A stretch of DNA of 64,000 nt, taken from assembly GCF_027594865.1 (NCBI RefSeq), contig NZ_CP089391.1:3936501-4000500 (forward strand). Direction: 5' to 3'. The notes under the pieces are model-generated. The model ran no database searches, was not told where the DNA came from, and worked only from the letters and a program-made list of their open reading frames with translations. A program made the translations under genes and the position numbers. Shown piece after piece: positions 1 to 64,000 of the stretch (position 1 is the first letter of the stretch; every line of letters begins with the position of its first letter). Origin of the DNA: Bradyrhizobium xenonodulans (lineage in GTDB: Bacteria > Pseudomonadota > Alphaproteobacteria > Rhizobiales > Xanthobacteraceae).

Positions 1-67
1 GCCCACCACCTTTAGCTGGATCATAGAAAGTTGGTGGGCACGGCGCTGCGCGCCTTTGCCCACCCTA
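1..67. repeat. Palindromic intergenic repeat, GTAGGGTGGGC family (left part cut by window edge)
   Basis: A nested hairpin is visible: GGTGGGCA at 33-40 pairs with TGCCCACC at 57-64, and GGCGC at 42-46 pairs with GCGCC at 50-54. The stretch from about 33 to 67 matches a second copy at 28838-28877 almost base for base, ending in the same TTGCCCACCCTAC-type terminus. It sits just past the stop of the minus-strand dctM-like gene, so it may also work as an mRNA 3' end stabiliser or terminator; that role is inferred. Confidence 0.7.
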
Positions 68-85
68 CGGCAGTTGCGATTGCCG

Positions 86-1444
86 CTACCTGCTCCCGTC
101 CGGCCCCATCACCAGGTCCGGCAGCCCGGTCGAGATCTCCGGCACGAAGCACAGCAACAGCACCGCGAGCATCATCAGCAGCACGAAGGGCAGGGTGCCC
201 CAGATTACCTCACGCAGGGGAATATCCGGCGCGACGTTGCGGATGACGAAGATGTTGAGGCCAACGGGCGGGTGGATCAGCCCCATCTCCATCACGATGG
301 TCATGACGACGCCGAACCAGATGATGTCGAAATTGGCGGCGCGGAGCGGCGGCAGGATGATCGGCGCGGTCATCAGGATAATCGAGACCGGCGGCAGGAA
401 GAAGCCGAGCACGACGACCATGACGAGGATCGCGAACAGCAGCTCCCAGCGCGGCAGGTGCATCGCGACGATGGATTCGGCGACCGACTGCGAGATGTGC
501 AGATAGCTCATCACGTAGGAGTAGAGCAGCGACATGCCGATGATCATCATCAGCATGGTCGATTCCCGGATCGTCGATTTCATGATCGGCGCGAGGTCGC
601 TCGGCCGCCACACGCTGTAGATCGCCGCGATCAGCGCCAGCGCGAGGAGGCCGCCGAGGCCGGCAGTTTCAGACGGCGTGGCGTAGCCGCCATAGAGCGC
701 GATCATGACGCCGGTGAGCAGCAGCACGAAGGGAATGACGCGCGGCAGCACGCTGAAGCGTTCGGCGAGCGTGTATTCGTCGCGGGCGAGGATCGCCGCC
801 TCCGGGCCGCCGTTCTTGTAGACGGCTTCCGCGGCCGCATATTCCTGGCGGAAGCGGATCACGGCATAGGCGCCGAACAGCGAGACCAGCAGCAGTCCCG
901 GGCCGATGCCGGCGAGGAAGAGCCGCCCGAGCGATTTCTCGGCGGCGACCGCAAACAGGATCATGGTGATCGAGGGTGGCAGCAGAATGCCGAGCGTGCC
1001 GCCGGCCGCGATGATGCCGGCAGCAAAGCCGCCGGAATAGCCGCGCTTGCGCATCTCGGGGATGCCGGCCGAGCCGATTGCCGAGCAGGTCGCCGGGCTC
1101 GAGCCCGCCATCGCCGCGAACAGCGCGCAGGCGAAGACATTGGCGACGCCGAGGCCGCCTGGGACGCGATGCAGCCAGGCATGCAGGGCCGAGTAGAGAT
1201 CCTGGCCGGCGCGCGATTTGCCGATCGCGGCGCCCTTCAGGATGAAGAGCGGGATCGACAGCAGCGTGATCGAGGCCATCTCCTCGTAGACATTCTGCGT
1301 CACCGTATCGAGGGACGCCGCGGGCATGTAGATGCCCATGAACAGGACCGCGACCGCGCCGAGGGCGAATGCGATCGGCATGCCCGAGAACATGATGACC
1401 AGCGTCGCTACGCCGTAGGCGATGCCGATACCGAAAACGCTCAT
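86..1444 (-). CDS. dctM: TRAP transporter large permease, DctM family
   Basis: Large membrane subunit of a tripartite ATP-independent periplasmic transporter, which moves organic acids or similar solutes inward using an ion gradient. The product is about 452 residues, normal for DctM, and is almost wholly hydrophobic with a dozen or so membrane segments. It has the family's glycine/proline-rich signatures, for example ILLPPS near residue 150 and PPVGLNIFVI close to the C terminus. I chose ATG at 1444 because it overlaps the stop of the upstream small permease as ATGA; an upstream in-frame extension to 1555 lies inside that gene. Third gene of the dctP-dctQ-dctM operon. The substrate cannot be read from the sequence. 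Confidence 0.93.
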   Translation of the reverse strand: MSVFGIGIAYGVATLVIMFSGMPIAFALGAVAVLFMGIYMPAASLDTVTQNVYEEMASITLLSIPLFILKGAAIGKSRAGQDLYSALHAWLHRVPGGLGVANVFACALFAAMAGSSPATCSAIGSAGIPEMRKRGYSGGFAAGIIAAGGTLGILLPPSITMILFAVAAEKSLGRLFLAGIGPGLLLVSLFGAYAVIRFRQEYAAAEAVYKNGGPEAAILARDEYTLAERFSVLPRVIPFVLLLTGVMIALYGGYATPSETAGLGGLLALALIAAIYSVWRPSDLAPIMKSTIRESTMLMMIIGMSLLYSYVMSYLHISQSVAESIVAMHLPRWELLFAILVMVVVLGFFLPPVSIILMTAPIILPPLRAANFDIIWFGVVMTIVMEMGLIHPPVGLNIFVIRNVAPDIPLREVIWGTLPFVLLMMLAVLLLCFVPEISTGLPDLVMGPDGSR

Positions 1445-1995
1445 GGTCGCTTGGCTCCTGCGAAAGGCAGCGCAAGCTGCACGAGAATCTGGACGCAGAG
1501 CAGGCTCATGCCGAACGCCATCAGGGAATAGGGGATGGCGAGCGGCGGCGACCACATCGAGTTCGAGACCTGGCCGTCGACATAGGCTTCGTGCGCCAGC
1601 GTCCAGGACTTCCAGGTGAAGAAGGCACAGAACAGGAAGGTCGCGACGTCGACCAGCCAGAGCCGGATCTTGTTGGCCAGCGGCGAGAGCAGGCCGACGA
1701 AGGCCTCGATGCCGATATGGCCGCGGTTCTGCTGCACATAGGCCGCCGTCATGAAGGTGGCGCCGACCAGCAGGAACACGGCGGCCTCGTCCTGCCAGTA
1801 ATTGGCGGCCTTGAACAAAGCGCGGCTGAGCACGCTGTAGCTCAGGATGGCGCAGGCCGCGACCAGCGCGATCGCGGCGAACACGACGATGATGCTGTTG
1901 AGGATGGCAAGACCGCGATCGATCGCTGCCGCAAGGCCGGTCCTTGCGGCAGCGTTGGCGTGATCGTCACGATCCGGAAGCGGACCGTGGCTCAT
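1441..1995 (-). CDS. dctQ: TRAP transporter small permease, DctQ family
   Basis: Small membrane subunit of the TRAP transporter, partner of the DctM-like protein encoded downstream. The product is about 184 residues with four hydrophobic segments and the usual EAFVGLLSP-like and WKSW-like loop motifs of DctQ. The N terminus (about 35 residues) is polar. ATG at 1995 overlaps the stop of dctP as ATGA, and the gene's own stop overlaps the start of dctM in the same way, so the three subunits are translationally coupled in the order P-Q-M. Confidence 0.92.
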   Translation of the reverse strand: MSHGPLPDRDDHANAAARTGLAAAIDRGLAILNSIIVVFAAIALVAACAILSYSVLSRALFKAANYWQDEAAVFLLVGATFMTAAYVQQNRGHIGIEAFVGLLSPLANKIRLWLVDVATFLFCAFFTWKSWTLAHEAYVDGQVSNSMWSPPLAIPYSLMAFGMSLLCVQILVQLALPFAGAKRP

Positions 1996-3014
1996 GCCGC
2001 GACGTCGGTGGCGAGCTTGAGCAGGTTTGCGGCGGTCGTGGTCTTGGCGCTGTAGTCCTTCCACGCGGTGTCGCGGGCGATGTCACGCCACTTGCCGACG
2101 GTGGCGGCATCGAGCGCAGAGACCTTGGCGCCGGCCTTCTCGTAGACCTTTGCGACCTCGACGTCGTCGTCCTGCGCGCCCTTGCGGCCGAAGGCCTCGA
2201 GCTCGGTCCCGACCGCGAGCAGCACGTCCTGCTGGTTCTTCGGCAGCTTGTCGAAGATCGCCTTCGACATCATCAGCGGCTCGAGCATGAACCAGTAGGA
2301 GGCGCCCGCGCCCGAGGTCAGCGACTTCGCGACCTCTTCGAGGCGGAACGAGATCAGGCTGGTCGAGGAGGTGATGCCGGCATCGCAGGCGCCGGTCTGC
2401 ATCGCCGCGTAGATTTCGTTCGACGGCACCGAGAGCACCGAGGCGCCGGCGGTCTGGAGCACCATGTCCATCTCGCGCGAGCCGCCGCGCACCTTCAGGC
2501 CCTTGGCATCTTCAGGGGCGACGATCGGCTTGGAACGGCTGGCGACGCCGCCGGCCTGCCAGACCCAGGTGAGCAGGATGATGCCCTTGTCGGCGAGGAA
2601 GTCGGTCAGCGCCTTGCCGACCGGCTCCTTCTTCCAGCGCATGCCCTGGTCGTAGGTGGTCACGAGCCCGGGCATCAGGCCGATATTGGTCTCCGGCAGC
2701 TCGCCGCCGGCGTAGGGCATCGGATAGAGGCTGATGTCGAGCGCGCCCTTGCGCATCGCGGAGAACTGCGCGTTGGTCTTGATCAGCGAGGAGTTCGGAT
2801 AGATCTCCGCGGCAATGTCGCCATTGCTGCGCTTACTGACTTCGGCGGCGAACATGCGGCAGAGCCGGTCGCGGAAATCGCCTTTGTCGATGGTGCCGCC
2901 CGGGAATTGATGGGAGATCTTCAGCGTGGTGGCGGCCTGCGCGGTGCCGGTGCCGAAGCGGAGAATGGCGGGTGCCGCGACTGCGGTCGCGATCAGATGG
3001 CGGCGCGTGAGCAT
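1992..3014 (-). CDS. dctP: TRAP transporter solute-binding protein, DctP family
   Basis: Periplasmic binding protein that captures the solute for the DctQM permease. The 340-residue product has an N-terminal export signal with a twin-arginine-like start (TRRHLIATA) and an Ala-X-Ala cleavage region near residue 27. The body has the family pattern GGELPETNIGLMPGL and RSKPIVAPEDAKGLKVR, typical of DctP proteins that bind carboxylates. ATG at 3014 is preceded by a good Shine-Dalgarno (AAGGGGA on the coding strand). A longer in-frame reading to 3269 would put non-signal residues in front of the export signal and is rejected. Confidence 0.93.
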   Translation of the reverse strand: MLTRRHLIATAVAAPAILRFGTGTAQAATTLKISHQFPGGTIDKGDFRDRLCRMFAAEVSKRSNGDIAAEIYPNSSLIKTNAQFSAMRKGALDISLYPMPYAGGELPETNIGLMPGLVTTYDQGMRWKKEPVGKALTDFLADKGIILLTWVWQAGGVASRSKPIVAPEDAKGLKVRGGSREMDMVLQTAGASVLSVPSNEIYAAMQTGACDAGITSSTSLISFRLEEVAKSLTSGAGASYWFMLEPLMMSKAIFDKLPKNQQDVLLAVGTELEAFGRKGAQDDDVEVAKVYEKAGAKVSALDAATVGKWRDIARDTAWKDYSAKTTTAANLLKLATDVAA

Positions 3015-3332
3015 GGTGTGATCCCCTTGGACGGTTCTTGTTGGTGTGATCCGGGCTGGTCTTTGAGACCGCGCTGGGGCCCATCCTAGCCGGTCTTTTA
3101 CCCGATATTCTCTCATCTGATAGTTCGAGACCGAATGCCGCGGCAAGTGCCGGCCTTGCTGCGCTGCACACTGACGGCCCGCCGCTCCCTGCGAGGCTAC
3201 GCCGAACGAAGGATGGCAACCGGCGCGCAGAAATTTTGTCAGCGGGCGCGTAACAACGCCTGCGGCCAATCCGTCGAGATCAGATAGCGGCGTCCGTCGC
3301 TGACCAACACCATCTCGAAGGGAAGATCACCC
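3015..3332. other. Divergent intergenic region between dctP and the MXKDX-repeat gene
   Basis: This 318-base gap holds the upstream regions of two divergent genes. No RNA gene or clear operator was recognised. A Shine-Dalgarno (AAGGGAAGA) lies just before the plus-strand start at 3333. An in-frame extension of dctP enters this gap but shows no protein-like pattern. Confidence 0.5.
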
Positions 3333-3575
3333 ATGACCATTCGCACCCGCATCGTGCTCGGCGTCTCGGCCGCCGCTCTCTCGCTTGGCCTCGCGCTGTC
3401 GCCGGCCGCTTTTGCTCAGGACAAGATGGGCAAGGACGACGGCATGATGAAAAAGGACACGATGTCCAAGGACGGCATGAAGAAGGACACCATGTCCAAG
3501 GACGACGGCATGAAGAAGGACCACATGTCGAAGGACGGGATGAAGAAAGACGACGGGATGATGAAGAAGAATTGA
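3333..3575 (+). CDS. Secreted pentapeptide MXKDX-repeat protein
   Basis: An 80-residue protein with a clear Sec signal peptide (residues 1-28, ending AAFAQ) followed by a short, highly charged tail made of repeats such as MKKDT, MSKDG and MKKDD. This matches the small 'pentapeptide MXKDX repeat' family found in many proteobacteria; its function is unknown. The mature part has no cysteine and is rich in Lys, Asp and Met, so metal or membrane binding is conceivable but not shown. The DNA of the tail is itself a near-repeat (AAGGACGGCATGAAGAA units). Monocistronic. Confidence 0.8.
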   Translation: MTIRTRIVLGVSAAALSLGLALSPAAFAQDKMGKDDGMMKKDTMSKDGMKKDTMSKDDGMKKDHMSKDGMKKDDGMMKKN

Positions 3576-3718
3576 TCTTCGCCGCCGTCGCGGCGTCGTG
3601 ACAGGCCGACGCGCGGCTGAACAGTCACGCCGAACAGTCGCGCGACAGTCCTGGGGCGGTCACATGGACCGTCCCAGCGATGCCCGGTTCAATTTCAATT
3701 GAACGTGACTTGCGAGCG

Positions 3719-4066
3719 TTACTTCCGCTTGGCCTTGCGGGCCGCGTAGCGGGCGTCACGCTTGGCCTTCTGCTCGGCCTCGAGTTCAGCCGCCCTGGCG
3801 ACCGCCTCTTCCGCTTCGCGAGCGAGTCGTGTGGCCTCGGCGGCCGCAGCTTCTTCCGCGATGCGCTTCTGCTCGGCCTTTTCGGCTTCGCGCACGGCCT
3901 TGGCCTCGGCGCGCTTCGCCGCGAGGGCCTCGCGTTCGGCACGCTTCGCCGCGACCGCGGGATCATCGGCCCCGGGCTGCGACTTGAATTTGTTCAAAAG
4001 ATTTTTGCGTGCGTCCTGCGCCGCCTTTTGCCGGTCTGCGAAGCCGGGTTCCCTGAATCCACTCAT
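3719..4066 (-). CDS. Small alanine/lysine/glutamate-rich coiled-coil protein (DUF6481-like)
   Basis: A 115-residue protein beginning MSGFREPGFADRQ, followed by a long highly charged helix rich in AKRAE and AEEA units, ending in basic residues. The opening motif and composition are those of DUF6481 proteins, which are common and uncharacterised in Bradyrhizobium. No signal peptide or membrane segment is present, so it should be cytoplasmic; the basic C terminus could contact nucleic acid. Stands alone between two plus-strand small genes. Confidence 0.75.
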   Translation of the reverse strand: MSGFREPGFADRQKAAQDARKNLLNKFKSQPGADDPAVAAKRAEREALAAKRAEAKAVREAEKAEQKRIAEEAAAAEATRLAREAEEAVARAAELEAEQKAKRDARYAARKAKRK

Positions 4067-4333
4067 CGACGAGCCTTGTCTTCCTCGCTTCCGATCCTAC
4101 ATCACTTCAGTTGGTACGTCGGCTGGGCATAGCAGGCGCCACGCGACGCAGAAGCGTGTACATCGCCGCGTGTCGCGACGCCACCCATAATCGCAGCCGA
4201 TCAGGTAGACGATAAATCGCCAGCCCCGACGATCTCTCGTAGCCCCGAAAAACTGCCGAATTGTGATGTCCCTCATAGAGGGCCACGCGGAGCGGCGCCT
4301 AGCGTCCGCCCCGATACGCGACGGAGCACGGGG

Positions 4334-4561
4334 ATGACGATCTCAAGACTGAGCCTGAAGGCGCTCGCGATCACCGTTGCGGTGGCCGCCATCGCCGGCG
4401 CTGCGCTGCTGCTCGCCCGTCCCCAGCCGGTCGACAGCGCGGTCCTGGGCGCCGACTGGGAGTGCACCCAGACTGCATTCGTGCTCACGACCTGCGCGCC
4501 GCGGGCGACCCCGGCGGTCGAAACCTCGCGCAAGGATCTGATCCGGCCGACCCGAGGGTGA
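4334..4561 (+). CDS. Small exported or membrane-anchored protein of unknown function
   Basis: A 75-residue protein with a hydrophobic N-terminal segment (residues about 8-28, alanine-rich) and a short polar tail containing two cysteines (WECTQ and TTCAP) that could form a disulfide in the periplasm. A purine-rich stretch (GGAGCACGGGG) directly precedes ATG 4334. I do not recognise the family. Codon use is like neighbouring real genes. Confidence 0.6.
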   Translation: MTISRLSLKALAITVAVAAIAGAALLLARPQPVDSAVLGADWECTQTAFVLTTCAPRATPAVETSRKDLIRPTRG

Positions 4562-4646
4562 CTGCCCGAGGGTGAACTGTCTGAGCGGGATGTGACGCCA
4601 GGTCGCAGAGGTGATAAAGCCGGCTCGCCTCTGTGATCGGTTAGCC

Positions 4647-4865
4647 ATGTCCGAGCCAAAGCCCGAGCCGGGCGAGAAGCCCAGAACCCCGCGAAAACCT
4701 CAATCCGGTGACAACCGTCGCGGCGCGATCGCGGGGTTGATCATCGCGGTTCTGATCCTCGGCGTCGGCTGGTGGCTCGCCCGGGACCTTACGGCCGCCA
4801 GCAAGATGCAGGACTGCCTGATGTCCGGGCGGAGCAATTGCAACGTGATCGAGCCGGCCCGCTAG
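4647..4865 (+). CDS. Small single-pass membrane protein of unknown function
   Basis: A 72-residue protein: a proline- and charge-rich N terminus (residues 1-28), one hydrophobic helix (about 29-46, containing GLIIAVLILGVGWWLA), then a short tail with the two-cysteine stretch DCLMSGRSNCN. The tail is similar in style to the 4334 protein, so the two may be related in topology. Start chosen at ATG 4647; an earlier in-frame start at 4611 adds only untypical residues. Confidence 0.65.
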   Translation: MSEPKPEPGEKPRTPRKPQSGDNRRGAIAGLIIAVLILGVGWWLARDLTAASKMQDCLMSGRSNCNVIEPAR

Positions 4866-5051
4866 ACCCGCTCCCGTGCGACCCCCGGCAGCCCGCCGGG
4901 GCCGAAAAATTGCCGTGATCTTAAACATTTGTAACGGGACATGCCTGCCGAAGCAGGTCTGTTATGTCAGCCGGCATCAGCCCAGCGCGAGGCGAATCGT
5001 CTATTCGCGCGTGGGGTCACGGCAATCGAGAGAGTAGGGGGTCAAGCACGC

Positions 5052-5876
5052 ATGAGTGCGTCCAGCCGCATGAAGATCATCGTTCCCGTGGTTTCGGCCA
5101 TGTCGTTGCTCGCGTTCTCCGCGCAGGCGCAGGACTCCGGCCCGAGGCGGGAGGGTTCGCCGCCGCAGGGCCATGGCGCAGGTGCGCCGCCCCAGAACAA
5201 TCAGAACGTGCGCAGGGGCCCGCCGCCGCAGCAGGCGGCCCGGCCCGCGCCGCAGCCTGGCGGGCAGCCTCAGGCCGCCGGCCCCGGTCGCGCTGGCCCC
5301 GGTCCCGATCGTGCTGGCCCTGGTCCCGATCGCGGTCCTCGCCCACAAAATGCCGGCGGTCCGCCGCCCGGACGCAATTACGCACGCGGCCCGGCACCGC
5401 AGGCGCGCGACTGGGGCGGTCACGCCTATCGCGGCAATCGCGCCTGGGATGGCGGCCGCTGGCGCCACGAGGTCCGCAACGGCCGTTCCGGCTGGTGGTG
5501 GGACGTTGGCGGTGTCTGGTATTATTATCCGCAGCGGATGGCCGGTCCGCCCGCCTATATCTCCGAGGATTATTACGACGACGTGCCGGTGGCTTATGCG
5601 CCGCCGCCGGCGGCCTACTACGAACCGCCTCCGCCGCCGCCGGCTGATCCTGGCGCCAGCGCGCTCGGCGGTGCCATCGTCGGCGGTGTGCTGGGCGGCC
5701 TGATCTCGGGCAATGCCTCGGGTGCGGCCGCGGGTGCCGTGATCGGCGGCGCCACCGGCGCGATCGCCGGCGCGACGGCTGCCTCGCGTCCCGGCTATTA
5801 TCTGGCCCAGGGCAATTGCTATTACCGCTACCCGAGCGGCCAGTATGTGCAGGCCGATCCGCGTGCGTGCTACTGA
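5052..5876 (+). CDS. Secreted proline/glycine-rich protein with glycine-zipper domain
   Basis: About 274 residues. A signal peptide (residues 1-27, ending AQAQ) is followed by a low-complexity Pro/Gly/Gln-rich stretch, which includes a short tandem repeat around GPDRAGPGPDRG. Next comes a Trp/Arg/Tyr-rich region (HEVRNGRSGWWWDVGGVWYY). A glycine-zipper segment near residues 200-240 (alternating GGAIVGGVLGG and AAGAVIGGATG) precedes a Tyr-rich C terminus with two cysteines. Glycine zippers of this kind often form or cross membranes. The protein is probably an envelope protein; exact function unknown. Followed by a strong terminator at 5903-5933. Confidence 0.78.
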   Translation: MSASSRMKIIVPVVSAMSLLAFSAQAQDSGPRREGSPPQGHGAGAPPQNNQNVRRGPPPQQAARPAPQPGGQPQAAGPGRAGPGPDRAGPGPDRGPRPQNAGGPPPGRNYARGPAPQARDWGGHAYRGNRAWDGGRWRHEVRNGRSGWWWDVGGVWYYYPQRMAGPPAYISEDYYDDVPVAYAPPPAAYYEPPPPPPADPGASALGGAIVGGVLGGLISGNASGAAAGAVIGGATGAIAGATAASRPGYYLAQGNCYYRYPSGQYVQADPRACY

Positions 5877-5902
5877 GGCTTCAGGCCGGATCCGAATCGA
5901 AG

Positions 5903-5933
5903 GAGGCGGGCGCAGGTCCGCCTCTTTTGTTTT
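5903..5933 (+). terminator. Rho-independent terminator after the glycine-zipper gene
   Basis: GAGGCGG (5903-5909) pairs perfectly with CCGCCTC (5918-5924) across an 8-base loop and is followed at once by TTTTGTTTT. It lies 27 bases after the stop codon at 5876. Confidence 0.85.
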
Positions 5934-5973
5934 GGCTGTTTTGGCTATGGCTGATCGCGTGATCTGATCGCCG

Positions 5974-6135
5974 TCATACCAGCCAATTGAAGAACGCGAT
6001 CGCGGCCCAGACCAGACCTGAGATCCAGACCAGCATCACGATACCGATCCCGGCAAGAAACGTGACGCCGAACAGGCCGGATCTCTCTCGACGTGTCGGG
6101 ACGTGAACCTCGGCTGCTGCGGCTTCCTGCGTCAT
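5974..6135 (-). CDS. Small single-pass membrane protein
   Basis: A 53-residue protein with a charged N terminus (EVHVPTRRERS) and one long hydrophobic segment (about residues 23-53, FLAGIGIVMLVWISGLVWAA) running almost to the C terminus. ATG 6135 (MTQEAAAAE) is preceded by a purine-rich site. No family recognised. Its size and shape match the many tiny membrane proteins of rhizobial genomes. Confidence 0.6.
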   Translation of the reverse strand: MTQEAAAAEVHVPTRRERSGLFGVTFLAGIGIVMLVWISGLVWAAIAFFNWLV

Positions 6136-6402
6136 GACGGACCACCCTTGCCCTCTCGCGGCGGTGCGAGCGGTTAAGACGATGTTTACCGGAGGCGCCG
6201 CGCGCCGGCTGTGACGTAATTCACAGATAGGTTCCGGACGAAATCCGTCCCATCGTACCGCACCGGATATGTCTGGAAACAACCGCCTTGGCTTGGGTCG
6301 TCAGGCTATCCGCATTAACCGAAATGGTCAGCAAGCCACCCCGCATTCATACGGACGAAATTGCCATCCGCTTGTCCAGATCGGGCGGATAATGTCGGAC
6401 TC

Positions 6403-6555
6403 ATGTGCACGAAGTACGACCCGCAACATGAGGCCGAAGCGGCGATGAAGCGCGCCGCGGCATCCTCCGATGGCGACGACCGGCAGAGGCTGATCCAACT
6501 GGCCTTGGCCTGGCACGAACTCGCGCGCGACCGGCGCGACGAGCGGACGGACTGA
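6403..6555 (+). CDS. Small helical protein of unknown function
   Basis: A 50-residue acidic/basic helical protein (MCTKYDPQHEAEAAM...LIQLALAWHELARD). The pattern 'R-Q-R-L-I-Q-L-A-x-x-W-x-x-L-A' resembles a group of very small Bradyrhizobium proteins of unknown role. No signal or membrane segment. Start uncertain; ATG 6361 in the same frame is possible. Confidence 0.5.
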   Translation: MCTKYDPQHEAEAAMKRAAASSDGDDRQRLIQLALAWHELARDRRDERTD

Positions 6556-6621
6556 GCGCATTTTCACGGCGGATCTCGCATCGATCGATCCCGGGCTGGG
6601 CGGGGCAGCGGGCATGAGAAA

Positions 6622-6655
6622 GCCCCGTGCTCGGGGGACAAGCACGGGGCCCTTC
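6622..6655. terminator. Strong hairpin, probable terminator
   Basis: GCCCCGTGCT (6622-6631) pairs perfectly with AGCACGGGGC (6641-6650) over a 9-base loop. The flanks are GAGAAA on the left and CCTTC on the right, so as a terminator it would work better on the minus strand (TTTCTC). It lies between two plus-strand small genes. Confidence 0.55.
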
Positions 6656-6811
6656 AAAGCCGACCGGGGCTGGCGGGTCGGCACCACTCTGTTTCGCTGC
6701 ATCCAACGTGGCAGGGGTGATGTCGTTCCGCAGCTCTCGGCATTTTCTCATGCCGGTTCGTTGCATGTTGCGCCGCTAGGAACATCCGTTCTTGGCCGGC
6801 GTTGGCCGGTC

Positions 6812-7030
6812 ATGACCGACACCGAGTTACGCGCACAGTCTTTCGAGATTGCCTGGAGATATCTCGACCAGTCAGGTCTGCTCACCGGCGAGCACAGGGA
6901 CGCGGCCCGCTTCATCCTGAACAGAATCGATCGGATGATGCTGCGCGGCGAGCGGCGCAGACTCTTGCTGTCGAACGCCGCGATCGATGCGTACCGTTTG
7001 CGGCCGGTGCTCGTGTCGCTCGACGCCTGA
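6812..7030 (+). CDS. Small helical protein of unknown function
   Basis: A 72-residue basic helical protein (MTDTELRAQSFEIAWRYLDQ...). It has an amphipathic pattern and a run of arginines in MMLRGERRRLLLS. No transmembrane segment. I do not recognise the family; small 'FEIAWRYL' proteins are frequent in Bradyrhizobium. Start set at ATG 6812; a longer reading upstream passes through the hairpin at 6622-6655 and is less likely. Confidence 0.55.
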   Translation: MTDTELRAQSFEIAWRYLDQSGLLTGEHRDAARFILNRIDRMMLRGERRRLLLSNAAIDAYRLRPVLVSLDA

Positions 7031-7132
7031 TCATTTCAACGGTCGAAACGCGGCGTTAAGAATCGCTCGGATGCCGATTTGGCAATCTCGATTCGTGCTT
7101 TGCGAACGAAGCGGAGTCGGACCGTGAACAAA

Positions 7133-7152
7133 CAAAAAGCCCCCGAAGGGGC
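7133..7152 (-). terminator. Rho-independent terminator of the DUF2171 gene
   Basis: On the minus strand the sequence reads AGCCCCTTCGGGGGCTTTTTG: a GC-rich stem with a TTC-type loop followed by five T residues, starting just after the stop codon of the gene at 7161. Confidence 0.85.
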
Positions 7153-7160
7153 TCAGTGTG

Positions 7161-7388
7161 TCAGGCTGCTTCGGCCTTTGGGACCGCATCGGCATTCACC
7201 GACAGCTTGACGACATCGCCTTCGACGGAGCCGACATATTTCGTGTCGATGTAGTGATGATGGTCCTTGTGGCCTTCCGGGCTGTCCTTCCGCGTCAGCT
7301 TGATGCGATTGCCCTCGACGCGATCGACGGTGCCGACATGCGCGCCGTCCTTGCCGACGATTTTCATATGCTCTTTGACTTCCGACAT
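7161..7388 (-). CDS. DUF2171 family protein (PRC-barrel-like small protein)
   Basis: A 75-residue protein. The motif run HMKIVGKDGAHVGTVDRVEG, then IKLTRKDSPEGHKDHHHYID, and ending near VKLSVNADA is the DUF2171 pattern. These are short beta-barrel proteins related to PRC-barrels and often linked to stress conditions. A Shine-Dalgarno (AAGGAGGA on the coding strand) precedes ATG 7388. Monocistronic with its own terminator and divergent from the PLP-fold gene at 7532. Confidence 0.85.
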   Translation of the reverse strand: MSEVKEHMKIVGKDGAHVGTVDRVEGNRIKLTRKDSPEGHKDHHHYIDTKYVGSVEGDVVKLSVNADAVPKAEAA

Positions 7389-7531
7389 GCTGTCCTCCTT
7401 GCCTGACATCAACCGCGCTGATGCAGCTTCGTTGCAAGCGCGTGCGACGCGACAAATAGGACCTCCGGCACGCGCCATACGTTGAAAATCCAAGACGGCG
7501 GAACCTAACCAAGATTCGTATCAAGAGACGC

Positions 7532-8812
7532 ATGGAGACCATCGAGGCCTATCTGGAGCGGAAGCACAGGGAAATCGGGCTGCTGAACGATTGCCTGAGA
7601 AGCCCGCAGCATCTGCCTCGTCCACGATCGGTGGAGGAGGTCATCAAGTCGAAATTCCAGCTCACTGCACGGCTGCGCGCGGAGCACGAGCTGCTCGACT
7701 GGAAGGCGACGGAGACGGCGTGGTCGAGAACCGCGAGTCCGGCGAGCGGTCCGTTCATATTCGATTACGACTATCAGCGCGCCGACCTCAGCGTCCGCGG
7801 GCCCTCGTTCTACGAAACTGCGTGCGGCGGCAGCAGCGAGGCCATCTATACCGCGTCCGGCATGGCCGCGATCTCGGCGCTGCTGCTGGCTTGCGTCAGG
7901 ATCATGGCCGAGAGCGACATAGTGGTCCTGCCGGGTTCCTACGGCGAGACGCTGGAGTTGATCGAGCGCTTTGTCCCGACCTTGCGGCTTGTCACCCCGA
8001 AGCTGCCGCCGCCCGATGGGTTGGCCCGGGCCGGCGTGCCGCGCATTCTGCTGCTGGATTCATGCGTCTCCGCCAGCACGTTCGAGGCCGTCCTGCGCTG
8101 CGACGGTCCGGCTCTCGACCTGCTGGTGTTCGACACGACTTGCTTTGCCGGCTGCTCGGGGCGCATCCGGCGCGTGCTGCACTGGGCGCGACGATATGGA
8201 ATTCCTGTCGCGATGGTGCGAAGTCATAACAAGCTGGATTCATTGGGCGCCGAATATGGCAGGCTCGGCTCCGCGGTGTTCGTCAACTGGAGCGAGCAGG
8301 GGGCGGGCCGTTCGATGGTCGATCGGCTGGCCGCCGAAACCCGCGACGCGGTCCGGCTTCTCGGGGGCGCAGCGCTTCCGGCGCATTTTCCGCCCTATGT
8401 AGGCAGCGAGGCCTATTGGACGTTAACGAAGCAGCGTGTTGCTGCCATCCTGCGCAATGGCCGACACGCAGCCCGGCTTTTTGCCCGCGAGCTTCCCTCG
8501 CTGGCGGCCGAGCTCCACTTCACCCACGGCCTCTACGTCACCCTTCGTGCCTGGGGTCCCCTCAATGAGGCCAGCGCACGGCAAGCCGCCGAGGCCATGA
8601 GCGGCGATCTGAGCCGGGCCGGATACCCCATCCGACACGCCGGCAGTTTTGGTTTCGACTTCGCCGCGACCGAGTGGTTTCACGACGCCACCACGGATCG
8701 CTACAGCGTCCGCGTCGCGGTGCCGGATCTGCCGACAGAGCTGTGGAACGATCTCGCCGCAGCGATTGCCGATTGGTGGACGGCGAATCAACGCGGCCCT
8801 GGAGAGGGATGA
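7532..8812 (+). CDS. PLP-dependent transferase-fold protein of unknown function
   Basis: A 426-residue protein. After a helical N-terminal extension of about 85 residues it shows features of fold-type I PLP enzymes related to the Cys/Met-metabolism family. These are a YTASGMAAISALLLA segment (cofactor phosphate-binding region), an acidic strand LLVFDTTCFAG where the cofactor-nitrogen aspartate would sit, and a lysine in RSHNKLDSLGAEYGRLG at the expected Schiff-base site. The C-terminal third is poorly typical. The gene has no obvious pathway partner nearby, so the reaction cannot be inferred; it could be a lyase, a transferase or a non-catalytic derivative. Divergent from the DUF2171 gene. 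Confidence 0.7.
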   Translation: METIEAYLERKHREIGLLNDCLRSPQHLPRPRSVEEVIKSKFQLTARLRAEHELLDWKATETAWSRTASPASGPFIFDYDYQRADLSVRGPSFYETACGGSSEAIYTASGMAAISALLLACVRIMAESDIVVLPGSYGETLELIERFVPTLRLVTPKLPPPDGLARAGVPRILLLDSCVSASTFEAVLRCDGPALDLLVFDTTCFAGCSGRIRRVLHWARRYGIPVAMVRSHNKLDSLGAEYGRLGSAVFVNWSEQGAGRSMVDRLAAETRDAVRLLGGAALPAHFPPYVGSEAYWTLTKQRVAAILRNGRHAARLFARELPSLAAELHFTHGLYVTLRAWGPLNEASARQAAEAMSGDLSRAGYPIRHAGSFGFDFAATEWFHDATTDRYSVRVAVPDLPTELWNDLAAAIADWWTANQRGPGEG

Positions 8813-8866
8813 AACGGTGTCCGTGAGGCTGGCTCGGTAACGCCGGATTGATTGCTGCGCCGGCTG

Positions 8867-9109
8867 TCAATCAACCGCCAGGCAATGCTCCAAAGCTGGC
8901 TTCTGCTGATCGCGCCGCGCCCATGCCTGAACGGCGAAGGCGAGGTGATGCTGGCCCATCCCGACATCCGAGATGGAGGCCTTCACCACATCGATGCGTT
9001 TTGTGACGACGCTGGTATTTACGACGCCTGCGTCGATGGCCAAATACGACATAGCGATTACGGCAACCGCAGATGCGATAGCCATTTTCGTCCACTCGTA
9101 TGCCGGCAT
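8867..9109 (-). CDS. Small exported or membrane protein of unknown function
   Basis: An 80-residue protein starting MPAYEWTKMAIASAVAV, with an N-terminal hydrophobic segment (residues about 8-28) that looks like an uncleaved signal or anchor, then a polar region. A Shine-Dalgarno-like GAAGGAC lies about 6 bases before the ATG on the coding strand. Family not recognised; moderate confidence that this is a real gene. Confidence 0.5.
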   Translation of the reverse strand: MPAYEWTKMAIASAVAVIAMSYLAIDAGVVNTSVVTKRIDVVKASISDVGMGQHHLAFAVQAWARRDQQKPALEHCLAVD

Positions 9110-9284
9110 TGGTAGTCCTTCTCGGGCGCAATTCACCCGACGCTTAGATAGGGCTCGTTTGTCCCACTCAAAGGGGGAAGCGAGCCCACCCCACGCGTTC
9201 GTGAAGCATGTTGGAGTTGGGTAACGCGTCCGCCTGTCAATTGACGAACGCCGGGGCGAGGGCTTGTTCGTCATCTCCAGACGA

Positions 9285-9361
9285 TGGCGATCCCAGCAGG
9301 ACTCGAACCTGCAACCCGCGGAGTAGAAATCCGCTACTCTATCCAGTTGAGCTATGGGACC
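9285..9361 (-). tRNA. tRNA-Arg (anticodon TCT)
   Basis: A 77-base cloverleaf can be drawn on the minus strand. The acceptor stem GGTCCCA pairs with TGGGATC, with one G-T pair. The anticodon stem GCGGA/TCCGC has loop TTTCTAC, giving anticodon TCT. The T stem is GCAGG/CCTGC with loop TTCGAGT, and CCA is encoded at the 3' end. Confidence 0.97.
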
Positions 9362-9760
9362 GTCTTGAGCCGCCTCGTTTGGAGGCTGGCTGTTCATCTA
9401 CCACGTCAATATGAAAAATCTGGTGTTTCGCCAAGTCTGAACCGAACCGTTTTCCCACCCGAAGCGACAAAGCGGAACGGTGGGGTGTCAGGGTGCCGGG
9501 TTGAGCGGCAGCGGACTGGACGATGGGTCACATCGCCGGGAACGCTGGTCAGCTTCCGGGACATGGCCGCCGGTCGACTGGTCTGGTCTTGCTGCGCCCA
9601 AGGACGGCGTGCGCGGCGGCGCCTTGATCGGTCTCCTCTGGGCTTGCCTTGTCATGGCGAATGCGACGATTTGCAGCTTTGGTTCCATCGCCTTGAGTCC
9701 GTCACCTTTCCGCGCACTTCATGCGCCCGCGGCGTTCGCCGTGATTTCCGGGAGTCCCTC
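9362..9760. other. Intergenic region upstream of the alpha-2-macroglobulin gene
   Basis: About 400 bases between tRNA-Arg and the start at 9761. It contains readable frames, one of which (9480-9764) ends in an ATGA overlap with the next gene, but its sequence lacks a protein-like pattern. No operator or RNA gene was recognised. Confidence 0.4.
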
Positions 9761-12700
9761 ATGATCGGTCTGGTTCGCGCCGTCACGTTCTGCGCCACGC
9801 TGGCGTTCGGCCTCGCCACTGCACAGGCTGCCGACAAGGCGTTCAAGCGCGACGATCTCGCTGATTCCGCGATCAAGCTGGAGGCGCAGATCAAGAGCGA
9901 GGCGGGGCCGGTCGCCAAGACCAGCGCGACGCTGCGCACCGACGCCGACGCCGCCTTCCGCCGCAACGACTACCGCACCGGCCTGTCGGTGCTCGGCCAG
10001 ATCGCGGCGACCACACCCGAGGATACCGGCAACTGGCTGCGGCTGGCCAAGGTGATCTTCCAGATCTCGCCCAAGAGCTCGAGCGAGCAGACGTTCCTGC
10101 TGGAGCGCGCCTCGACGGCCGCCTACATCGCTTACATGCGCGCCGGCAACCCGGGCGAGGAGGCCGATGCGCTCGCCGTGCTCGGAAAATCGCTGGCGGA
10201 GCGAAAACTGTGGCGGCCAGCGCTGGATGCGCTGCGGCTGTCGCTGGACATGCGCGAGGTCGCCGACGTCCGCGGCCAGTATGAAAAGATGCGCGACGAG
10301 CACGGTTTCCGGCTGCTCGACTATACCGTGGACTCGGATTCGGCGAGCCCGCGCGCCTGCTTCCAGTTCTCGGAAGAGCTGGCCAAGCGCACCGATTTCG
10401 CGCCGTTCCTGGCGCTGGCAGGGCAAGACAAGCCGGCGCTGTCGGCCGAGGGCAAGCAGCTCTGCGTCGACGGCCTCAATCACGGCGAGCGCTACAACAT
10501 CAATCTGCGCGCCGGCCTGCCGTCCACCGTCAAGGAGGGCCTGCCGAAATCGGCCGAGTTCAACGTCTATGTACGCGATCGCAAGCCATTCGTGCGCTTC
10601 ACCAGCCGCGCCTATGTGCTGCCCAGGACCGGTCAGCGCGGCATTCCCGTGGTCAGCGTCAACACGCCCGCGGTCAGCGTCGACGTGTTTCGGATCGGCG
10701 ACCGCAATCTGATCAACACGGTGGTCGACAGCGACTTCCAGAAGACGCTGTCCAAATATCAGCTCTCCGATCTCGGCGACCAGCGCGGCGTCAAGGTGTG
10801 GTCCGGCGAACTCGCGACCGAGATGACGCTGAACCAGGACGTCACCACCGCATTTCCGGTCGACCAGGCGCTCGGCGATCTCCAGCCGGGCGTCTACGTG
10901 ATGACCGCCGCCGCCAAGGGCCCGGGCTCGGACGACGAGTACCAGCTCGCCACGCAATGGTTCATCGTCTCGGATCTCGGCGTCACCGCCTATTCCGGCA
11001 ATGACGGCATCCACGTCTTCGTGAACTCGCTGGCCTCGACCGATCCGGTCGGGAAAGTCGAGGTGCGCCTGGTCGCCCGCAACAACGAGATTTTGGCGAC
11101 GCGCAAGACCGACGACAGCGGCCATGTCCTGTTCGAGGCGGGCCTTGCGCGCGGCGAGGGTGGGCTGTCGCCGGCGATGCTGACGGTTACCGGCGAGAAG
11201 GCCGACTATGCCTTCCTCAGCCTGAAGACCTCGGCCTTCGCCCTGTCCGACCGCGGCGTCACCGGGCGCGTGGCGCCCGCGGGCGCCGATGCCTTCGTCT
11301 ATGCCGAGCGCGGCGTTTACCGCTCCAACGAGACCGTTTATCTCACCGCGCTCTTGCGCGACGGGCAGGGCAATGCCGTCAACGGCGGCCCGCTGACGCT
11401 GGTGATCGAACGACCGGACGGCGTCGAATTCCGCCGCGCCGTTCTGCCCGACCAGGGCGCCGGCGGCCGCACGCTCTCCGTGCCGCTCAACTCGGCCGTG
11501 CCGACCGGGACCTGGCGCGCGCGGGCCTTTACCGATCCGAAGGGCGCGTCCGTCGGCGAGACCACTTTCATGGTCGAGGATTACGTTCCCGACAGGATCG
11601 AATTCGATTTGTCTGCCAAGGACAAGCTGATCAAAGCTAACGTTCCTGTGGAGCTCAAGGCGGACGGCCATTTCCTTTACGGCGCACCGGCCTCGGGCCT
11701 TGCGCTCGAAGGCGACCTGCTGATCGCACCCGCAAAGGAACGTCCGGGCTTCACCGGCTACCAGTTCGGCGTCGACGACGAGCAGACCACCTCGAACGAG
11801 CGCACGCCGCTGGAGGGCCTGCCCGAGGCCGACGCCAACGGCGTCGCCACCTTCCCGGTGACGCTGGACAAGCAGCCGGCCTCGACGCGCCCGCAGGAAG
11901 CACAGATCTTCGTCCGCATGGTCGAGACGGGGGGACGCGCCGTCGAGCGCAAGCTCGTGCTGCCGGTCGCACCGGCGACTGCGCTGATTGGCGTCAAGCC
12001 GCTGTTCGGCGAGAGGAACGTTGCGGAAGGCGACAAGGCCGAGTTCGACGTCGTGTTCGTCTCGCCCGAGGGTGAGAAGCTGCGCCGCGACGGCCTGCGC
12101 TATGAGCTGTTGAAGATGGAGTCGCGCTACCAATGGTATCGCCAGAGCAATTACTGGGAGTACGAACCGGTCAAGTCGACCTCGCGCATCGCCGACGGCG
12201 ATCTCGCCATTGCCGCGGACAAGCCCTCGCGCATCTCGCTGAGCCCGCAGCCTGGCCGCTACCGGCTCGACGTCAAGTCGAACGATGCAGACGGCCCGGT
12301 GACCTCGGTGCAGTTCGACGTCGGCTGGTATTCCGACGGCAGCGCCGACACGCCTGACCTTTTGGAAACCTCGATCGACAAGCCGCAATATGCCTCCGGC
12401 GACACCATGACGGTGTCGGTGAACGCGCGCAGCGCCGGCAAGCTCACCGTCAACGTGGTTGGCGACCGCCTGCTGACGACGCAGACCATCGACGTCAAGG
12501 AAGGCACCGCGCAGGTCAAGCTCCCGGTCGGCAAGGACTGGGGCACCGGCGCCTATGTGGTGGCGACGCTGCGCCGTCCGCTCGATGCCGCGGCCCAGCG
12601 CATGCCGGGCCGGGCGATCGGGCTGAAATGGTTCGGCATCGACAAGCAGGCGCGCACGCTCCAGGTGAAGCTTTCGCCACCGGATCTGATCCGACCGAAT

Positions 12701-14965
12701 GCGATGCTGAAGATCCCGGTCAAGCTCGACGGGCTCAATCCGGGCGAGGACGCCAAGGTGGTCATCGCTGCGGTCGATGTCGGCATCCTCAACCTCACCA
12801 ATTACAAGCCGCCGGCGCCGGACGATTACTATCTCGGCCAGCGCCAGTTGAGTGCGGAGATCCGCGATCTCTATGGGCAGCTGATCGACGGCATGTCCGG
12901 CACGCGCGGCCAGATCAAGTCCGGCGGCGACGCCGGTGCCGGCGAATTGCAGGGCTCGCCGCCGGCGCAGAAGCCGCTGGCACTCTACTCGGGCATCGTC
13001 ACTGTTGCCGCCGACGGCACCGCCGAAGTGAGCTTCGACATTCCCGAGTTCGCCGGCACCGCGCGCGTGATGGCGGTGGCGTGGACCGCGACCAAGCTCG
13101 GCCGCGCCAACACCGATGTGGTGATCCGCGATCCCGTGGTGCTGACCACGACCCTGCCGCGCTTCCTGCTCAACGGCGACCATGGCACGGTCAATCTCGA
13201 GATCGACAATGTCGAGGGCCAGGCCGGCGACTACGTCATCAACGTGAAGACGGGCGGCCCGGTGAAGATGACGGGCAACCCCGCAACCACGGTCAAGCTC
13301 GCCGCCAAGCAGCGCAATTCGTTCGCGCTCGCGATCGATGCGACCGCGGCGGGGCAGGCGAGCCTCGACGTCGACATCAAGGGACCGAACGGTCTTGCGC
13401 TGGCGCGCCATTATGCACTCGACGTCAAGGCGGCGACGCAGGTGCTGGCGCGCCGCTCGATCCGGACGCTGGCGAAGGGCGAAAGCCTGACGCTGACCTC
13501 GGACATGTTCTCCGATCTCGTGCCGGGCACCGGCAGCGTCTCGGTCTCGGCCAGCCTGTCCACCGCGCTCGATGCAGCGACGATCCTGAAGGCGCTGGAC
13601 CGTTATCCCTATGGCTGCTCGGAGCAGATCACTAGCCGCGCGATGCCGCTGCTCTACGTCAACGACCTCGCGGCCGGTGCACACCTCGCCATGGACACCG
13701 AAGTCGACCAGCGCATCCGGGACGCGATCGAGCGGCTTTTGGCCCGTCAGGGCTCCAATGGCTCGTTCGGCCTGTGGTCGGCCGGCGGCGACGACGCGTG
13801 GCTCGATGCCTATGTGACGGACTTCCTGACCCGCGCGCGCGAAAAGGGCTTTGTGGTGCCTGATGTGCTGTTCAAGAACGCGCTGGATCGTATCCGCAAC
13901 TCCGTCGTCAACGGCAACGAGCCGGAGAAGGACGGCGGGCGCGATCTTGCGTATGGCCTCTACGTGCTCGCGCGCAATGGCGCTGCGCCCATCGGCGATC
14001 TCCGCTATCTCGCCGATACCAAGCTCGGCAACCTTGCCACCCCGATCGCGAAGTCGCAGCTCGCGGCGGCGCTGGCGCTGGTCGGCGACCGCAACCGCGC
14101 CGAGCGGGTCTATGGCGCCGCGCTCGACTCGCTCGCGCCAAAACCGGTGCTGGAGTTCGGCCGCACCGACTACGGCTCGCAGCTCCGCGATGCCGCCGCG
14201 CTGGTCTCGCTCGCCAGCGAAGGCAACGCGCCGAAGGCGACGCTGACGCAGGCGGTGACCCGGGTCGAGACCGCGCGCGGGCTGACGCCGTACACCTCCA
14301 CGCAGGAGAATGCGTGGCTGGTGCTGGCGGCACGCGCACTGGCCAAGGAAAACCTCTCGATCGAGGTTGACGGCCAGTCGGTCAAGACCGCGCTCTATCG
14401 CAGCTACAAGGCGGATACGCTGAGCGGCAAGCCGCTGAAGATCACCAACACCGGCGATGCGCCGATCCAGGCGGTGGTCTCGGTGTCGGGCTCGCCGGTG
14501 ACGCCGGAGCCGGCCGCGTCGAACGGCTTCAAGATCGAGCGCAGCTATTTCACGCTCGACGGCAAGCCCGCCGACATCAGCAAGGTCAAGCAGAACCAGC
14601 GTTTTGCGGTGGTGCTGAAGATCACCGAGGCGAAACCCGAGTACGGCCACATCATGGTGTCCGACTATCTGCCGGCCGGCCTCGAGATCGACAACCCGAG
14701 GCTGGTGTCGTCGGGCGACAGCGGCACGCTGGACTGGATCGAGGACGGCGAGGAGCCTGAGGACACCTCGTTCCGCGACGACCGCTTCACCGCGGCGGTT
14801 GATCGGGCCTCGGATTCCAAGTCGGTCTTCACCGTCGCCTATGTCGTGCGCGCAGTCTCGCCCGGCAAATATGTGCTGCCGCAAGCCTATGTCGAGGATA
14901 TGTACAATCCCTCGCGGTACGGGCGGACGGGGACGGGGTCTGTCGAGGTGCGGGCGGCGAAGTGA
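9761..14965 (+). CDS. Bacterial alpha-2-macroglobulin family protein
   Basis: A large (about 1734-residue) secreted protease trap, the bacterial counterpart of E. coli YfhM/ECAM. A Sec signal peptide (residues 1-24, ending TAQAA) is followed by MG-type beta-sandwich domains. The thioester motif CSEQ (Cys1286, Gln1289) lies in YPYGCSEQITSR, in front of an alpha/alpha-barrel region; the motif is intact, so covalent trapping of proteases is expected. There is no lipobox cysteine, unlike E. coli YfhM, so the protein is predicted to be soluble in the periplasm. It overlaps pbpC downstream; the two genes are a conserved pair thought to guard and repair the envelope. Confidence 0.93.
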   Translation: MIGLVRAVTFCATLAFGLATAQAADKAFKRDDLADSAIKLEAQIKSEAGPVAKTSATLRTDADAAFRRNDYRTGLSVLGQIAATTPEDTGNWLRLAKVIFQISPKSSSEQTFLLERASTAAYIAYMRAGNPGEEADALAVLGKSLAERKLWRPALDALRLSLDMREVADVRGQYEKMRDEHGFRLLDYTVDSDSASPRACFQFSEELAKRTDFAPFLALAGQDKPALSAEGKQLCVDGLNHGERYNINLRAGLPSTVKEGLPKSAEFNVYVRDRKPFVRFTSRAYVLPRTGQRGIPVVSVNTPAVSVDVFRIGDRNLINTVVDSDFQKTLSKYQLSDLGDQRGVKVWSGELATEMTLNQDVTTAFPVDQALGDLQPGVYVMTAAAKGPGSDDEYQLATQWFIVSDLGVTAYSGNDGIHVFVNSLASTDPVGKVEVRLVARNNEILATRKTDDSGHVLFEAGLARGEGGLSPAMLTVTGEKADYAFLSLKTSAFALSDRGVTGRVAPAGADAFVYAERGVYRSNETVYLTALLRDGQGNAVNGGPLTLVIERPDGVEFRRAVLPDQGAGGRTLSVPLNSAVPTGTWRARAFTDPKGASVGETTFMVEDYVPDRIEFDLSAKDKLIKANVPVELKADGHFLYGAPASGLALEGDLLIAPAKERPGFTGYQFGVDDEQTTSNERTPLEGLPEADANGVATFPVTLDKQPASTRPQEAQIFVRMVETGGRAVERKLVLPVAPATALIGVKPLFGERNVAEGDKAEFDVVFVSPEGEKLRRDGLRYELLKMESRYQWYRQSNYWEYEPVKSTSRIADGDLAIAADKPSRISLSPQPGRYRLDVKSNDADGPVTSVQFDVGWYSDGSADTPDLLETSIDKPQYASGDTMTVSVNARSAGKLTVNVVGDRLLTTQTIDVKEGTAQVKLPVGKDWGTGAYVVATLRRPLDAAAQRMPGRAIGLKWFGIDKQARTLQVKLSPPDLIRPNAMLKIPVKLDGLNPGEDAKVVIAAVDVGILNLTNYKPPAPDDYYLGQRQLSAEIRDLYGQLIDGMSGTRGQIKSGGDAGAGELQGSPPAQKPLALYSGIVTVAADGTAEVSFDIPEFAGTARVMAVAWTATKLGRANTDVVIRDPVVLTTTLPRFLLNGDHGTVNLEIDNVEGQAGDYVINVKTGGPVKMTGNPATTVKLAAKQRNSFALAIDATAAGQASLDVDIKGPNGLALARHYALDVKAATQVLARRSIRTLAKGESLTLTSDMFSDLVPGTGSVSVSASLSTALDAATILKALDRYPYGCSEQITSRAMPLLYVNDLAAGAHLAMDTEVDQRIRDAIERLLARQGSNGSFGLWSAGGDDAWLDAYVTDFLTRAREKGFVVPDVLFKNALDRIRNSVVNGNEPEKDGGRDLAYGLYVLARNGAAPIGDLRYLADTKLGNLATPIAKSQLAAALALVGDRNRAERVYGAALDSLAPKPVLEFGRTDYGSQLRDAAALVSLASEGNAPKATLTQAVTRVETARGLTPYTSTQENAWLVLAARALAKENLSIEVDGQSVKTALYRSYKADTLSGKPLKITNTGDAPIQAVVSVSGSPVTPEPAASNGFKIERSYFTLDGKPADISKVKQNQRFAVVLKITEAKPEYGHIMVSDYLPAGLEIDNPRLVSSGDSGTLDWIEDGEEPEDTSFRDDRFTAAVDRASDSKSVFTVAYVVRAVSPGKYVLPQAYVEDMYNPSRYGRTGTGSVEVRAAK

Positions 14966-17088
14966 GTGAGATGAACGAGGTTGATCGCGTTTCCCGGAAC
15001 GCCGGCGGCGGAACAACGCGCGGCGTTATGCGCCTCGTTTCCGCCGCCGCACTTTCGATCATCCTCGCCATCATCGGCTTCGTCGGGTGGGTCTACTCCC
15101 TCGGTCCGTTGCCGCTCGACGAGGCGCGCCAAGTCTCCACCACCATCGTCGACCGTAACGGAAAACTGCTGCGCGCCTATGCCATGGCCGACGGGCGCTG
15201 GCGGCTGCCGGTCGACGCCAAAGCGAGCGTCGATCCGACCTATCTGAAGCTGTTGCTGGCCTATGAGGACCAGCGCTTCTACGCGCATAACGGTCTCGAT
15301 CCGCTCGCGCTGGGGCGCGCCGCCTTGCAGCTTGCAACGCGCGGCCACATCGTCTCGGGCGGCTCGACCATCTCGATGCAGCTCGCGCGGCTGATGGAGC
15401 CGCGGCGGCAGCGCTCGCTCTATGCCAAGCTGCGGCAGATCGTGCGTGCGATCGAGATCGAGCGCAGCATGAGCAAGGAGCAGATCCTCGACCTCTATCT
15501 CGCGCTGGCGCCTTATGGCGGCAATCTCGAAGGCATCCGCGCAGCCTCGATCGCCTATCTCGGCAAGGAGCCGAAGCGCCTGTCGCTGGCCGAAGCCGCA
15601 TTGCTGGTGGCGCTGCCGCAATCGCCGGAGACACGCCGGCTCGATCGCTATCCCGAGGCCGCGCGCAAGGCGCGCGACCGCGTGCTCGATCGCATGGTCG
15701 AGGAGCATGTGGTGAGCGCGGACGACGCGACGCAGGCCAAGACCGTTCCGGTGCCAAAACTGCGCAAGCCGATGCCGATCCTGGCCCCGCACGCCTCCGA
15801 CACCGCGCTGTCGACCGTCAAGGACACGCCGGTCATCAAGCTGACGCTGGATGCGAATTTGCAGAAGGTGCTGGAGCCGCTGGCGCGCGACCGCGCCGTT
15901 GCGCTGGGACCGAACATCTCGGTCGGCATCATCGTCGTCGACAATGAGAGCGGCGACGTGCTCGCGCGCGTCGGCTCGGCGGACTATTTCGACGAGAGCC
16001 GGGCAGGGCAGGTCGATATGACCCGCGCGATCCGCTCGCCGGGCTCGACGCTGAAGCCGTTCATCTATGGCCTCGCCTTCGAGGACGGCTTTGTTCACCC
16101 CGACAGTCTGATCGACGACCGGCCGGTCCGCTTCGGCTCCTACGCGCCGGAAAATTTCGACATGACTTTCCAGGGCACGGTGCCGGTGAAGAAGGCGCTG
16201 CAGCTCTCGCTGAACGTGCCGGCCATCGTCCTGCTCGACCGGGTCGGATCGAGCCGGCTGGCCTCGCGGCTGCGGCAGGCCGGCGGCAATCTGGTTCTGC
16301 CCAAGGACGAGGCGCCGGGACTGGCGATGGGCCTTGGCGGCGTCGGCGTGACGCTCCAGGATCTCACCCAGCTCTATACGGGCTTCGCCCGGCTCGGCAC
16401 CACCAGGCCGTTGCGCGAGGTCATGGCGGCCAGCGACGACCGCGAGCCGCTGCGGCTGCTGGATCAGGCTGCGGCCTGGCAGGTCGGCAATGTGCTGCTC
16501 GGCACGCCGCCGCCGGAGAACGCCGCGCACAACCGCATCGCCTTCAAGACCGGCACCTCCTACGGCTATCGCGACGCCTGGTCGGTCGGCTTCGACGGGC
16601 GCATGACCATCGGCGTCTGGGTCGGCCGGCCCGACGGCGCGCCGGTTCCCGGCCTGATCGGACGCGTCGCGGCAGCGCCGATCCTGTTCGACGCCTTCGC
16701 CCGCACCGGCAAGACGCTCGCGCCATTGCCGAAGCCGCCCAAGGGAACCCTGGTGGCCAGCAACGCGAAGTTGCTGCTGCCGCTCAAGCGGTTCCGCCCT
16801 GTTGGCGAGTTGGTGCGGACGGGTGGGGAGCAGGCGCTGCATATCCAGTTTCCGCTGAACGGCTCGCGGATCGATGTCGACCGCTCGAGCGGCCCAGAGG
16901 CGGCAGCGATGCCGGTGAAGGTCGCCGGCGGCGTCCTGCCCATGACCGTCATGGTTAACGGAATGTCGCTCGGCGAGATCGACGGACGCCGCCAGCGGCT
17001 GATCGAGCCGCCCGGTCCCGGCTTCGCGCGGCTCACCGTGATCGATGCCACTGGCGCCGCGGACACAGTTGTCATTCGAATTCAGTGA
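14962..17088 (+). CDS. pbpC: Penicillin-binding protein 1C (peptidoglycan glycosyltransferase/transpeptidase)
   Basis: A 708-residue class A penicillin-binding protein, anchored in the inner membrane by a helix near residues 25-48. The GT51 glycosyltransferase domain shows EDQRFYAHNGLDPLALGRA and GGSTISMQLARL. The transpeptidase domain has the SxxK site STLK (Ser362), SLN, and KTGTSYG. The C-terminal part (about 610-708) matches the PBP1C-specific domain. Start is GTG 14962, overlapping the upstream stop, with ATG 14971 as an alternative. Forms the classical operon with alpha-2-macroglobulin. Confidence 0.95.
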   Translation: MSEMNEVDRVSRNAGGGTTRGVMRLVSAAALSIILAIIGFVGWVYSLGPLPLDEARQVSTTIVDRNGKLLRAYAMADGRWRLPVDAKASVDPTYLKLLLAYEDQRFYAHNGLDPLALGRAALQLATRGHIVSGGSTISMQLARLMEPRRQRSLYAKLRQIVRAIEIERSMSKEQILDLYLALAPYGGNLEGIRAASIAYLGKEPKRLSLAEAALLVALPQSPETRRLDRYPEAARKARDRVLDRMVEEHVVSADDATQAKTVPVPKLRKPMPILAPHASDTALSTVKDTPVIKLTLDANLQKVLEPLARDRAVALGPNISVGIIVVDNESGDVLARVGSADYFDESRAGQVDMTRAIRSPGSTLKPFIYGLAFEDGFVHPDSLIDDRPVRFGSYAPENFDMTFQGTVPVKKALQLSLNVPAIVLLDRVGSSRLASRLRQAGGNLVLPKDEAPGLAMGLGGVGVTLQDLTQLYTGFARLGTTRPLREVMAASDDREPLRLLDQAAAWQVGNVLLGTPPPENAAHNRIAFKTGTSYGYRDAWSVGFDGRMTIGVWVGRPDGAPVPGLIGRVAAAPILFDAFARTGKTLAPLPKPPKGTLVASNAKLLLPLKRFRPVGELVRTGGEQALHIQFPLNGSRIDVDRSSGPEAAAMPVKVAGGVLPMTVMVNGMSLGEIDGRRQRLIEPPGPGFARLTVIDATGAADTVVIRIQ

Positions 17089-17138
17089 CCCTGCCTCAAG
17101 CGGTTGTGGCGATGGCGGTTTCAGCGTAAGCGGAACCA

Positions 17139-18881
17139 ATGGCCGAGACCTACCCAAGCCCCCGTTTTGGAGCTCCCCGCGAGCCGAAATCGCCCGTCAA
17201 TCCGGGCAGCGGGCTCGTGCGCGTGCTCGAATTCGCCACGGCCAGCCACGCCCGTGCCGTCGCCTTCCTGGTGCTGTGCGCGCTGCTGATCTTCCTGCCG
17301 GGCTTCTTCACCATTCCGCCGATCGATCGCGACGAGGCGCGCTTTGCCCAGGCCACCAAGCAGATGGTCGAGAGCGGCGACTATGTCGACATCCGCTTCC
17401 AGGAAGACGTCCGTTACAAGAAGCCGGTCGGCATCTACTGGCTGCAATCCGCCGCGGTCGAAACCGCCGCTGCGCTAAAACTGCCGAAGGCCGAATTGCG
17501 GATCTGGGTCTACCGGCTCCCGTCCTTGATCGGCGCGATCGGCGCGGTGCTCATGACCTATTGGGCCGCGCTCGGCTTCGTCACGCGGCGCGCTGCGGTG
17601 CTCGCGGCACTGCTGATGTGCGCCTCCGTGTTGCTCGGCGTCGAGGCGCGGCTCGCGAAGACCGACGCGATGTTGCTGTTCTGCGTGACCGCCGCGATGG
17701 GCGCGATGGCGCGCGCTTACCTCTCGTGGCAGCGCGCCGAGGACGAGACCCATCCGCCGTGGAGCTGGCCTGCGATCTTCTGGACCGCGATCGCGGTCGG
17801 CATCCTGATCAAGGGTCCGCTGATCCTGATGTTCGCCGGCTTTACCATCGTCGTGCTCGCGATCCAGGACCGCGATGCCTCCTGGCTGTGGAAGCTGCGC
17901 CCGCTCTGGGGCCTGATGTGGATGCTGGTGCTGGTGCTGCCCTGGTTCATCGCGATCTTCTGGCGCGCCGGCGATGCTTTCTTCGCCGATTCCGTCGGCG
18001 GCGACATGCTGAGCAAGATCGGGGCCCAGGAATCCCATGGCGCGCCGCCCGGGCTTTACCTGGCGCTGTTCTGGATCACGTTCTGGCCGGGGGCGCCGCT
18101 CGCGGCAATGGCGGCACCTGCGGTGTGGCGGGCACGGCGTGAGCCCGGCGCGCAGTTCCTGCTGGCCTGGCTGATCCCGTCCTGGATCGTGTTCGAGGCG
18201 GTGCTGACCAAGCTGCCGCATTACGTGCTGCCGCTGTATCCGGCGATTGCGATCCTCACCGTCGGTGCGCTGGAGCGGAACGTGCTGTCGCGCTCCTGGC
18301 TCGCGCGCGGCTCGGCCTGGTGGTTCGCGATCCCCGCGGCGGCCTCGATCATCGCGGTGGTCGGCGCGGTGATGCTGACGCGGCAGCCGGCCTTCGTGGC
18401 GTGGCCGTTCATCGCGGCGGCACTGATTTTCGGCCTGTTCGCCTGGTGGCTCTACGACACCAACCGCGCCGAGCGTTCGGTGCTGAACGCGCTGGTCGCA
18501 GCTTTGATGCTCGCGTTCACGGTCTACGGCATCGTGCTGCCGTCGCTGACGCCGCTGTTTCCGAGCATCGAGATCGCGCGCGCGCTTCGCAACGTCACCT
18601 GCGTTGGGCCGAAGGCGGCCGCGGCCGGCTATCACGAGCCGAGCCTGGTCTTCCTGACCGGCACCCAGACGCTGCTCACCGACGGCTCGGGCGCTGCCGA
18701 CTTCCTGCGGCAGGGGAGCTGCCGCTTCGCGCTGATCGAGCAGCGCTCGGAGCGCAGCTTCGCGCAGCGCGCCGAGGCGATCGGGCTTCGCTACAAGGTC
18801 GGCACGCGCATCGACGGCTATAATTTCTCGCAAGGGCGCGCGATCTCGATCTCGATCTTCCGCTCCGAAGGCACCGAGTAG
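17139..18881 (+). CDS. ArnT-like glycosyltransferase family 39 membrane protein
   Basis: A 580-residue polytopic protein of the ArnT/PMT type, which transfers a sugar from a polyprenyl-phosphate carrier to lipid A or another acceptor on the outer face of the inner membrane. Visible are the first periplasmic loop motif PPIDRDEARFAQATKQM (the Asp-Glu pair is typical of the catalytic loop), KKPVGIYWLQ, LAKTDAMLL and about 11-12 membrane segments, then a soluble C-terminal part. It starts an operon with a PAP2 phosphatase, a GT2 enzyme that could make the polyprenyl-phosphate sugar, and a LpxB-N-domain protein. The sugar is unknown; galacturonate or mannose would fit rhizobial lipid A chemistry. 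Confidence 0.9.
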   Translation: MAETYPSPRFGAPREPKSPVNPGSGLVRVLEFATASHARAVAFLVLCALLIFLPGFFTIPPIDRDEARFAQATKQMVESGDYVDIRFQEDVRYKKPVGIYWLQSAAVETAAALKLPKAELRIWVYRLPSLIGAIGAVLMTYWAALGFVTRRAAVLAALLMCASVLLGVEARLAKTDAMLLFCVTAAMGAMARAYLSWQRAEDETHPPWSWPAIFWTAIAVGILIKGPLILMFAGFTIVVLAIQDRDASWLWKLRPLWGLMWMLVLVLPWFIAIFWRAGDAFFADSVGGDMLSKIGAQESHGAPPGLYLALFWITFWPGAPLAAMAAPAVWRARREPGAQFLLAWLIPSWIVFEAVLTKLPHYVLPLYPAIAILTVGALERNVLSRSWLARGSAWWFAIPAAASIIAVVGAVMLTRQPAFVAWPFIAAALIFGLFAWWLYDTNRAERSVLNALVAALMLAFTVYGIVLPSLTPLFPSIEIARALRNVTCVGPKAAAAGYHEPSLVFLTGTQTLLTDGSGAADFLRQGSCRFALIEQRSERSFAQRAEAIGLRYKVGTRIDGYNFSQGRAISISIFRSEGTE

Positions 18882-18882
18882 G

Positions 18883-19728
18883 ATGCCCGTTACGACCGAC
18901 ATCGCGCCGCGTCCGGGCTATCCCGCGCAATTGCTCGCGGTGTCGGGCCGTGCGCTGGCGCAGCTCGTGCGGTCGCCATCGCATTCGCGCCGCGCCGCGG
19001 CCGCGCGAAAGCTGGCGCGGCATTCGCTGTGGCTGAGCGCGGCCGGCGCGGCCCTCGTCATCGTGCTGATGGTTGCATTCGACCTGACCGAGATCCAGTT
19101 GATGCCGGCGCGTGGCACGCCAAGCCTGTGGCCGATCCGCATCCTCACCGATTTCGGCAAGGACGAGTATGTGCTCTCGCTGCTCGGGATTGCGCTGGTG
19201 GCGTTGGCGCTGGTTGCGGCAGGACTTCAAGGCCCCCGTCGTGCGCTTCTGCTCGGCCTCGGGACGCGACTGCAATTCGTGTTTCTGTCTGTTGCCGTGC
19301 CTGTGCTCGTCACCGAGATCCTGAAATATCTCATCGGGCGCGGACGGCCGTTCGTCGGCGGCCAGGCCAATCCGTTCAACTTCATCCCGCTCGAGGGAAC
19401 GGGGGCGTATGCCAGCCTGCCGTCGGGCCATGCCGTGACGGCGTTCGCGCTGGCCTTTGCGGTCTCGGCGCTGTGGCCGCGCCTGCGCGTGTTCATGTTC
19501 ACTTACGCGATTGTGATCCTGCTGACGCGCCTGGTGCTGCTCGCACACCACCCAAGCGACGTCGTCGCCGGCGCGCTGGTCGGCATGGTCGGCGCCATGG
19601 CGGTGCGCTACTGGTTTGCGGCCCGAAGGCTGGGCTTTGCCATCCGCGCCGACGGCACCATCGTGCCTCTTCCGGGGGCCATCCCGGGCCGCCTCAAAAG
19701 GGTTGCCCACGGGGCATCCGCCCCATAA
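18883..19728 (+). CDS. PAP2 superfamily phosphatase (membrane)
   Basis: A 281-residue inner membrane phosphatase. The three PAP2 motifs are present: KYLIGRGRPF, then PSGH, then TRLVLLAHHPSDVVAG. There are six hydrophobic segments. Enzymes of this type remove phosphate from lipid A or from undecaprenyl diphosphate at the periplasmic face. Its place one base after the ArnT-like gene suggests it either removes a lipid A phosphate before or after glycosylation, or recycles the lipid carrier. Confidence 0.9.
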   Translation: MPVTTDIAPRPGYPAQLLAVSGRALAQLVRSPSHSRRAAAARKLARHSLWLSAAGAALVIVLMVAFDLTEIQLMPARGTPSLWPIRILTDFGKDEYVLSLLGIALVALALVAAGLQGPRRALLLGLGTRLQFVFLSVAVPVLVTEILKYLIGRGRPFVGGQANPFNFIPLEGTGAYASLPSGHAVTAFALAFAVSALWPRLRVFMFTYAIVILLTRLVLLAHHPSDVVAGALVGMVGAMAVRYWFAARRLGFAIRADGTIVPLPGAIPGRLKRVAHGASAP

Positions 19729-19795
19729 AAGCGGCTGCTTGCCGGGGCCGCCGGTTCCATCTGCCGCAGGCCCATTCCAACCACGAGCTTTCGAT

Positions 19796-20533
19796 TTGTC
19801 GTCGCCCCAGCCTTCGGTTTCCATCGTCGTTCCCGTGCGTAACGAAGCCGACAACATCGCGCCGCTGATCGCCGAGATCGGTGCGGCGCTCGACGGCCGC
19901 TGGGCCTATGAGATCATCTACGTCAATGACGGCTCGACGGATGCGACCGGCGAGCGGCTCGCTTCCATCGTGCAGCAGCGGGACAATCTGCGGCAGCTTC
20001 GCCATGCGAGGTCGGCCGGGCAGTCGGCGGCGGTGCGCAGCGGCGTGCGTGCGGCGCGCGGCGCCATCGTGGCGACGCTCGACGGCGACGGCCAGAACAA
20101 TCCGGCGTTCCTGCCGGATCTGATCTCAGCCGTCGAGAAGGGAGCTGGGCGGGTCGGCCTTGCCGCGGGCCAGCGCATCGGCCGCAAGGACACCGGTTTC
20201 AAGAAATTCCAGTCGCGTGTGGCGAATGGCGTTCGCAACGCCATCCTGAAGGACGGCACGCGCGATACCGGATGCGGACTGAAGGCGTTCCAGCGCGACG
20301 TCTTCCTGACGCTGCCCTATTTCGACGGCCTGCATCGTTTCCTGCCGGCACTGATGCGCCGCGAGGGTTACGAGATCGCCTATGTCGACGTAATCGACCG
20401 GCCGCGCCATTCCGGCGTGTCAAACTACGGTTTCTTCGACCGGCTGTGGATCGGCATCATGGATCTCGCCGGCGTGTGGTGGCTGATCCGCCGCAAGAAG
20501 CCGACACCAGATGTGACTGAGGTGAAGGCATGA
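19796..20533 (+). CDS. Glycosyltransferase family 2, polyprenyl-phosphate sugar synthase type
   Basis: A 245-residue GT-A enzyme. It opens with SVSIVVPVRNEADNIAPLIAEI and has DGSTDATGE and the metal-binding DGDGQNNP, the pattern of dolichol/polyprenyl-phosphate mannosyltransferases. It likely makes a polyprenyl-phosphate sugar for the ArnT-like transferase two genes upstream. The start is uncertain: TTG at 19796 begins just before the conserved domain, while an in-frame ATG at 19616 would overlap the PAP2 gene by more than 100 bases. Its stop overlaps the next start (ATGA). Confidence 0.88.
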   Translation: MSSPQPSVSIVVPVRNEADNIAPLIAEIGAALDGRWAYEIIYVNDGSTDATGERLASIVQQRDNLRQLRHARSAGQSAAVRSGVRAARGAIVATLDGDGQNNPAFLPDLISAVEKGAGRVGLAAGQRIGRKDTGFKKFQSRVANGVRNAILKDGTRDTGCGLKAFQRDVFLTLPYFDGLHRFLPALMRREGYEIAYVDVIDRPRHSGVSNYGFFDRLWIGIMDLAGVWWLIRRKKPTPDVTEVKA

Positions 20534-20868
20534 TCATTCAATACGGTCAGGCGTTGAGCAATTATTTCTACGACGTGTTCGTCGCCAAGTTCGATTTCTG
20601 GCTCGCCTTCGGCCTGGTCGCGCAACTGTTCTTCACCGCCCGCTTCCTGGTGCAGTGGATCGCGAGCGAGCGGGCCGGCAACAGCGTGGTGCCGATCGCG
20701 TTCTGGTTCTGCTCGATGGGCGGCGGCCTGATGACGCTGGTCTACGGCATCGTGAAGCGCGAGCCGGTCATCATCATCGGACAGCTGTTTGCGACCATCA
20801 TCTACATCCGCAACATCATGCTGATCTGGAAGAACCACGGCACCGCGTCGAAGACGCTGGATAGCTGA
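20530..20868 (+). CDS. LpxB N-terminal-domain (LABN) membrane protein
   Basis: A 112-residue protein with three or four hydrophobic segments matching the 'lipid A biosynthesis N-terminal' domain. Conserved residues include FFTARFLVQWIASERAGNSVVP and the GIVKREPVIIIGQLF turn. Such small proteins accompany GT2/ArnT-type genes and are thought to be flippases or partners in lipid-linked sugar handling. It is coupled to the GT2 gene by an ATGA overlap and ends the operon. Confidence 0.88.
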   Translation: MIIQYGQALSNYFYDVFVAKFDFWLAFGLVAQLFFTARFLVQWIASERAGNSVVPIAFWFCSMGGGLMTLVYGIVKREPVIIIGQLFATIIYIRNIMLIWKNHGTASKTLDS

Positions 20869-20869
20869 T

Positions 20870-22561
20870 CTAGCGCGGCAACGCCGAGGCCGCGCTAGAC
20901 ACTGGCAGGGCGGCCTGTTCCGCCTCGCTCCGGCGATAGGGCTCGCCCGCGGCGTCCAGCACGGGATAGGCGACCGAGCAGATGTGCGAGTGGATGCGGC
21001 GCAGATCGCGCAGCACGTCGAGATGCAGCGAGGTGGTCTCGATGGTCTCGGGCCGGCCTTCGCGCAGGCGATCGAGATGGCGCTCGATGGCGGCAAGCTC
21101 GGTGTTCTTCAGCGCGGTCTTCTCCACCAGCAGCTTGCGCGCCTCGTTGGGGTCGCCCGACATGAAGACTCCGAAGGCGATGCGCAGCGAGTCCATCGTG
21201 CGCTTGTGGAAGGCGGCGAGCTCCTCGGCACCCTCGGCCGAGAACTGGAAGCGGCGCTTGATCTTCTTGGTGGCGAGCTCGCTCAGATTCTTGTCGATGA
21301 TGTCGCCGATATGTTCGAGATTGATGGCAAAGGAGATGATCTCCATGGCGCGCCGGCCTTCGCTCTCGTCGAGGCTGCCGCGCGTCAGCTTGGTCACATA
21401 GAGCTTGATGGCTTCGTCGAGGCCGTCGACGATATTGTCCGTCTTGGAAACCTGGTCGACCAGCGCGCGGTCGCCGGTCATCATCGCGGCCATCACCTTG
21501 CGCAGCATGACCTCGACGAGGTCGCCCATCCGCAACGTCTCGCGGGCGGCGTCAGTGAGCGCCAGTGACGGCGTCTCCAGCGCGGTCTCGTCGAGATAGC
21601 GCGGCCGGGCCGGGTCGGCCTCCTGCACCCGATCCGGCAGGAAGCGGGTCAACAGGCGCGACATGGTGTCGAGCAGGCCGATGAAGAGGGCGGCCGTGCC
21701 GACGTTGAAGGCGATGTGGAAGGCCGCCGTCATCCTGGCGAGATCCGGCTGCCAGGCATGCATGTGCTCGGCGATCGCGCCAAGGAACGGCAGCACCAGC
21801 GCGATCCCGATCACGCGGTTGACGAGATTGCCGACCGGCAGGCGGTAGCTCGCGGGATCGTCGCGCCTGGCGCCCTCGAACACGGGATTGATGGCGCTGC
21901 CGAGATTGGCCCCGAGCACCAATGCGAGCGCTGCGTAGGGGGTGATGAACTGCGAATAGGCCAGCGACATGATCAGCAGCACGCTGGCGACGCTCGAATG
22001 CACGGCCCAGGTGACGAGCGCGGCGATGGCGATGCACAGGACGGGATCGCCCGTGATCGACGCCATCACGACGCGGGCGCCGGGCGCATTCTCCGCCGGC
22101 GCCAGCGTGTCGAGCAGGATGTGCAGCGACAGCAGCATCAAGCCGAGGCCGATGCAGACGCGGCCGATATCCTTGATCCGCGAGCGCGGGCCGGTGCGGA
22201 AGGCGACGAGGCCGAGCACGAACAGGACGGGAGCTATGGCCGCGATGTTGAACGACAGCACCTGCACGATCAGCGTCGTGCCGACATTGGCCCCGAGCAT
22301 GATGGCGAGTGCCGCAGCGACGCTGACGAGGCCCTCGGCCGCGAAAGAGCTGGTGATCAGCGCCGTCGCCGTGCTGCTCTGGAGCAGTGCGGTAAGGCCG
22401 AGGCCGGCGGCAAAGGCGTTGAAGCGGTTGCTGAGTGCCTTGCCGAGCAGCCGCCGCAGGTCCGGGCCGAACGCGCGCAGAATCCCGCTGTGGACCATGT
22501 GCAGGCCCCACAACAACAGCGCAACGCCGCCCATCAGATCGAGCAGAACCAACGTTCCCAT
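20870..22561 (-). CDS. Na/Pi cotransporter family protein with PhoU-like C terminus
   Basis: A 563-residue sodium/phosphate cotransporter (NptA/YjbB type). The N-terminal membrane half has two inverted repeats, carrying QSSTATALITSS near residue 61 and HSSVASVLLIMS near residue 209. The C-terminal half (about 340-540) is helical and PhoU-like. Family members export or import phosphate; E. coli YjbB exports it. The gene is convergent with the lipid A operon, with stops only a few bases apart. Start ATG 22561. Confidence 0.9.
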   Translation of the reverse strand: MGTLVLLDLMGGVALLLWGLHMVHSGILRAFGPDLRRLLGKALSNRFNAFAAGLGLTALLQSSTATALITSSFAAEGLVSVAAALAIMLGANVGTTLIVQVLSFNIAAIAPVLFVLGLVAFRTGPRSRIKDIGRVCIGLGLMLLSLHILLDTLAPAENAPGARVVMASITGDPVLCIAIAALVTWAVHSSVASVLLIMSLAYSQFITPYAALALVLGANLGSAINPVFEGARRDDPASYRLPVGNLVNRVIGIALVLPFLGAIAEHMHAWQPDLARMTAAFHIAFNVGTAALFIGLLDTMSRLLTRFLPDRVQEADPARPRYLDETALETPSLALTDAARETLRMGDLVEVMLRKVMAAMMTGDRALVDQVSKTDNIVDGLDEAIKLYVTKLTRGSLDESEGRRAMEIISFAINLEHIGDIIDKNLSELATKKIKRRFQFSAEGAEELAAFHKRTMDSLRIAFGVFMSGDPNEARKLLVEKTALKNTELAAIERHLDRLREGRPETIETTSLHLDVLRDLRRIHSHICSVAYPVLDAAGEPYRRSEAEQAALPVSSAASALPR

Positions 22562-22694
22562 GCTCCGTGTCCGGATAAGAGTCGATCGGTGAGGCTAGCG
22601 CCAAATGCTTGAGGATCAAACCCTTTGTTGGTGCATCTGCGCTAACGTTTGCGCGGGTTGCTCGTTCCCGCGGCGCGATGCCTTGTGAGCAGGC

Positions 22695-23879
22695 TCACAT
22701 TGCCGCCTTAAGGGCAGCAAAGCCGAGATCGAGATCGGCCTTGAGGTCGTCGACGCTTTCGAGGCCGATGTGGAGACGCAGCGTCGGGCCGCCGGGCGAC
22801 CATTTGGTGGCAGTGCGATAGGCATCGCAGTCGAAGGGAATCGCAAGGCTCTCGAAGCCACCCCAGGAAAAGCCCATGCCGAACAGTTTGAGCGTGTTGA
22901 GCATGGTGTCGACCGCCGTCTGCGGCGCCGGCTTCAGCACGATGCTGAACAGGCCCGAGGCGCCGGTGAAGTCGCGCTTCCAGATGGCGTGGCCGGGATC
23001 CGTCTCCAGCCCCGGATGCAGCACGCGTGCGACCTCGGGACGGCCCGCGAGCCAGCGCGCCATGTCGAGCCCTGAGCGATGGTGCTGTGCCAGGCGCACC
23101 GACAACGTGCGCAGGCCGCGCAGCGCGAGGAAGACGTCATCGGGGCCGGCGCAGACGCCGAGCAGGCGGATGCCTTCCGCGATCTGCGGCCACGCCTTGG
23201 TATTGGCCGAGATGGTGCCGAACATGATGTCGGAATGGCCGCCGATATATTTGGTGGCGGCCTGCATGCTGATGTCGACGCCCTGCTCGAGCGAACGATG
23301 ATAGAGCGGCGTCGCCCAGGTGTTGTCGTCGATGACGAGCGCGCCGCGCGCATGCGCGACCTCGGCGATGGCGCGGATATCGGGCATCTCGAACGATTGC
23401 GAGCCCGGCGCCTCCACCAGCACGGCGCTTGTGTTGGGCTTGAACAGTTTGTCGATGCCGGCGCCGATCATCGGATCGAAATAGGTGGTCTCGATGCCGA
23501 GGCGGGCGAGCATGCCGTTGCAGAAATTGCGCGAGGGCCGATAGACGTTGTCACAGACCAGGATGTGGTCGCCGGTCTTGAGCACCGAGAGCAGGGTGGT
23601 GGAGATCGCCGACAGCCCCGACGGCACGATGCCGACACCGGCGCATTGCGGCCCCTCCAGCGCCATCAGCGTCTCCTGGAACGCCTTGGTGGTGGGGCTG
23701 CCGTGGCGGCCATAGGTGAACTCGCCGCGATGGGCGTGCAGGTCCTCGGCGGTCGGATAGAGCACCGTCGATCCGTGGAACACCGGCGGATTGACGAACC
23801 CCTTCTGCGCCTTGGTGTCGCGGCCGGAGGTGACCAGCCGGGTCTCGGCCTGCTGCGGGGAGGGGGGCGAGGAATCCAT
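22695..23879 (-). CDS. metC: Cystathionine beta-lyase
   Basis: A 394-residue PLP enzyme that cleaves cystathionine to homocysteine, pyruvate and ammonia in methionine synthesis. It shows FTYGRHGSPTTKAFQETL, the phosphate-binding region VPSGLSAISTTLLS, the cofactor aspartate in LVIDDNTWATPL and the Schiff-base lysine in SMQAATKYIGGHSDIM. The start at ATG 23879 (MDSSPPSPQQAETR) gives the normal length. In rhizobia metC is commonly found beside the aap genes, as here, in divergent orientation. Confidence 0.92.
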   Translation of the reverse strand: MDSSPPSPQQAETRLVTSGRDTKAQKGFVNPPVFHGSTVLYPTAEDLHAHRGEFTYGRHGSPTTKAFQETLMALEGPQCAGVGIVPSGLSAISTTLLSVLKTGDHILVCDNVYRPSRNFCNGMLARLGIETTYFDPMIGAGIDKLFKPNTSAVLVEAPGSQSFEMPDIRAIAEVAHARGALVIDDNTWATPLYHRSLEQGVDISMQAATKYIGGHSDIMFGTISANTKAWPQIAEGIRLLGVCAGPDDVFLALRGLRTLSVRLAQHHRSGLDMARWLAGRPEVARVLHPGLETDPGHAIWKRDFTGASGLFSIVLKPAPQTAVDTMLNTLKLFGMGFSWGGFESLAIPFDCDAYRTATKWSPGGPTLRLHIGLESVDDLKADLDLGFAALKAAM

Positions 23880-23952
23880 GCGTCTGCTTTCAAAACCGCG
23901 TTTCCGCGCGGCGCCTGACGCCTGCGGGCCGGCCCGAAAGGCCGCTGCCGTT

Positions 23953-23981
23953 AATAACAGAACACAGAAGAGTCCCGTCAA
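23953..23981 (-). promoter_or_regulatory. Candidate sigma-70-type promoter for metC
   Basis: On the minus strand TTGACG (23976-23981) and GTTATT (23953-23958) are separated by exactly 17 bases, about 75 bases before the metC start. Confidence 0.45.
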
Positions 23982-24258
23982 CCCCTTGACCCGGCTCGCC
24001 AGTCGTTCTGAGATGCGCAGGTGCTATTCAGTCGCCGCATGTTGAGGGGCAGCCGCGACCTTCGATCCATCGTCTGACCGGACCTTGCGCCACAGCCACA
24101 ATGGCGGGCGCCTGCGGCGGGGATTAGGTTATGGCCTCTCGGGATGGGCGGGTGTTCGGCAAGGTTTTCCAGCATGACTCTTGCAAGGTTCACCCTGGCA
24201 GAGACGATCCTGAGACAACATTCCTGACCTTGAGACGACCTTGAAAGGCCCTCAGCCC

Positions 24259-25275
24259 ATGAAACGCGTAACCCTGGCTCTCACTCTCGCTCTCGCCGCC
24301 GGCCTGACCGCCCAAGCCGCCGATGCGCAAACGCTCAAGACCATCAAGGACCGGGGCACGCTGTCCTGCGGCGTCAGCCAGGGCCTGCCCGGCTTCTCCT
24401 CGCCGGACGACAAGGGCAACTGGACCGGCCTCGACGTCGACGTCTGCCGCGCCGTCGCGGCGGCCGTCTTCAACGATCCGACCAAGGTCAAGTTCGTGCC
24501 GCTGTCCGCCAAGGACCGCTTCACGGCGCTGCAATCCGGCGAAGTCGACGTGCTCTCGCGCAACACCACCTGGACCATCTCGCGCGACACCTCGCTCGGC
24601 GCGAACTTCACCGGCGTGACCTATTATGACGGGCAGGGCTTCATGGTGAAGAAGTCGCTCAAGGTGAATTCGGCGCTCGAGCTCAACAGCGCCTCGGTCT
24701 GCGTGCAGACCGGCACCACCACCGAGCAGAATCTCGCCGACTACTTCAAGGCCAACAACATGAAGTACGAGGTGATCGCGTTCGGCACCAACGACGAAAC
24801 CGTCAAGGCTTACGAAGCCGGCCGCTGCGACGTCTTCACCACCGACCAGTCGGGCCTGTACGCCAACCGTCTCAAGCTTGCCAATCCCAACGACCACATG
24901 GTGCTCCCCGAGATCATCTCGAAGGAGCCGCTCGGACCGATGGTACGCCACGGCGACGACCAGTGGTTCGACATCGTGAAATGGACGCTGTTCGCGCTGA
25001 TCACCACCGAAGAGCTCGGCGTGACCTCGAAGAACGTCGACGAGAAGGCCAAGATGGAGAACCCGGAGCTGAAGCGCGTCCTCGGCACCGACGGCAATTT
25101 CGGCGAACAGCTCGGCCTCACCAAGGACTGGGTGGTCCGGATCACGAAGGCGGTCGGCAATTACGGCGAAGTGTTCGATCGTAACGTCGGCGCCGGCTCG
25201 CCGCTCGCCATCAACCGCGGTCTCAACAATCTCTGGAACAAGGGCGGTCTCCAGTACGCGCCGCCGATCCGCTGA
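24259..25275 (+). CDS. aapJ: General L-amino acid ABC transporter, binding protein AapJ
   Basis: A 338-residue periplasmic protein with a signal peptide (residues 1-23, ending ADAQ). It shows the AapJ pattern TIKDRGTLSCGVSQGLPGFS, followed by GLDVDVCRAVAAAVF and LSRNTTWTISRDTSLGANF. It binds a broad range of L-amino acids for the AapQMP permease. ATG 24259 starts at MKRVTLALTLAL, a good signal peptide; TTG 24241 in frame is less likely. First gene of aapJQMP. Confidence 0.95.
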   Translation: MKRVTLALTLALAAGLTAQAADAQTLKTIKDRGTLSCGVSQGLPGFSSPDDKGNWTGLDVDVCRAVAAAVFNDPTKVKFVPLSAKDRFTALQSGEVDVLSRNTTWTISRDTSLGANFTGVTYYDGQGFMVKKSLKVNSALELNSASVCVQTGTTTEQNLADYFKANNMKYEVIAFGTNDETVKAYEAGRCDVFTTDQSGLYANRLKLANPNDHMVLPEIISKEPLGPMVRHGDDQWFDIVKWTLFALITTEELGVTSKNVDEKAKMENPELKRVLGTDGNFGEQLGLTKDWVVRITKAVGNYGEVFDRNVGAGSPLAINRGLNNLWNKGGLQYAPPIR

Positions 25276-25301
25276 TCCCGCCTGACCCGCTGGCATCGGC
25301 G

Positions 25302-26507
25302 ATGAGCAACGAGGCTCGAAAACCGCCGGCCCAGATCGCGCTGAAGATCAGGCGCATTCTGGGCGGCAAGACCGGCTGGAACGGCGTCGCCGTCCAGTTT
25401 GCCTTCGCGGCGGTTTTGGGCTGGATCGCTTACGAAATCGTCTCCAACACCCGCGCCAACCTCGAGAACCAGCACATCGCCGCCGGCTTCGGTTTCCTGC
25501 GGAACAACGCCGGCTTCGACGTCAACCAGACCCTGATCGCCTACACCGGCTCGGACACGTTCCTGCGCGTGTTCATAGTTGGACTCCTCAACACGCTCGT
25601 GGTCTCGGTGGTGGGCATCGTGTTCGCCACCGTGATCGGCTTCATCGTCGCGCTGTGCCGGCTGTCGCCGAACTGGCTACTGTCGCGCGTCGGCGAGATC
25701 TATGTCGAGATCATCCGCAACCTGCCGGTGCTGTTCCAGATCCTGTTCTGGTACCTGGCGGTGCTCGCGGCCCTGCCCAATCCGCGGCAGAGCATCTCGC
25801 TGCTCGGCATCGCCTTCATCAGCAATCGCGGCCTCGTCATTCCCAGCCCGATCGGCGGGAGCGGCTTCGCGCCTTTTCTGGCCATGCTGGCGCTCGGCAT
25901 CGTCGCCTCGCTGGCGCTGCGCTTCCATGCCCGGCGTGCGCTGTTTCAGGAAGGGCGGATGATCCGGATCTGGCCCTATGTGCTGGGCCTGCTGTTCGCC
26001 CTGCCGCTCGCGACCATGCTGGTGTTCGGATTGCCCTTCACCTTCGAGCTGCCGCAGCTCAAGGGGTTCAACTTCGCCGGCGGCTCGCGCATCATCCCGG
26101 AGTTCGTGGCGCTGACGCTGGCGCTGTCGACTTATACCGCCGCCTTCATCGCCGAGATCGTGCGCGCCGGCATCCTGTCCGTCCATACCGGGCAGATGGA
26201 GGCGGGGTCGTCGCTGGGGCTCAGCCGCGGCACCACGCTGCGCCTGATCGTCGTGCCGCAGGCGATGCGCGTGATCGTGCCGCCGCTGACCAACCAGTAC
26301 CTCAACCTCACCAAGAACTCCTCGCTGGCGGTCGCGATCGGCTATCCCGACCTCGTCTCGGTGTTCGCCGGCACGTCGCTGAGCCAGACCGGGCAGGCGA
26401 TCGAGATCATCGCCATGACGATGGGCGTCTATCTCCTGATCTCGCTGCTGACCAGCGCGGTCATGAGCGTCTACGGTTGGCGCGTCAGCCGGAGTCTGGG
26501 CGCATGA
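25302..26507 (+). CDS. aapQ: General L-amino acid ABC transporter permease AapQ
   Basis: A 401-residue inner membrane permease. It has the N-terminal extension and large periplasmic loop typical of AapQ and the EAA-type loop near residues 290-320 (VHTGQMEAGSSLGLSRGTTL). The motif LTKNSSLAVAIGYPDLV is characteristic. Pairs with AapM to form the membrane channel. The stop overlaps the aapM start (ATGA). Confidence 0.95.
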   Translation: MSNEARKPPAQIALKIRRILGGKTGWNGVAVQFAFAAVLGWIAYEIVSNTRANLENQHIAAGFGFLRNNAGFDVNQTLIAYTGSDTFLRVFIVGLLNTLVVSVVGIVFATVIGFIVALCRLSPNWLLSRVGEIYVEIIRNLPVLFQILFWYLAVLAALPNPRQSISLLGIAFISNRGLVIPSPIGGSGFAPFLAMLALGIVASLALRFHARRALFQEGRMIRIWPYVLGLLFALPLATMLVFGLPFTFELPQLKGFNFAGGSRIIPEFVALTLALSTYTAAFIAEIVRAGILSVHTGQMEAGSSLGLSRGTTLRLIVVPQAMRVIVPPLTNQYLNLTKNSSLAVAIGYPDLVSVFAGTSLSQTGQAIEIIAMTMGVYLLISLLTSAVMSVYGWRVSRSLGA

Positions 26508-28024
26508 GCGACATCACCTCGTCCGCCTATGTCCGCCGGGACCTGCTCACCGAGCGTCCCGCACCGGTCAAGACCACGGGCTTCATCGGCCTGATGCGCA
26601 CGCGCCTGTTCAATTCGCCCACCAACATCCTGCTCACGATCGTGGGCGCGTTGCTGCTCTGGTTCACCGTCGTTCCCGCCGTCAAATTCCTGATGGTCGA
26701 TGCGGTCTGGACCGGCCAGGACCGCGCGGCGTGCCTGACCGAGAATGCCGGCTTCGCGGTCGGCGCCTGCTGGCCCTACATCCAGGCCAAGCTGCCGCAA
26801 CTGATCTACGGCTTCTATCCCGAGGCCGAGCGGTGGCGGGTCAATCTCACGCTGGCGCTGTCGGTGGTCCTGCTGGTGCCGCTGCTGATTCCGCGCCTGC
26901 CGGCGAAGGGGCTCAATGCCGGCCTGTTCTTCTTCGCCTTTCCGGTGGTCGCGTTCTTCCTGCTGCATGGCGGCGGCATCAAGGGCTTTGGCCTGAGCTG
27001 GACCGCCGACTTGCTGCAATTGTTCGATGACAGCATCGTCGGCGCCGGGCAGAGCCTGCTCAGTCTGAGCAAGACCTCAGCCATCGCGCCGCTGCTGTGG
27101 GTCGCCGGCAACCTCGTCATGCTGGTCGGCACGGCGATCCATTGGCTGGTCTTTCCGCTGACCTGGCTGCGCGACCAGATCCAGGGTTCGGGGCAGTCGG
27201 TGTGGGCCGACTTCGCCATCACGACCGTCGTGGTCTCCCTGATCGCGTTCTTTCTCGGCGGCGGCCTGCGCACCGGATGGCGTGCGCTCGCATCGAGCAT
27301 CGCCACCTTCATCGCCATCGCAATCGTGATCAAGCTGATGGGCCTCGATCATGGCGGGCTGCCGATCGTGCAGACGAATTTGTGGGGCGGGCTCCTGGTG
27401 ACGCTGGTGGTCTCCGTCACCGGAATCGTCACCTCGCTGCCGATCGGCATCGCGCTGGCGCTCGGCCGCCGCTCGACCATTCCGCTGATCCGGATCTTCT
27501 CGATCGCCTTCATCGAGTTCTGGCGCGGCGTGCCGCTGATCACCGTGCTGTTCTTCGCCACCTACATGCTGCCTTTGTTCCTGCCGGGCAATTTCACGGT
27601 CGACGGTCTCGTCCGCGCGCTGATCGGCATCGCCCTGTTCACGGGCGCCTATCAGGCCGAGAACGTTCGCGGCGGCCTCGCCGCGATCCCGCGCGGGCAG
27701 GGCGAGGCCGCCGCGGCCCTCGGGTTGTCCTGGTGGAAGACCACCTCGCTGATCGTGCTGCCGCAGGCGCTGCGCCATGTCATCCCGAACCTCGTCAATA
27801 GCTTCATCTCGCTGTTCAAGGACACCTCGCTGGTCTCGATCGTGGCGCTGTTCGACCTGCTCGGCTCGCTGCGGGCGTCGTTCTCGGATCCGAAATGGTC
27901 GACGCCGTCGACCGCGTTCACCGGCTTTGCCTTCGCCGGCATCATCTACTTCCTCTTCTGCTTTGGAATGTCGCGCTACTCGCTCTTCGTCGAGCACCGC
28001 CTCAACGCTCACCGTCGCAACTGA
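26504..28024 (+). CDS. aapM: General L-amino acid ABC transporter permease AapM (extended form)
   Basis: A 506-residue permease, partner of AapQ. The N-terminal part ([18 protein letters not shown]) and the C-terminal transport domain with the EAA-type loop [19 protein letters not shown] and [18 protein letters not shown] are typical of AapM. As far as I know, the rhizobial AapM is about 385 residues, so this one is longer by about 120. The extra part (about residues 175-280) is hydrophobic with several possible additional membrane segments. Confidence 0.93.
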
Positions 28025-28035
28025 TCGAGGTCACC

Positions 28036-28773
28036 ATGTCCGACCCCATCGTCAAGATTTCCGGCCTCAACAAATGGTACGGCGAATTTCACGTGCTGCG
28101 CGACATCGACCTCGAGGTTCGCAAGGGCGAACGCATCGTGATCTGCGGCCCCTCGGGCTCGGGCAAGTCGACGCTGATCCGCTGCATCAATGCGCTGGAG
28201 GAATTCCAGGAGGGCGAGATCGTCGTCGACGGCATCGCGCTCGGGCCGAACCTCAAGCACATCGACGCGGTCCGGCGCGAGGTCGGCATGGTGTTCCAGA
28301 GCTTCAATCTGTTCCCGCATCTGACCGTGCTGGACAATTGCACGCTGGCGCCGATCTGGGTCCGCAACATTCCCAAGAGGGACGCCGAGGCGACCGCGAT
28401 GAAATTCCTGGAGCGGGTCAAGATCCCGCACCAGGCCAACAAGTTTCCGGGACAGATGTCCGGCGGCCAGCAGCAGCGCGTCGCCATCGCCCGCGCGCTG
28501 ACGATGAATCCGAAGGTCATGCTGTTCGACGAGCCGACCTCGGCGCTCGACCCCGAAATGGTCAAGGAGGTGCTCGACACCATGGTCGACCTCGCTGAGG
28601 AGGGCATGACCATGCTGGTCGTGACCCACGAGATGGGCTTTGCCCGCGAGGTCGCCAACCGCGTCGTGTTCATGGACGCCGGCCAGATCATCGAGGCGAA
28701 CACGCCGAATGAGTTCTTCGCCGCGCCTCAGCATGCGCGTACGAAGCTGTTTTTGAGCCAGATCCTGCGGTGA
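28036..28773 (+). CDS. aapP: General L-amino acid ABC transporter ATP-binding protein AapP
   Basis: A 245-residue cytoplasmic ATPase that powers AapQM. Walker A is GPSGSGKST, the signature is [15 protein letters not shown], and Walker B is [14 protein letters not shown], followed by the switch histidine in [17 protein letters not shown] 28036 lies 11 bases after the aapM stop. Last gene of the operon and followed by an intergenic repeat. Confidence 0.96.
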
Positions 28774-28784
28774 AGCGATCTGCC

Positions 28785-28876
28785 GTAGGGTGGGCAAAGC
28801 GTAGTGTGCCCGCCATTCCGTCCGCGCTCGGAAAGCGATGGTGGGCACGGCGCAAGCGCACCGTTGCCCACCCTAC
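28785..28876. repeat. Palindromic intergenic repeat, GTAGGGTGGGC family (full copy)
   Basis: Perfect 13-base terminal inverted repeats GTAGGGTGGGCAA (28785-28797) and TTGCCCACCCTAC (28864-28876) flank an inner imperfect inverted repeat, GTGTGCCCGCCAT near 28804-28816 against ATGGTGGGCAC at 28838-28848. A second, edge-truncated copy opens the window at 1-67. It lies between the aapP and cysteine synthase stops, where it can fold in transcripts from either side. Confidence 0.8.
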
Positions 28877-28896
28877 GACACTTCGCCACTCGCTCC

Positions 28897-29931
28897 CTAA
28901 ACGAACGGCGGCTTGATGTTGCTGCGCTTCTCGAGCCATTCCGGCACGGGCAGGTTCTTGGCGCGCATGAAGTCGGCATTGAACAGCTTCGACTGATAGC
29001 GGCTGCCGGAATCGCACAGCACGGTGACGATGGTCTTGCCGGGCCCGAGCTGTTTTGCCAGCCGCATCGCGCCCGCGATGTTGATGCCGGTCGAGCCGCC
29101 GAGGCACAGGCCTTCGTGCTGGAGCAGCTCGTAGATCACGGTGACGGCTTCGGCATCGGGAATGAGATAGGCCTCATCCACCTTCGCGCTCTCGACGATC
29201 GCGGTCGCGCGGTTGAGGCCGATGCCCTCCGTGATCGAGCCGCCGGGCGTCGCCTTCGCATCGCCGCTGCGGAAATATTCGAACATGCCGGCGCCATGCG
29301 GATCGGCGCAGGCGATACGGACGTTCTTGTTCTTCTCTTTCAGATAGCGGCTGGTGCCGGCGAGGGTGCCGCCGCTGCCGACCGAGCAGACGAAGCCGTC
29401 GACCTTGCCGCCGGTCTGCTCCCAGATCTCGGGGCCGGTTGACTCGTAATGCGCTTTGGCGTTGTCGAGGTTATTCCACTGGTCGGCGAACAGCACGCCG
29501 TTGGGCTCGGTCTTGCGCAGCTCGTCGGCGAGGCGGCGGCCGACATGCTGATAGTTGTTGGGATTGGCGTAAGGAAGCGCCGGCACTTCGATCAACTCGG
29601 CGCCGCACAGCTTCAGAAAGTCCTTCTTCTCCTGGCTCTGCGTCTCCGGGATCACGATCAGCGTGCGATAGCCGCGGGCGCTCGCCACGACGGCAAGGCC
29701 GATGCCGGTGTTGCCGGCGGTCGCTTCCACCACGAGGCCGCCCGGCTTCAGCTCGCCGCGCTTCTCCGCTTCCAGGATCATCCATTTGCCGGCGCGGTCC
29801 TTGACCGACTGGCCCGGATTCATGAACTCGGCCTTGCCGAGGATGGTGCAGCCGGTCGCCTCCGAGGCGCGCTTGAGCTTGATGAGCGGGGTGTTGCCGA
29901 TGGCTTCGACAACGTCGTTTTTGATGGTCAT
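28897..29931 (-). CDS. Cysteine synthase A (O-acetylserine sulfhydrylase)
   Basis: A 344-residue fold-type II PLP enzyme. It joins O-acetylserine and sulfide to make cysteine. The PLP lysine lies in NPGQSVKDRAGKWM, the substrate loop is EATAGNTGIGLA, and the phosphate-binding loop is VGSGGTLAGTSRYL. The sequence is longer than E. coli CysK by about 20 residues at the C terminus and belongs to the alphaproteobacterial CysK-like subgroup. A cystathionine-beta-synthase-like role cannot be excluded. Start ATG 29931 (MTIKNDVVEAIGNTPLI) fits the domain start. Confidence 0.92.
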   Translation of the reverse strand: MTIKNDVVEAIGNTPLIKLKRASEATGCTILGKAEFMNPGQSVKDRAGKWMILEAEKRGELKPGGLVVEATAGNTGIGLAVVASARGYRTLIVIPETQSQEKKDFLKLCGAELIEVPALPYANPNNYQHVGRRLADELRKTEPNGVLFADQWNNLDNAKAHYESTGPEIWEQTGGKVDGFVCSVGSGGTLAGTSRYLKEKNKNVRIACADPHGAGMFEYFRSGDAKATPGGSITEGIGLNRATAIVESAKVDEAYLIPDAEAVTVIYELLQHEGLCLGGSTGINIAGAMRLAKQLGPGKTIVTVLCDSGSRYQSKLFNADFMRAKNLPVPEWLEKRSNIKPPFV

Positions 29932-30028
29932 GTCAGGCAATTACCGGCTGGTTCACAAGGTGGGCGCGACCCTAAAGTAGGGGGGCTGGCCTTACAAGCG
30001 ACCCCTTGCAGGCCACCCCCGCAAACTC

Positions 30029-31258
30029 TTATTGCTGCTTTGCGAAGATGACCTGCCGGACGTCGATATTCCCGGACAGGAAGCCGGCCTCGCAATAGGA
30101 CAGATAATACTCCCAGAGCCGCCGGAACCGGTCGTCGAAGCCCAGCGGCACGAGGCCCGGCCATGCGACGTGGAAGTTATTCCGCCAGGTGGCCAGCGTC
30201 TTGGCATAATCTTGCCCGAAGATGCGCTCGCGGATGACGGGCAGTCCGAACCTGTCGCCGAGCGACTTGAGCACGGCGGGCGAGGGCAGCATGCCGCCCG
30301 GGAAGACGTAACGCTGGATGAAGTCCACCTCGCGCCGGTAGCCCTGGAACAGCCGGTCCTGGATGGTGATCGCCTGGATGCCGGCAAGTCCGCCGGGCAG
30401 CAGCCGGTCACGCAACTGTGCGAAATATTTCGGCCAGAACTGCTCGCCGACGGCCTCGATCATCTCGATCGAGGCGATACGGTCGTAGCGATCGCGCTCG
30501 TCGCGATAATCCTGAAGACGGATCTCGACCTTTTCGCCAAGGCCTGCCGCGTGAATGCGCTTCTGCGCGAAATCGCGCTGTTCGGTCGAGATCGTCAGCC
30601 CGACCACGCGCGTGCCGAACGTCTTTGCGGCGAACTCGGCGAAGCCGCCCCAGCCGCAGCCGATCTCGAGCAGCGTCTGGTCCGGCTTCAGGTCGAGCGC
30701 CTCGGCGAGCCGACGGTATTTGTTGGTTTGGGCTGCCGCGAGATCGGAGGTGCTCTCCTCGAACAGCGCCGAGGAATAGGTCATGCCGGGATCGAGCCAG
30801 GCCGAATAGAACGCGTTGCCGATGTCGTAATGGGCGTGGATGTTGCGCCGGGCCTGGCGGCGGGTGTTGCGGTGGAGCCAGTGCTGCAGCACCTGCACGA
30901 AACGCATCAGCGGCTTGTCGTCTAGCATGGCCTGGATCAGATCGTGATTGACGCAGAACAGATAGAGGAATTGCGTCAGGTCCGGCGTGTCCCAGTCGCC
31001 GGCGAGATAGGCCTCCGCGATGCCGATGTCACCGGCGTTGATGAGACGCGAAGCGAAGCCGTAATTGTGCAGCCGCATCGCGGCATTCGGGCCCGGCTCC
31101 TGGCCGCCGAGGCGGATCACGCGTCCGTCAGGCAGCGTCACGTCGAGCGTTCCGCGCCGCAGCCGCGAGCCGAAGCTGAGTGCAAGGCGAACCACGCGCG
31201 GCAGATCGGCGAGCACTGTGTCGATGGTGTCTGACGTCACTGAAATGGTATGCGACAT
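30029..31258 (-). CDS. cfa: Cyclopropane-fatty-acyl-phospholipid synthase family methyltransferase
   Basis: A 409-residue SAM-dependent enzyme that adds a methylene group to unsaturated phospholipid acyl chains. The SAM loop is LLEIGCGWGGFAEFAA, with further family motifs such as FVQRYVFPGGMLPSPA and YYLSYCEAGF near the end. The N-terminal about 110 residues are the usual CFA small domain (LDVTLPDGRVIRLGG). ATG 31258 begins the family-like sequence; ATGs at 31270 and 31273 are alternatives. Confidence 0.93.
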   Translation of the reverse strand: MSHTISVTSDTIDTVLADLPRVVRLALSFGSRLRRGTLDVTLPDGRVIRLGGQEPGPNAAMRLHNYGFASRLINAGDIGIAEAYLAGDWDTPDLTQFLYLFCVNHDLIQAMLDDKPLMRFVQVLQHWLHRNTRRQARRNIHAHYDIGNAFYSAWLDPGMTYSSALFEESTSDLAAAQTNKYRRLAEALDLKPDQTLLEIGCGWGGFAEFAAKTFGTRVVGLTISTEQRDFAQKRIHAAGLGEKVEIRLQDYRDERDRYDRIASIEMIEAVGEQFWPKYFAQLRDRLLPGGLAGIQAITIQDRLFQGYRREVDFIQRYVFPGGMLPSPAVLKSLGDRFGLPVIRERIFGQDYAKTLATWRNNFHVAWPGLVPLGFDDRFRRLWEYYLSYCEAGFLSGNIDVRQVIFAKQQ

Positions 31259-31817
31259 CGGCGGATCCATCACCTGAACGGATACTGTCCGGCCACAAGC
31301 CAGGCGCGCGCCTACACCTCATATCGCTGCACCCGAGCGCGCCCCGCAAACGGTCAGCATCGAATCATATAGGTGCGCGTTGCGCCGGCCGCCAAGATGC
31401 TCCCGGTGCGGGGATTGCGTGCGCCAGTGCTGCCACGGCCGGGCCAGCTGCGGTGCGCTGCGGCGCAGGTTTCAGTGGAGCGCTGCCGCGACCGGTGGTC
31501 CTGGCGCCGGCGCGGCGGCAATATCACATGAAATCTTGGTAAGCTTGAATGCGCCTCGGAGCGGCGCAGGAATGCGGAAAACCCCTGCGACACAGGCATA
31601 TCTTGTCTTTTCGTGATCTCGTGATCGGCGTATTCGGGCGCGCATTTCGCACTTGCGGGACTGTCCCGCTGTTCCGCGCCCCGCTAGTATGGATGTCAGG
31701 TTCCGCAGAAAGCATCACCGCCGTGAGCGAGTTACATCAAGGCCCCCGGCCATCCGCCCGCGAATCGGTTAATCCGGCTCTGCGGTGGCGGCTCGATCTG
31801 CCCGGCGGGGGGTGGAT
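31259..31817. other. Divergent intergenic region between cfa and the RND efflux operon
   Basis: About 560 bases without a convincing gene; readable frames here lack conserved patterns. It holds the promoter region for the RND operon, including the palindrome at 31655-31669. Confidence 0.5.
31655..31669. promoter_or_regulatory. Candidate operator upstream of the RND efflux operon
   Basis: GCGGGAC (31655-31661), one central T, then GTCCCGC (31663-31669): a perfect 15-base palindrome about 150 bases before the first gene of the efflux operon. Size and symmetry suit a dimeric TetR- or MarR-type repressor, but no such gene is in the window. Confidence 0.45.
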
Positions 31818-33296
31818 GTGACACAGCACGGTCCTGCGGTCGCCATGCGGCGATCTCCTGGCCTGACGTCCCGGCCGCTGCGTGCGGCGCGCTGGATCGC
31901 GGTGCTGTGCGTTGCCGCCAGTTCAGGGGCCTGCGTGCTGACGCAGGATCTGCCTGATCCCGCGCTCGACGTTCCCACCAATTACAAATACGCCGGCAAG
32001 GTGGATGCGCCGCCGACGCTGGATTGGTGGCGCGGCTTCCGCTCGGCGGAGCTGACGCAGTTGATGGAGGAGGCGCAGACCGTCAATCTCGACATCGCCG
32101 CCGCGGTGGCGCGCATCGTCCAGGCCGACGCGCAGGCGCGGCAGGCGGGCGCGGCGCTGTTGCCGAGCGTGTCGACAGGCGGATCGGAGACGTATTCGCG
32201 CACCTCCGGCTCGAGCGCCTCGGGCCTGTCCATCGGCGGCCGCGAAGTCGTCAACTATTCGGCCTCGCTGAGCGCGAGCTATCAGCTCGATTTCTGGGGC
32301 CAGAACCGCGACGCGCTGCAAACGGCGGAAGAGACCGCAAACGCCAACCGCTTCGATCGCGACACGGTCGCGCTGACGACGCTCGCCGCCGTCGCCAACG
32401 CCTATTTCCAGGTGCTGGCCTCGCAGGACCGCTTGCGGACCGCCCAGCGCAATATCGCCAGCGCGCAGCGCATCCTCGATGCCATTCGCGAGCGCCGCAA
32501 GGCCGGCACCGGCACCGATCTCGACGTCGCGCAGCAGGAGAGCGTGCTCGCCAACCAGAAGGCGCTGGTGCCGCCGCTGCGCCAGACGCTGGACCAGAAC
32601 GTCAATGCGCTCGCCGTGCTGGTCTCGCGCCCGCCGGAGAGCGTGCGCGTGCTCGGCGGCTCGCTGAACGGAATCGCGATTCCGCGCGTGACGCCCGGCC
32701 TGCCGTCGGAGCTTCTGACGCAGCGGCCGGACATCCGCCGCCAGGAGGCGCAACTCGCGTCCGCGACCGCCAACATCGGCAATGCCCGCGCGCAGTTCTT
32801 CCCGACCATCCAGCTCACCGGCAATGGCGGCTATCAGAGCTCGGCACTGGTGTCGCTGTTCCAGCCGCATGCGGCGTTCTTCCAGCTCGTCGGCAGCGCG
32901 ACACAGCCGATCTTCGACGGTGGCAAGATCCTCGGCAATTTCGAACTCGCCAAGGCGCGGCAGGACGAATTGCTCCAGACCTACCGCAAGACCATCATCC
33001 AGTCGTTTGCCGACGTCGACAATGCGCTGTTCTCGATCAAGCAGACCACGATCAAGCTGCAATTGCAGCGTGACGTGCTCAACGCTTCGCGCCGCGCCTT
33101 CGACCTTGCCGAGCAGCAATTGCGCGCCGGCACCGCCGACATCGTGACCGTGCTCAACACCCAACTGACCCTGTTCCAGGCGGAAGACGCGCTGTCGCAG
33201 GCCCAACTCGCACGGCTTCTTGCCATCGTGAGCCTGTATCAGGCGCTCGGCGGCGGCTGGGAGCCGCGCATGGAGAAACCGGTCAATGCTCTTTAA
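31818..33296 (+). CDS. RND efflux outer membrane lipoprotein, NodT family
   Basis: About 492 residues. An N-terminal signal peptide ends in a lipobox (SSGAC, cysteine near residue 36), so the protein is anchored in the outer membrane, where it forms the TolC-like exit duct. Two OEP repeats are visible, with motifs such as SYQLDFWGQNRDAL and GTGTDLDVAQQESVLANQ in the first and ARAQFFPTIQLTG and GTADIVTVLNTQLTLFQAED in the second. The start is uncertain: GTG 31818 follows a G-rich site, ATG 31845 and GTG 31785 are also possible. It overlaps the adaptor gene by 11 bases. Confidence 0.9.
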   Translation: MTQHGPAVAMRRSPGLTSRPLRAARWIAVLCVAASSGACVLTQDLPDPALDVPTNYKYAGKVDAPPTLDWWRGFRSAELTQLMEEAQTVNLDIAAAVARIVQADAQARQAGAALLPSVSTGGSETYSRTSGSSASGLSIGGREVVNYSASLSASYQLDFWGQNRDALQTAEETANANRFDRDTVALTTLAAVANAYFQVLASQDRLRTAQRNIASAQRILDAIRERRKAGTGTDLDVAQQESVLANQKALVPPLRQTLDQNVNALAVLVSRPPESVRVLGGSLNGIAIPRVTPGLPSELLTQRPDIRRQEAQLASATANIGNARAQFFPTIQLTGNGGYQSSALVSLFQPHAAFFQLVGSATQPIFDGGKILGNFELAKARQDELLQTYRKTIIQSFADVDNALFSIKQTTIKLQLQRDVLNASRRAFDLAEQQLRAGTADIVTVLNTQLTLFQAEDALSQAQLARLLAIVSLYQALGGGWEPRMEKPVNAL

Positions 33297-34707
33297 GCCG
33301 GATACCAAGGAAGGCGCGAAGGAGGGCACGGCGAAGCGATCGCGCGGCCGCGGCTTCGTGATGACCCTGATCACGCTCGCGATCCTCGGCGGTCTCGGCT
33401 ATTTCGGATGGACCGTCTGGCATCAGCAGCCGCAGCAGGCGAACGGCCGCAACCAGCGGCCCGATCTGCCGGTGCCGGTGCTGGCGGCAACCCCGCGCGT
33501 CCAGGACGTCCCGGTCTATCTCGACGGCGTCGGCGCGATCCGCGCGCTCAACACCGTCACCGTACGCTCGCAGGTCGACGGCAAGCTGATCGCCGTGAAG
33601 TTCACCGAAGGCCAGGACGTCAAGAAGGGCGACGTGCTCGGCGAGATCGATCCGGCGCTCTACCAGGCGACCTATGACCAGGCCGTCGCCAAGAAGGCGC
33701 AGGACGAGGCCCAGCTCGCCAACCAGCGCATCGACCTGACGCGCTACGAGCAGCTCGCCGCATCCAATGCCGGATCCAAGCAGCAGGCCGACACCCAGCG
33801 CGCGCTGGTGGCGCAGACCGAGGCACTGGTCAAGGCCGACCAGGCTGCGATCGACAATGCAGCGGCGACGCTGAGCTACACCAAGATCGTGGCGCCGCTC
33901 TCGGGGCGCGCCGGCCTGCGCCAGGTCGACCAGGGCAACATCATTCACGCCTCCGACACCACCGGCCTCGTGGTGATCACGCAATTGCAGCCGATCGCGG
34001 TGTGGTTCAGCCTGCCGCAGCAGCAGATCATGCGCGTCAATGCGGCGGCGTCGAAGGGCACGCTCGCGGTCGACGTGTTCGGCAATGACGGCATCACCGT
34101 GATCGACACCGGCAAGCTCACCGGCATCGACAACCAGGTCGACCAGACCACCGGCACGCTCAAGCTCAAGGCCGAGTTTCCCAACGCCAATTACCAGCTC
34201 TGGCCGGGCCAGTTCGTCAATGTCCGCCTCAAGGTCGAGACCCTGATGCAGGCGCTGGTGGTGCCGACATCGGCGGTGCAGCGCGGCCCGATCGGCACCT
34301 TCAGCTATGTCATCGGCGAGGACAATGTCGTCGCAGCCAAGCCGGTGACGGTGACGCAGCAGAACGAGCATGACGCCGTGATCGCCAGCGGCCTGTCGCC
34401 GAACGACAAGGTCGTCACCACGGGTTTTGCCAATCTGTCCGACGGCTCCAAGGTGGTCGTCGGCCGCGACGACCAGACCCCGTCGGCCGATCTCGCCCCA
34501 CGCAAGCGTTCGCGCGGGCCGGACGCTCAGAAGAAGGATGGTGCCAAGGAAGGTCAGAAGGAAGGCCAAAAGGACGGTCAGAAGGACGGACAAGGCAAGG
34601 ACGGCGAGTTCCGGGCCAAGCGGAAGAGCAGCGAAGGGGACCAGAAGGGGCAGACCGGGCCGGCACCGGGGCCGGGCGCATCGGGAAGTGGAGCCAAGCA
34701 GCCATGA
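33286..34707 (+). CDS. mdtA: RND efflux periplasmic adaptor, MdtA-like
   Basis: A 473-residue membrane fusion protein with a membrane anchor near residues 25-43, a lipoyl/barrel-sandwich segment (TVRSQVDGKLIAVKFTEGQDVKKGD), a coiled-coil hairpin and a C-terminal barrel (VVPTSAVQRGPIGTFSYVI). It links the two MdtB/C-like pumps to the outer membrane factor. After the conserved part (about residue 400) comes an unusual low-complexity tail of KEGQ, KDGQ and similar units, about 70 residues long. Confidence 0.92.
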   Translation: MLFKPDTKEGAKEGTAKRSRGRGFVMTLITLAILGGLGYFGWTVWHQQPQQANGRNQRPDLPVPVLAATPRVQDVPVYLDGVGAIRALNTVTVRSQVDGKLIAVKFTEGQDVKKGDVLGEIDPALYQATYDQAVAKKAQDEAQLANQRIDLTRYEQLAASNAGSKQQADTQRALVAQTEALVKADQAAIDNAAATLSYTKIVAPLSGRAGLRQVDQGNIIHASDTTGLVVITQLQPIAVWFSLPQQQIMRVNAAASKGTLAVDVFGNDGITVIDTGKLTGIDNQVDQTTGTLKLKAEFPNANYQLWPGQFVNVRLKVETLMQALVVPTSAVQRGPIGTFSYVIGEDNVVAAKPVTVTQQNEHDAVIASGLSPNDKVVTTGFANLSDGSKVVVGRDDQTPSADLAPRKRSRGPDAQKKDGAKEGQKEGQKDGQKDGQGKDGEFRAKRKSSEGDQKGQTGPAPGPGASGSGAKQP

Positions 34708-34743
34708 TCCCGACAACAGCCGCCTGAGCGGCAGGCATATCCC

Positions 34744-37700
34744 ATGGGTGTCTCCGAACCCTTCATCCGCCGCCCGATCGCGACCTCGCTGCTCGGCATC
34801 GCGCTTCTGATCGGCGGGCTGCTGGGCTATTTCGCACTGCCGGTCTCGGCACTGCCGCAGGTCGATTTCCCGACCGTGCAGGTGACGACGCAGCTGCCGG
34901 GCGCAAGTCCCGACGTGATTGCCTCGCTGATCACCGCGCCACTGGAACGCCAGCTCGGCCAGATCCCGTCGCTGACGGCGATGAACTCGACGAGCTCGTT
35001 CGGCGTCAGCCAGATCTCGCTTCAGTTCGATCTCAACCGTGACATCGACGGCGCCACGCAGGACGTGCAGGCCGCGATCAACGCGGCGGCCGGAGTCTTG
35101 CCCAAGACGCTGCCTTATCCGCCGACCTACGCCAAGGTGAACCCGGCCGATGCGCCGGTGATGACGCTGGCGCTGCGCTCCGACACGATCTCGCTGCGCG
35201 CGATGAGCGACATCGCCGACACCATTCTGGCGCAACGCCTGAGCCAGATCTCCGGCGTCGGACGCGTCACGGTGCTCGGCGGATTGAAGCCGGCCGTGCG
35301 CATCCAGGCCGACCTCGCGCGGCTGGCCGCCTACGGCATCGCCATGGAGGACCTGCGCACCGCGATCGCCAATGCCAACGTCTCCGGGCCAAAGGGCTCG
35401 CTCGACGGCGCGCAGCAATCCTACATCATCGCCGCCAACGACCAGATCGCGGCCGCCGAGGCCTACAAGCCCATTATCATCGCCTACCGCAACGGCTCGC
35501 CCGTCGCCATCGCCGACGTCGCGCAGATCGTGGATGGCCTCGAGAACGACCGCACCGGCGGCTGGTACCAGGGCACGCCGGCCGTCATCATCGACATCCA
35601 GCGCCAGCCCGGCGCCAACGTCATCGATGTCGTCAGGCAGATCCGGGCTGAGATCCCGAAGGTCCAGCGCGCGATTCCGGCCGGCGTGAACCTCACCATC
35701 GTCTCTGACCGCACCGTCACCATCCGCGCCTCGGTCCGCGATGTGCAGTTCACGCTGATCCTCAGCGTCGTGCTGGTCACGCTGGTGGTGCTGCTGTTCC
35801 TGCGCTCGCTGCGGGCCACGCTGATCGCCGGCGTCGCGCTGCCGCTGTCGCTGATCACCAGCTTCGGCATCATGTATTTCGCCGGCTTCAGCCTCGACAA
35901 TCTGTCGCTGATGGCGCTGACGATCGGCACCGGCTTCGTCGTCGACGACGCCATCGTCATGATCGAGAACATCGTCCGCCACATGGAGAACGGCGACAGT
36001 GCGATGGAGGCTTCGCTGAAGGGCGCCAGCGAAATCGGCTTCACCGTGATCTCGCTGACGGTGTCGCTGATCGCGGTGTTCATCCCACTGCTGTTCATGT
36101 CGGGCCTCGTCGGGCGCATGTTCCGCGAATTCGCGCTGACGCTGACCATCGCGGTCGTGACCTCGGCCGTGGTCTCGCTGACGCTGACGCCGATGATGTG
36201 CTCGCGGCTGCTCAAGCATGCGCATGAGGAGCTGGCGGTGCCGGGGCTGGCGGCGATCAGCCGCTTCATCGACCGCACCGTCGAGTTCTATCACCGGACG
36301 CTGCTGTGGGTGCTGGAGCGCCAGCGCGCCACGCTGCTCGTGACCTTCGCCACGCTGGTTGCGACGCTGGTTCTTTACGCCGTCGCGCCGAAGGGCTTCC
36401 TGCCGCTCCAGGACACCGCATCGATCACGGCCGTCACCGAGGCCGGGCCCGACGTCTCGTTCGCGGAGATGCAGAAGCGGCAGGCCGCGGCGGCCGATGC
36501 CATCAAGGCCGACCCCGACGTGGTCGGCGTCGTCTCCGTGATCGGCGCCGGCTCGGTCAACCCGACCACCAATGTCGGCCGCCTCGTCATGTCCTTGAGG
36601 CCGCGCGGCGAGCGGCGGGACGATGTCAGTGAGGTCGTGACCCGGCTGAAGCAGCGCGTCTCGGGCATTCCCGGCATGACCGTCTATTTCCAGCCGGTGC
36701 AGGACGTGCAGATCTCGACCCAGTCGAGCCGTTCACAATATCAGTACACGCTGACCGGGACCGATGCGGCGCAGGTGTCGGAATGGGCCGGCAGGCTGGT
36801 TGCGGAGATGCGCCGCGATCCGCTGTTCCGCGACGTTTCCTCCGAAGCGCAGGAAGGCGGCCTGCGAGCGCAGCTCACGGTCGACCGCACCCGCGCGGGA
36901 CAGCTCGGCGTGAGCCTGCAAGGGATCACCGACACGCTCAACGACGCTTTTGCACAGAGGCAGATCTCGACGATCTACGGCCAGGCCAACCAGTACCGCG
37001 TGGTGCTGGAGGCGCTGCCGATGTACCAGCGCGATCCCTCGATCCTGTCGAAACTCTATCTGCCGGGCGCCGCGAGCAGCGTCGTGGGCGCGCCCAACGC
37101 GCAGGTGCCGCTCTCCGCCGTGGCGACGCTGACGCGCACCACCGCGCCGCTCGCGATCTCGCACCAGGCGCAATTCCCGGCGATCTCGCTCAGCTTCAAC
37201 CTCGCGCCGGGCGCGGCGCTCGGCGATGCGGTCGAGGCGGTGAAGACGATCGAGACCCGGATCGAGATGCCCAACAGCATCGTCGGCGTCTATGCAGGCG
37301 ATGCCGCCGAGTTCGCCAAGGCGCTCGCCGGCCAGCCCTGGCTGCTGCTCGCCGCCGTGATCACGATCTACATCGTGCTCGGCGTGCTCTATGAGAGCTA
37401 CATTCACCCCATCACCATCCTGTCGACGCTGCCCTCGGCCGGCGTCGGCGCCATCCTGGCGCTGGTGCTGTGCGGGCAGGACCTCTCGGTGATCGGCCTG
37501 ATCGGCATCATCCTGCTGATGGGCATCGTCAAGAAGAACGCGATCATGATGATCGACTTCGCGCTGGAGGCCGAGCGCGGGCAGGGGATGCCGCCCAACG
37601 AGGCGATCGTGCAGGCCTGTCTCCTGCGCTTCCGTCCCATCATGATGACGACGCTGGCCGCGCTGTTCGGCGCGCTGCCGCTGGCGATCGAGAGCGGCAC

Positions 37701-37893
37701 CGGCGCCGAGCTGCGCTTCCCGCTCGGCGTCTCCATCATCGGCGGCCTGCTGCTCAGCCAGCTCTTGACGCTCTACACCACGCCGGTGATCTACCTCGCG
37801 CTCGACCGCATCAACCGCCGTCTCGAACAGGCGCTGCCGCCGGCCGCGTCAGGCGGCCCACCGGTCGCGGGCGCGACCGAGGGGATGCAGTGA
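34744..37893 (+). CDS. mdtB: RND efflux pump, MdtB-like
   Basis: A 1049-residue inner membrane proton-driven pump of the HAE1/MdtB type. It starts at ATG 34744 with the canonical SEPFIRRPIATSLLGIAL. It has 12 membrane segments, the proton-relay aspartates in TGFVVDDAIVMIENI and the GxxGxG-like stretches of the porter domains. In E. coli MdtB and MdtC form a mixed trimer; the tandem here suggests the same. The last base of its stop codon is the first base of the next start (TGATG). Confidence 0.95.
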   Translation: MGVSEPFIRRPIATSLLGIALLIGGLLGYFALPVSALPQVDFPTVQVTTQLPGASPDVIASLITAPLERQLGQIPSLTAMNSTSSFGVSQISLQFDLNRDIDGATQDVQAAINAAAGVLPKTLPYPPTYAKVNPADAPVMTLALRSDTISLRAMSDIADTILAQRLSQISGVGRVTVLGGLKPAVRIQADLARLAAYGIAMEDLRTAIANANVSGPKGSLDGAQQSYIIAANDQIAAAEAYKPIIIAYRNGSPVAIADVAQIVDGLENDRTGGWYQGTPAVIIDIQRQPGANVIDVVRQIRAEIPKVQRAIPAGVNLTIVSDRTVTIRASVRDVQFTLILSVVLVTLVVLLFLRSLRATLIAGVALPLSLITSFGIMYFAGFSLDNLSLMALTIGTGFVVDDAIVMIENIVRHMENGDSAMEASLKGASEIGFTVISLTVSLIAVFIPLLFMSGLVGRMFREFALTLTIAVVTSAVVSLTLTPMMCSRLLKHAHEELAVPGLAAISRFIDRTVEFYHRTLLWVLERQRATLLVTFATLVATLVLYAVAPKGFLPLQDTASITAVTEAGPDVSFAEMQKRQAAAADAIKADPDVVGVVSVIGAGSVNPTTNVGRLVMSLRPRGERRDDVSEVVTRLKQRVSGIPGMTVYFQPVQDVQISTQSSRSQYQYTLTGTDAAQVSEWAGRLVAEMRRDPLFRDVSSEAQEGGLRAQLTVDRTRAGQLGVSLQGITDTLNDAFAQRQISTIYGQANQYRVVLEALPMYQRDPSILSKLYLPGAASSVVGAPNAQVPLSAVATLTRTTAPLAISHQAQFPAISLSFNLAPGAALGDAVEAVKTIETRIEMPNSIVGVYAGDAAEFAKALAGQPWLLLAAVITIYIVLGVLYESYIHPITILSTLPSAGVGAILALVLCGQDLSVIGLIGIILLMGIVKKNAIMMIDFALEAERGQGMPPNEAIVQACLLRFRPIMMTTLAALFGALPLAIESGTGAELRFPLGVSIIGGLLLSQLLTLYTTPVIYLALDRINRRLEQALPPAASGGPPVAGATEGMQ

Positions 37894-40800
37894 TGGCATC
37901 GATCTCGGAGCCCTTCATCCGCCGCCCGGTCGCGACCACGCTGCTGTCGATCGGGTTGTTCCTGCTGGGTGTCGTTGCCTACGATTTCCTTCCCGTTGCT
38001 TCGGTCCCGAACGTCGACTTCCCCGCCATCTTCGTCTCAGCCAGCCGGCCCGGCGCCGACCCGTCGGTGATGGCCGCAACGGTGGCTTCACCATTGGAGC
38101 GCCGGCTCGGCGAGATCGCCGGCATCAACCAGATCACCTCGACCTCGACGCTCGGCAACACCAGCATTCAGCTCCAGTTCGACATCGGCCGCAGCATCGA
38201 CAAGGCCGCGCGCGACGTGCAGGCGGCGATCAACGCCGCCATGGTCGACCTGCCGAGCGACCTGCCGACGCTGCCGCGCTTCCGCAAGGCCAACACGGCC
38301 GGCGCGCCCGTCTTCGTGCTGGCGCTGACCTCCACGACGCTTGCTGCCAGCGCGATCTACGACGTCGCCGACACCGTGCTGGCGCAGCGCATCTCGCAGG
38401 TCCCAGGCGTCGGCAACGTGGCCATCAGCGGCGCCGATCAACCGGCGGTCCGCGTCCAGCTCAATCCGGTGGCACTCTCGAACGCAGGCATTGCCACCGA
38501 CGACGTCCGCACCGCGATTATCAACGCCAATCCGCTCGGCCCGGTCGGGATCTTCAACGGCGAACGCCAGAGCGAAACGCTGGCGCTCAACAAGCAGATG
38601 CGCACGGCGAAAGAATTCCGCGACATCGTCATCAAGAGCTCGAACGGCAATTTCGTGCGGCTGTCCGACGTCGCCGACATCGAGGACTCCGTCCGCAACG
38701 CTCGTTCCATCGCCTGGTTCAACAAGCAGCCGGCCGTGCTGATCCAGATCACAAAGCAGGGCGATGCCAACGTGATCGACACCGTGGACCGCGTGAAAGC
38801 GCTGATCCCCGAGCTGAAGCAATGGATTCCGGCCGGCGTGGAAGTTTCCACCCTGGTCGACCGCACCAGCACGATCCGCGCCAGCGTGCTCGACATGCAG
38901 TGGACGCTGCTCGCGACGGCCATATTGGTGATGGTCGTGGTGTTCGTGTTCCTGCGGCGGCTGACGCCGACGATCGCGGCCGGCATTTCGGTGCCGCTGG
39001 CGCTGGCCGGCACCTGCGCCGGCATGTGGGTCGCGGACTTCTCGATCGACAATCTGTCGCTGATGGCGCTCGCGATCTCGGTCGGCTTCGTGGTCGACGA
39101 CGCCATCGTCATGATCGAGAACATGTACCGCAATCTCGAGCACGGCATGCGGCCGATGCAGGCGGCGCTGGAGGGCGCGAAGCAGATCGGCTTCACGGTG
39201 GTTTCGATCAGCCTGTCGCTGATCGCGGCCTTCACGCCGCTGATCTTCATGGACGGCATCGTCGGCCGTCTCCTGCGCGAATTCTCGCTGACGCTGACCT
39301 TCGCGATCGTGGTCTCGACGCTGGTGTCGCTGACGGTCACGCCGATGATCTGCGCTCATTACATCCGGCAGACCACGTCCGGCACGGCAACGCTGTTCGA
39401 TCGCATCATCGAGGGCTCGCTGTCCCGCATCGTCGCCTTCTACGCCCGCACCTTGCGCACCGCGCTGGAATATCCGTTGCTGACGCTGCTGGTGTTCTTC
39501 GCCACCATCGGCCTCACCGTGACGCTCTACATCAAGGTCCCCAAGGGCTATTTCCCGACCGACGATTCCGGCTTCGTGATCGGAGCGACGCGCGCCTCGG
39601 CCGATATCTCGTTCCAGTCGATGCTCGGCCTTCAGCAGCGGCTAGCCGACATCGTGATGAAGGATCCGGCCGTGGCCGGCATCGGTTCGACCGTCGGCGC
39701 GGGAGGCGGGCCGGGGGGAGCGACCTCCAACCGCGGCATCATGTATATCAGCCTGAAGCCGCCGGAGGAGCGCGACCACGTCTCGACGGAGGTCGTGATC
39801 GACCGTCTGAGACGCGCGCTCTACCCCGTGGCCGGCATCCGTCTCTTCATGTTCGCCGCCCAGGACGTCCGCGCCGGCGGGCGGCAGAGTGATTCCGACT
39901 ACCAGTACACGCTGACCAGCACCGATCTCAGCCTGCTGCAGAAGTGGGCGCCCATCGTTGCCAAGCGCATGGAGAGCGTCGAGGGCATCACCGACATTTC
40001 CAGCGACCGCGATCCTGGCGGCCTTCAATTGACCCTGAGCATCGACCGCCAGAAGGCCTCGGCACTCGGCGTCCGCGTCCAGGACATCGACAACGCGCTC
40101 AACAACGCGTTCTCGCAGCGGCAGATCGGGATCATCTACACCCAGCGCAACCAGTACATGACCGTGCTGGAGATCGACCCGAAATTCCAGGTCGATCCGT
40201 CCAACCTCGAGCGCATCTATGTCGCGGGCGCGGGCGACGCGCAGGTGCCGCTATCCGCTGTGGTTCACGCCACGCGCGGCCTCGCCGCCCTCGCGGTCTA
40301 TCACTCGCAGTCGTTTCCCTCGACCACGGTGTCGTTCAATCTCTTGCCGAACGTGCAGCTTCAGGCGGCGACCCAGAACATCCAGCGGGCGGTGGAAGAA
40401 CTGCACATGCCCGAAGGCATCCGCGGCAGCTTCGACGGCAATGCCGGCGATTTCGCCAAGACCAGCGGCCGCCAGCCGCTGCTCATCCTCGGCGCACTGG
40501 TGGCGATGTATATCGTGCTCGGCGTGCTCTATGAGAGCCTTGCCCATCCGCTGACGATCATCTCGACGCTGCCCTCGGCGGGCCTCGGCGCGCTGCTGGC
40601 CTTGCAGATCACCAACACGCCGCTGACCGTGATCGCCTTCGTCGGCATCATCCTGTTGATCGGCATCGTCAAGAAGAACGGCATCATGATGGTGGACTTC
40701 GCGCTCGATGCCGAGCGTCAGCGCGGCCTGTCGTCGGCGGAGGCGATCTTCGAGGCCTGCCAGGCGCGCTTCCGCCCGATTCTGATGACGACCATGGCCG

Positions 40801-40997
40801 CCTTGTTCGCCGGCATCCCGCTGGTGGTCGCGACCGGTCCCGGCACGGAACTTCGACGCCCGCTCGGCATCACCATCATCGGCGGCCTGTTCGTCTCGCA
40901 GGTCCTGACGCTCTACACCACGCCGGTGATCTACCTCCTGATCGACCGCCTGCGCCGCCGCTCCGAGCCGCGGCCGGTGCCAGCGCCGGCTGAATAG
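37893..40997 (+). CDS. mdtC: RND efflux pump, MdtC-like
   Basis: A 1034-residue second pump subunit, paralogous to the gene before it (SEPFIRRPVATTLLSIGL start, SVGFVVDDAIVMIENMYRN with paired aspartates). ATG 37893 shares a base with the previous stop. Typical ending region VGIILLIGIVKKNGIMMVDFAL. Together with MdtB-like, adaptor and NodT-type duct it forms a complete tripartite exporter, probably for amphiphilic drugs or plant compounds. Confidence 0.95.
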   Translation: MASISEPFIRRPVATTLLSIGLFLLGVVAYDFLPVASVPNVDFPAIFVSASRPGADPSVMAATVASPLERRLGEIAGINQITSTSTLGNTSIQLQFDIGRSIDKAARDVQAAINAAMVDLPSDLPTLPRFRKANTAGAPVFVLALTSTTLAASAIYDVADTVLAQRISQVPGVGNVAISGADQPAVRVQLNPVALSNAGIATDDVRTAIINANPLGPVGIFNGERQSETLALNKQMRTAKEFRDIVIKSSNGNFVRLSDVADIEDSVRNARSIAWFNKQPAVLIQITKQGDANVIDTVDRVKALIPELKQWIPAGVEVSTLVDRTSTIRASVLDMQWTLLATAILVMVVVFVFLRRLTPTIAAGISVPLALAGTCAGMWVADFSIDNLSLMALAISVGFVVDDAIVMIENMYRNLEHGMRPMQAALEGAKQIGFTVVSISLSLIAAFTPLIFMDGIVGRLLREFSLTLTFAIVVSTLVSLTVTPMICAHYIRQTTSGTATLFDRIIEGSLSRIVAFYARTLRTALEYPLLTLLVFFATIGLTVTLYIKVPKGYFPTDDSGFVIGATRASADISFQSMLGLQQRLADIVMKDPAVAGIGSTVGAGGGPGGATSNRGIMYISLKPPEERDHVSTEVVIDRLRRALYPVAGIRLFMFAAQDVRAGGRQSDSDYQYTLTSTDLSLLQKWAPIVAKRMESVEGITDISSDRDPGGLQLTLSIDRQKASALGVRVQDIDNALNNAFSQRQIGIIYTQRNQYMTVLEIDPKFQVDPSNLERIYVAGAGDAQVPLSAVVHATRGLAALAVYHSQSFPSTTVSFNLLPNVQLQAATQNIQRAVEELHMPEGIRGSFDGNAGDFAKTSGRQPLLILGALVAMYIVLGVLYESLAHPLTIISTLPSAGLGALLALQITNTPLTVIAFVGIILLIGIVKKNGIMMVDFALDAERQRGLSSAEAIFEACQARFRPILMTTMAALFAGIPLVVATGPGTELRRPLGITIIGGLFVSQVLTLYTTPVIYLLIDRLRRRSEPRPVPAPAE

Positions 40998-41038
40998 GCG
41001 GGTTGTTGAAGGCCCGCGCAAAGCGTATAGCGGCGGCC

Positions 41039-41770
41039 ATGTCAGACCCCACCGCCGCGCCGGCCGATCCGATCCCTGAATGCCCACACTGCCAGAAGCC
41101 AATGCCGCTGTGCATCTGCGACAGTGTCACGCCGATTGAAAACCGGCTCTCGCTGCTGATTCTCCAGCATCCGCAGGAGCAGGACAGGGCGCTCGGCACC
41201 GCGCGGCTGCTGGCGAAACATTTCGAAGATGCCACGGTCCGCGTCGGCCTGTCCTGGCCGAGCCTGTCCAAGGCGCTGGGGCAGCCGGTGGAGAACGCCT
41301 CGCATTGGGGCGTGCTCTATCTCGGTTCAGCCCGCGCGGCCGACCTCGAAGCCGAGGCCGAGATCGTCGCGCTGAACCGCAAGGGCGAGGTGGCGGACAA
41401 TCAGCGCACGCGCCTCGGCAAGCTCGAAGGCGTGGTGCTGCTCGACGGCACCTGGAGCCAGGCCAAGGCGCTGTGGTGGCGCAATCCCTGGATGCTCAAG
41501 TGCCAGCGCGTGATCCTCAACCCGGCGCACCCGTCGCGCTACGGCCGCCTGCGCAAGGAGCCTCGCAAGGACGGCCTCTCGACCATCGAGGCGGCCGCGT
41601 CGATTCTGGCCGGTCTCGAACGGCGCCCTGATATCGCCGAGACCCTGCACGCCAGTTTTGAACGAATGTTGACCCGCTACCGCGAGGTCCAGGCCGAGCT
41701 GCCGGAACTGGCGCCAAAGCCGGCTGCGAAGGACCGCCGGCGCGGTGTCCGGCGGCGCAAGCGCGCCTGA
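41039..41770 (+). CDS. DTW-domain protein, tRNA-uridine aminocarboxypropyltransferase-like
   Basis: A 243-residue protein with a four-cysteine zinc cluster at the N terminus (Cys15, 18, 25, 27 in CPHCQKPMPLCICD) and the DTW signature DGTW (136-139), followed by NPAHPSRYGRLRKEP. Members of this family (TapT/TuaA type) place an acp group on uridine in tRNA using SAM. A TTG/GTG extension upstream adds nothing conserved, so ATG 41039 is preferred. It may be transcribed with the following polysaccharide export genes. Confidence 0.88.
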   Translation: MSDPTAAPADPIPECPHCQKPMPLCICDSVTPIENRLSLLILQHPQEQDRALGTARLLAKHFEDATVRVGLSWPSLSKALGQPVENASHWGVLYLGSARAADLEAEAEIVALNRKGEVADNQRTRLGKLEGVVLLDGTWSQAKALWWRNPWMLKCQRVILNPAHPSRYGRLRKEPRKDGLSTIEAAASILAGLERRPDIAETLHASFERMLTRYREVQAELPELAPKPAAKDRRRGVRRRKRA

Positions 41771-41796
41771 CTTCGGCCCTTCACCCATACGGTTGA

Positions 41797-42675
41797 TTGC
41801 TCGACGACGGGGTGGCGGATAGAGACGATTGGCCGATAAGCCTGCTATCCTGGATCGGCATCGGATACCGGACGCGGAAGGGCAGTCGAATTCAGCTCGC
41901 AACGAAGGAGATCCTGGCACAGGCGACGCGGCTCGATCGTTGGGGCACGCTCGCGCTGATGGACATTTCGCTGCGCTACCGGCGTACCGTGATCGGCCCG
42001 CTCTGGATCACGCTGACCCTCGCGGCGACGATCGGCAGCGTCGGCACGGTCTATGCGGCGTTGTTCAAGCAGGACATCGCCAGCTTCCTGCCGCCCTTCG
42101 CCGTCGGCCTGATCGTTTGGACCCTGATCGCGACGACACTCCAGGAGGGGTCCAACATCTTCGTGGCCTCGGGCCATCTGATCAAGGCGGTGCCGGCGCC
42201 GCTGATCGTGCATGTGCTCCAGATGGTCGCGCGCAACGTCCTCATCTTCGCGCATCATTTGGTGATCGTCGTCCTGCTCTACATCGTGATGGCTTGGCCC
42301 TTGCAGTGGAGCATGCTGCTGGTGCTGCCCGGCTTTGCGATCCTGCTTGTGGTTCTCGTCGGCGGTTCGGTCGGACTCGGCTTGCTCTGCGCGCGCTTTC
42401 GCGACATCGGGACTGCAATCGTCAGCGGCCTGCAATTCATCTTCTTCCTGACGCCGATCATCTGGACCGAGGACACCGTGCGCGGAACCGCGTTCGCCTG
42501 GCTGACCCGCGCCAATCCGTTCGCGACGCTGCTCGATCTCGTGCGCAGGCCGCTGCTGTCGCAACCGACCGATCCGGAGCAATGGCTGCTCGGAATCATC
42601 TACGCGACCGCGGTCGCCGTGATTGCCCTGTTCGGCTACGCCCGCTATCGCCATCGCGTGGCGTATTGGCTGTGA
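41797..42675 (+). CDS. ABC-2 polysaccharide export permease (Wzm/KpsM type)
   Basis: A roughly 290-residue permease with six membrane segments. Typical motifs are LALMDISLRYRRTVIGPLWITL near the N terminus, LIVWTLIATTLQEGSNIF, and GLGLLCARFRDIGTAIVSGLQF. It exports a lipid-linked O-antigen or capsule together with the ATPase at 42683. No clear ATG start exists; TTG 41797 and GTG 41812 are candidates. Confidence 0.88.
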   Translation: MLDDGVADRDDWPISLLSWIGIGYRTRKGSRIQLATKEILAQATRLDRWGTLALMDISLRYRRTVIGPLWITLTLAATIGSVGTVYAALFKQDIASFLPPFAVGLIVWTLIATTLQEGSNIFVASGHLIKAVPAPLIVHVLQMVARNVLIFAHHLVIVVLLYIVMAWPLQWSMLLVLPGFAILLVVLVGGSVGLGLLCARFRDIGTAIVSGLQFIFFLTPIIWTEDTVRGTAFAWLTRANPFATLLDLVRRPLLSQPTDPEQWLLGIIYATAVAVIALFGYARYRHRVAYWL

Positions 42676-42682
42676 GGCGCGC

Positions 42683-43435
<753 letters not shown>

Positions 43436-43449
43436 CCACCCGGTCGGGG

Positions 43450-43476
43450 TTGCTTAAGCCATTGATCCCCTATATT
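43450..43476 (+). promoter_or_regulatory. Candidate promoter for tRNA-Cys
   Basis: TTGCTT (43450-43455) and TATATT (43471-43476) with a 15-base spacer, ending 15 bases before the tRNA 5' end. The spacer is short, so the call is tentative. Confidence 0.35.
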
Positions 43477-43491
43477 GGTCCGCCCTTACGG

Positions 43492-43565
43492 GGCCACGTG
43501 GCGGAGTGGTTACGCAACGGTCTGCAAAACCGTGTACACCAGTTCAATTCTGGTCGTGGCCTCCA
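43492..43565 (+). tRNA. tRNA-Cys (anticodon GCA)
   Basis: A 74-base cloverleaf. The acceptor stem GGCCACG pairs with CGTGGCC. The anticodon stem ACGGT/ACCGT has loop CTGCAAA, giving anticodon GCA. The T stem ACCAG/CTGGT has loop TTCAATT. CCA is encoded. Confidence 0.97.
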
Positions 43566-43756
43566 TCACAAGCTTCTGAATTTCCAGCACAAATTCGATT
43601 TTAGCGCGGTTCCGCGGCTCCCGCCGGCAATGCTGCCGCCCCGCGCGGCCACCGGGTTTGCCCGGGGCTTGGCGGAAACCTGCGATTCAGGTCCGCTGGC
43701 ACAGACTTCGCATCTGCGAAGTGATGCGTTTCCCATCAACGAGCGTTGGAGCATCC

Positions 43757-43903
43757 GTGGGCGACATCGTCCGACTGGTCCCGAAATCCGAGCTGGAGCG
43801 GGCTCGCCTCATTCGCGAGGCCCGTGCGATCTATGACAGCATCTTTCCGCCGGCCGCGCCCGACCGGGCGCCGCAGGACGGCGAGGATCGCGTCAAGACG
43901 TGA
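43757..43903 (+). CDS. Small protein of unknown function
   Basis: A 48-residue protein (VGDIVRLVPKSELERARLIREARAIYDSIFPP...). GTG 43757 follows a GGAG site at 43748-43751 with good spacing; an in-frame ATG at 43724 is an alternative. Similar very small 'IVRLVPKSELERARLI' proteins are common in Bradyrhizobium; function unknown. Followed by a terminator-like hairpin. Confidence 0.6.
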   Translation: MGDIVRLVPKSELERARLIREARAIYDSIFPPAAPDRAPQDGEDRVKT

Positions 43904-43916
43904 TCGGATAGCAAAA

Positions 43917-43940
43917 CGCCCGCAGATCGCGGGCGCTTTC
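43917..43940. terminator. Bidirectional terminator hairpin
   Basis: CGCCCGC (43917-43923) and GCGGGCG (43929-43935) form a perfect 7-base stem with a 5-base loop, preceded by AAAA and followed by CTTTC, between convergent small genes. Confidence 0.7.
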
Positions 43941-43960
43941 GGTTCACGGTGAAAGTGGCC

Positions 43961-44167
43961 TCAGCAGGCCGCGTACCAGCCGTCCGGAAACGGCAGCATG
44001 GGCCAGGCGCCCTCATTGTCATTGGCGGCCCTGAGCGTGCCCTGGGGCGTTGCGGCGTACGACCACGAGCGGGGCACGAATTCCTCCTCCGGCCCGGGCG
44101 CGAAATCTTCATTGATCATGGCGTCCCGGACGGTATCCAGCAGCAAATTGAATTCGGCTTCGCTCAT
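43961..44167 (-). CDS. Small acidic protein of unknown function
   Basis: A 68-residue acidic protein (MSEAEFNLLLDTVRDAMINEDFAPGPEEEFVPRSWS...AANDNEGAWPM). ATG 44167 follows a GAGGGTG site on the coding strand. The 'AANDNE' stretch is common in small rhizobial proteins. No signal peptide or membrane segment; function unknown. Confidence 0.62.
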   Translation of the reverse strand: MSEAEFNLLLDTVRDAMINEDFAPGPEEEFVPRSWSYAATPQGTLRAANDNEGAWPMLPFPDGWYAAC

Positions 44168-44408
44168 CACACCCTCGCAGAACGCGGATGGCGCAATGTC
44201 GCAAAGCCGGTTTGTTACCCGGTTGAGCCGATCGTTCGCATTTTAACGATCGCCCGATCGGGGTCCATTTGGTTAGCGATTTGTAAAAATCCCCGCGGGA
44301 ACCCTAGGTGCCTCGGGCTGGCCCTCCGTGTGAAAGAGATCACATTCTCTGCAGTTTATTTCTCCTACCCCTTCACGCCAGGGCGGGCAGGCAGAACGGA
44401 GACGGGTC

Positions 44409-44672
44409 ATGAAGGCGAGGTTCTTGCGGTTTGCGGGTGTGAAGAGCCGGGCGCGCCGGGCCTCGACGGTCGGGCTGTTCCTGACGTTGTTCGCCACAGC
44501 CGCCAATGCGCAGCAGGGGACGCCGGAGCAGCGCCGAGCCTGCACCCCCGACGTCTACCGGCTTTGCGCCGGCGAGATTCCCAACGTCCGCGCCATCACG
44601 GCCTGCCTGCGCCGTAACAGGTCGAGCTTGAGCGAGGCTTGCCGCACCGTGTTCGATCAGGCCGGCGGCTGA
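44409..44672 (+). CDS. Small secreted cysteine-rich protein
   Basis: An 87-residue protein with a long signal peptide (about residues 1-34, ending ANAQ). A mature part of about 50 residues carries four cysteines in a C-x8-C-x12-C-x12-C style pattern (ACTPDVYRLCAG, then TACLRR, then EACRTVF). This resembles the 'cysteine-rich repeat' type small periplasmic proteins of Bradyrhizobium. Likely disulfide-bonded; function unknown. Confidence 0.75.
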   Translation: MKARFLRFAGVKSRARRASTVGLFLTLFATAANAQQGTPEQRRACTPDVYRLCAGEIPNVRAITACLRRNRSSLSEACRTVFDQAGG

Positions 44673-45088
44673 CATACCTGGCCTGTGGGTTTGTGCGCAG
44701 CAAGTGGCCCGCGCGGGCTCGCGAATCCGGCATGGTGGGCCTGTGGATATGCTGCGGACAGGCTGTGGAGGGCTTTGCAGTACTGCGGGCGCAGAATTAG
44801 ATGTGCCGGACCATCGTCATATCTCTGTCAAATGATCTCACGTTATAATTCGCTGATAGTGCAGACTGCTGCGTAGCGCGAGATCATTTGGTTCCTCCGA
44901 ATTCGGAATTACATTCGCTTCGCCCCTCACGCGCGAACAGTTTTTGTGCAGTCGCCTGCCCAAATCGCAGGCCCCTCCATCCAATTTTTTGTACGCCCGC
45001 GGACAAGCTTCCCCTGCGCACTCCACCTAGGCTCGCTCCCGAGATCTGGAACATGGCCCATGCCATGGCAATTCGAAGGAGTGGGACG
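44673..45088. other. Intergenic region upstream of the amide-uptake cluster
   Basis: About 416 bases without a convincing gene. It holds the 11-base inverted repeat at 44829-44890 and the Shine-Dalgarno AAGGAG (45075-45080). Longer in-frame starts of the following gene lie in this region but precede its signal peptide. Confidence 0.5.
44829..44890. promoter_or_regulatory. Perfect 11-base inverted repeat, candidate operator
   Basis: CAAATGATCTC (44829-44839) and GAGATCATTTG (44880-44890) are exact reverse complements 40 bases apart, flanking a TATAAT (44844-44849). The arrangement suits a looped repressor or a two-site activator for the transport and amidase genes that follow; this is inference. 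Confidence 0.5.
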
Positions 45089-46006
45089 ATGGAGAGACGG
45101 GTATTGCCCCAGGCGCGGGGAACGGCGCGCGCATCATTGTCATGGCGCAAGGTCGCGCTCGGCGCCGCCATCGCTTTCGGACTGGTCGCCGCTGCGCCGC
45201 TGAGCGCGAAGGCCGCGGCGCCTGCGGCCTGCGCCGCGCTCCAGGACAAATATCCGGACTGGAAGGGCAAGACGCTGGTCAACGCCATCAACCCGCACAC
45301 GCCGGGCTACGAGACGATCGACCCGAAGGATCCCGGCAAATATATCGGCTTCGACATCGATCTCGGCGAGGCCATCGGCGAATGCCTCGGCTTCAAGCTG
45401 ACCTACAAGCCGGTGACGTTCGCCGCGCTCCTGACCACGCTCGCCGCCGGCCAGGCCGACATCGTGATCTCCGACATCTACGCCACCAAGGAGCGCGCAA
45501 AAGCGGCCGACTTCATCACCTATTCGAAAGTGTTCGACGGCGTGCTGGTCGCCAAGGGCAATCCGAAGGGCATCAACGGCATCAACATGTCGATGTGCGG
45601 CACGGCGGCCGCCGAGAACACCGGCTATGTCGAGGTGCCCCTGATCCAGGCCCTGATCCCGGAGTGCAAGAAGGCCGGCAAGGCGGAGCCGACCATCCAG
45701 CTCTACGACAACAACGCCAACTGCATCCAGGCGATCCTCGCCGGCCGCGCCGACACCTACATCAACGACGTCAACACCGTCGACAGCGCGGTGAAGGCCT
45801 ATCCGGACAAGCTGGAGAAGGCGCTCGCGGTGACGATCCCGTATTCGGTCGGCATCGCAGTCCCGAAGGACAAGCCGAAATTCCGCGACGCCGTGATGGC
45901 GGCACTGATCGAGGTGCAGAAGGCCGGCACGCACATGGAGCTTCTGAAGAAGCACGGCCTCGACGTGAACAACTTCAAGGAGCCGGACATCCTGACGGCT
46001 GACTGA
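45089..46006 (+). CDS. ABC transporter substrate-binding protein, amino-acid type (SBP family 3)
   Basis: A 305-residue periplasmic binding protein. It has an unusually long N-terminal region before the hydrophobic signal core (residues about 22-45, ending AKAAA). The body has the family-3 pattern GKYIGFDIDLGEAIGECLGFK, VTFAALLTTLAAGQADIVISD and YNDV-like YINDVNTVDSA. ATG 45089 follows AAGGAG with 8-base spacing. It serves the fused permease-ATPase downstream. The ligand is unknown; an amino-acid-like amide would fit the amidases behind it. Confidence 0.9.
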   Translation: MERRVLPQARGTARASLSWRKVALGAAIAFGLVAAAPLSAKAAAPAACAALQDKYPDWKGKTLVNAINPHTPGYETIDPKDPGKYIGFDIDLGEAIGECLGFKLTYKPVTFAALLTTLAAGQADIVISDIYATKERAKAADFITYSKVFDGVLVAKGNPKGINGINMSMCGTAAAENTGYVEVPLIQALIPECKKAGKAEPTIQLYDNNANCIQAILAGRADTYINDVNTVDSAVKAYPDKLEKALAVTIPYSVGIAVPKDKPKFRDAVMAALIEVQKAGTHMELLKKHGLDVNNFKEPDILTAD

Positions 46007-46007
46007 G

Positions 46008-46150
46008 TGCGGTTTACCTCTCCCCGACGAGGAGAGGTCGGCGCGAAGCGCCGGGTGAGGGGGGCGGCAAACACGGTGCAGCGTAAGCCCTCACCCGGAT
46101 CGCATCGGACGATGCGATCCGACCTCTCCCTACGGGCGAGGTGCCGGTGC
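46008..46150. repeat. Multi-hairpin intergenic repeat inside the transporter operon
   Basis: Three hairpins are visible: ACCTCTCC (46016-46023) with GGAGAGGT (46031-46038); CGGGTGAGG (about 46052-46060) with CCTCACCCG (about 46089-46097); and GGATCGCATC (46097-46106) with GATGCGATCC (46111-46120). GACCTCTCCC then recurs at 46121-46130. The CTCTCCCC / GGTGAGGG composition is that of a repeat family common in rhizobia. It separates the binding-protein gene from the permease-ATPase gene. Confidence 0.75.
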
Positions 46151-46203
46151 TCGCGGCGCGCGCCCTCAACCAAACCTGATCCCACTCTGATGACGGCTGG
46201 CTG

Positions 46204-47826
46204 ATGTCGCTGTTCCTCCATTATCTGAGCATGCCGTATCTGCTCGAGGGCATCGAGCTCACTCTCGAGGTGACCGCCCTCGGGCTCGGCGGCGGGTTGA
46301 TCCTCGGATTGATCCTGGCCGGCATGCAGCTCTCGCGCTTCTGGCTGCTGGCGGCGATCGCCAGGGCCTATACCGTGATCTTCCGCGGCACGCCGCTGAT
46401 CCTGCAAATGGTGTTTGCCTACGACGCGCTGCCCCATATCGGCATCAAGCTGCCGGCAGTGCTCGCTGCGGGCCTTGCGCTCGCCTGCAACGAGGCGCCG
46501 TTCATCGCGGAGATGTTGCGCGCCGGCGTGCTCGGCGTCGACCGCGGGCAGGTGACGGCCGGCCAGGCGCTCGGCATGACGCCCCGGATTTTGATGTGGC
46601 GGGTGATCGCGCCGCAGGCGATCCGCACCATGATTCCTGCGTTTGGCAACGAGGCCGTCAGCGCGCTGAAGAATTCCTCGTTGGCCTCCGTCGTCGCCGT
46701 CCAGGAGCTGACGCTGCGCTCGACCCAGCTGGCGTCCTCGACCTTCGACTTCTTCTCGATCTTCTTCGCTTCGGGCCTTTTGTATCTCGTGCTGACGGCC
46801 TCCATCAGCGTCATCCAGCTCTTCGTCGAATGGCTGCTCGACCTCGACCGCAACAAGGGCCGCCAGCGCAAGCTCGCCGATTACCTGCCGTGGCGCCGCG
46901 TCGACCTCGGTACGAAGCTCGACCTTGCCGTAGCCACCGTCGATGCTCCCGAGCCCGCGCAGCCAGAGCTCACCGATACGCCGCCGCTGGCCTTGACCCG
47001 CGAGGAGCGCACCCGGCGCGCCGCGACCATCGCGCGCAACAACATCGCGGTCGAGACCAAGGACCTCACCAAGAGCTACGGCCCGCAAAAGGTGCTCGGC
47101 GGCCTCGATCTCACCGTTCGCGTCGGCGAGGTGGTCGCGCTGCTCGGGGCCAGCGGCTCCGGCAAGAGCACGCTGCTCCGCTGCATCAACCATCTCGAAG
47201 GTTGGGATTCCGGCACCGTGCGCGTCGGCGGCCGCCGCCTCGGTTTTGGCGACGACGGCAAGCTCTTGTCGCCGAGGGCGATCGCCAACGAGCGGGCAAC
47301 CGTCGGCGTCGGCATGGTATTCCAGCAGTTCAACCTGTTCGCCCATCTTTCGGCCAAGGAAAACATCGCCGGTCCTCTGCGATGGGTGCACGGCATGACC
47401 CGCATCGACGCCGAGCGCCGCGCCGCCGAGCTGCTCGACCGCGTCGGTCTCTCGCATCGCGCCGACGCGCTGCCGCGCCATCTCTCCGGCGGCCAGCAGC
47501 AGCGCGTCGCCATCGCCCGCGCGCTGGCGCCCAATCCGAGCGTGCTGCTGCTGGACGAGCCGACCTCGGCGCTCGATCCCGAGCTCGTCAACGAAGTGCT
47601 GGAGGTGATCCGTCGCCTCGCCATCGACGACGGTCTCACCATGATCATCTCGACCCACCAGATCCGCTTTGCCGATGAGGTCGCCGATCGCGTCGCTTTC
47701 CTGAGCGGCGGCGCGATCATCGAGGAGGGGCCCGCGCACGAGGTGCTCTCCAATCCCCGCAATCCGCTGACGGCGCGTTTCCTCAGCGTGATGGAAGCCG
47801 ACAAGACGCCGGAGGCGGTGCGATGA
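46204..47826 (+). CDS. Fused amino-acid-type ABC permease and ATPase
   Basis: A 540-residue fusion. Residues about 1-225 are a His/Glu/Gln-type permease (GIELTLEVTALGLGGGLILG, RGTPLILQMVFAYDALP, and the EAA loop VTAGQALGMTPRILMWRVIAPQ). After a linker of about 50 residues, residues about 280-530 are the ATPase, with Walker A GASGSGKST, signature [15 protein letters not shown] and Walker [14 protein letters not shown]. One polypeptide thus supplies both membrane and ATPase halves; a homodimer would form the transporter. Its stop overlaps a 16-codon reading frame that leads into the amidase gene. Confidence 0.92.
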   Translation: MSLFLHYLSMPYLLEGIELTLEVTALGLGGGLILGLILAGMQLSRFWLLAAIARAYTVIFRGTPLILQMVFAYDALPHIGIKLPAVLAAGLALACNEAPFIAEMLRAGVLGVDRGQVTAGQALGMTPRILMWRVIAPQAIRTMIPAFGNEAVSALKNSSLASVVAVQELTLRSTQLASSTFDFFSIFFASGLLYLVLTASISVIQLFVEWLLDLDRNKGRQRKLADYLPWRRVDLGTKLDLAVATVDAPEPAQPELTDTPPLALTREERTRRAATIARNNIAVETKDLTKSYGPQKVLGGLDLTVRVGEVVALLGASGSGKSTLLRCINHLEGWDSGTVRVGGRRLGFGDDGKLLSPRAIANERATVGVGMVFQQFNLFAHLSAKENIAGPLRWVHGMTRIDAERRAAELLDRVGLSHRADALPRHLSGGQQQRVAIARALAPNPSVLLLDEPTSALDPELVNEVLEVIRRLAIDDGLTMIISTHQIRFADEVADRVAFLSGGAIIEEGPAHEVLSNPRNPLTARFLSVMEADKTPEAVR

Positions 47827-47873
47827 GCGCCGTCTCCACAAGGTTCAAGACTCCCGAAGAGGCCACCTCATGA
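47823..47873 (+). CDS. Possible 16-codon coupling ORF
   Basis: ATG 47823 overlaps the stop of the permease-ATPase (ATGA), reads 16 codons (MSAVSTRFKTPEEATS) and its stop again overlaps the start of the amidase (ATGA). It could couple translation across the junction, or be chance. It is too short to judge by composition. Confidence 0.25.
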   Translation: MSAVSTRFKTPEEATS

Positions 47874-49111
47874 CGCATTTCACGCTGCCGGTTTCGCCGA
47901 AAACCGTCCACTGGGGCTATTTCTCCAAGACAGTCGCGCCGGCCCTGACGCTGCGCTCGGGCGATCGCGCCACCATCGAGACGCTGACCCATCACGCCAA
48001 TGACGATTACGAGCGCATGATCCAGAGCGACCCCGGCGCCGAAAGCGTGTTCCAGTGGACGCGCGAGCACAAGGCGGTGGCGCGGCGCGGCTCAGGCCCG
48101 GTCGAAGGTCCCTTCATCCGCGGCGCAGGCGAGGGGATCGGCGTGCATCTCCTCACCGGTCCCGTGGCGATCGAAGGCGCCGAGCCCGGCGACATTCTGG
48201 AGGTGCGCATCCTCGATATCAGGCCGCGGCCGAGCTGCAGCGCCTGCCACGCCGGTCGCTGCTTCGGCTCCAACGTCGCGGCGAACTGGGGCTTTCACTA
48301 TCACGATCTGATCGAGGAGCCGAAGCCGCGCGAGGTCGTCACCATCTTCGAGCTCGACACCTCGGGTGAGCCCTACGCGAAAGCTGTCTACAACTACGTC
48401 TGGACGCCGCAGACCGATCCCGACGGCATCGTGCATCCGACCATCGACTATCCCGGCGTCCGCGTCGACCACGCCACCATCAGGAAGCGCGAGAACATTC
48501 TCGCCAGCGTGAAGGTCCCGGCGCGGCTGCATTTCGGCACCATGGGGCTCGCTCCTTCCGAGGCTGACTTCGTCAGTTCGATCCCGCCGGGCTATACCGG
48601 CGGCAACATCGACGACTGGCGTATCGGCAAGGGAGCGCGGATGTTCTACCCGGTCGCGGTCCCCGGCGCCTATTTTTCGGTCGGCGATCCCCATGCCGCG
48701 CAAGGCGACAGCGAGCTCGGCGGCACCGCGATCGAGACCTCGCTGACCGGCGATTTCGAGTTCATCCTGCACAAGAAGGCCGATCTCGCCGGCACCCATC
48801 TCGAAGGTCTCGATCATCCGATGCTGGAGACCGACCACGCCTGGTCGTTCTACGGCTTCACCTATCCGAACTATCTCGCCGAACTCGGCGCCGATGCACA
48901 AACCGAGATTGCCAATCACTCGAGCCTCGACCGTGCGATGCGCGATGCGTTCCGAAAGCTGCGCCGGTTCCTGATGACGGTGCACGGCCTTAGCGAGGAC
49001 GAGGCGATCTCGCTGCTGTCGGTCGGCGCCGATTTCGGCGTCACGCAGGTCGTCGATGCCAATTGGGGCGTCCACGGCACGATCCGCAAGAACATCTTCC
49101 GGTGCGACTAA
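47870..49111 (+). CDS. Acetamidase/formamidase family protein
   Basis: A 413-residue hydrolase of the FmdA/AmdA family, which splits short amides to a carboxylate and ammonia. Family features are VHWGYFS near the start, RSGDRATIETLTHHAND, GAGEGIGVHLLTGPVAIEGAEPGDILEVRI and GDPHAAQGDSELGGTAIE (residues about 271-288). In the last, Ser replaces the more usual Gly before Glu. It follows the transporter and is paralogous to the C-terminal part of the next gene. The true substrate is unknown. Confidence 0.9.
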   Translation: MTHFTLPVSPKTVHWGYFSKTVAPALTLRSGDRATIETLTHHANDDYERMIQSDPGAESVFQWTREHKAVARRGSGPVEGPFIRGAGEGIGVHLLTGPVAIEGAEPGDILEVRILDIRPRPSCSACHAGRCFGSNVAANWGFHYHDLIEEPKPREVVTIFELDTSGEPYAKAVYNYVWTPQTDPDGIVHPTIDYPGVRVDHATIRKRENILASVKVPARLHFGTMGLAPSEADFVSSIPPGYTGGNIDDWRIGKGARMFYPVAVPGAYFSVGDPHAAQGDSELGGTAIETSLTGDFEFILHKKADLAGTHLEGLDHPMLETDHAWSFYGFTYPNYLAELGADAQTEIANHSSLDRAMRDAFRKLRRFLMTVHGLSEDEAISLLSVGADFGVTQVVDANWGVHGTIRKNIFRCD

Positions 49112-49245
49112 AGCGTTGAGACACATTTCGTTTCTGGGATGAGCGCGTGAAGGACGAACCATATCTGCGGCCCGTGGCGGCGACAGATGACCGCGTGCGT
49201 CTGGCACAGAGGTTGCTTCGATCGACCGCAATCTGGGTCGATCCG

Positions 49246-51573
49246 ATGAGCTTCCGTCCCTTCACGAGCGAGTCCTACGCGCAAGACGACCGGCCCGAGG
49301 CGTGGCGGGACGTGCTGGCCGCCGTCGGCCTGCAACCGGCGACCGGACATTCCTTCCTCGACGGGCACGCGACGGCGTCGCATCGCCACGCCGCAGGCGT
49401 TGCGCTGACGCGCATGGCCGCGGGCGCGCAGAGTGTCGGTCCGCTCTCGCAAGCAAGCGAAGATCTTCCGATCGCGCTAATGCCGGTCGAGGACGGCATG
49501 GTGCTCAAGAGCGCCGGCGGCCATCGCATCGTTCCCGTCGGCCATCTCGTGTTGCTGCCGCGGAGCGGGGACTGGAGCATCGTCTTCCAGCGCGACATGC
49601 GCGCGATCGTGCTGTCGGTGACCTCCGAGGCGCTGCACGGACGTCTATCGGGTAAGCCGCGGCTGGGCGAGCCCCGCGTCGTCGCGCCCAACGGCTTTTC
49701 CGATGTGTTCTCGCGCCTGCTGGATGCTACCGCGCGCACGCTCGACACGCTCAGCGACGCCGAATGGAATGCGGTCGCGCAGAGCCTCGTCGATCTGCTC
49801 CTGACGCTCGCGCATCAACTGGCCGCTTCGACCTCAGATGCGGGATCGAGCGCGACGCAGGCCGCGCTGCTGCACCGGATCTGCCAGACTATCGAGCGTC
49901 GGCTCGACGATCCCGATCTGGTGCCGGCGCGCGTCGCGCAGGCCGAGGGGATCTCCGAGCGGTACTTGCAAAAGCTGTTCGAGACGGTTGGCGATAATTT
50001 TACCCATTACGTCCGCGAGCGCCGACTCCAGCGTGCCTGGGCCGATCTATCCAATCCGAACGAAGCACATCGCTCGATTTCGGAAATCGCCTACACCTAT
50101 GGCTTTGGCGATTCCGCGCATTTCAGCCGTGCCTTCCGCCATCGCTTCGGCCTGCCGCCGCGCGAATTTCGCCAGCAGGAGGCGGAGCGGGCGATCGCGC
50201 AGCACGGCCTGGCCGGACAGCGCGGCTGGCCGCAAGAGGCGCTGGCGCAGCTTCGCTCGCATCAGAGCGTGGAGGCGCGCAGCGGCGTCGCCAGTGCCGG
50301 CGGCGAAGAGCGGACGACAGCGGAGCGCAAGCATCATCACCTCCCGGTCGGGGCGGACCGCGTCCACTGGGGCTATTTCAGCCGCTCATTGCCGCCGCAG
50401 ATCGAGATCGCCTCGGGCGATACCATCACCATCGAAACGCTGACACAGCACGCTTCCGACGCGCCCGAGTTGATGATTGCCGGCGATGCCGGCGCGGAAA
50501 GCGTATTCGGCTGGACGCGGGACCAGAAGAACGTCGACCGCCGCGGCGCCGGACCGATGGACGCGAGTGTGTTCGGCCGCGGCGCCGGTGAAGGCTTTGG
50601 CGTCCACATCTGCACGGGCCCCGTGGCGGTGAAGGACGCCCAGCCCGGCGACGTGCTGGAGGTACGCATCCTCGACATGGTGCCGCGCGCCAGCCGCAAT
50701 CCGGGCCATGCCGGCCGCGTGTTCGGCTCCTCGGTCGCGGCGTGGTGGGGCTATCATTACAACGAGTTTCTTGCGCCCAAGCCGCGCGAAGCCGTCACCA
50801 TTTACGAGATATTCGACCACGCGGAGACACCGCACGCCCGCGCGCTCTATTCCTACCGCTGGGAGCCGCAGACCGATCCTTCCGGCGTCGTGCACGCCAC
50901 GTACGACTATCCCGGCGTTCCCGTTGCGCCCGCGACGATCAAGCGCCGCCACGCCGTGCTCGATGGCATCCGCATTCCGCTCCGTCCGCATTTCGGCGTG
51001 ATCGCGGTGGCGCCGCGCGAGGTCGATTTCGTCGATTCCGTGCCGCCGTCCTATTTCGGCGGCAATCTCGACAATTGGCGGCTGGGGAAGGGGTCGGCAG
51101 TCTATCTCCCGGTCTCCGTTCCCGGGGCGCTGCTGTCGGTCGGCGATCCCCATGCCGCACAGGGCGACGGCGAACTCAGCGGTACCGCGATCGAATGCTC
51201 GATGACCGGCACGTTCGAGGTGATCCTGCACAAGAAGGCCGATCTTGCCGGCCAGCCTTTCGCCGATCTCTCTTATCCCCTGATCGAGACCGAAACCGAC
51301 TGGGTGCTGACCGGATTCAGCCATCCCAACTACCTCGCCGAATTCGGCGCGCAGGGGCAGAGCGAGGTCTACGCAAAATCCTCGCTCGACCTTGCCATGA
51401 AGGACGCGTTCCGCAAGATGCGTCGCTTCCTGATGAACGTCAAAGGCCTCAGCGAGGACGAAGCGATCGCGCTGATGTCGGCGGCGGTCGATTTCGGCGT
51501 CACCCAGGTCGTCGACGGCAATTGGGGCGTGCACGCCATCCTGAGCAAGCGCCTGTTTCAGCAGGCGCCTTAA
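49246..51573 (+). CDS. AraC-type regulator fused to an acetamidase/formamidase domain
   Basis: About 775 residues combining two normally separate proteins. Residues 1-195 resemble the AraC-binding-2 sensor region (RPEAWRDVLAAVGLQ). Residues about 205-310 are an AraC DNA-binding domain with two helix-turn-helices (VAQAEGISERYLQKLFETVG and ISEIAYTYGFGDSAHFSRAF). A polar linker follows, and residues about 365-775 are a full acetamidase/formamidase (VHWGYFS, then GAGEGFGVHICTGPVAV, and GDPHAAQGDGELSGTAIE near 633). I see no break between them. GTG 49147 in the same frame is an alternative start (808 residues). The enzyme part may act as sensor or catalyst; both are inference. Confidence 0.9.
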   Translation: MSFRPFTSESYAQDDRPEAWRDVLAAVGLQPATGHSFLDGHATASHRHAAGVALTRMAAGAQSVGPLSQASEDLPIALMPVEDGMVLKSAGGHRIVPVGHLVLLPRSGDWSIVFQRDMRAIVLSVTSEALHGRLSGKPRLGEPRVVAPNGFSDVFSRLLDATARTLDTLSDAEWNAVAQSLVDLLLTLAHQLAASTSDAGSSATQAALLHRICQTIERRLDDPDLVPARVAQAEGISERYLQKLFETVGDNFTHYVRERRLQRAWADLSNPNEAHRSISEIAYTYGFGDSAHFSRAFRHRFGLPPREFRQQEAERAIAQHGLAGQRGWPQEALAQLRSHQSVEARSGVASAGGEERTTAERKHHHLPVGADRVHWGYFSRSLPPQIEIASGDTITIETLTQHASDAPELMIAGDAGAESVFGWTRDQKNVDRRGAGPMDASVFGRGAGEGFGVHICTGPVAVKDAQPGDVLEVRILDMVPRASRNPGHAGRVFGSSVAAWWGYHYNEFLAPKPREAVTIYEIFDHAETPHARALYSYRWEPQTDPSGVVHATYDYPGVPVAPATIKRRHAVLDGIRIPLRPHFGVIAVAPREVDFVDSVPPSYFGGNLDNWRLGKGSAVYLPVSVPGALLSVGDPHAAQGDGELSGTAIECSMTGTFEVILHKKADLAGQPFADLSYPLIETETDWVLTGFSHPNYLAEFGAQGQSEVYAKSSLDLAMKDAFRKMRRFLMNVKGLSEDEAIALMSAAVDFGVTQVVDGNWGVHAILSKRLFQQAP

Positions 51574-51587
51574 CAAGGACATCCAAA

Positions 51588-51971
51588 GTGAAATTCCACA
51601 TGATCGCCGGCGGTCCGAAGCCGGTCGCGCCCTTCAGCCACGCCGTGGAGACCGACGGTTTCGTCTTCGTCACCGGCCAGATGCCGGACACGCCACAAGC
51701 GCCGGGCGTGCTGCCCGACGGCATCGTCGCGCAGACCCGCGCTGTGATGGAGAATTTGAGGGTGGTTCTCGCCGGCCTCGGTCTCGGTCTCGAGCATGTC
51801 GTGATGACGCGCATCTATCTGACGCGTTTCAAGGAAGACTACGCCGCGATGAACGAGACCTATCGCAGCTTCTTTCCGCCGGACCGCCTGCCGGCCCGGA
51901 CCTGCGTCGGCGTCACCGGCCTGGCTTACGACGCGCTGATCGAGATCGATCTGGTCTGCCGCCGGCCGTGA
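51588..51971 (+). CDS. RidA/YjgF family protein
   Basis: A 127-residue protein of the RidA (reactive intermediate deaminase) family. It shows APFSHAVETDGFVFVTGQMP, then VLAGLGLGLEHVVMTRIYLTRF and the conserved arginine in LPARTCVGVTGL. RidA proteins hydrolyse enamine/imine intermediates from PLP or flavin enzymes. GTG 51588 follows AAGGA with 8-base spacing, 14 bases after the fusion gene's stop, so it is the last gene of the amide cluster. A longer in-frame reading from 50742 is a shadow of the fusion gene. Confidence 0.9.
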   Translation: MKFHMIAGGPKPVAPFSHAVETDGFVFVTGQMPDTPQAPGVLPDGIVAQTRAVMENLRVVLAGLGLGLEHVVMTRIYLTRFKEDYAAMNETYRSFFPPDRLPARTCVGVTGLAYDALIEIDLVCRRP

Positions 51972-51996
51972 GCCCGGCTTTCGGGACTGACGCTCA

Positions 51997-52033
51997 CACG
52001 AATCCCGGATGTCGCTCCGCTCATCCGGGCTAC
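51997..52033. repeat. REP-like palindrome
   Basis: CCCGGATG (52004-52011) and CATCCGGG (52022-52029) form a perfect 8-base stem over the loop TCGCTCCGCT. This CCCGGATGTCGCTCCGC unit is a frequent intergenic palindrome in Bradyrhizobium. It lies right after the RidA gene. Confidence 0.75.
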
Positions 52034-52039
52034 AAGACC

Positions 52040-52889
52040 TTGTGTTGCCCGACAGGCAAAACACACAACCTCAGGGTCCACCCGTCCGCGCTAAAATATT
52101 CCACTTTACCGAAATTCTGTTTTGCCGTAGATCGACGTCACCTCATCCCAGTCAGAGGGGCGGATCGCGATCGTCACGAAACGCGGGATGAGTGGCGGTG
52201 GACGCGGGCGGCGTCGGCGCGAAAGGTGGTTTGCAGGGCGGGTCACTCCGTGAGCAACGGCCTGCGCGCACACGACCGGTGCAGCCCGCGTACGGCAAAA
52301 TCGTGTGGTCCTGACGCCCGGGGTCTGTGCGTCAAGTCTTGCGGTGATGTAGCGGCCCGACCGGGTCCGCGCATCAGCTATCGGCAAGGCGACGGGGGCA
52401 ATAGTGCATCGCTCCCCGGGGAGAGCACGGCATAAGCCGTCAAACCACTGCGCAGGGAAGGCCGGATGTTTGGCTTCACCTGTATGCCGCTGTGCAGATT
52501 TTTGTAGCGCAACCTTCGCACAGTGGACCGTGGGTGCCCCGCCGGCACCCGGTCTTCCCTGCGCCCTCTGACAAAGGAGGGTGACGTGACCAGGCAAAGC
52601 TCGGGCGAAACAAGCCGCGAGAATGCGAAGTCGTGCGCGCTCCTTCAACGATATGAAGAGGAACGCTCAAGGCGTCGACTATCCGATAACAGTCGGACGA
52701 TCTGCAGGGTGACGAGATTGAGCTAATCCGCTTCCTTTGGTTTCGTCTCAAATTGCAACCCGCAGGTGCAAGAAGTCTTGATCGGTCGTGACCTAGAGGT
52801 GATCGCCCGACTTGAACGCAGGCCTCAGCCGCTGCGACTAACCCAGAGAGTGCATAGGGATCAGTGGAACGTGATCGCAACCCCTCTTC
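52040..52889. other. Structured noncoding region, likely multi-copy Bradyrhizobiaceae element
   Basis: About 850 bases with no convincing gene. Several complementary pairs are visible. Near 52041-52067 TGTGTTGCC meets GGCAAAACACA (imperfect). CTCATCCC (52142-52149) pairs with GGGATGAG (52185-52192). CGCAGGGAAGGCCGG (52451-52465) pairs with CCGGTCTTCCCTGCG (52549-52563), 15 bases with one G-T pair. CTGTGC (52490-52495) pairs with GCACAG (52518-52523), and GGGTGCC (52532-52538) with GGCACCC (52544-52550). Sequences of this kind resemble repeated noncoding stretches of Bradyrhizobium genomes as I recall them; copy number is unverified. Confidence 0.45.
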
Positions 52890-52914
52890 CTAAAGCACCA
52901 AAATGGTGCTTTAG
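52890..52914. promoter_or_regulatory. Perfect 11-base hairpin just before the TnpB-PspA gene
   Basis: CTAAAGCACCA (52890-52900), loop AAA, TGGTGCTTTAG (52904-52914). It ends 8 bases before ATG 52923, so it would occupy the ribosome-binding region of the transcript or serve as a DNA operator. Part of the arm (GTGCTTT) repeats again directly after it. Confidence 0.6.
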
Positions 52915-52922
52915 TGCTTTCC

Positions 52923-54077
52923 ATGAACCCATCGCCCAAAAACGCGCCGTCCGCGCTGCGTTACAGGCTTGCCCCTGACCCGGCCGCCAAGGCCGCGCTG
53001 GAGGCGACGTTCAGGGCCTATGACCGCATGATGGAGATTCTCGACGAGGTCGCGCGGAGCCATAATGTCGGCTCCAACGTGGTCCTGCTCCATGCCCACG
53101 CCTATGAGCCGATCCGGAAGCAGACCGCGCTGCCCTCGCGCCTGGTGACGCTGGGTCTGCGCGACCGCATGGACTATCGCACAGCGCAGGGCCGCCGCCT
53201 GCCGCTCGACGACAAACTCGCCAAGATCAAGGGCCCGGCCACCATTTCGATTGCGACCGTGGAGGGGCGCTTCAGCGTGCCCTTCGACTACGCCGGCTAT
53301 GCCGACGGGTGGGGACAGAGCGTGCCCGCGCGCCTGGTCCGCACCGACGCCGGCTTTGAAGTTCACTACGGCGTCACGCCGAACAGTCTGCCAGAGGAGG
53401 AGAACGCCATGGATACCATCGCTGCCGCCCCCGACAATTTCCTGTCCCGGGTCGGACGTCTAATCGCCGGGATCGCCTATGACGCGATCGAACAGGCGGA
53501 AGGGAAGAACAAGCTGAAAGTGGTTGGCCAGGCCATCCGCGAGATCGAACGCGCCGAGAGCGAGGCACGCGACGCGCTCGCGGCCGCGCGCGCCGAGGAA
53601 TACCGCCTCAACGCGCGCCGCACCGAGATCGAGCGCGAGATGACCGATCTCGCGCCCAAGATCGAGGGCGCGATTGCTGATAGCCGCGACGATCTCGCGC
53701 GCGCCGGCATCGCCCGGCAGATGGATCTGGAGGCGCAGTTCGAGGTGCTCTCCCGTGCCATCGACGAGAACAACGAGAAGATCGAGCAGTGCGTCACCTC
53801 GCTGCGTGCCGTGCTGTCGGCGCTCCAGGATGCCGAGCAGCGCCGCGCCGATCTCGAAAAGAGCGAGGCGGCCGCAAGCCACCAGGCCTCGACGTCGCCC
53901 CGGAAGCCGGGCGGCGCGTCGGCGGCCGCGAAGGCGCTGCGGGCGGGCAGGGCGGTCGCGCGCGCCACCGGCGTGCCGGCATCCATCCCGTTCTCAAGCG
54001 ACATCGACGAGCTCAGCACGTTGCATCGCGACAAGGAGATTGCAGCGAGGCTGGCGCGCTTGAAGTCGCGCTCCTGA
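52923..54077 (+). CDS. PspA/IM30 family protein with N-terminal TnpB-like (transposon) segment
   Basis: A 384-residue reading frame in two parts. Residues about 10-155 resemble the N-terminal lobe of TnpB/IS605 OrfB: a helical opening (SALRYRLAPDPAAKAALEATF), the helix YEPIRKQTALPSRLVTLGLRD, and a beta-barrel pattern ISIATVEGRFSVPF followed by ARLVRTDAGFEVHYGVT. The RuvC nuclease and zinc ribbon are absent. Residues about 163-384 form a PspA/IM30 coiled-coil protein (AGIAYDAIEQAEGKNKLKVVG, then AIREIERAESEARDAL). An internal ATG at 53409 with a strong Shine-Dalgarno would give PspA alone, 222 residues. PspA proteins protect stressed membranes. First gene of an operon with YqiJ and flotillin. 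Confidence 0.85.
   Translation: MNPSPKNAPSALRYRLAPDPAAKAALEATFRAYDRMMEILDEVARSHNVGSNVVLLHAHAYEPIRKQTALPSRLVTLGLRDRMDYRTAQGRRLPLDDKLAKIKGPATISIATVEGRFSVPFDYAGYADGWGQSVPARLVRTDAGFEVHYGVTPNSLPEEENAMDTIAAAPDNFLSRVGRLIAGIAYDAIEQAEGKNKLKVVGQAIREIERAESEARDALAAARAEEYRLNARRTEIEREMTDLAPKIEGAIADSRDDLARAGIARQMDLEAQFEVLSRAIDENNEKIEQCVTSLRAVLSALQDAEQRRADLEKSEAAASHQASTSPRKPGGASAAAKALRAGRAVARATGVPASIPFSSDIDELSTLHRDKEIAARLARLKSRS
53392..53411 (+). promoter_or_regulatory. Internal Shine-Dalgarno and start for PspA
   Basis: AGAGGAGG (53393-53400) lies 8 bases before an in-frame ATG (53409). Translation from here gives 222 residues, the same length as E. coli PspA, and leaves out the TnpB-like segment. Confidence 0.65.
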
Positions 54078-54087
54078 GTCATGTGTC

Positions 54088-54750
54088 ATGAGCGCTCTGC
54101 TCGAACACGTCATGTCGCCGGAGGTCAGGCCGTTCGCAATCGCGGCGGCCATGATCCTCATCGTCGGGTCGGTCGAGGTGATCTCGATGCTGGTCGGGGC
54201 CTCCTTGAGCGAGATGCTCGGCACCAACATCGATTTCGGTCACCCCAGCGACAATGGCGTCATCAACGCCATTTCCTGGATCAATGTCGGCGGGGTGCCG
54301 CTGCTGATCTTCCTGCTGCTGCTGCTCGGTGCCTTCTCCATCACCGGCTTCCTGATCCAGGACGTCGCGCGGATGGTGGCGGGCCCCTTGCCGGCGACGC
54401 TCGCCTCGGTCGGGGCGGTCGCGGTGTCGGTTCCGCTGGTCCGCGGCGCAAGCAGGGCCATTGCGCGGGTCATTCCCAAGGATGAGAGCTACGCGGTCGG
54501 CCTCGGTGATCTCGTCGGCCGTGTCGGCGAGGTCGTGATCGGTCCGCTCGACCAGGGACCGCCCGGCCGCGTCAGCGTCGCCGACGTCCACGGCAACCGC
54601 CATTTCGTTTGGGCGGTGGCCGCGCCCGCGTCGTCGCCTTTGCCGCAAGGAACCATGGTCCTGCTGGTCGATCGCGACGGCACCCGCTTCGTCGCGGTGA
54701 AGGCCGACGATGAACTCAAACCTTCCAAGCCGACTCTAAGCAACAGCTAG
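54088..54750 (+). CDS. yqiJ: YqiJ-like membrane protein (DUF1449, OB-fold)
   Basis: A 220-residue protein with two or three N-terminal membrane helices (residues about 14-40, 65-90, 95-118) and a C-terminal OB-like beta domain (VGLGDLVGRVGEVVIGPLDQG and RVSVADVHGNRHFVWAVA). This is the NfeD/YqiJ plan; in E. coli yqiJ directly precedes the flotillin gene yqiK, as here. It lies 10 bases after the PspA stop and 22 before yqiK. Likely a membrane partner of flotillin. Confidence 0.85.
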   Translation: MSALLEHVMSPEVRPFAIAAAMILIVGSVEVISMLVGASLSEMLGTNIDFGHPSDNGVINAISWINVGGVPLLIFLLLLLGAFSITGFLIQDVARMVAGPLPATLASVGAVAVSVPLVRGASRAIARVIPKDESYAVGLGDLVGRVGEVVIGPLDQGPPGRVSVADVHGNRHFVWAVAAPASSPLPQGTMVLLVDRDGTRFVAVKADDELKPSKPTLSNS

Positions 54751-54772
54751 CAAGTCATTATCGGAGAAAGTC

Positions 54773-56467
54773 ATGTTCGACATCGCAGTCCCGGCCATGA
54801 TCGGCGTCGCGCTGATCGTCGTCCTCGGGATCGTCTTCACCATCCTCTACAAGCGCGCCACCCGTGACGAGGCCTTCGTGCGCACCGGCCTCGGCGGCAA
54901 GAAGGTCGTGCTCGACGGCGGCGCCATGATCCTGCCGATCTTCCACTCCTATGCCAGCGTCAATCTGAAGACGCTGCGGCTCACCGTCGAGCGCAAGGAG
55001 CGGGAATCGCTGATCACCAAGGACCGCCTGCGCGTCGACATCGTCGCCGAGTTCTACGTGCGCGTCCGTCCCGACGATGAGAGCATTGCGCTGGCGAGCC
55101 AGACGCTGGGCGCGCTGACCAACGATGCGGAGGCGTTGCGCAACCAGGTCGAGGCGAAGTTCGTCGACGGCCTGCGCTCGGTGGCCGCGACAATGTCGAT
55201 TTTGGAGCTGCAGGAAAAGCGCAGCGATTTCGTCAAGCACGTGCAGGCGACCGTCGAATCCGACGTCAAGTCCAACGGGCTCGAACTTGAATCCGTCTCC
55301 CTGACCAAGCTCGACCAGACCGACGTCAAATTCTTCAACCCGGAGAATTTCTTCGACGCCGAAGGTTTGACCCAGCTCAAGACCGTCACCGAAACCCGCC
55401 GGCGAGATCGCAACTCGATCGTGCGCGACAACGAGGTGGCGATCGCGCAGAAGGACCTCGAGGCGCGCCAGCAGACCTTGACCATCGAACGCACCAAGAA
55501 GGAGGCGGAGCTCTCGCAGGAGCGCGACATCGCCAACAAGACCGCGAGCACCCGCGCCGAGGTTGCAACCGCAACCCAGACCGCGCGCCTGACCGAGGAG
55601 AACGCCCGCATCGATACCGACCGGGCCGTTGCCGAGAAGGAGGCCGGTGCCAAGCAGGTCAAGGAAACCGCGGTGATCGAGTCGGATCTGGCGATCAACA
55701 AGCGCAAGACCGACGCCCAGCGCGAAATCCAGATCGCCACGCAGGAGAACGAGATCCAGATCGCGGCCAAGAGCAAGCAGACCTCGGAAGCCGTCGCCGA
55801 AGCCAAGACGGCCGAAGCGCTTGCCGTGTCCGCCGAGGAAAAGGTCGTGACCGCACGCGCGGTCGAGGTCGCCGATCGTGCCCGTGTGACCCAGGTGCTC
55901 GCCGCGCGCACCGAGGCCGAACGCAAATCGACCGAGGTGATCGTGGCGGCCGAAGCCGAGAAGAAGGCCTCGCTCGATCGCGCCGAGGCCGTCAAGACGC
56001 TGGCGACGGCCGAAGCCGAGTCCAACAAGATCAAGGCGGTCGGCGTCAGGAACATCGGCGAAGCCGAGGCCGCCGTCATCACCATGAAGAATGAGGCGCA
56101 GAACAAGCTCGGCGCCAACGTCATCGATTTCGAGATCGCCAAGAAGCGGATCGAGACCATGCCGTCGGCGCTGGCCGAGATGGTCAAGCCGATCGCCAAC
56201 CTCAAGGACGTCCGCATCCTCCATACCGGTGGCGCGTTCGGCGGCAATGGTGCCGGGGGAGGCAATGTCGGCTTCGGCGAAGGCCTCGCCGGCGAGCTGC
56301 TCAAGGTGCACGCGCTGCGTCCGATGATCGACGAGATCCTGCGCCAGAGCGGCTTTGCGCCAGGCGAAGATCCCGTGAAGGCGCTGATCGGCGCGGTGAC
56401 GGGAAAGAGCAATGGTGCCGCAGCGCCGGCACCCGCGCCGGAGAAAACAAACTCCGCCGATCTATGA
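54773..56467 (+). CDS. yqiK: Flotillin family protein (YqiK-like)
   Basis: A 564-residue membrane scaffold protein. It has an N-terminal membrane helix (residues about 5-25), a PHB/SPFH domain (about 35-200, with LRLTVERKERESLITKDRLRVDIVAEFYVR) and a long coiled-coil rich in AEAE, KKEAEL and EAKTAEAL units. The C-terminal oligomerisation part ends in a glycine-rich loop and a short tail. Flotillins organise membrane microdomains. With PspA and YqiJ this forms a membrane-stress operon. Good Shine-Dalgarno (GGAGAAAG) before ATG 54773. Confidence 0.93.
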   Translation: MFDIAVPAMIGVALIVVLGIVFTILYKRATRDEAFVRTGLGGKKVVLDGGAMILPIFHSYASVNLKTLRLTVERKERESLITKDRLRVDIVAEFYVRVRPDDESIALASQTLGALTNDAEALRNQVEAKFVDGLRSVAATMSILELQEKRSDFVKHVQATVESDVKSNGLELESVSLTKLDQTDVKFFNPENFFDAEGLTQLKTVTETRRRDRNSIVRDNEVAIAQKDLEARQQTLTIERTKKEAELSQERDIANKTASTRAEVATATQTARLTEENARIDTDRAVAEKEAGAKQVKETAVIESDLAINKRKTDAQREIQIATQENEIQIAAKSKQTSEAVAEAKTAEALAVSAEEKVVTARAVEVADRARVTQVLAARTEAERKSTEVIVAAEAEKKASLDRAEAVKTLATAEAESNKIKAVGVRNIGEAEAAVITMKNEAQNKLGANVIDFEIAKKRIETMPSALAEMVKPIANLKDVRILHTGGAFGGNGAGGGNVGFGEGLAGELLKVHALRPMIDEILRQSGFAPGEDPVKALIGAVTGKSNGAAAPAPAPEKTNSADL

Positions 56468-56507
56468 ATGCCGGTTCATTGCTACGGAGAATTCGAAACG
56501 ATATGAA

Positions 56508-56545
56508 CTGGCGCGTTGCGTGTCTCACGTCGCGCAACGCGCCAG
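56508..56545. repeat. Perfect 13-base inverted repeat after the flotillin gene
   Basis: CTGGCGCGTTGCG (56508-56520) and CGCAACGCGCCAG (56533-56545) are exact complements over a 12-base loop. No T-run follows, so it is either a stable 3' end structure or a protein-binding site between the flotillin stop (56467) and the next gene (56622). Confidence 0.6.
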
Positions 56546-56621
56546 AACACTGATCGATCGCGTGTTGGTCTCTCGATCATGGTCCGGGCGCCGGAGCCTG
56601 TTTCGATCGGGAGAATTTCAA

Positions 56622-56990
56622 ATGAAGTATTTTCTGTCTGGACTGATCGCGATCGGTCTTTCAATCGCTGCCGCGCCGTCGTTCGCCGCCGACGCCCGCA
56701 ACGTCACCGTCGTCAACGAGACCGGCTATGCCATCAAATTCCTGGGCTTCAACGCGCCCGACGATGGCCTGGACGAATGGGAGAACGAGCTCGAGAAGGT
56801 TTTGCAGAACCAGGCCAGCACCTATGTCGAGTTCGACGAGGACGACGAGGGCTGCGTCTGGAACATCCGCGTCGACTGGCAGAGCTATGACGAGGCCGTG
56901 CTCTGGAAGAACGTCAATCTCTGCAAAATGACCGCGCTGCGGCTGCGCTACGATTCCGGCACCAAGACCACGTCGTTCATCGCCGAGTAG
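56622..56990 (+). CDS. Small secreted acidic protein of unknown function
   Basis: A 122-residue protein with a signal peptide (residues 1-23, ending SFAAD). The mature domain of about 98 residues is acidic and Trp-containing (VTVVNETGYAIKFLGFNAPD, then EGCVWNIRVDWQSYDEAVLW) with two cysteines. The pattern of beta strands around 'VVNETGY' recalls small periplasmic proteins of unknown function in Bradyrhizobium. GGGAG precedes ATG 56622. A terminator-like hairpin follows. Confidence 0.78.
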   Translation: MKYFLSGLIAIGLSIAAAPSFAADARNVTVVNETGYAIKFLGFNAPDDGLDEWENELEKVLQNQASTYVEFDEDDEGCVWNIRVDWQSYDEAVLWKNVNLCKMTALRLRYDSGTKTTSFIAE

Positions 56991-57008
56991 GACGGCCTGA
57001 CCTGACCC

Positions 57009-57034
57009 GAGGAGGGGCCTTCCGGCCCTTCCTC
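57009..57034 (+). terminator. Probable terminator hairpin
   Basis: GAGGAGGGGCC (57009-57019) pairs with GGCCCTTCCTC (57024-57034) over a TTCC loop, with one G-T pair, 19 bases after the stop at 56990. The T-run after it is weak. Confidence 0.6.
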
Positions 57035-57065
57035 CACGCTTTGTGCCAGATCGCGAATTCGTCCT

Positions 57066-57093
57066 TTGCAAGCGCAAGCGGCTTTGTTATACG
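57066..57093 (+). promoter_or_regulatory. Candidate promoter for tRNA-Asn
   Basis: TTGCAA (57066-57071) and TATACG (57088-57093) with a 16-base spacer, ending 30 bases before the tRNA 5' end. Confidence 0.4.
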
Positions 57094-57123
57094 CACCCGC
57101 GCGCGGACGACTTGTTCGCCTTT

Positions 57124-57198
57124 TCCTCGGTAGCTCAGCGGTAGAGCATCCGACTGTTAATCGGATGGTCGCTGGTTCGAATCCAGCCCGGGGAGCCA
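57124..57198 (+). tRNA. tRNA-Asn (anticodon GTT)
   Basis: A 75-base cloverleaf. The acceptor TCCTCGG pairs with CCGGGGA, with one G-T pair. The anticodon stem TCCGA/TCGGA has loop CTGTTAA, giving anticodon GTT. The T loop is TTCGAAT and CCA is encoded. Confidence 0.97.
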
Positions 57199-57225
57199 AA
57201 ATCCAATAAATTCAAAGACTTGATT

Positions 57226-57245
57226 ATGTTGCGCTTGCGCAACAT
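57226..57245. terminator. Palindrome between tRNA-Asn and a convergent gene
   Basis: ATGTTGCGC (57226-57234), TT, GCGCAACAT (57237-57245): a perfect 9-base stem with a 2-base centre. It may end transcription from the tRNA or from the convergent AraC gene; no T-run is present. Confidence 0.45.
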
Positions 57246-57336
57246 TGCCCTCGCCTGTGCCTTGGGGAAGCGCCCGCGGGCGATTTCCCGCGCGAATCCC
57301 TCGAATTGGCGCGGCCCTGAGCACGGGGCTGGGTGC

Positions 57337-58326
57337 CTAGAATTCGTGTCCGGACGGTTCGAGATTCTGGCGGGGGGCTCCGCCTCCCAGCGTCTGCGAC
57401 GGGTGCTCGCCGAACATTGCGAAGTAATACTGCGAAAAGCGCCCCAGCTCGTAGAAGCCTTGCTCCATTGCCACCGCTGCGACGGTCGTCGAGCCCGGGG
57501 CGCTCGCGTGCAGGATGGAATGGGCCGTGCAAAGGCGCTTGTGCCTCAGGAACGTCACCGGGCCCAAACCGAACACCTCTTGAAAGGCGCGATGGAGGGT
57601 GCGGCGCGACACACCGAGGGCGGCACAGATCTCCGAAACATGCACCGGCCGTGTGCCGGCCTCGTCGAGATGCTGTTCGACCCGCCGGATCAGCCGCCTG
57701 GCCGAAGGCAGCCAGCCGGTGTCGTCGGGCGGCAGTGACGACATGACGTTGGCCGCCATGCATTCGACGATCGATCGTTTCCAGAAATCCGCCGTCGACG
57801 GCGTCAATCCGTGCGTGTTGCTGCGCAGGTGCGACATGATCCGGACCAGGCGGCGTGAGGCAATCGCGCCGCTCTCGCGGTCCGCACGGAAATGGCCTCG
57901 GCTGCGCCAGGTGTCGGGATCGCCCAGCCGGGCCTCGCCGCCGAACAGGGACGCGACCTCGGTGAGGTCGAAGCGTATCGCGGCGTACGCGGACGGGCCG
58001 TGAAAGACGCCGTCATGCTCGAGCAGCGGCGGAATGACCAGCACGTCATTGAGCTGCATGTCGAACGACCAGTGGGCGACGCGCTCTTGCGCCGCCAGCA
58101 GCATTCCGATGATCAGCTTGTTGTCACTGGAGACGCGCTGCGTGCGCATGCCGACGTTGAAGGTACCGATGCTGAGCGAGAAATCGCCGATACCAACATG
58201 CGACAGGGTTCCGCGCAGACGCCCGCGTCCGAGCTGCATCACGTCGACATGCGAGCCGTGAACGGCCTGGTGAAGGCCTTCGAAACCGTCCAGCTTCCGC
58301 GAATCAACCAGAAGGAACTGCCCCAT
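57337..58326 (-). CDS. AraC family transcriptional regulator
   Basis: A 329-residue regulator. The N-terminal region (1-210) is a cupin-like sensor, and residues about 218-320 form an AraC DNA-binding domain (VSEICAALGVSRRTLHRAFQEVF and AAVAMEQGFYELGRFSQYYFAMFGEHPSQTL). The N-terminal part resembles regulators of the type that read ethanolamine or aromatic amines, but its ligand cannot be told. It is divergent from the FGE-like gene, which may be its target. Confidence 0.88.
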   Translation of the reverse strand: MGQFLLVDSRKLDGFEGLHQAVHGSHVDVMQLGRGRLRGTLSHVGIGDFSLSIGTFNVGMRTQRVSSDNKLIIGMLLAAQERVAHWSFDMQLNDVLVIPPLLEHDGVFHGPSAYAAIRFDLTEVASLFGGEARLGDPDTWRSRGHFRADRESGAIASRRLVRIMSHLRSNTHGLTPSTADFWKRSIVECMAANVMSSLPPDDTGWLPSARRLIRRVEQHLDEAGTRPVHVSEICAALGVSRRTLHRAFQEVFGLGPVTFLRHKRLCTAHSILHASAPGSTTVAAVAMEQGFYELGRFSQYYFAMFGEHPSQTLGGGAPRQNLEPSGHEF

Positions 58327-58664
58327 GGTTGGACTCTGTTATTGAAGCACGACAATTCTGCGGCGGTAGCGGCGCCACCACGACGCGAAGTGGACACGAC
58401 AGCTCGACGTCACGACATGCGTCGTGGAGTCGCGTGGATCGCCGTGCTGGCACAAACTGCACATCACAGCCGTCAGATCTTCGGATAGCGTTTGCGACCT
58501 GGCGATATCGGTGGTGTTCGCGCTGCGGCACCGGATTTCGCACCTTTGACGCCGGGAAGAGGGGGACCTGACCATGCGTCCAACATGCCGGGCAATGTGC
58601 CGTCGTCGGCATCTGGTGAAGTCGGCACCATAGCAGCGGGAAAGCGCGTATCGGAGTTTTCACC
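58327..58664. other. Divergent intergenic region between AraC and FGE-like genes
   Basis: About 338 bases with the upstream regions of both genes. No clear palindrome or RNA gene was found; frames in this stretch look non-coding. Confidence 0.4.
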
Positions 58665-59687
58665 ATGCTGCGGGCGGATCCGGGTCACTGCGAGTGGTTG
58701 CCGGACGACGTGAAGACCGGCGAGATGGTCTTCATTCCCGGCGGGACCTTCCGCATGGGATCCGATCACCATTATCCCGAGGAGGCGCCGAGCCATCGCG
58801 TCTTCGTCGACGGATTCTGGATCGACCGCACGCCCGTGACCAACAGGCAGTTCAGGCAATTCGTCGACGCGACCGGCCATGTCACCGAAGCGGAGATCGT
58901 TCCCGATCCAACGGACTACCCCGGCGCACTGAACGAAATGCTCTACGCCGGTTCGCTGGTGTTCTCACCGCTGCCCCGCATTACCGATCTCACCGACTGG
59001 AGCCAGTGGTGGTCCTTCATGCGCGGCGCCAACTGGCAACATCCCTATGGCGCCGGCAGCAACATCGGCGACCTCGACGACCATCCGGTCGTCCACGTCG
59101 CCTATGGCGATGCGGCCGCCTACGCCCACTGGGCCGGCAAGGACCTTCCAACGGAAGCGGAATGGGAGTTCGCCGCCCGCGGCGGCCTCGACGGCGAGGA
59201 GTTCGCCTGGGGCGATGCCCTGATGCCCGGCGGCAGGCACATGGCCAACATCTGGCAGGGCAATTTTCCAATCCAGAATCTCGGCGAGGATGGGTTCCAG
59301 CGTACCTCGCCAGTCCTGGCTTTCCCGCCGAACGGTTACGGCCTCCACGACATGATCGGCAATGTCTGGGAGTGGACCTCGGACTGGTGGTCACCGCGCC
59401 ATCAGGCGAACGCGGCAAAATCCTGCGGCATCCCGAAGAATCCCCGGGGCGGTCGCGAGGACGCAAGCTACGACCCGCGTCAGCCCGATATCCGCATTCC
59501 GTGCAAGGTGCTGAAGGGCGGCTCGCATCTCTGCGCACCCAATTACTGCCGCCGCTACCGTCCCGCCGCGCGCCACGCCGAGCCGGTCGATATTTCGACC
59601 AGTGATGTCGGCTTCCGTTGTGTGGTGCGCACACCTCTTGCCGTCGATCGCACACGAGAAAGAATGGCCGCGAGCGCGCTCGCGTAG
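58665..59687 (+). CDS. Formylglycine-generating enzyme family protein (SUMF1)
   Basis: A 340-residue protein of the SUMF1 fold (FIPGGTFRMGSDHHYPEEAP, then WIDRTPVTNRQFRQFVDATG, LPTEAEWEFAARGGLDG, MIGNVWEWTSDWW and SDVGFRC). The two catalytic cysteines of true formylglycine-generating enzymes are present as Cys290 and Cys295 in GGSHLCAPNYCRRYR, in the same spacing as human SUMF1 Cys336/Cys341. Such enzymes turn a sulfatase cysteine into formylglycine. No sulfatase is in the window, so its target lies elsewhere. No signal peptide is evident. Confidence 0.9.
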   Translation: MLRADPGHCEWLPDDVKTGEMVFIPGGTFRMGSDHHYPEEAPSHRVFVDGFWIDRTPVTNRQFRQFVDATGHVTEAEIVPDPTDYPGALNEMLYAGSLVFSPLPRITDLTDWSQWWSFMRGANWQHPYGAGSNIGDLDDHPVVHVAYGDAAAYAHWAGKDLPTEAEWEFAARGGLDGEEFAWGDALMPGGRHMANIWQGNFPIQNLGEDGFQRTSPVLAFPPNGYGLHDMIGNVWEWTSDWWSPRHQANAAKSCGIPKNPRGGREDASYDPRQPDIRIPCKVLKGGSHLCAPNYCRRYRPAARHAEPVDISTSDVGFRCVVRTPLAVDRTRERMAASALA

Positions 59688-59957
59688 ATGCTCTGCCAGT
59701 CGGAGCGAGACGCGAATGGGGTGCAATTCTCCGTATTTTCAATGCTTTGCATTCGCATTCTGACGTGACGCACGATATTGCTTCAAGCGACATCGCAACA
59801 TGGCTCCGCTCGAATCCGGCAGGATCGCGGTCGAGCGCAGGATCGCGTTCAAGTGCTTGTGTGCGTGTGGGCCGCGGTCGGGTCATGAGGGCGACGCCAA
59901 TTCGACTTATTTCACATCGAGCCTGGCGGGTGCCGGAATTTTACGGAGCTGATTCCC

Positions 59958-60137
59958 ATGCCAGACATCCAGGTCGACCGTTTCCAGATGGCCCCCTCGA
60001 TTCTGCCGGCAGACGTTCCCGAGCTCAGCGATGACGAGTGCCTGGCCTGTCTCGCGCGCGCCGTCGGCGAGCCCGATTCGGCGCGGCTCGACGAAGTCGC
60101 CGCGCTGATCGGCCGCCTCGCGGTCACGATCGAATAG
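59958..60137 (+). CDS. Small protein of unknown function (59 residues)
   Basis: ATG 59958 follows CGGAG (59944-59948). The 59-residue product (MPDIQVDRFQMAPSILPADVPELS, then DDECLACLARAVGEPDSARLDE, ending VAALIGRLAVTIE) is acidic with two cysteines in CLAC. Its codon use matches nearby genes. Family not recognised; the position between the FGE-like and PCMT-like genes gives no clue. Confidence 0.55.
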   Translation: MPDIQVDRFQMAPSILPADVPELSDDECLACLARAVGEPDSARLDEVAALIGRLAVTIE

Positions 60138-60274
60138 GTCCATCGCCTTCAATGCCGTGAGTTGCGCGGGTCTGGTCCGTCCGGGCCAACGGACGTGTTG
60201 CGTTTTAGCGGAGCCTGTTCCAAAGATGCCGCCAACTTTCGTCCGCGGCATCGTCCGCATTTCAGGGTCCGCAA

Positions 60275-60940
60275 ATGTCCGGTTTCTCGACCGCGCGCCT
60301 CAAAATGGTCGATGGCCAGGTGCGCACCAACGACGTCACTGATCGCCGCATTCTCGACGCCATGCTCACGGTTCCGCGCGAGGCATTCGTGCCGGCGGCT
60401 AAGCAGGCTTTGGCCTATCTCGACCTCGATCTCGACGTGAGCGAGGGAGCCGCCAAGCGCTTCCTGATCAAGCCGCAGCTCACCGGCAAGCTGCTCCAGG
60501 CCGCCGAAATCGGCGAGGGTGACAACGTGCTGGTGGTCGGCTGCGCCACGGGCTACCTCGCCGCACTGACGGCCAAGCTCGCCCGTCAGGTTACCGCGAC
60601 TGAATGCGATTCGGCCCTGGCTGCGAAGGCCAAGGATGCTTTTGCTGCCCTTGGGCTCGCCAACGTCACCTGCAAGGCCGCGGCCTGCGCTGAAGGTGAT
60701 CCGTCAGCTGCCCCCTATGATGTGATCGTCCTCAACGGCGCCGCCGAGGTGGCGCCGCCGGAATCGCTGCTCGGGCAGCTCAAGGAGGGCGGGCGCCTGG
60801 TGGGGGTGTCTGCCCAATCCAGGCCGCCGCGGGCCATGATCGTGACCCATACCCACGGTGAATTCGGCCATCGGGCACTGTTCGATGCCGCAGCCCCGGT
60901 CCTTCCGGGGCTGGAGCGGGCCGCCGCCTTCGTCTTCTGA
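60275..60940 (+). CDS. pcm: PCMT-like protein (protein-L-isoaspartate O-methyltransferase family)
   Basis: A 221-residue protein of the isoaspartyl methyltransferase family (ARLKMVDGQVRTNDVTDRRILDAM at the start, then KPQLTGKLLQAAEIGEGDNVL). The SAM loop is VGCATGYLAA, unlike the standard GTGSGYQ, and the second half is shorter than usual. In alphaproteobacteria this gene typically sits directly before tolC, as here. Whether it still repairs isoaspartate is uncertain; a changed role is possible. Confidence 0.85.
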   Translation: MSGFSTARLKMVDGQVRTNDVTDRRILDAMLTVPREAFVPAAKQALAYLDLDLDVSEGAAKRFLIKPQLTGKLLQAAEIGEGDNVLVVGCATGYLAALTAKLARQVTATECDSALAAKAKDAFAALGLANVTCKAAACAEGDPSAAPYDVIVLNGAAEVAPPESLLGQLKEGGRLVGVSAQSRPPRAMIVTHTHGEFGHRALFDAAAPVLPGLERAAAFVF

Positions 60941-61016
60941 CGGCCCAAACCCCGTTAAAATCCCGTTCGGAATCAGAAGTGTGGCCGGGATGCTGCACGT
61001 GAAGAGTTTCCACTGC

Positions 61017-61036
61017 GAACTACCTTGAGGTAGTTC
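61017..61036. promoter_or_regulatory. Palindrome upstream of tolC
   Basis: GAACTACC (61017-61024), TTGA, GGTAGTTC (61029-61036): a perfect 8-base inverted repeat about 92 bases before the tolC start. Candidate operator or 5' leader hairpin. Confidence 0.5.
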
Positions 61037-61127
61037 CGTCGCGCCGTTCCGCGTCCTATGTTGCGACGGGGCAACGACTCCACTCGGATACGGTAACCCA
61101 GCTCGCGGGCACGAGCCGGGCGTTAGA

Positions 61128-62537
61128 ATGAACGGAATTTTTGGGATGCATGGGGTGAAGCTCTTCACCGGAGCTGCGGTTTCGGTCCTGCTGCTGGCAC
61201 TTGCCGGGCCGACGCCTGCCTTGGCGGATACGATCGAGTCCGCGCTGGTGCGCGCCTATCAGAACAATCCGCAACTCAACGCACAGCGCGCCCAGGTGCG
61301 CTCGACCGACGAGAACGTGCCTCAGGCCTTGTCGGGCTATCGGCCCAGGGTCAATCTGACGGTCAGCAGTGGGACTCAATATCAGGATATCCAACAGGTC
61401 CAGAAGGGCCTGCCAATCAATAGCGTCCCGCCGCTTCAGCCCAACAGCGCCAGCCTGACCATCAACCAGACGCTCTATAACGGCAATCAGACCGCCAACC
61501 GAACGCGCGCGGCGGAGAGCCAGGTCTCTGGGTCGCGCGAGGCGTTGCGAGTGCTCGAGCAGTCGGTTCTGCTGCAGGCCGCCACGACCTACATGGACTA
61601 CCTGCGCGATTCGGCGACTCTCGAAGTTCAGCGCAGCAACGTGCGCGTGCTTGAACAGACGCTCAAGCAAACACGCGATCGCTTCAACGTCGGCGAGGTG
61701 ACGCGCACCGACGTCGCGCAGTCCGAAGCGCAGCTGGCTGCCGGCAGAACGCAGGCGCTGACCGCCGAATCCAATCTCACGACGACGCGAGCGAACTTCC
61801 GCCGGATCATCGGAAACGAGCCGGCGGCCCTTGCCCCGGGCTCGCCGGTCGATCGCTTCCTGCCCACGACGATCGCTTCCGCGGTCAATCTCAGCCTGGT
61901 CGAGAACCCCAACGTCACGGCTGCGATGTTCGGCATCGACGTCAACTATCTCCAGGTTAAGATCAACGAAGGTGCGCTGCTGCCGACGGTCACGATCCAG
62001 GCTGGCGTCTCCCAGGCGTATCAGCAGACCCTGACGGTCTTCCGGACGACGACTGCTTCCGCCATCGCGACAGCCTCCGTGCCGATCTATCAGGGCGGCA
62101 CGGAATATTCGCTGATCCGCCAATCGAAAGAGAACCTGGCGCAGCAGCGCCTGAACCTCGAAACCACCCGCGACCAGACCCGAGCCAACGTTGTGCAGGC
62201 CTGGGGTCAATTGGAAGCCGGCAAGGCGCAGGTGAAGTCTGCGCAGGCGCAGGTGACGGCGTCCGAGATCGCGCTGAACGGCGTGCGCGAAGAAGCCAAG
62301 GCCGGCCAGCGCACCACGCTCGACGTGCTCAACGCGCAGCAGGCGCTGGTGAACGCGCGCGTTGCGCTCGTCACTGCCCAGCATGACCGCGTGGTGGCGT
62401 CCTATTCGGTGCTCAACGCGGTCGGCCGTCTCGCACCTCAGGTGCTCGGTCTCAACACCACGGTGTACGATCCCAGCGTGCACTACCAGCAGATCCGCGA
62501 CAACTGGGCCGGCGTACGCACGCCCGACGGACGCTAA
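61128..62537 (+). CDS. tolC: TolC family outer membrane protein
   Basis: A 469-residue outer membrane exit duct, with a signal peptide (residues 1-34, ending ALAD) and two TolC repeats. The first carries IESALVRAYQNNPQLNAQRAQV and DRFNVGEVTRTDVAQSEAQLA, the second VEN-PNVTAAMFGIDV-type and AGQRTTLDVLNAQQALVNARV motifs. It serves type I secretion and tripartite efflux, and is distinct from the NodT-type lipoprotein at 31818. ATG 61128 gives a normal signal peptide. Confidence 0.94.
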   Translation: MNGIFGMHGVKLFTGAAVSVLLLALAGPTPALADTIESALVRAYQNNPQLNAQRAQVRSTDENVPQALSGYRPRVNLTVSSGTQYQDIQQVQKGLPINSVPPLQPNSASLTINQTLYNGNQTANRTRAAESQVSGSREALRVLEQSVLLQAATTYMDYLRDSATLEVQRSNVRVLEQTLKQTRDRFNVGEVTRTDVAQSEAQLAAGRTQALTAESNLTTTRANFRRIIGNEPAALAPGSPVDRFLPTTIASAVNLSLVENPNVTAAMFGIDVNYLQVKINEGALLPTVTIQAGVSQAYQQTLTVFRTTTASAIATASVPIYQGGTEYSLIRQSKENLAQQRLNLETTRDQTRANVVQAWGQLEAGKAQVKSAQAQVTASEIALNGVREEAKAGQRTTLDVLNAQQALVNARVALVTAQHDRVVASYSVLNAVGRLAPQVLGLNTTVYDPSVHYQQIRDNWAGVRTPDGR

Positions 62538-62842
62538 AGTCCCGTAGTCATCCGGTCGGCCTCGCAAACAGTCGAGGCTGACCGGCGCTTTGCTTGCAAT
62601 CATCAAAATCCCTGACATAGCCTTGTCAAGAAGATGCGGGTCGATTCGTCCCGCACCCGATGTCGTGTGCGTAAAGCTTGAGTGCCGAGGGCAGGGGCGC
62701 ACCGCCGCACGTTGAGCCGTGAACTGGGGACAAGTCGGGTTGCCGCGACGAAAATGTCGGGGCGTTCGTCCGGAACCGGCCAATCCTGTCGTGCTTGGTG
62801 TAAAACAACGCATGCGAGGGCGTTGATGATGTGGAGTCGGAG
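62538..62842. other. Intergenic region between tolC and popZ
   Basis: About 305 bases with no recognised gene, terminator or operator. Confidence 0.4.
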
Positions 62843-63607
62843 ATGACGCAGCCTGCAAAGGTCACAGAACCCTCGATGGAGGAGATTCTGGCCTCGATCC
62901 GGCGCATCATTGCCGACGATGAGGCCAAGCCGCCGCCGGCTGAAGCTGCGAAGCCCGCGCCAACGCCCGCCGCGCCGCCAAAGCCGCAGGCTGTGAACGA
63001 CATTCCACCCTCCAAGGCTGCTCCCGCCGCCAAGCCGGCCGCCGAGAAGCCCGCGCCACCGCCGGCAGCAAAGCCCGCCGCGCCGCCACCGCCTGCGGCC
63101 GATGCCGGCCCCAACAGCCAGGACGATATCGACGCGTTGCTGGCGGGGCTCGACACGGCCACGCCTGCGCCCGAGGTCAGCGCTCCGGAACCGGAGCCCG
63201 AGCCTGAACCCGACGTGCTCGAATTGACCGACGAGATGGCGATGGACCCGACGCCGCCACCGCCGCCGCCGAGCTTCCGCAAGGTCGAGCCGCGCGACGA
63301 TCTGGAATTCGCCGAATCGCCGCCGCCGCGTCCGACGCCGGCACCGTCCTATGCACCGGTAGACTTCGATGCGCCGCCGATGCCGCCACAGCAGCCGATC
63401 CTGGCGCAATCGACGGTCTCCGCAGTTGAATCCGCCTTCAACTCGCTGGCCCACACGGTGCTCAGCAGCAATGCGCGGACGCTGGAGGATCTGGTCAAGG
63501 AGATGCTGCGTCCGATGCTGAAATCCTGGCTCGACGACAATCTGCCGGGCCTCGTTGAACGCATCGTGAAGGCCGAAATCGAGCGGGTCTCGCGCGGCGG
63601 CCGGTAA
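62843..63607 (+). CDS. popZ: PopZ-like polar organising protein (DUF2497)
   Basis: A 254-residue protein with the PopZ layout: a conserved N-terminal helix (TEPSMEEILASIRRIIADDE), a long proline/alanine/glutamate-rich disordered middle (residues about 30-185), and a conserved C-terminal helical part (LEDLVKEMLRPMLKSWLDDNLP, then LVERIVKAEIERVSRGG). In Caulobacter PopZ forms the cell-pole matrix that anchors the chromosome. Found between tolC and valS as in many alphaproteobacteria. ATG 62843; GTG 62831 is an alternative. Confidence 0.92.
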   Translation: MTQPAKVTEPSMEEILASIRRIIADDEAKPPPAEAAKPAPTPAAPPKPQAVNDIPPSKAAPAAKPAAEKPAPPPAAKPAAPPPPAADAGPNSQDDIDALLAGLDTATPAPEVSAPEPEPEPEPDVLELTDEMAMDPTPPPPPPSFRKVEPRDDLEFAESPPPRPTPAPSYAPVDFDAPPMPPQQPILAQSTVSAVESAFNSLAHTVLSSNARTLEDLVKEMLRPMLKSWLDDNLPGLVERIVKAEIERVSRGGR

Positions 63608-63736
63608 GACCCCGGCCAGAGCCCTCATAAAGCCCCGCTTGGGCACGATGTTCGGTCTTCGGGCCGGGCCGGGAAGCCGTTTCGCCGCCGGGCTTTCCCG
63701 TTGACTTGCCCCCCGCGCGCGGCTTTCTAGCAGCCC

Positions 63737-64000
63737 ATGATCGAGAAAAATTACCAGCCCGCCGATATCGAAGCCCGCATGTCCGTCGTGTGGGAGGACA
63801 GCCTTGCGTTCAAGGCCGGCCGCCCCGACCGCCGCGACGCCGTACCCTTTACCATCGTGATCCCGCCGCCGAACGTGACGGGCTCGCTGCACATGGGCCA
63901 CGCCCTCAACAACACGCTCCAGGACATTCTGTGCCGGTTCGAGCGCATGCGTGGCCGCGACGTGCTGTGGCAGCCCGGTACCGACCATGCCGGCATCGCC
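63737..64000 (+). CDS. valS: Valyl-tRNA synthetase, N-terminal part (cut by window end)
   Basis: The first 88 codons of a class I aminoacyl-tRNA synthetase that charges tRNA-Val. It starts [16 protein letters not shown] and carries the HIGH motif as HMGH (residues 52-55) within [17 protein letters not shown], then [12 protein letters not shown]. The rest lies outside the window. Confidence 0.95.

Follow-up and report, generated by a model that had tools for sequence, protein, structure and literature searches.

A TnpB-derived REC lobe fused in frame to PspA, a candidate DNA-reading regulator of its own operon

The N-terminal part of a PspA fusion protein encoded in Bradyrhizobium xenonodulans is a REC lobe (WED-REC-WED, residues ~15-158) derived from TnpB, and this is an old fusion that evolves under purifying selection. 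Judging from sequence comparisons, we favour with moderate confidence the view that the captured lobe may act, by reading DNA, as the regulator of the operon that encodes it, [lobe-PspA]-YqiJ-flotillin, tied there to stress-sensing PspA. A more ambitious formulation, on which our judgement is evenly balanced, would have the half of an RNA-guided transposon nuclease that reads the TAM serving as a protein-only, sequence-specific transcription factor, with an R73/Q73 specificity switch that co-evolved with its operator and with a hard-wired connection to a membrane-stress protein of the ESCRT-III family; one gene would then provide regulator, sensor and, through an internal start, free effector.

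The window (the whole stretch of DNA analysed, 64,000 nucleotides) carries the fusion as a frame at 52914/52923-54077 on the plus strand, of 387 or 384 amino acids depending on the start, the last 222 of which are PspA/IM30. A YqiJ-like protein and then a flotillin follow (Table 1). Bradyrhizobium supplies the nearest named relatives. Operon neighbours are kept, YqiJ in 84/84 loci and flotillin in 82/84, and no regulator gene is conserved beside the operon across these 84 loci, where RidA occurs in 35 and AraC-FmdA in 34. Elsewhere in the window, an 808-residue frame (49147-51573, plus strand) combines an AraC-type regulator (PF14525, PF12833) with an acetamidase/formamidase (PF03069), and a similar long match is found in 34 of the 84 loci; a tRNA gene recognised by Rfam lies downstream of the operon (57124-57195, plus strand).

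Table 1. Features of the lobe-PspA operon in the window
Feature	Position	Strand	Remark
Putative operator palindrome TAAAGCAC-N7-GTGCTTTA	52891..52913	+	Sole perfect site in own genome; same place in relatives
Long-form start codon	52923..52925	+	GTG at 52914 is an alternative; without Shine-Dalgarno site
TnpB-derived REC lobe (WED-REC-WED), 162 aa	52923..53408	+	Profile and structure matches
R73 codon, start of third REC helix	53139..53141	+	Co-varies with operator position 5
Shine-Dalgarno site AGGAGG for PspA, within the lobe-PspA frame	53395..53400	+	
PspA/IM30, own internal ATG at 53409	53409..54077	+	PF04012, E 4.8e-12
YqiJ-like membrane protein	54088..54750	+	PF21001, E 1.3e-19; PF07290, E 2.1e-10
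Flotillin (SPFH/band 7)	54773..56467	+	PF15975, E 2.5e-30; PF01145, E 6.9e-16

An initial annotation, made from the letters of the sequence, had described this frame as a TnpB N-terminal lobe fused to PspA and lacking both the RuvC domain and the zinc ribbon; profile, structure and conservation bear out the fusion, and a Pfam scan of the whole protein bears out the absences, the frame passing straight from lobe into PspA. In profile comparison with hhalign the lobe aligns to TnpB residues 8-170 (P 2.4e-9 over 143 columns), with a score of 67 vs 23 for the best of 200 decoys. The TnpB family gave rise to CRISPR-Cas12. Structural comparison, which the annotation had proposed, agrees: among the 50 matches listed for the lobe, the first 49 are TnpB, Cas12 or Fanzor, and with the fused model Foldseek ranks Vipp1/PspA highest. 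The profile check that it had also proposed came out divided, since the comparison against profile and decoys is significant while the curated TnpB family models, taken alone, yield only sub-threshold Pfam matches of no significance. NCBIfam and PHROGs scans returned nothing relevant for the lobe, and a sequence search of the PDB with it gave no TnpB match. Membership of the C-terminal part in PspA/IM30 is clear from a PF04012 score above cut-off and from its ESCRT-III-like helices.

Two properties shape what the lobe might do. With the RuvC domain absent and no Rfam-recognised RNA adjacent (a search of 50000-57500 brings only a tRNA to the cut-off), reading would probably be by protein alone and not RNA-guided. 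Net charge, moreover, runs from -4 to +4 in 24 lobe sequences vs +5 to +14 for TnpB lobes (n=22), a near neutrality, unlike basic TnpB lobes, which indicates that a general nucleic-acid surface is gone. That same charge, together with the stable linkage to YqiJ and flotillin and the otherwise structural role of PspA as a membrane protein, would suit an explanation that we regard as unlikely, namely that the lobe is a protein-protein adaptor without nucleic-acid binding which tethers a long-form minority of PspA to YqiJ, flotillin or another partner, while an unlinked regulator reads the palindrome described below.

The same fusion was sought in other genomes, as the annotation had suggested: lobe is joined to PspA with no stop in frame in 125 of 126 loci (some genomes counted twice), and among named genomes, where 182 stretches encode a relative, the best 80 of the 182 are all fused. 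The lobe is present in 21 of 60 sampled genomes (that of the window, 19 of the 35 other members of its genus, and a single genome from another family), and PspA as query finds matches in 25 of the same 60; the sole same-genus genome that has this PspA and no lobe match is G033, where a contig end cuts the lobe. Broader sampling recovered the lobe in 25 of 397 genomes of the order (in one case as a broken remnant), in 8 of 76 genomes of the order of G945, and as matches in 7 of 385 genomes of the class, one of these by chance. Across three samples, ten family groups hold it (f1, f11, f20, f24, f26, f110, f128, f31, f40 and f155). Two candidate lobe loci, L032 and G075, were rejected: each matches a chemoreceptor-like frame by chance.

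Among 65 close sequences, pairs with dS of 0.1-1.0 give a median dN/dS of 0.101 in the lobe (2073 pairs) and of 0.103 in PspA (2068 pairs). These values dispose of one alternative in the annotation, a relic read through in frame. TnpB is a transposon protein of which only the first half is left here, and one genome, G762, does contain a broken lobe; even so, chance read-through of an inserted TnpB gene is scarcely credible for a lobe with this dN/dS that is kept in ten family groups of the three samples, and G762 has lost PspA too. As a separate observation on the same 65 close sequences, synonymous sites are unusually conserved at lobe codons 93-103 and 147-154 (window 53199-53231 and 53361-53384), apart from the Shine-Dalgarno stretch.

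The annotation had noted one open frame. That fused frame is conserved, and PspA alone is very probably also made, from an internal start, beside lobe-PspA. An internal ATG of PspA is present in 124/124 loci with the PspA landmark, and a Shine-Dalgarno match of at least 5 nt precedes it in 120/124, vs 12/575 for other in-frame ATGs; this count covers 124 of the 126 loci, as L173 was missed by the landmark and L214 is without PspA, and includes some genomes twice. Among 31 non-redundant proteins the start position is Met in 30 and Val in one. The proline codon just before it is CCA in 64 of the 65 close sequences, CCA making up 116 of 1116 proline codons overall. At the long start, by contrast with the internal one, a Shine-Dalgarno match of at least 5 nt is found in 0/125 loci. 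Because PspA keeps its own ATG and a strong Shine-Dalgarno site within the fused frame, both long and short forms are to be expected. One might go further and suppose that PspA alone reaches useful amounts, the lobe frame being a leader or an independent regulator and read-through into PspA incidental. Such a proposal draws on the strong internal start, on the lack of a Shine-Dalgarno site at the long start and on L214, where the lobe persists without PspA; we nevertheless judge it very improbable in view of a stop-free frame in 125 of 126 loci (some genomes twice), though the junction between lobe and PspA does vary in length by whole codons.

Directly 5' of the long start lies the palindrome AAAGCAC-N7-GTGCTTT. 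A strict test (AAA...TTT, at least 6 pairs) is passed by 125 of 137 lobe loci vs 0 of 10 lobe-less sister operons, and a palindrome of some kind, pairing at 6 or 7 of its 7 positions, occurs in 96 of 101 upstream regions vs ~3% of shuffles. Some members of the close group have a second palindrome that overlaps the first and scores equally, and palindromes are weak or degenerate at L180 and in some of the f11 loci. In distant families the palindrome stays at its place while both arms change together (GGAC/GTCC, ACAC/GTGT, TGAC/GTCA, GGAT/ATCC). The window's own genome, searched as one contig of 8,276,659 bases, has one perfect site and 7 further places at 3 mismatches, a number on a par with that for a control pattern (12). 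From this placement and distribution we infer that the lobe may bind the palindrome as its operator.

In many distant loci the palindrome sits, by eye, between TTGAAA-/TTGTAA-like and TATAGT-/TTATGT-like hexamers, the latter lying 6-7 nt before the ATG (also by eye), a placement which suggests leaderless mRNA; before the window's gene a consensus scan returned no promoter, and the hexamers there are poor. These details also bear on whether the lobe might bind RNA instead, either a leader hairpin from the transcribed palindrome or an unrecognised guide-like RNA, with translation of the long or short form under its control. TnpB lobes contact their RNA (PMC10097598, in the available part), the palindrome could form a stem, and the conservation of synonymous sites at codons 93-103 and 147-154 would fit. 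We consider RNA binding improbable, however, given that non-wobble mismatches break pairs in several loci (e.g., GTACTTT or GTGACTT arms), that Rfam recognises only the tRNA at 57124 near the operon, and that hexamer spacing in distant loci, by eye, suggests transcription starting at the ATG.

An indirect pointer to DNA reading is the co-variation of one lobe residue with one operator position. Residue 73 (in LPSR, at the start of the third helix) is R in 123 of 137 loci and Q in 14; in TnpB relatives the aligned residue is invariably Q. With operators assigned by a score that favours AAA...TTT palindromes, every R73 locus (123/123) shows C as position 5 in one half-site or both (both in 110), while in the Q73 loci position 5 is G or T and never C (14/14). 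Among 75 non-redundant rows residue 73 is the only column that separates both classes perfectly, and it alone of 159 columns follows the exceptional rows L163, L214 and L215; in 96 of the 159 lobe columns the clades have different majority residues. When the tree is built with column 73 left out, both traits change three times, always together, and two of these changes are forced by well-supported branches; with three joint changes a sign test cannot reach 0.05, and adding more genomes for the R/Q comparison brought few new independent changes. The other alternative in the annotation, a captured nucleic-acid-binding domain, fits these observations, the co-variation of residue 73 with the palindrome lending indirect support to DNA as the ligand.

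In the class sample PspA matches occur in 53 of 385 genomes, and 15 loci have E <1e-40, 6 with the lobe and 9 without it. In those nine and in a further lobe-less operon, L135, a separate gene whose start resembles that of ribbon-helix-helix (RHH) proteins stands upstream of pspA (10/10 by eye, 4/10 by a strict pattern), and no AAA...TTT palindrome is present within 900 bases in any of the ten. YqiJ and flotillin follow in the lobe-less operons inspected (L135, L188, L192, L193 and L195). The RHH-like gene was found in 0 of 25 same-genus genomes. RHH family models gave no match above cut-off for six of its proteins, with a weak CB_ParB_C hit (E 0.25) in one, and a PDB search with the RHH-like alignment returned low-complexity and repeat matches. 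The lobe thus takes the place that a probable DNA-binding regulator, the RHH-like gene, has in the sister operons. Some RHH-like genes in the L188-L196 set and L135 carry promoter palindromes of their own, such as GTATGCAAATGCATAC; at another locus, L137, a 335-residue frame (1192-2199, reverse strand) has PspA-like helices behind an apparently membrane-spanning N-terminal part.

Two losses are instructive. Among the loci examined, the lobe occurs without PspA only in L214 and, broken, in G762. L214 has lost PspA and retains an open lobe frame of 185 residues (1390-1947, reverse strand of the locus) with the palindrome, followed by YqiJ and flotillin. G762 has lost PspA and has a broken lobe, with no palindrome visible by eye, while YqiJ remains; lobe and PspA having decayed together, this genome does not separate their roles. 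An adaptor, with the palindrome left to an unlinked regulator, would leave unexplained why lobe and palindrome were kept in L214, why the palindrome is associated with the lobe at all, why the own genome has a single perfect site, and why residue 73 alone tracks palindrome position 5.

Under the preferred reading, in which the lobe regulates its own operon, a promoter overlapping the palindrome would give a leaderless or nearly leaderless mRNA, from which the first start would yield the long form, lobe-PspA, and the internal start PspA alone. Two lobes would occupy the operator, one on each half-site with its residue 73 reading position 5, and so bound would repress the operon while the membrane is intact. 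Under membrane stress PspA might assemble on the membrane and pull the long form off the operator, inducing the operon; this is the least certain step of the scheme. If true, it would explain in simple terms how a PspA system lacking a separate regulator gene nearby can sense stress and control itself. Because the natural R/Q switch comes with matching operators, the idea can be put directly to the test in vitro.

A precedent for such control exists in E. coli, where the DNA-binding protein PspF, which regulates the operon of PspA, is held by PspA and set free when the membrane is stressed. The scheme proposed for lobe-PspA is alike in having PspA hold the regulator of its own operon until such stress occurs; PspF, however, is a separate AAA+ activator, whereas the regulator proposed here is fused and TnpB-derived. 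Flotillin/YqiJ operons, with an RHH transcription factor in some PspA operons, appear in the available part of a survey of PSP systems (PMC11237479), and they have the same partner genes as the lobe-PspA operon. According to the same source, <2% of PspA homologues are fused to other domains; its available part names no TnpB-PspA fusion, the stem "transpos" being absent from the main text, and the available part of PMC9239133 names none. Our literature search, with most subscription journals beyond its reach, found no description of the fusion.

On the TnpB side, the WED and REC domains of ISDra2 TnpB read the TAM duplex (PMC10097598, in the available part), and it is this TAM-reading part which is kept in the lobe fusion; the fusion differs in lacking RuvC, the zinc ribbon and any known guide RNA, and in having a charge near neutral. 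If the lobe reads DNA alone, it would show which part of the TAM-reading surface suffices. There is a likeness, too, to the TldRs, nuclease-dead repressors resembling TnpB, which have lost nuclease activity and retain guide RNA and DNA binding (PMC13418256, in the available part): in both cases a TnpB descendant without nuclease activity is tied to non-transposon genes, and here too a repressor is proposed. TldRs, in contrast, keep guide RNA, target binding and an inactivated RuvC, whereas the lobe fusion is without any RuvC and is proposed to read its palindrome as protein only. Should that prove correct, the lobe would mark a second route from TnpB to regulator, beside the RNA-guided one taken by TldRs.
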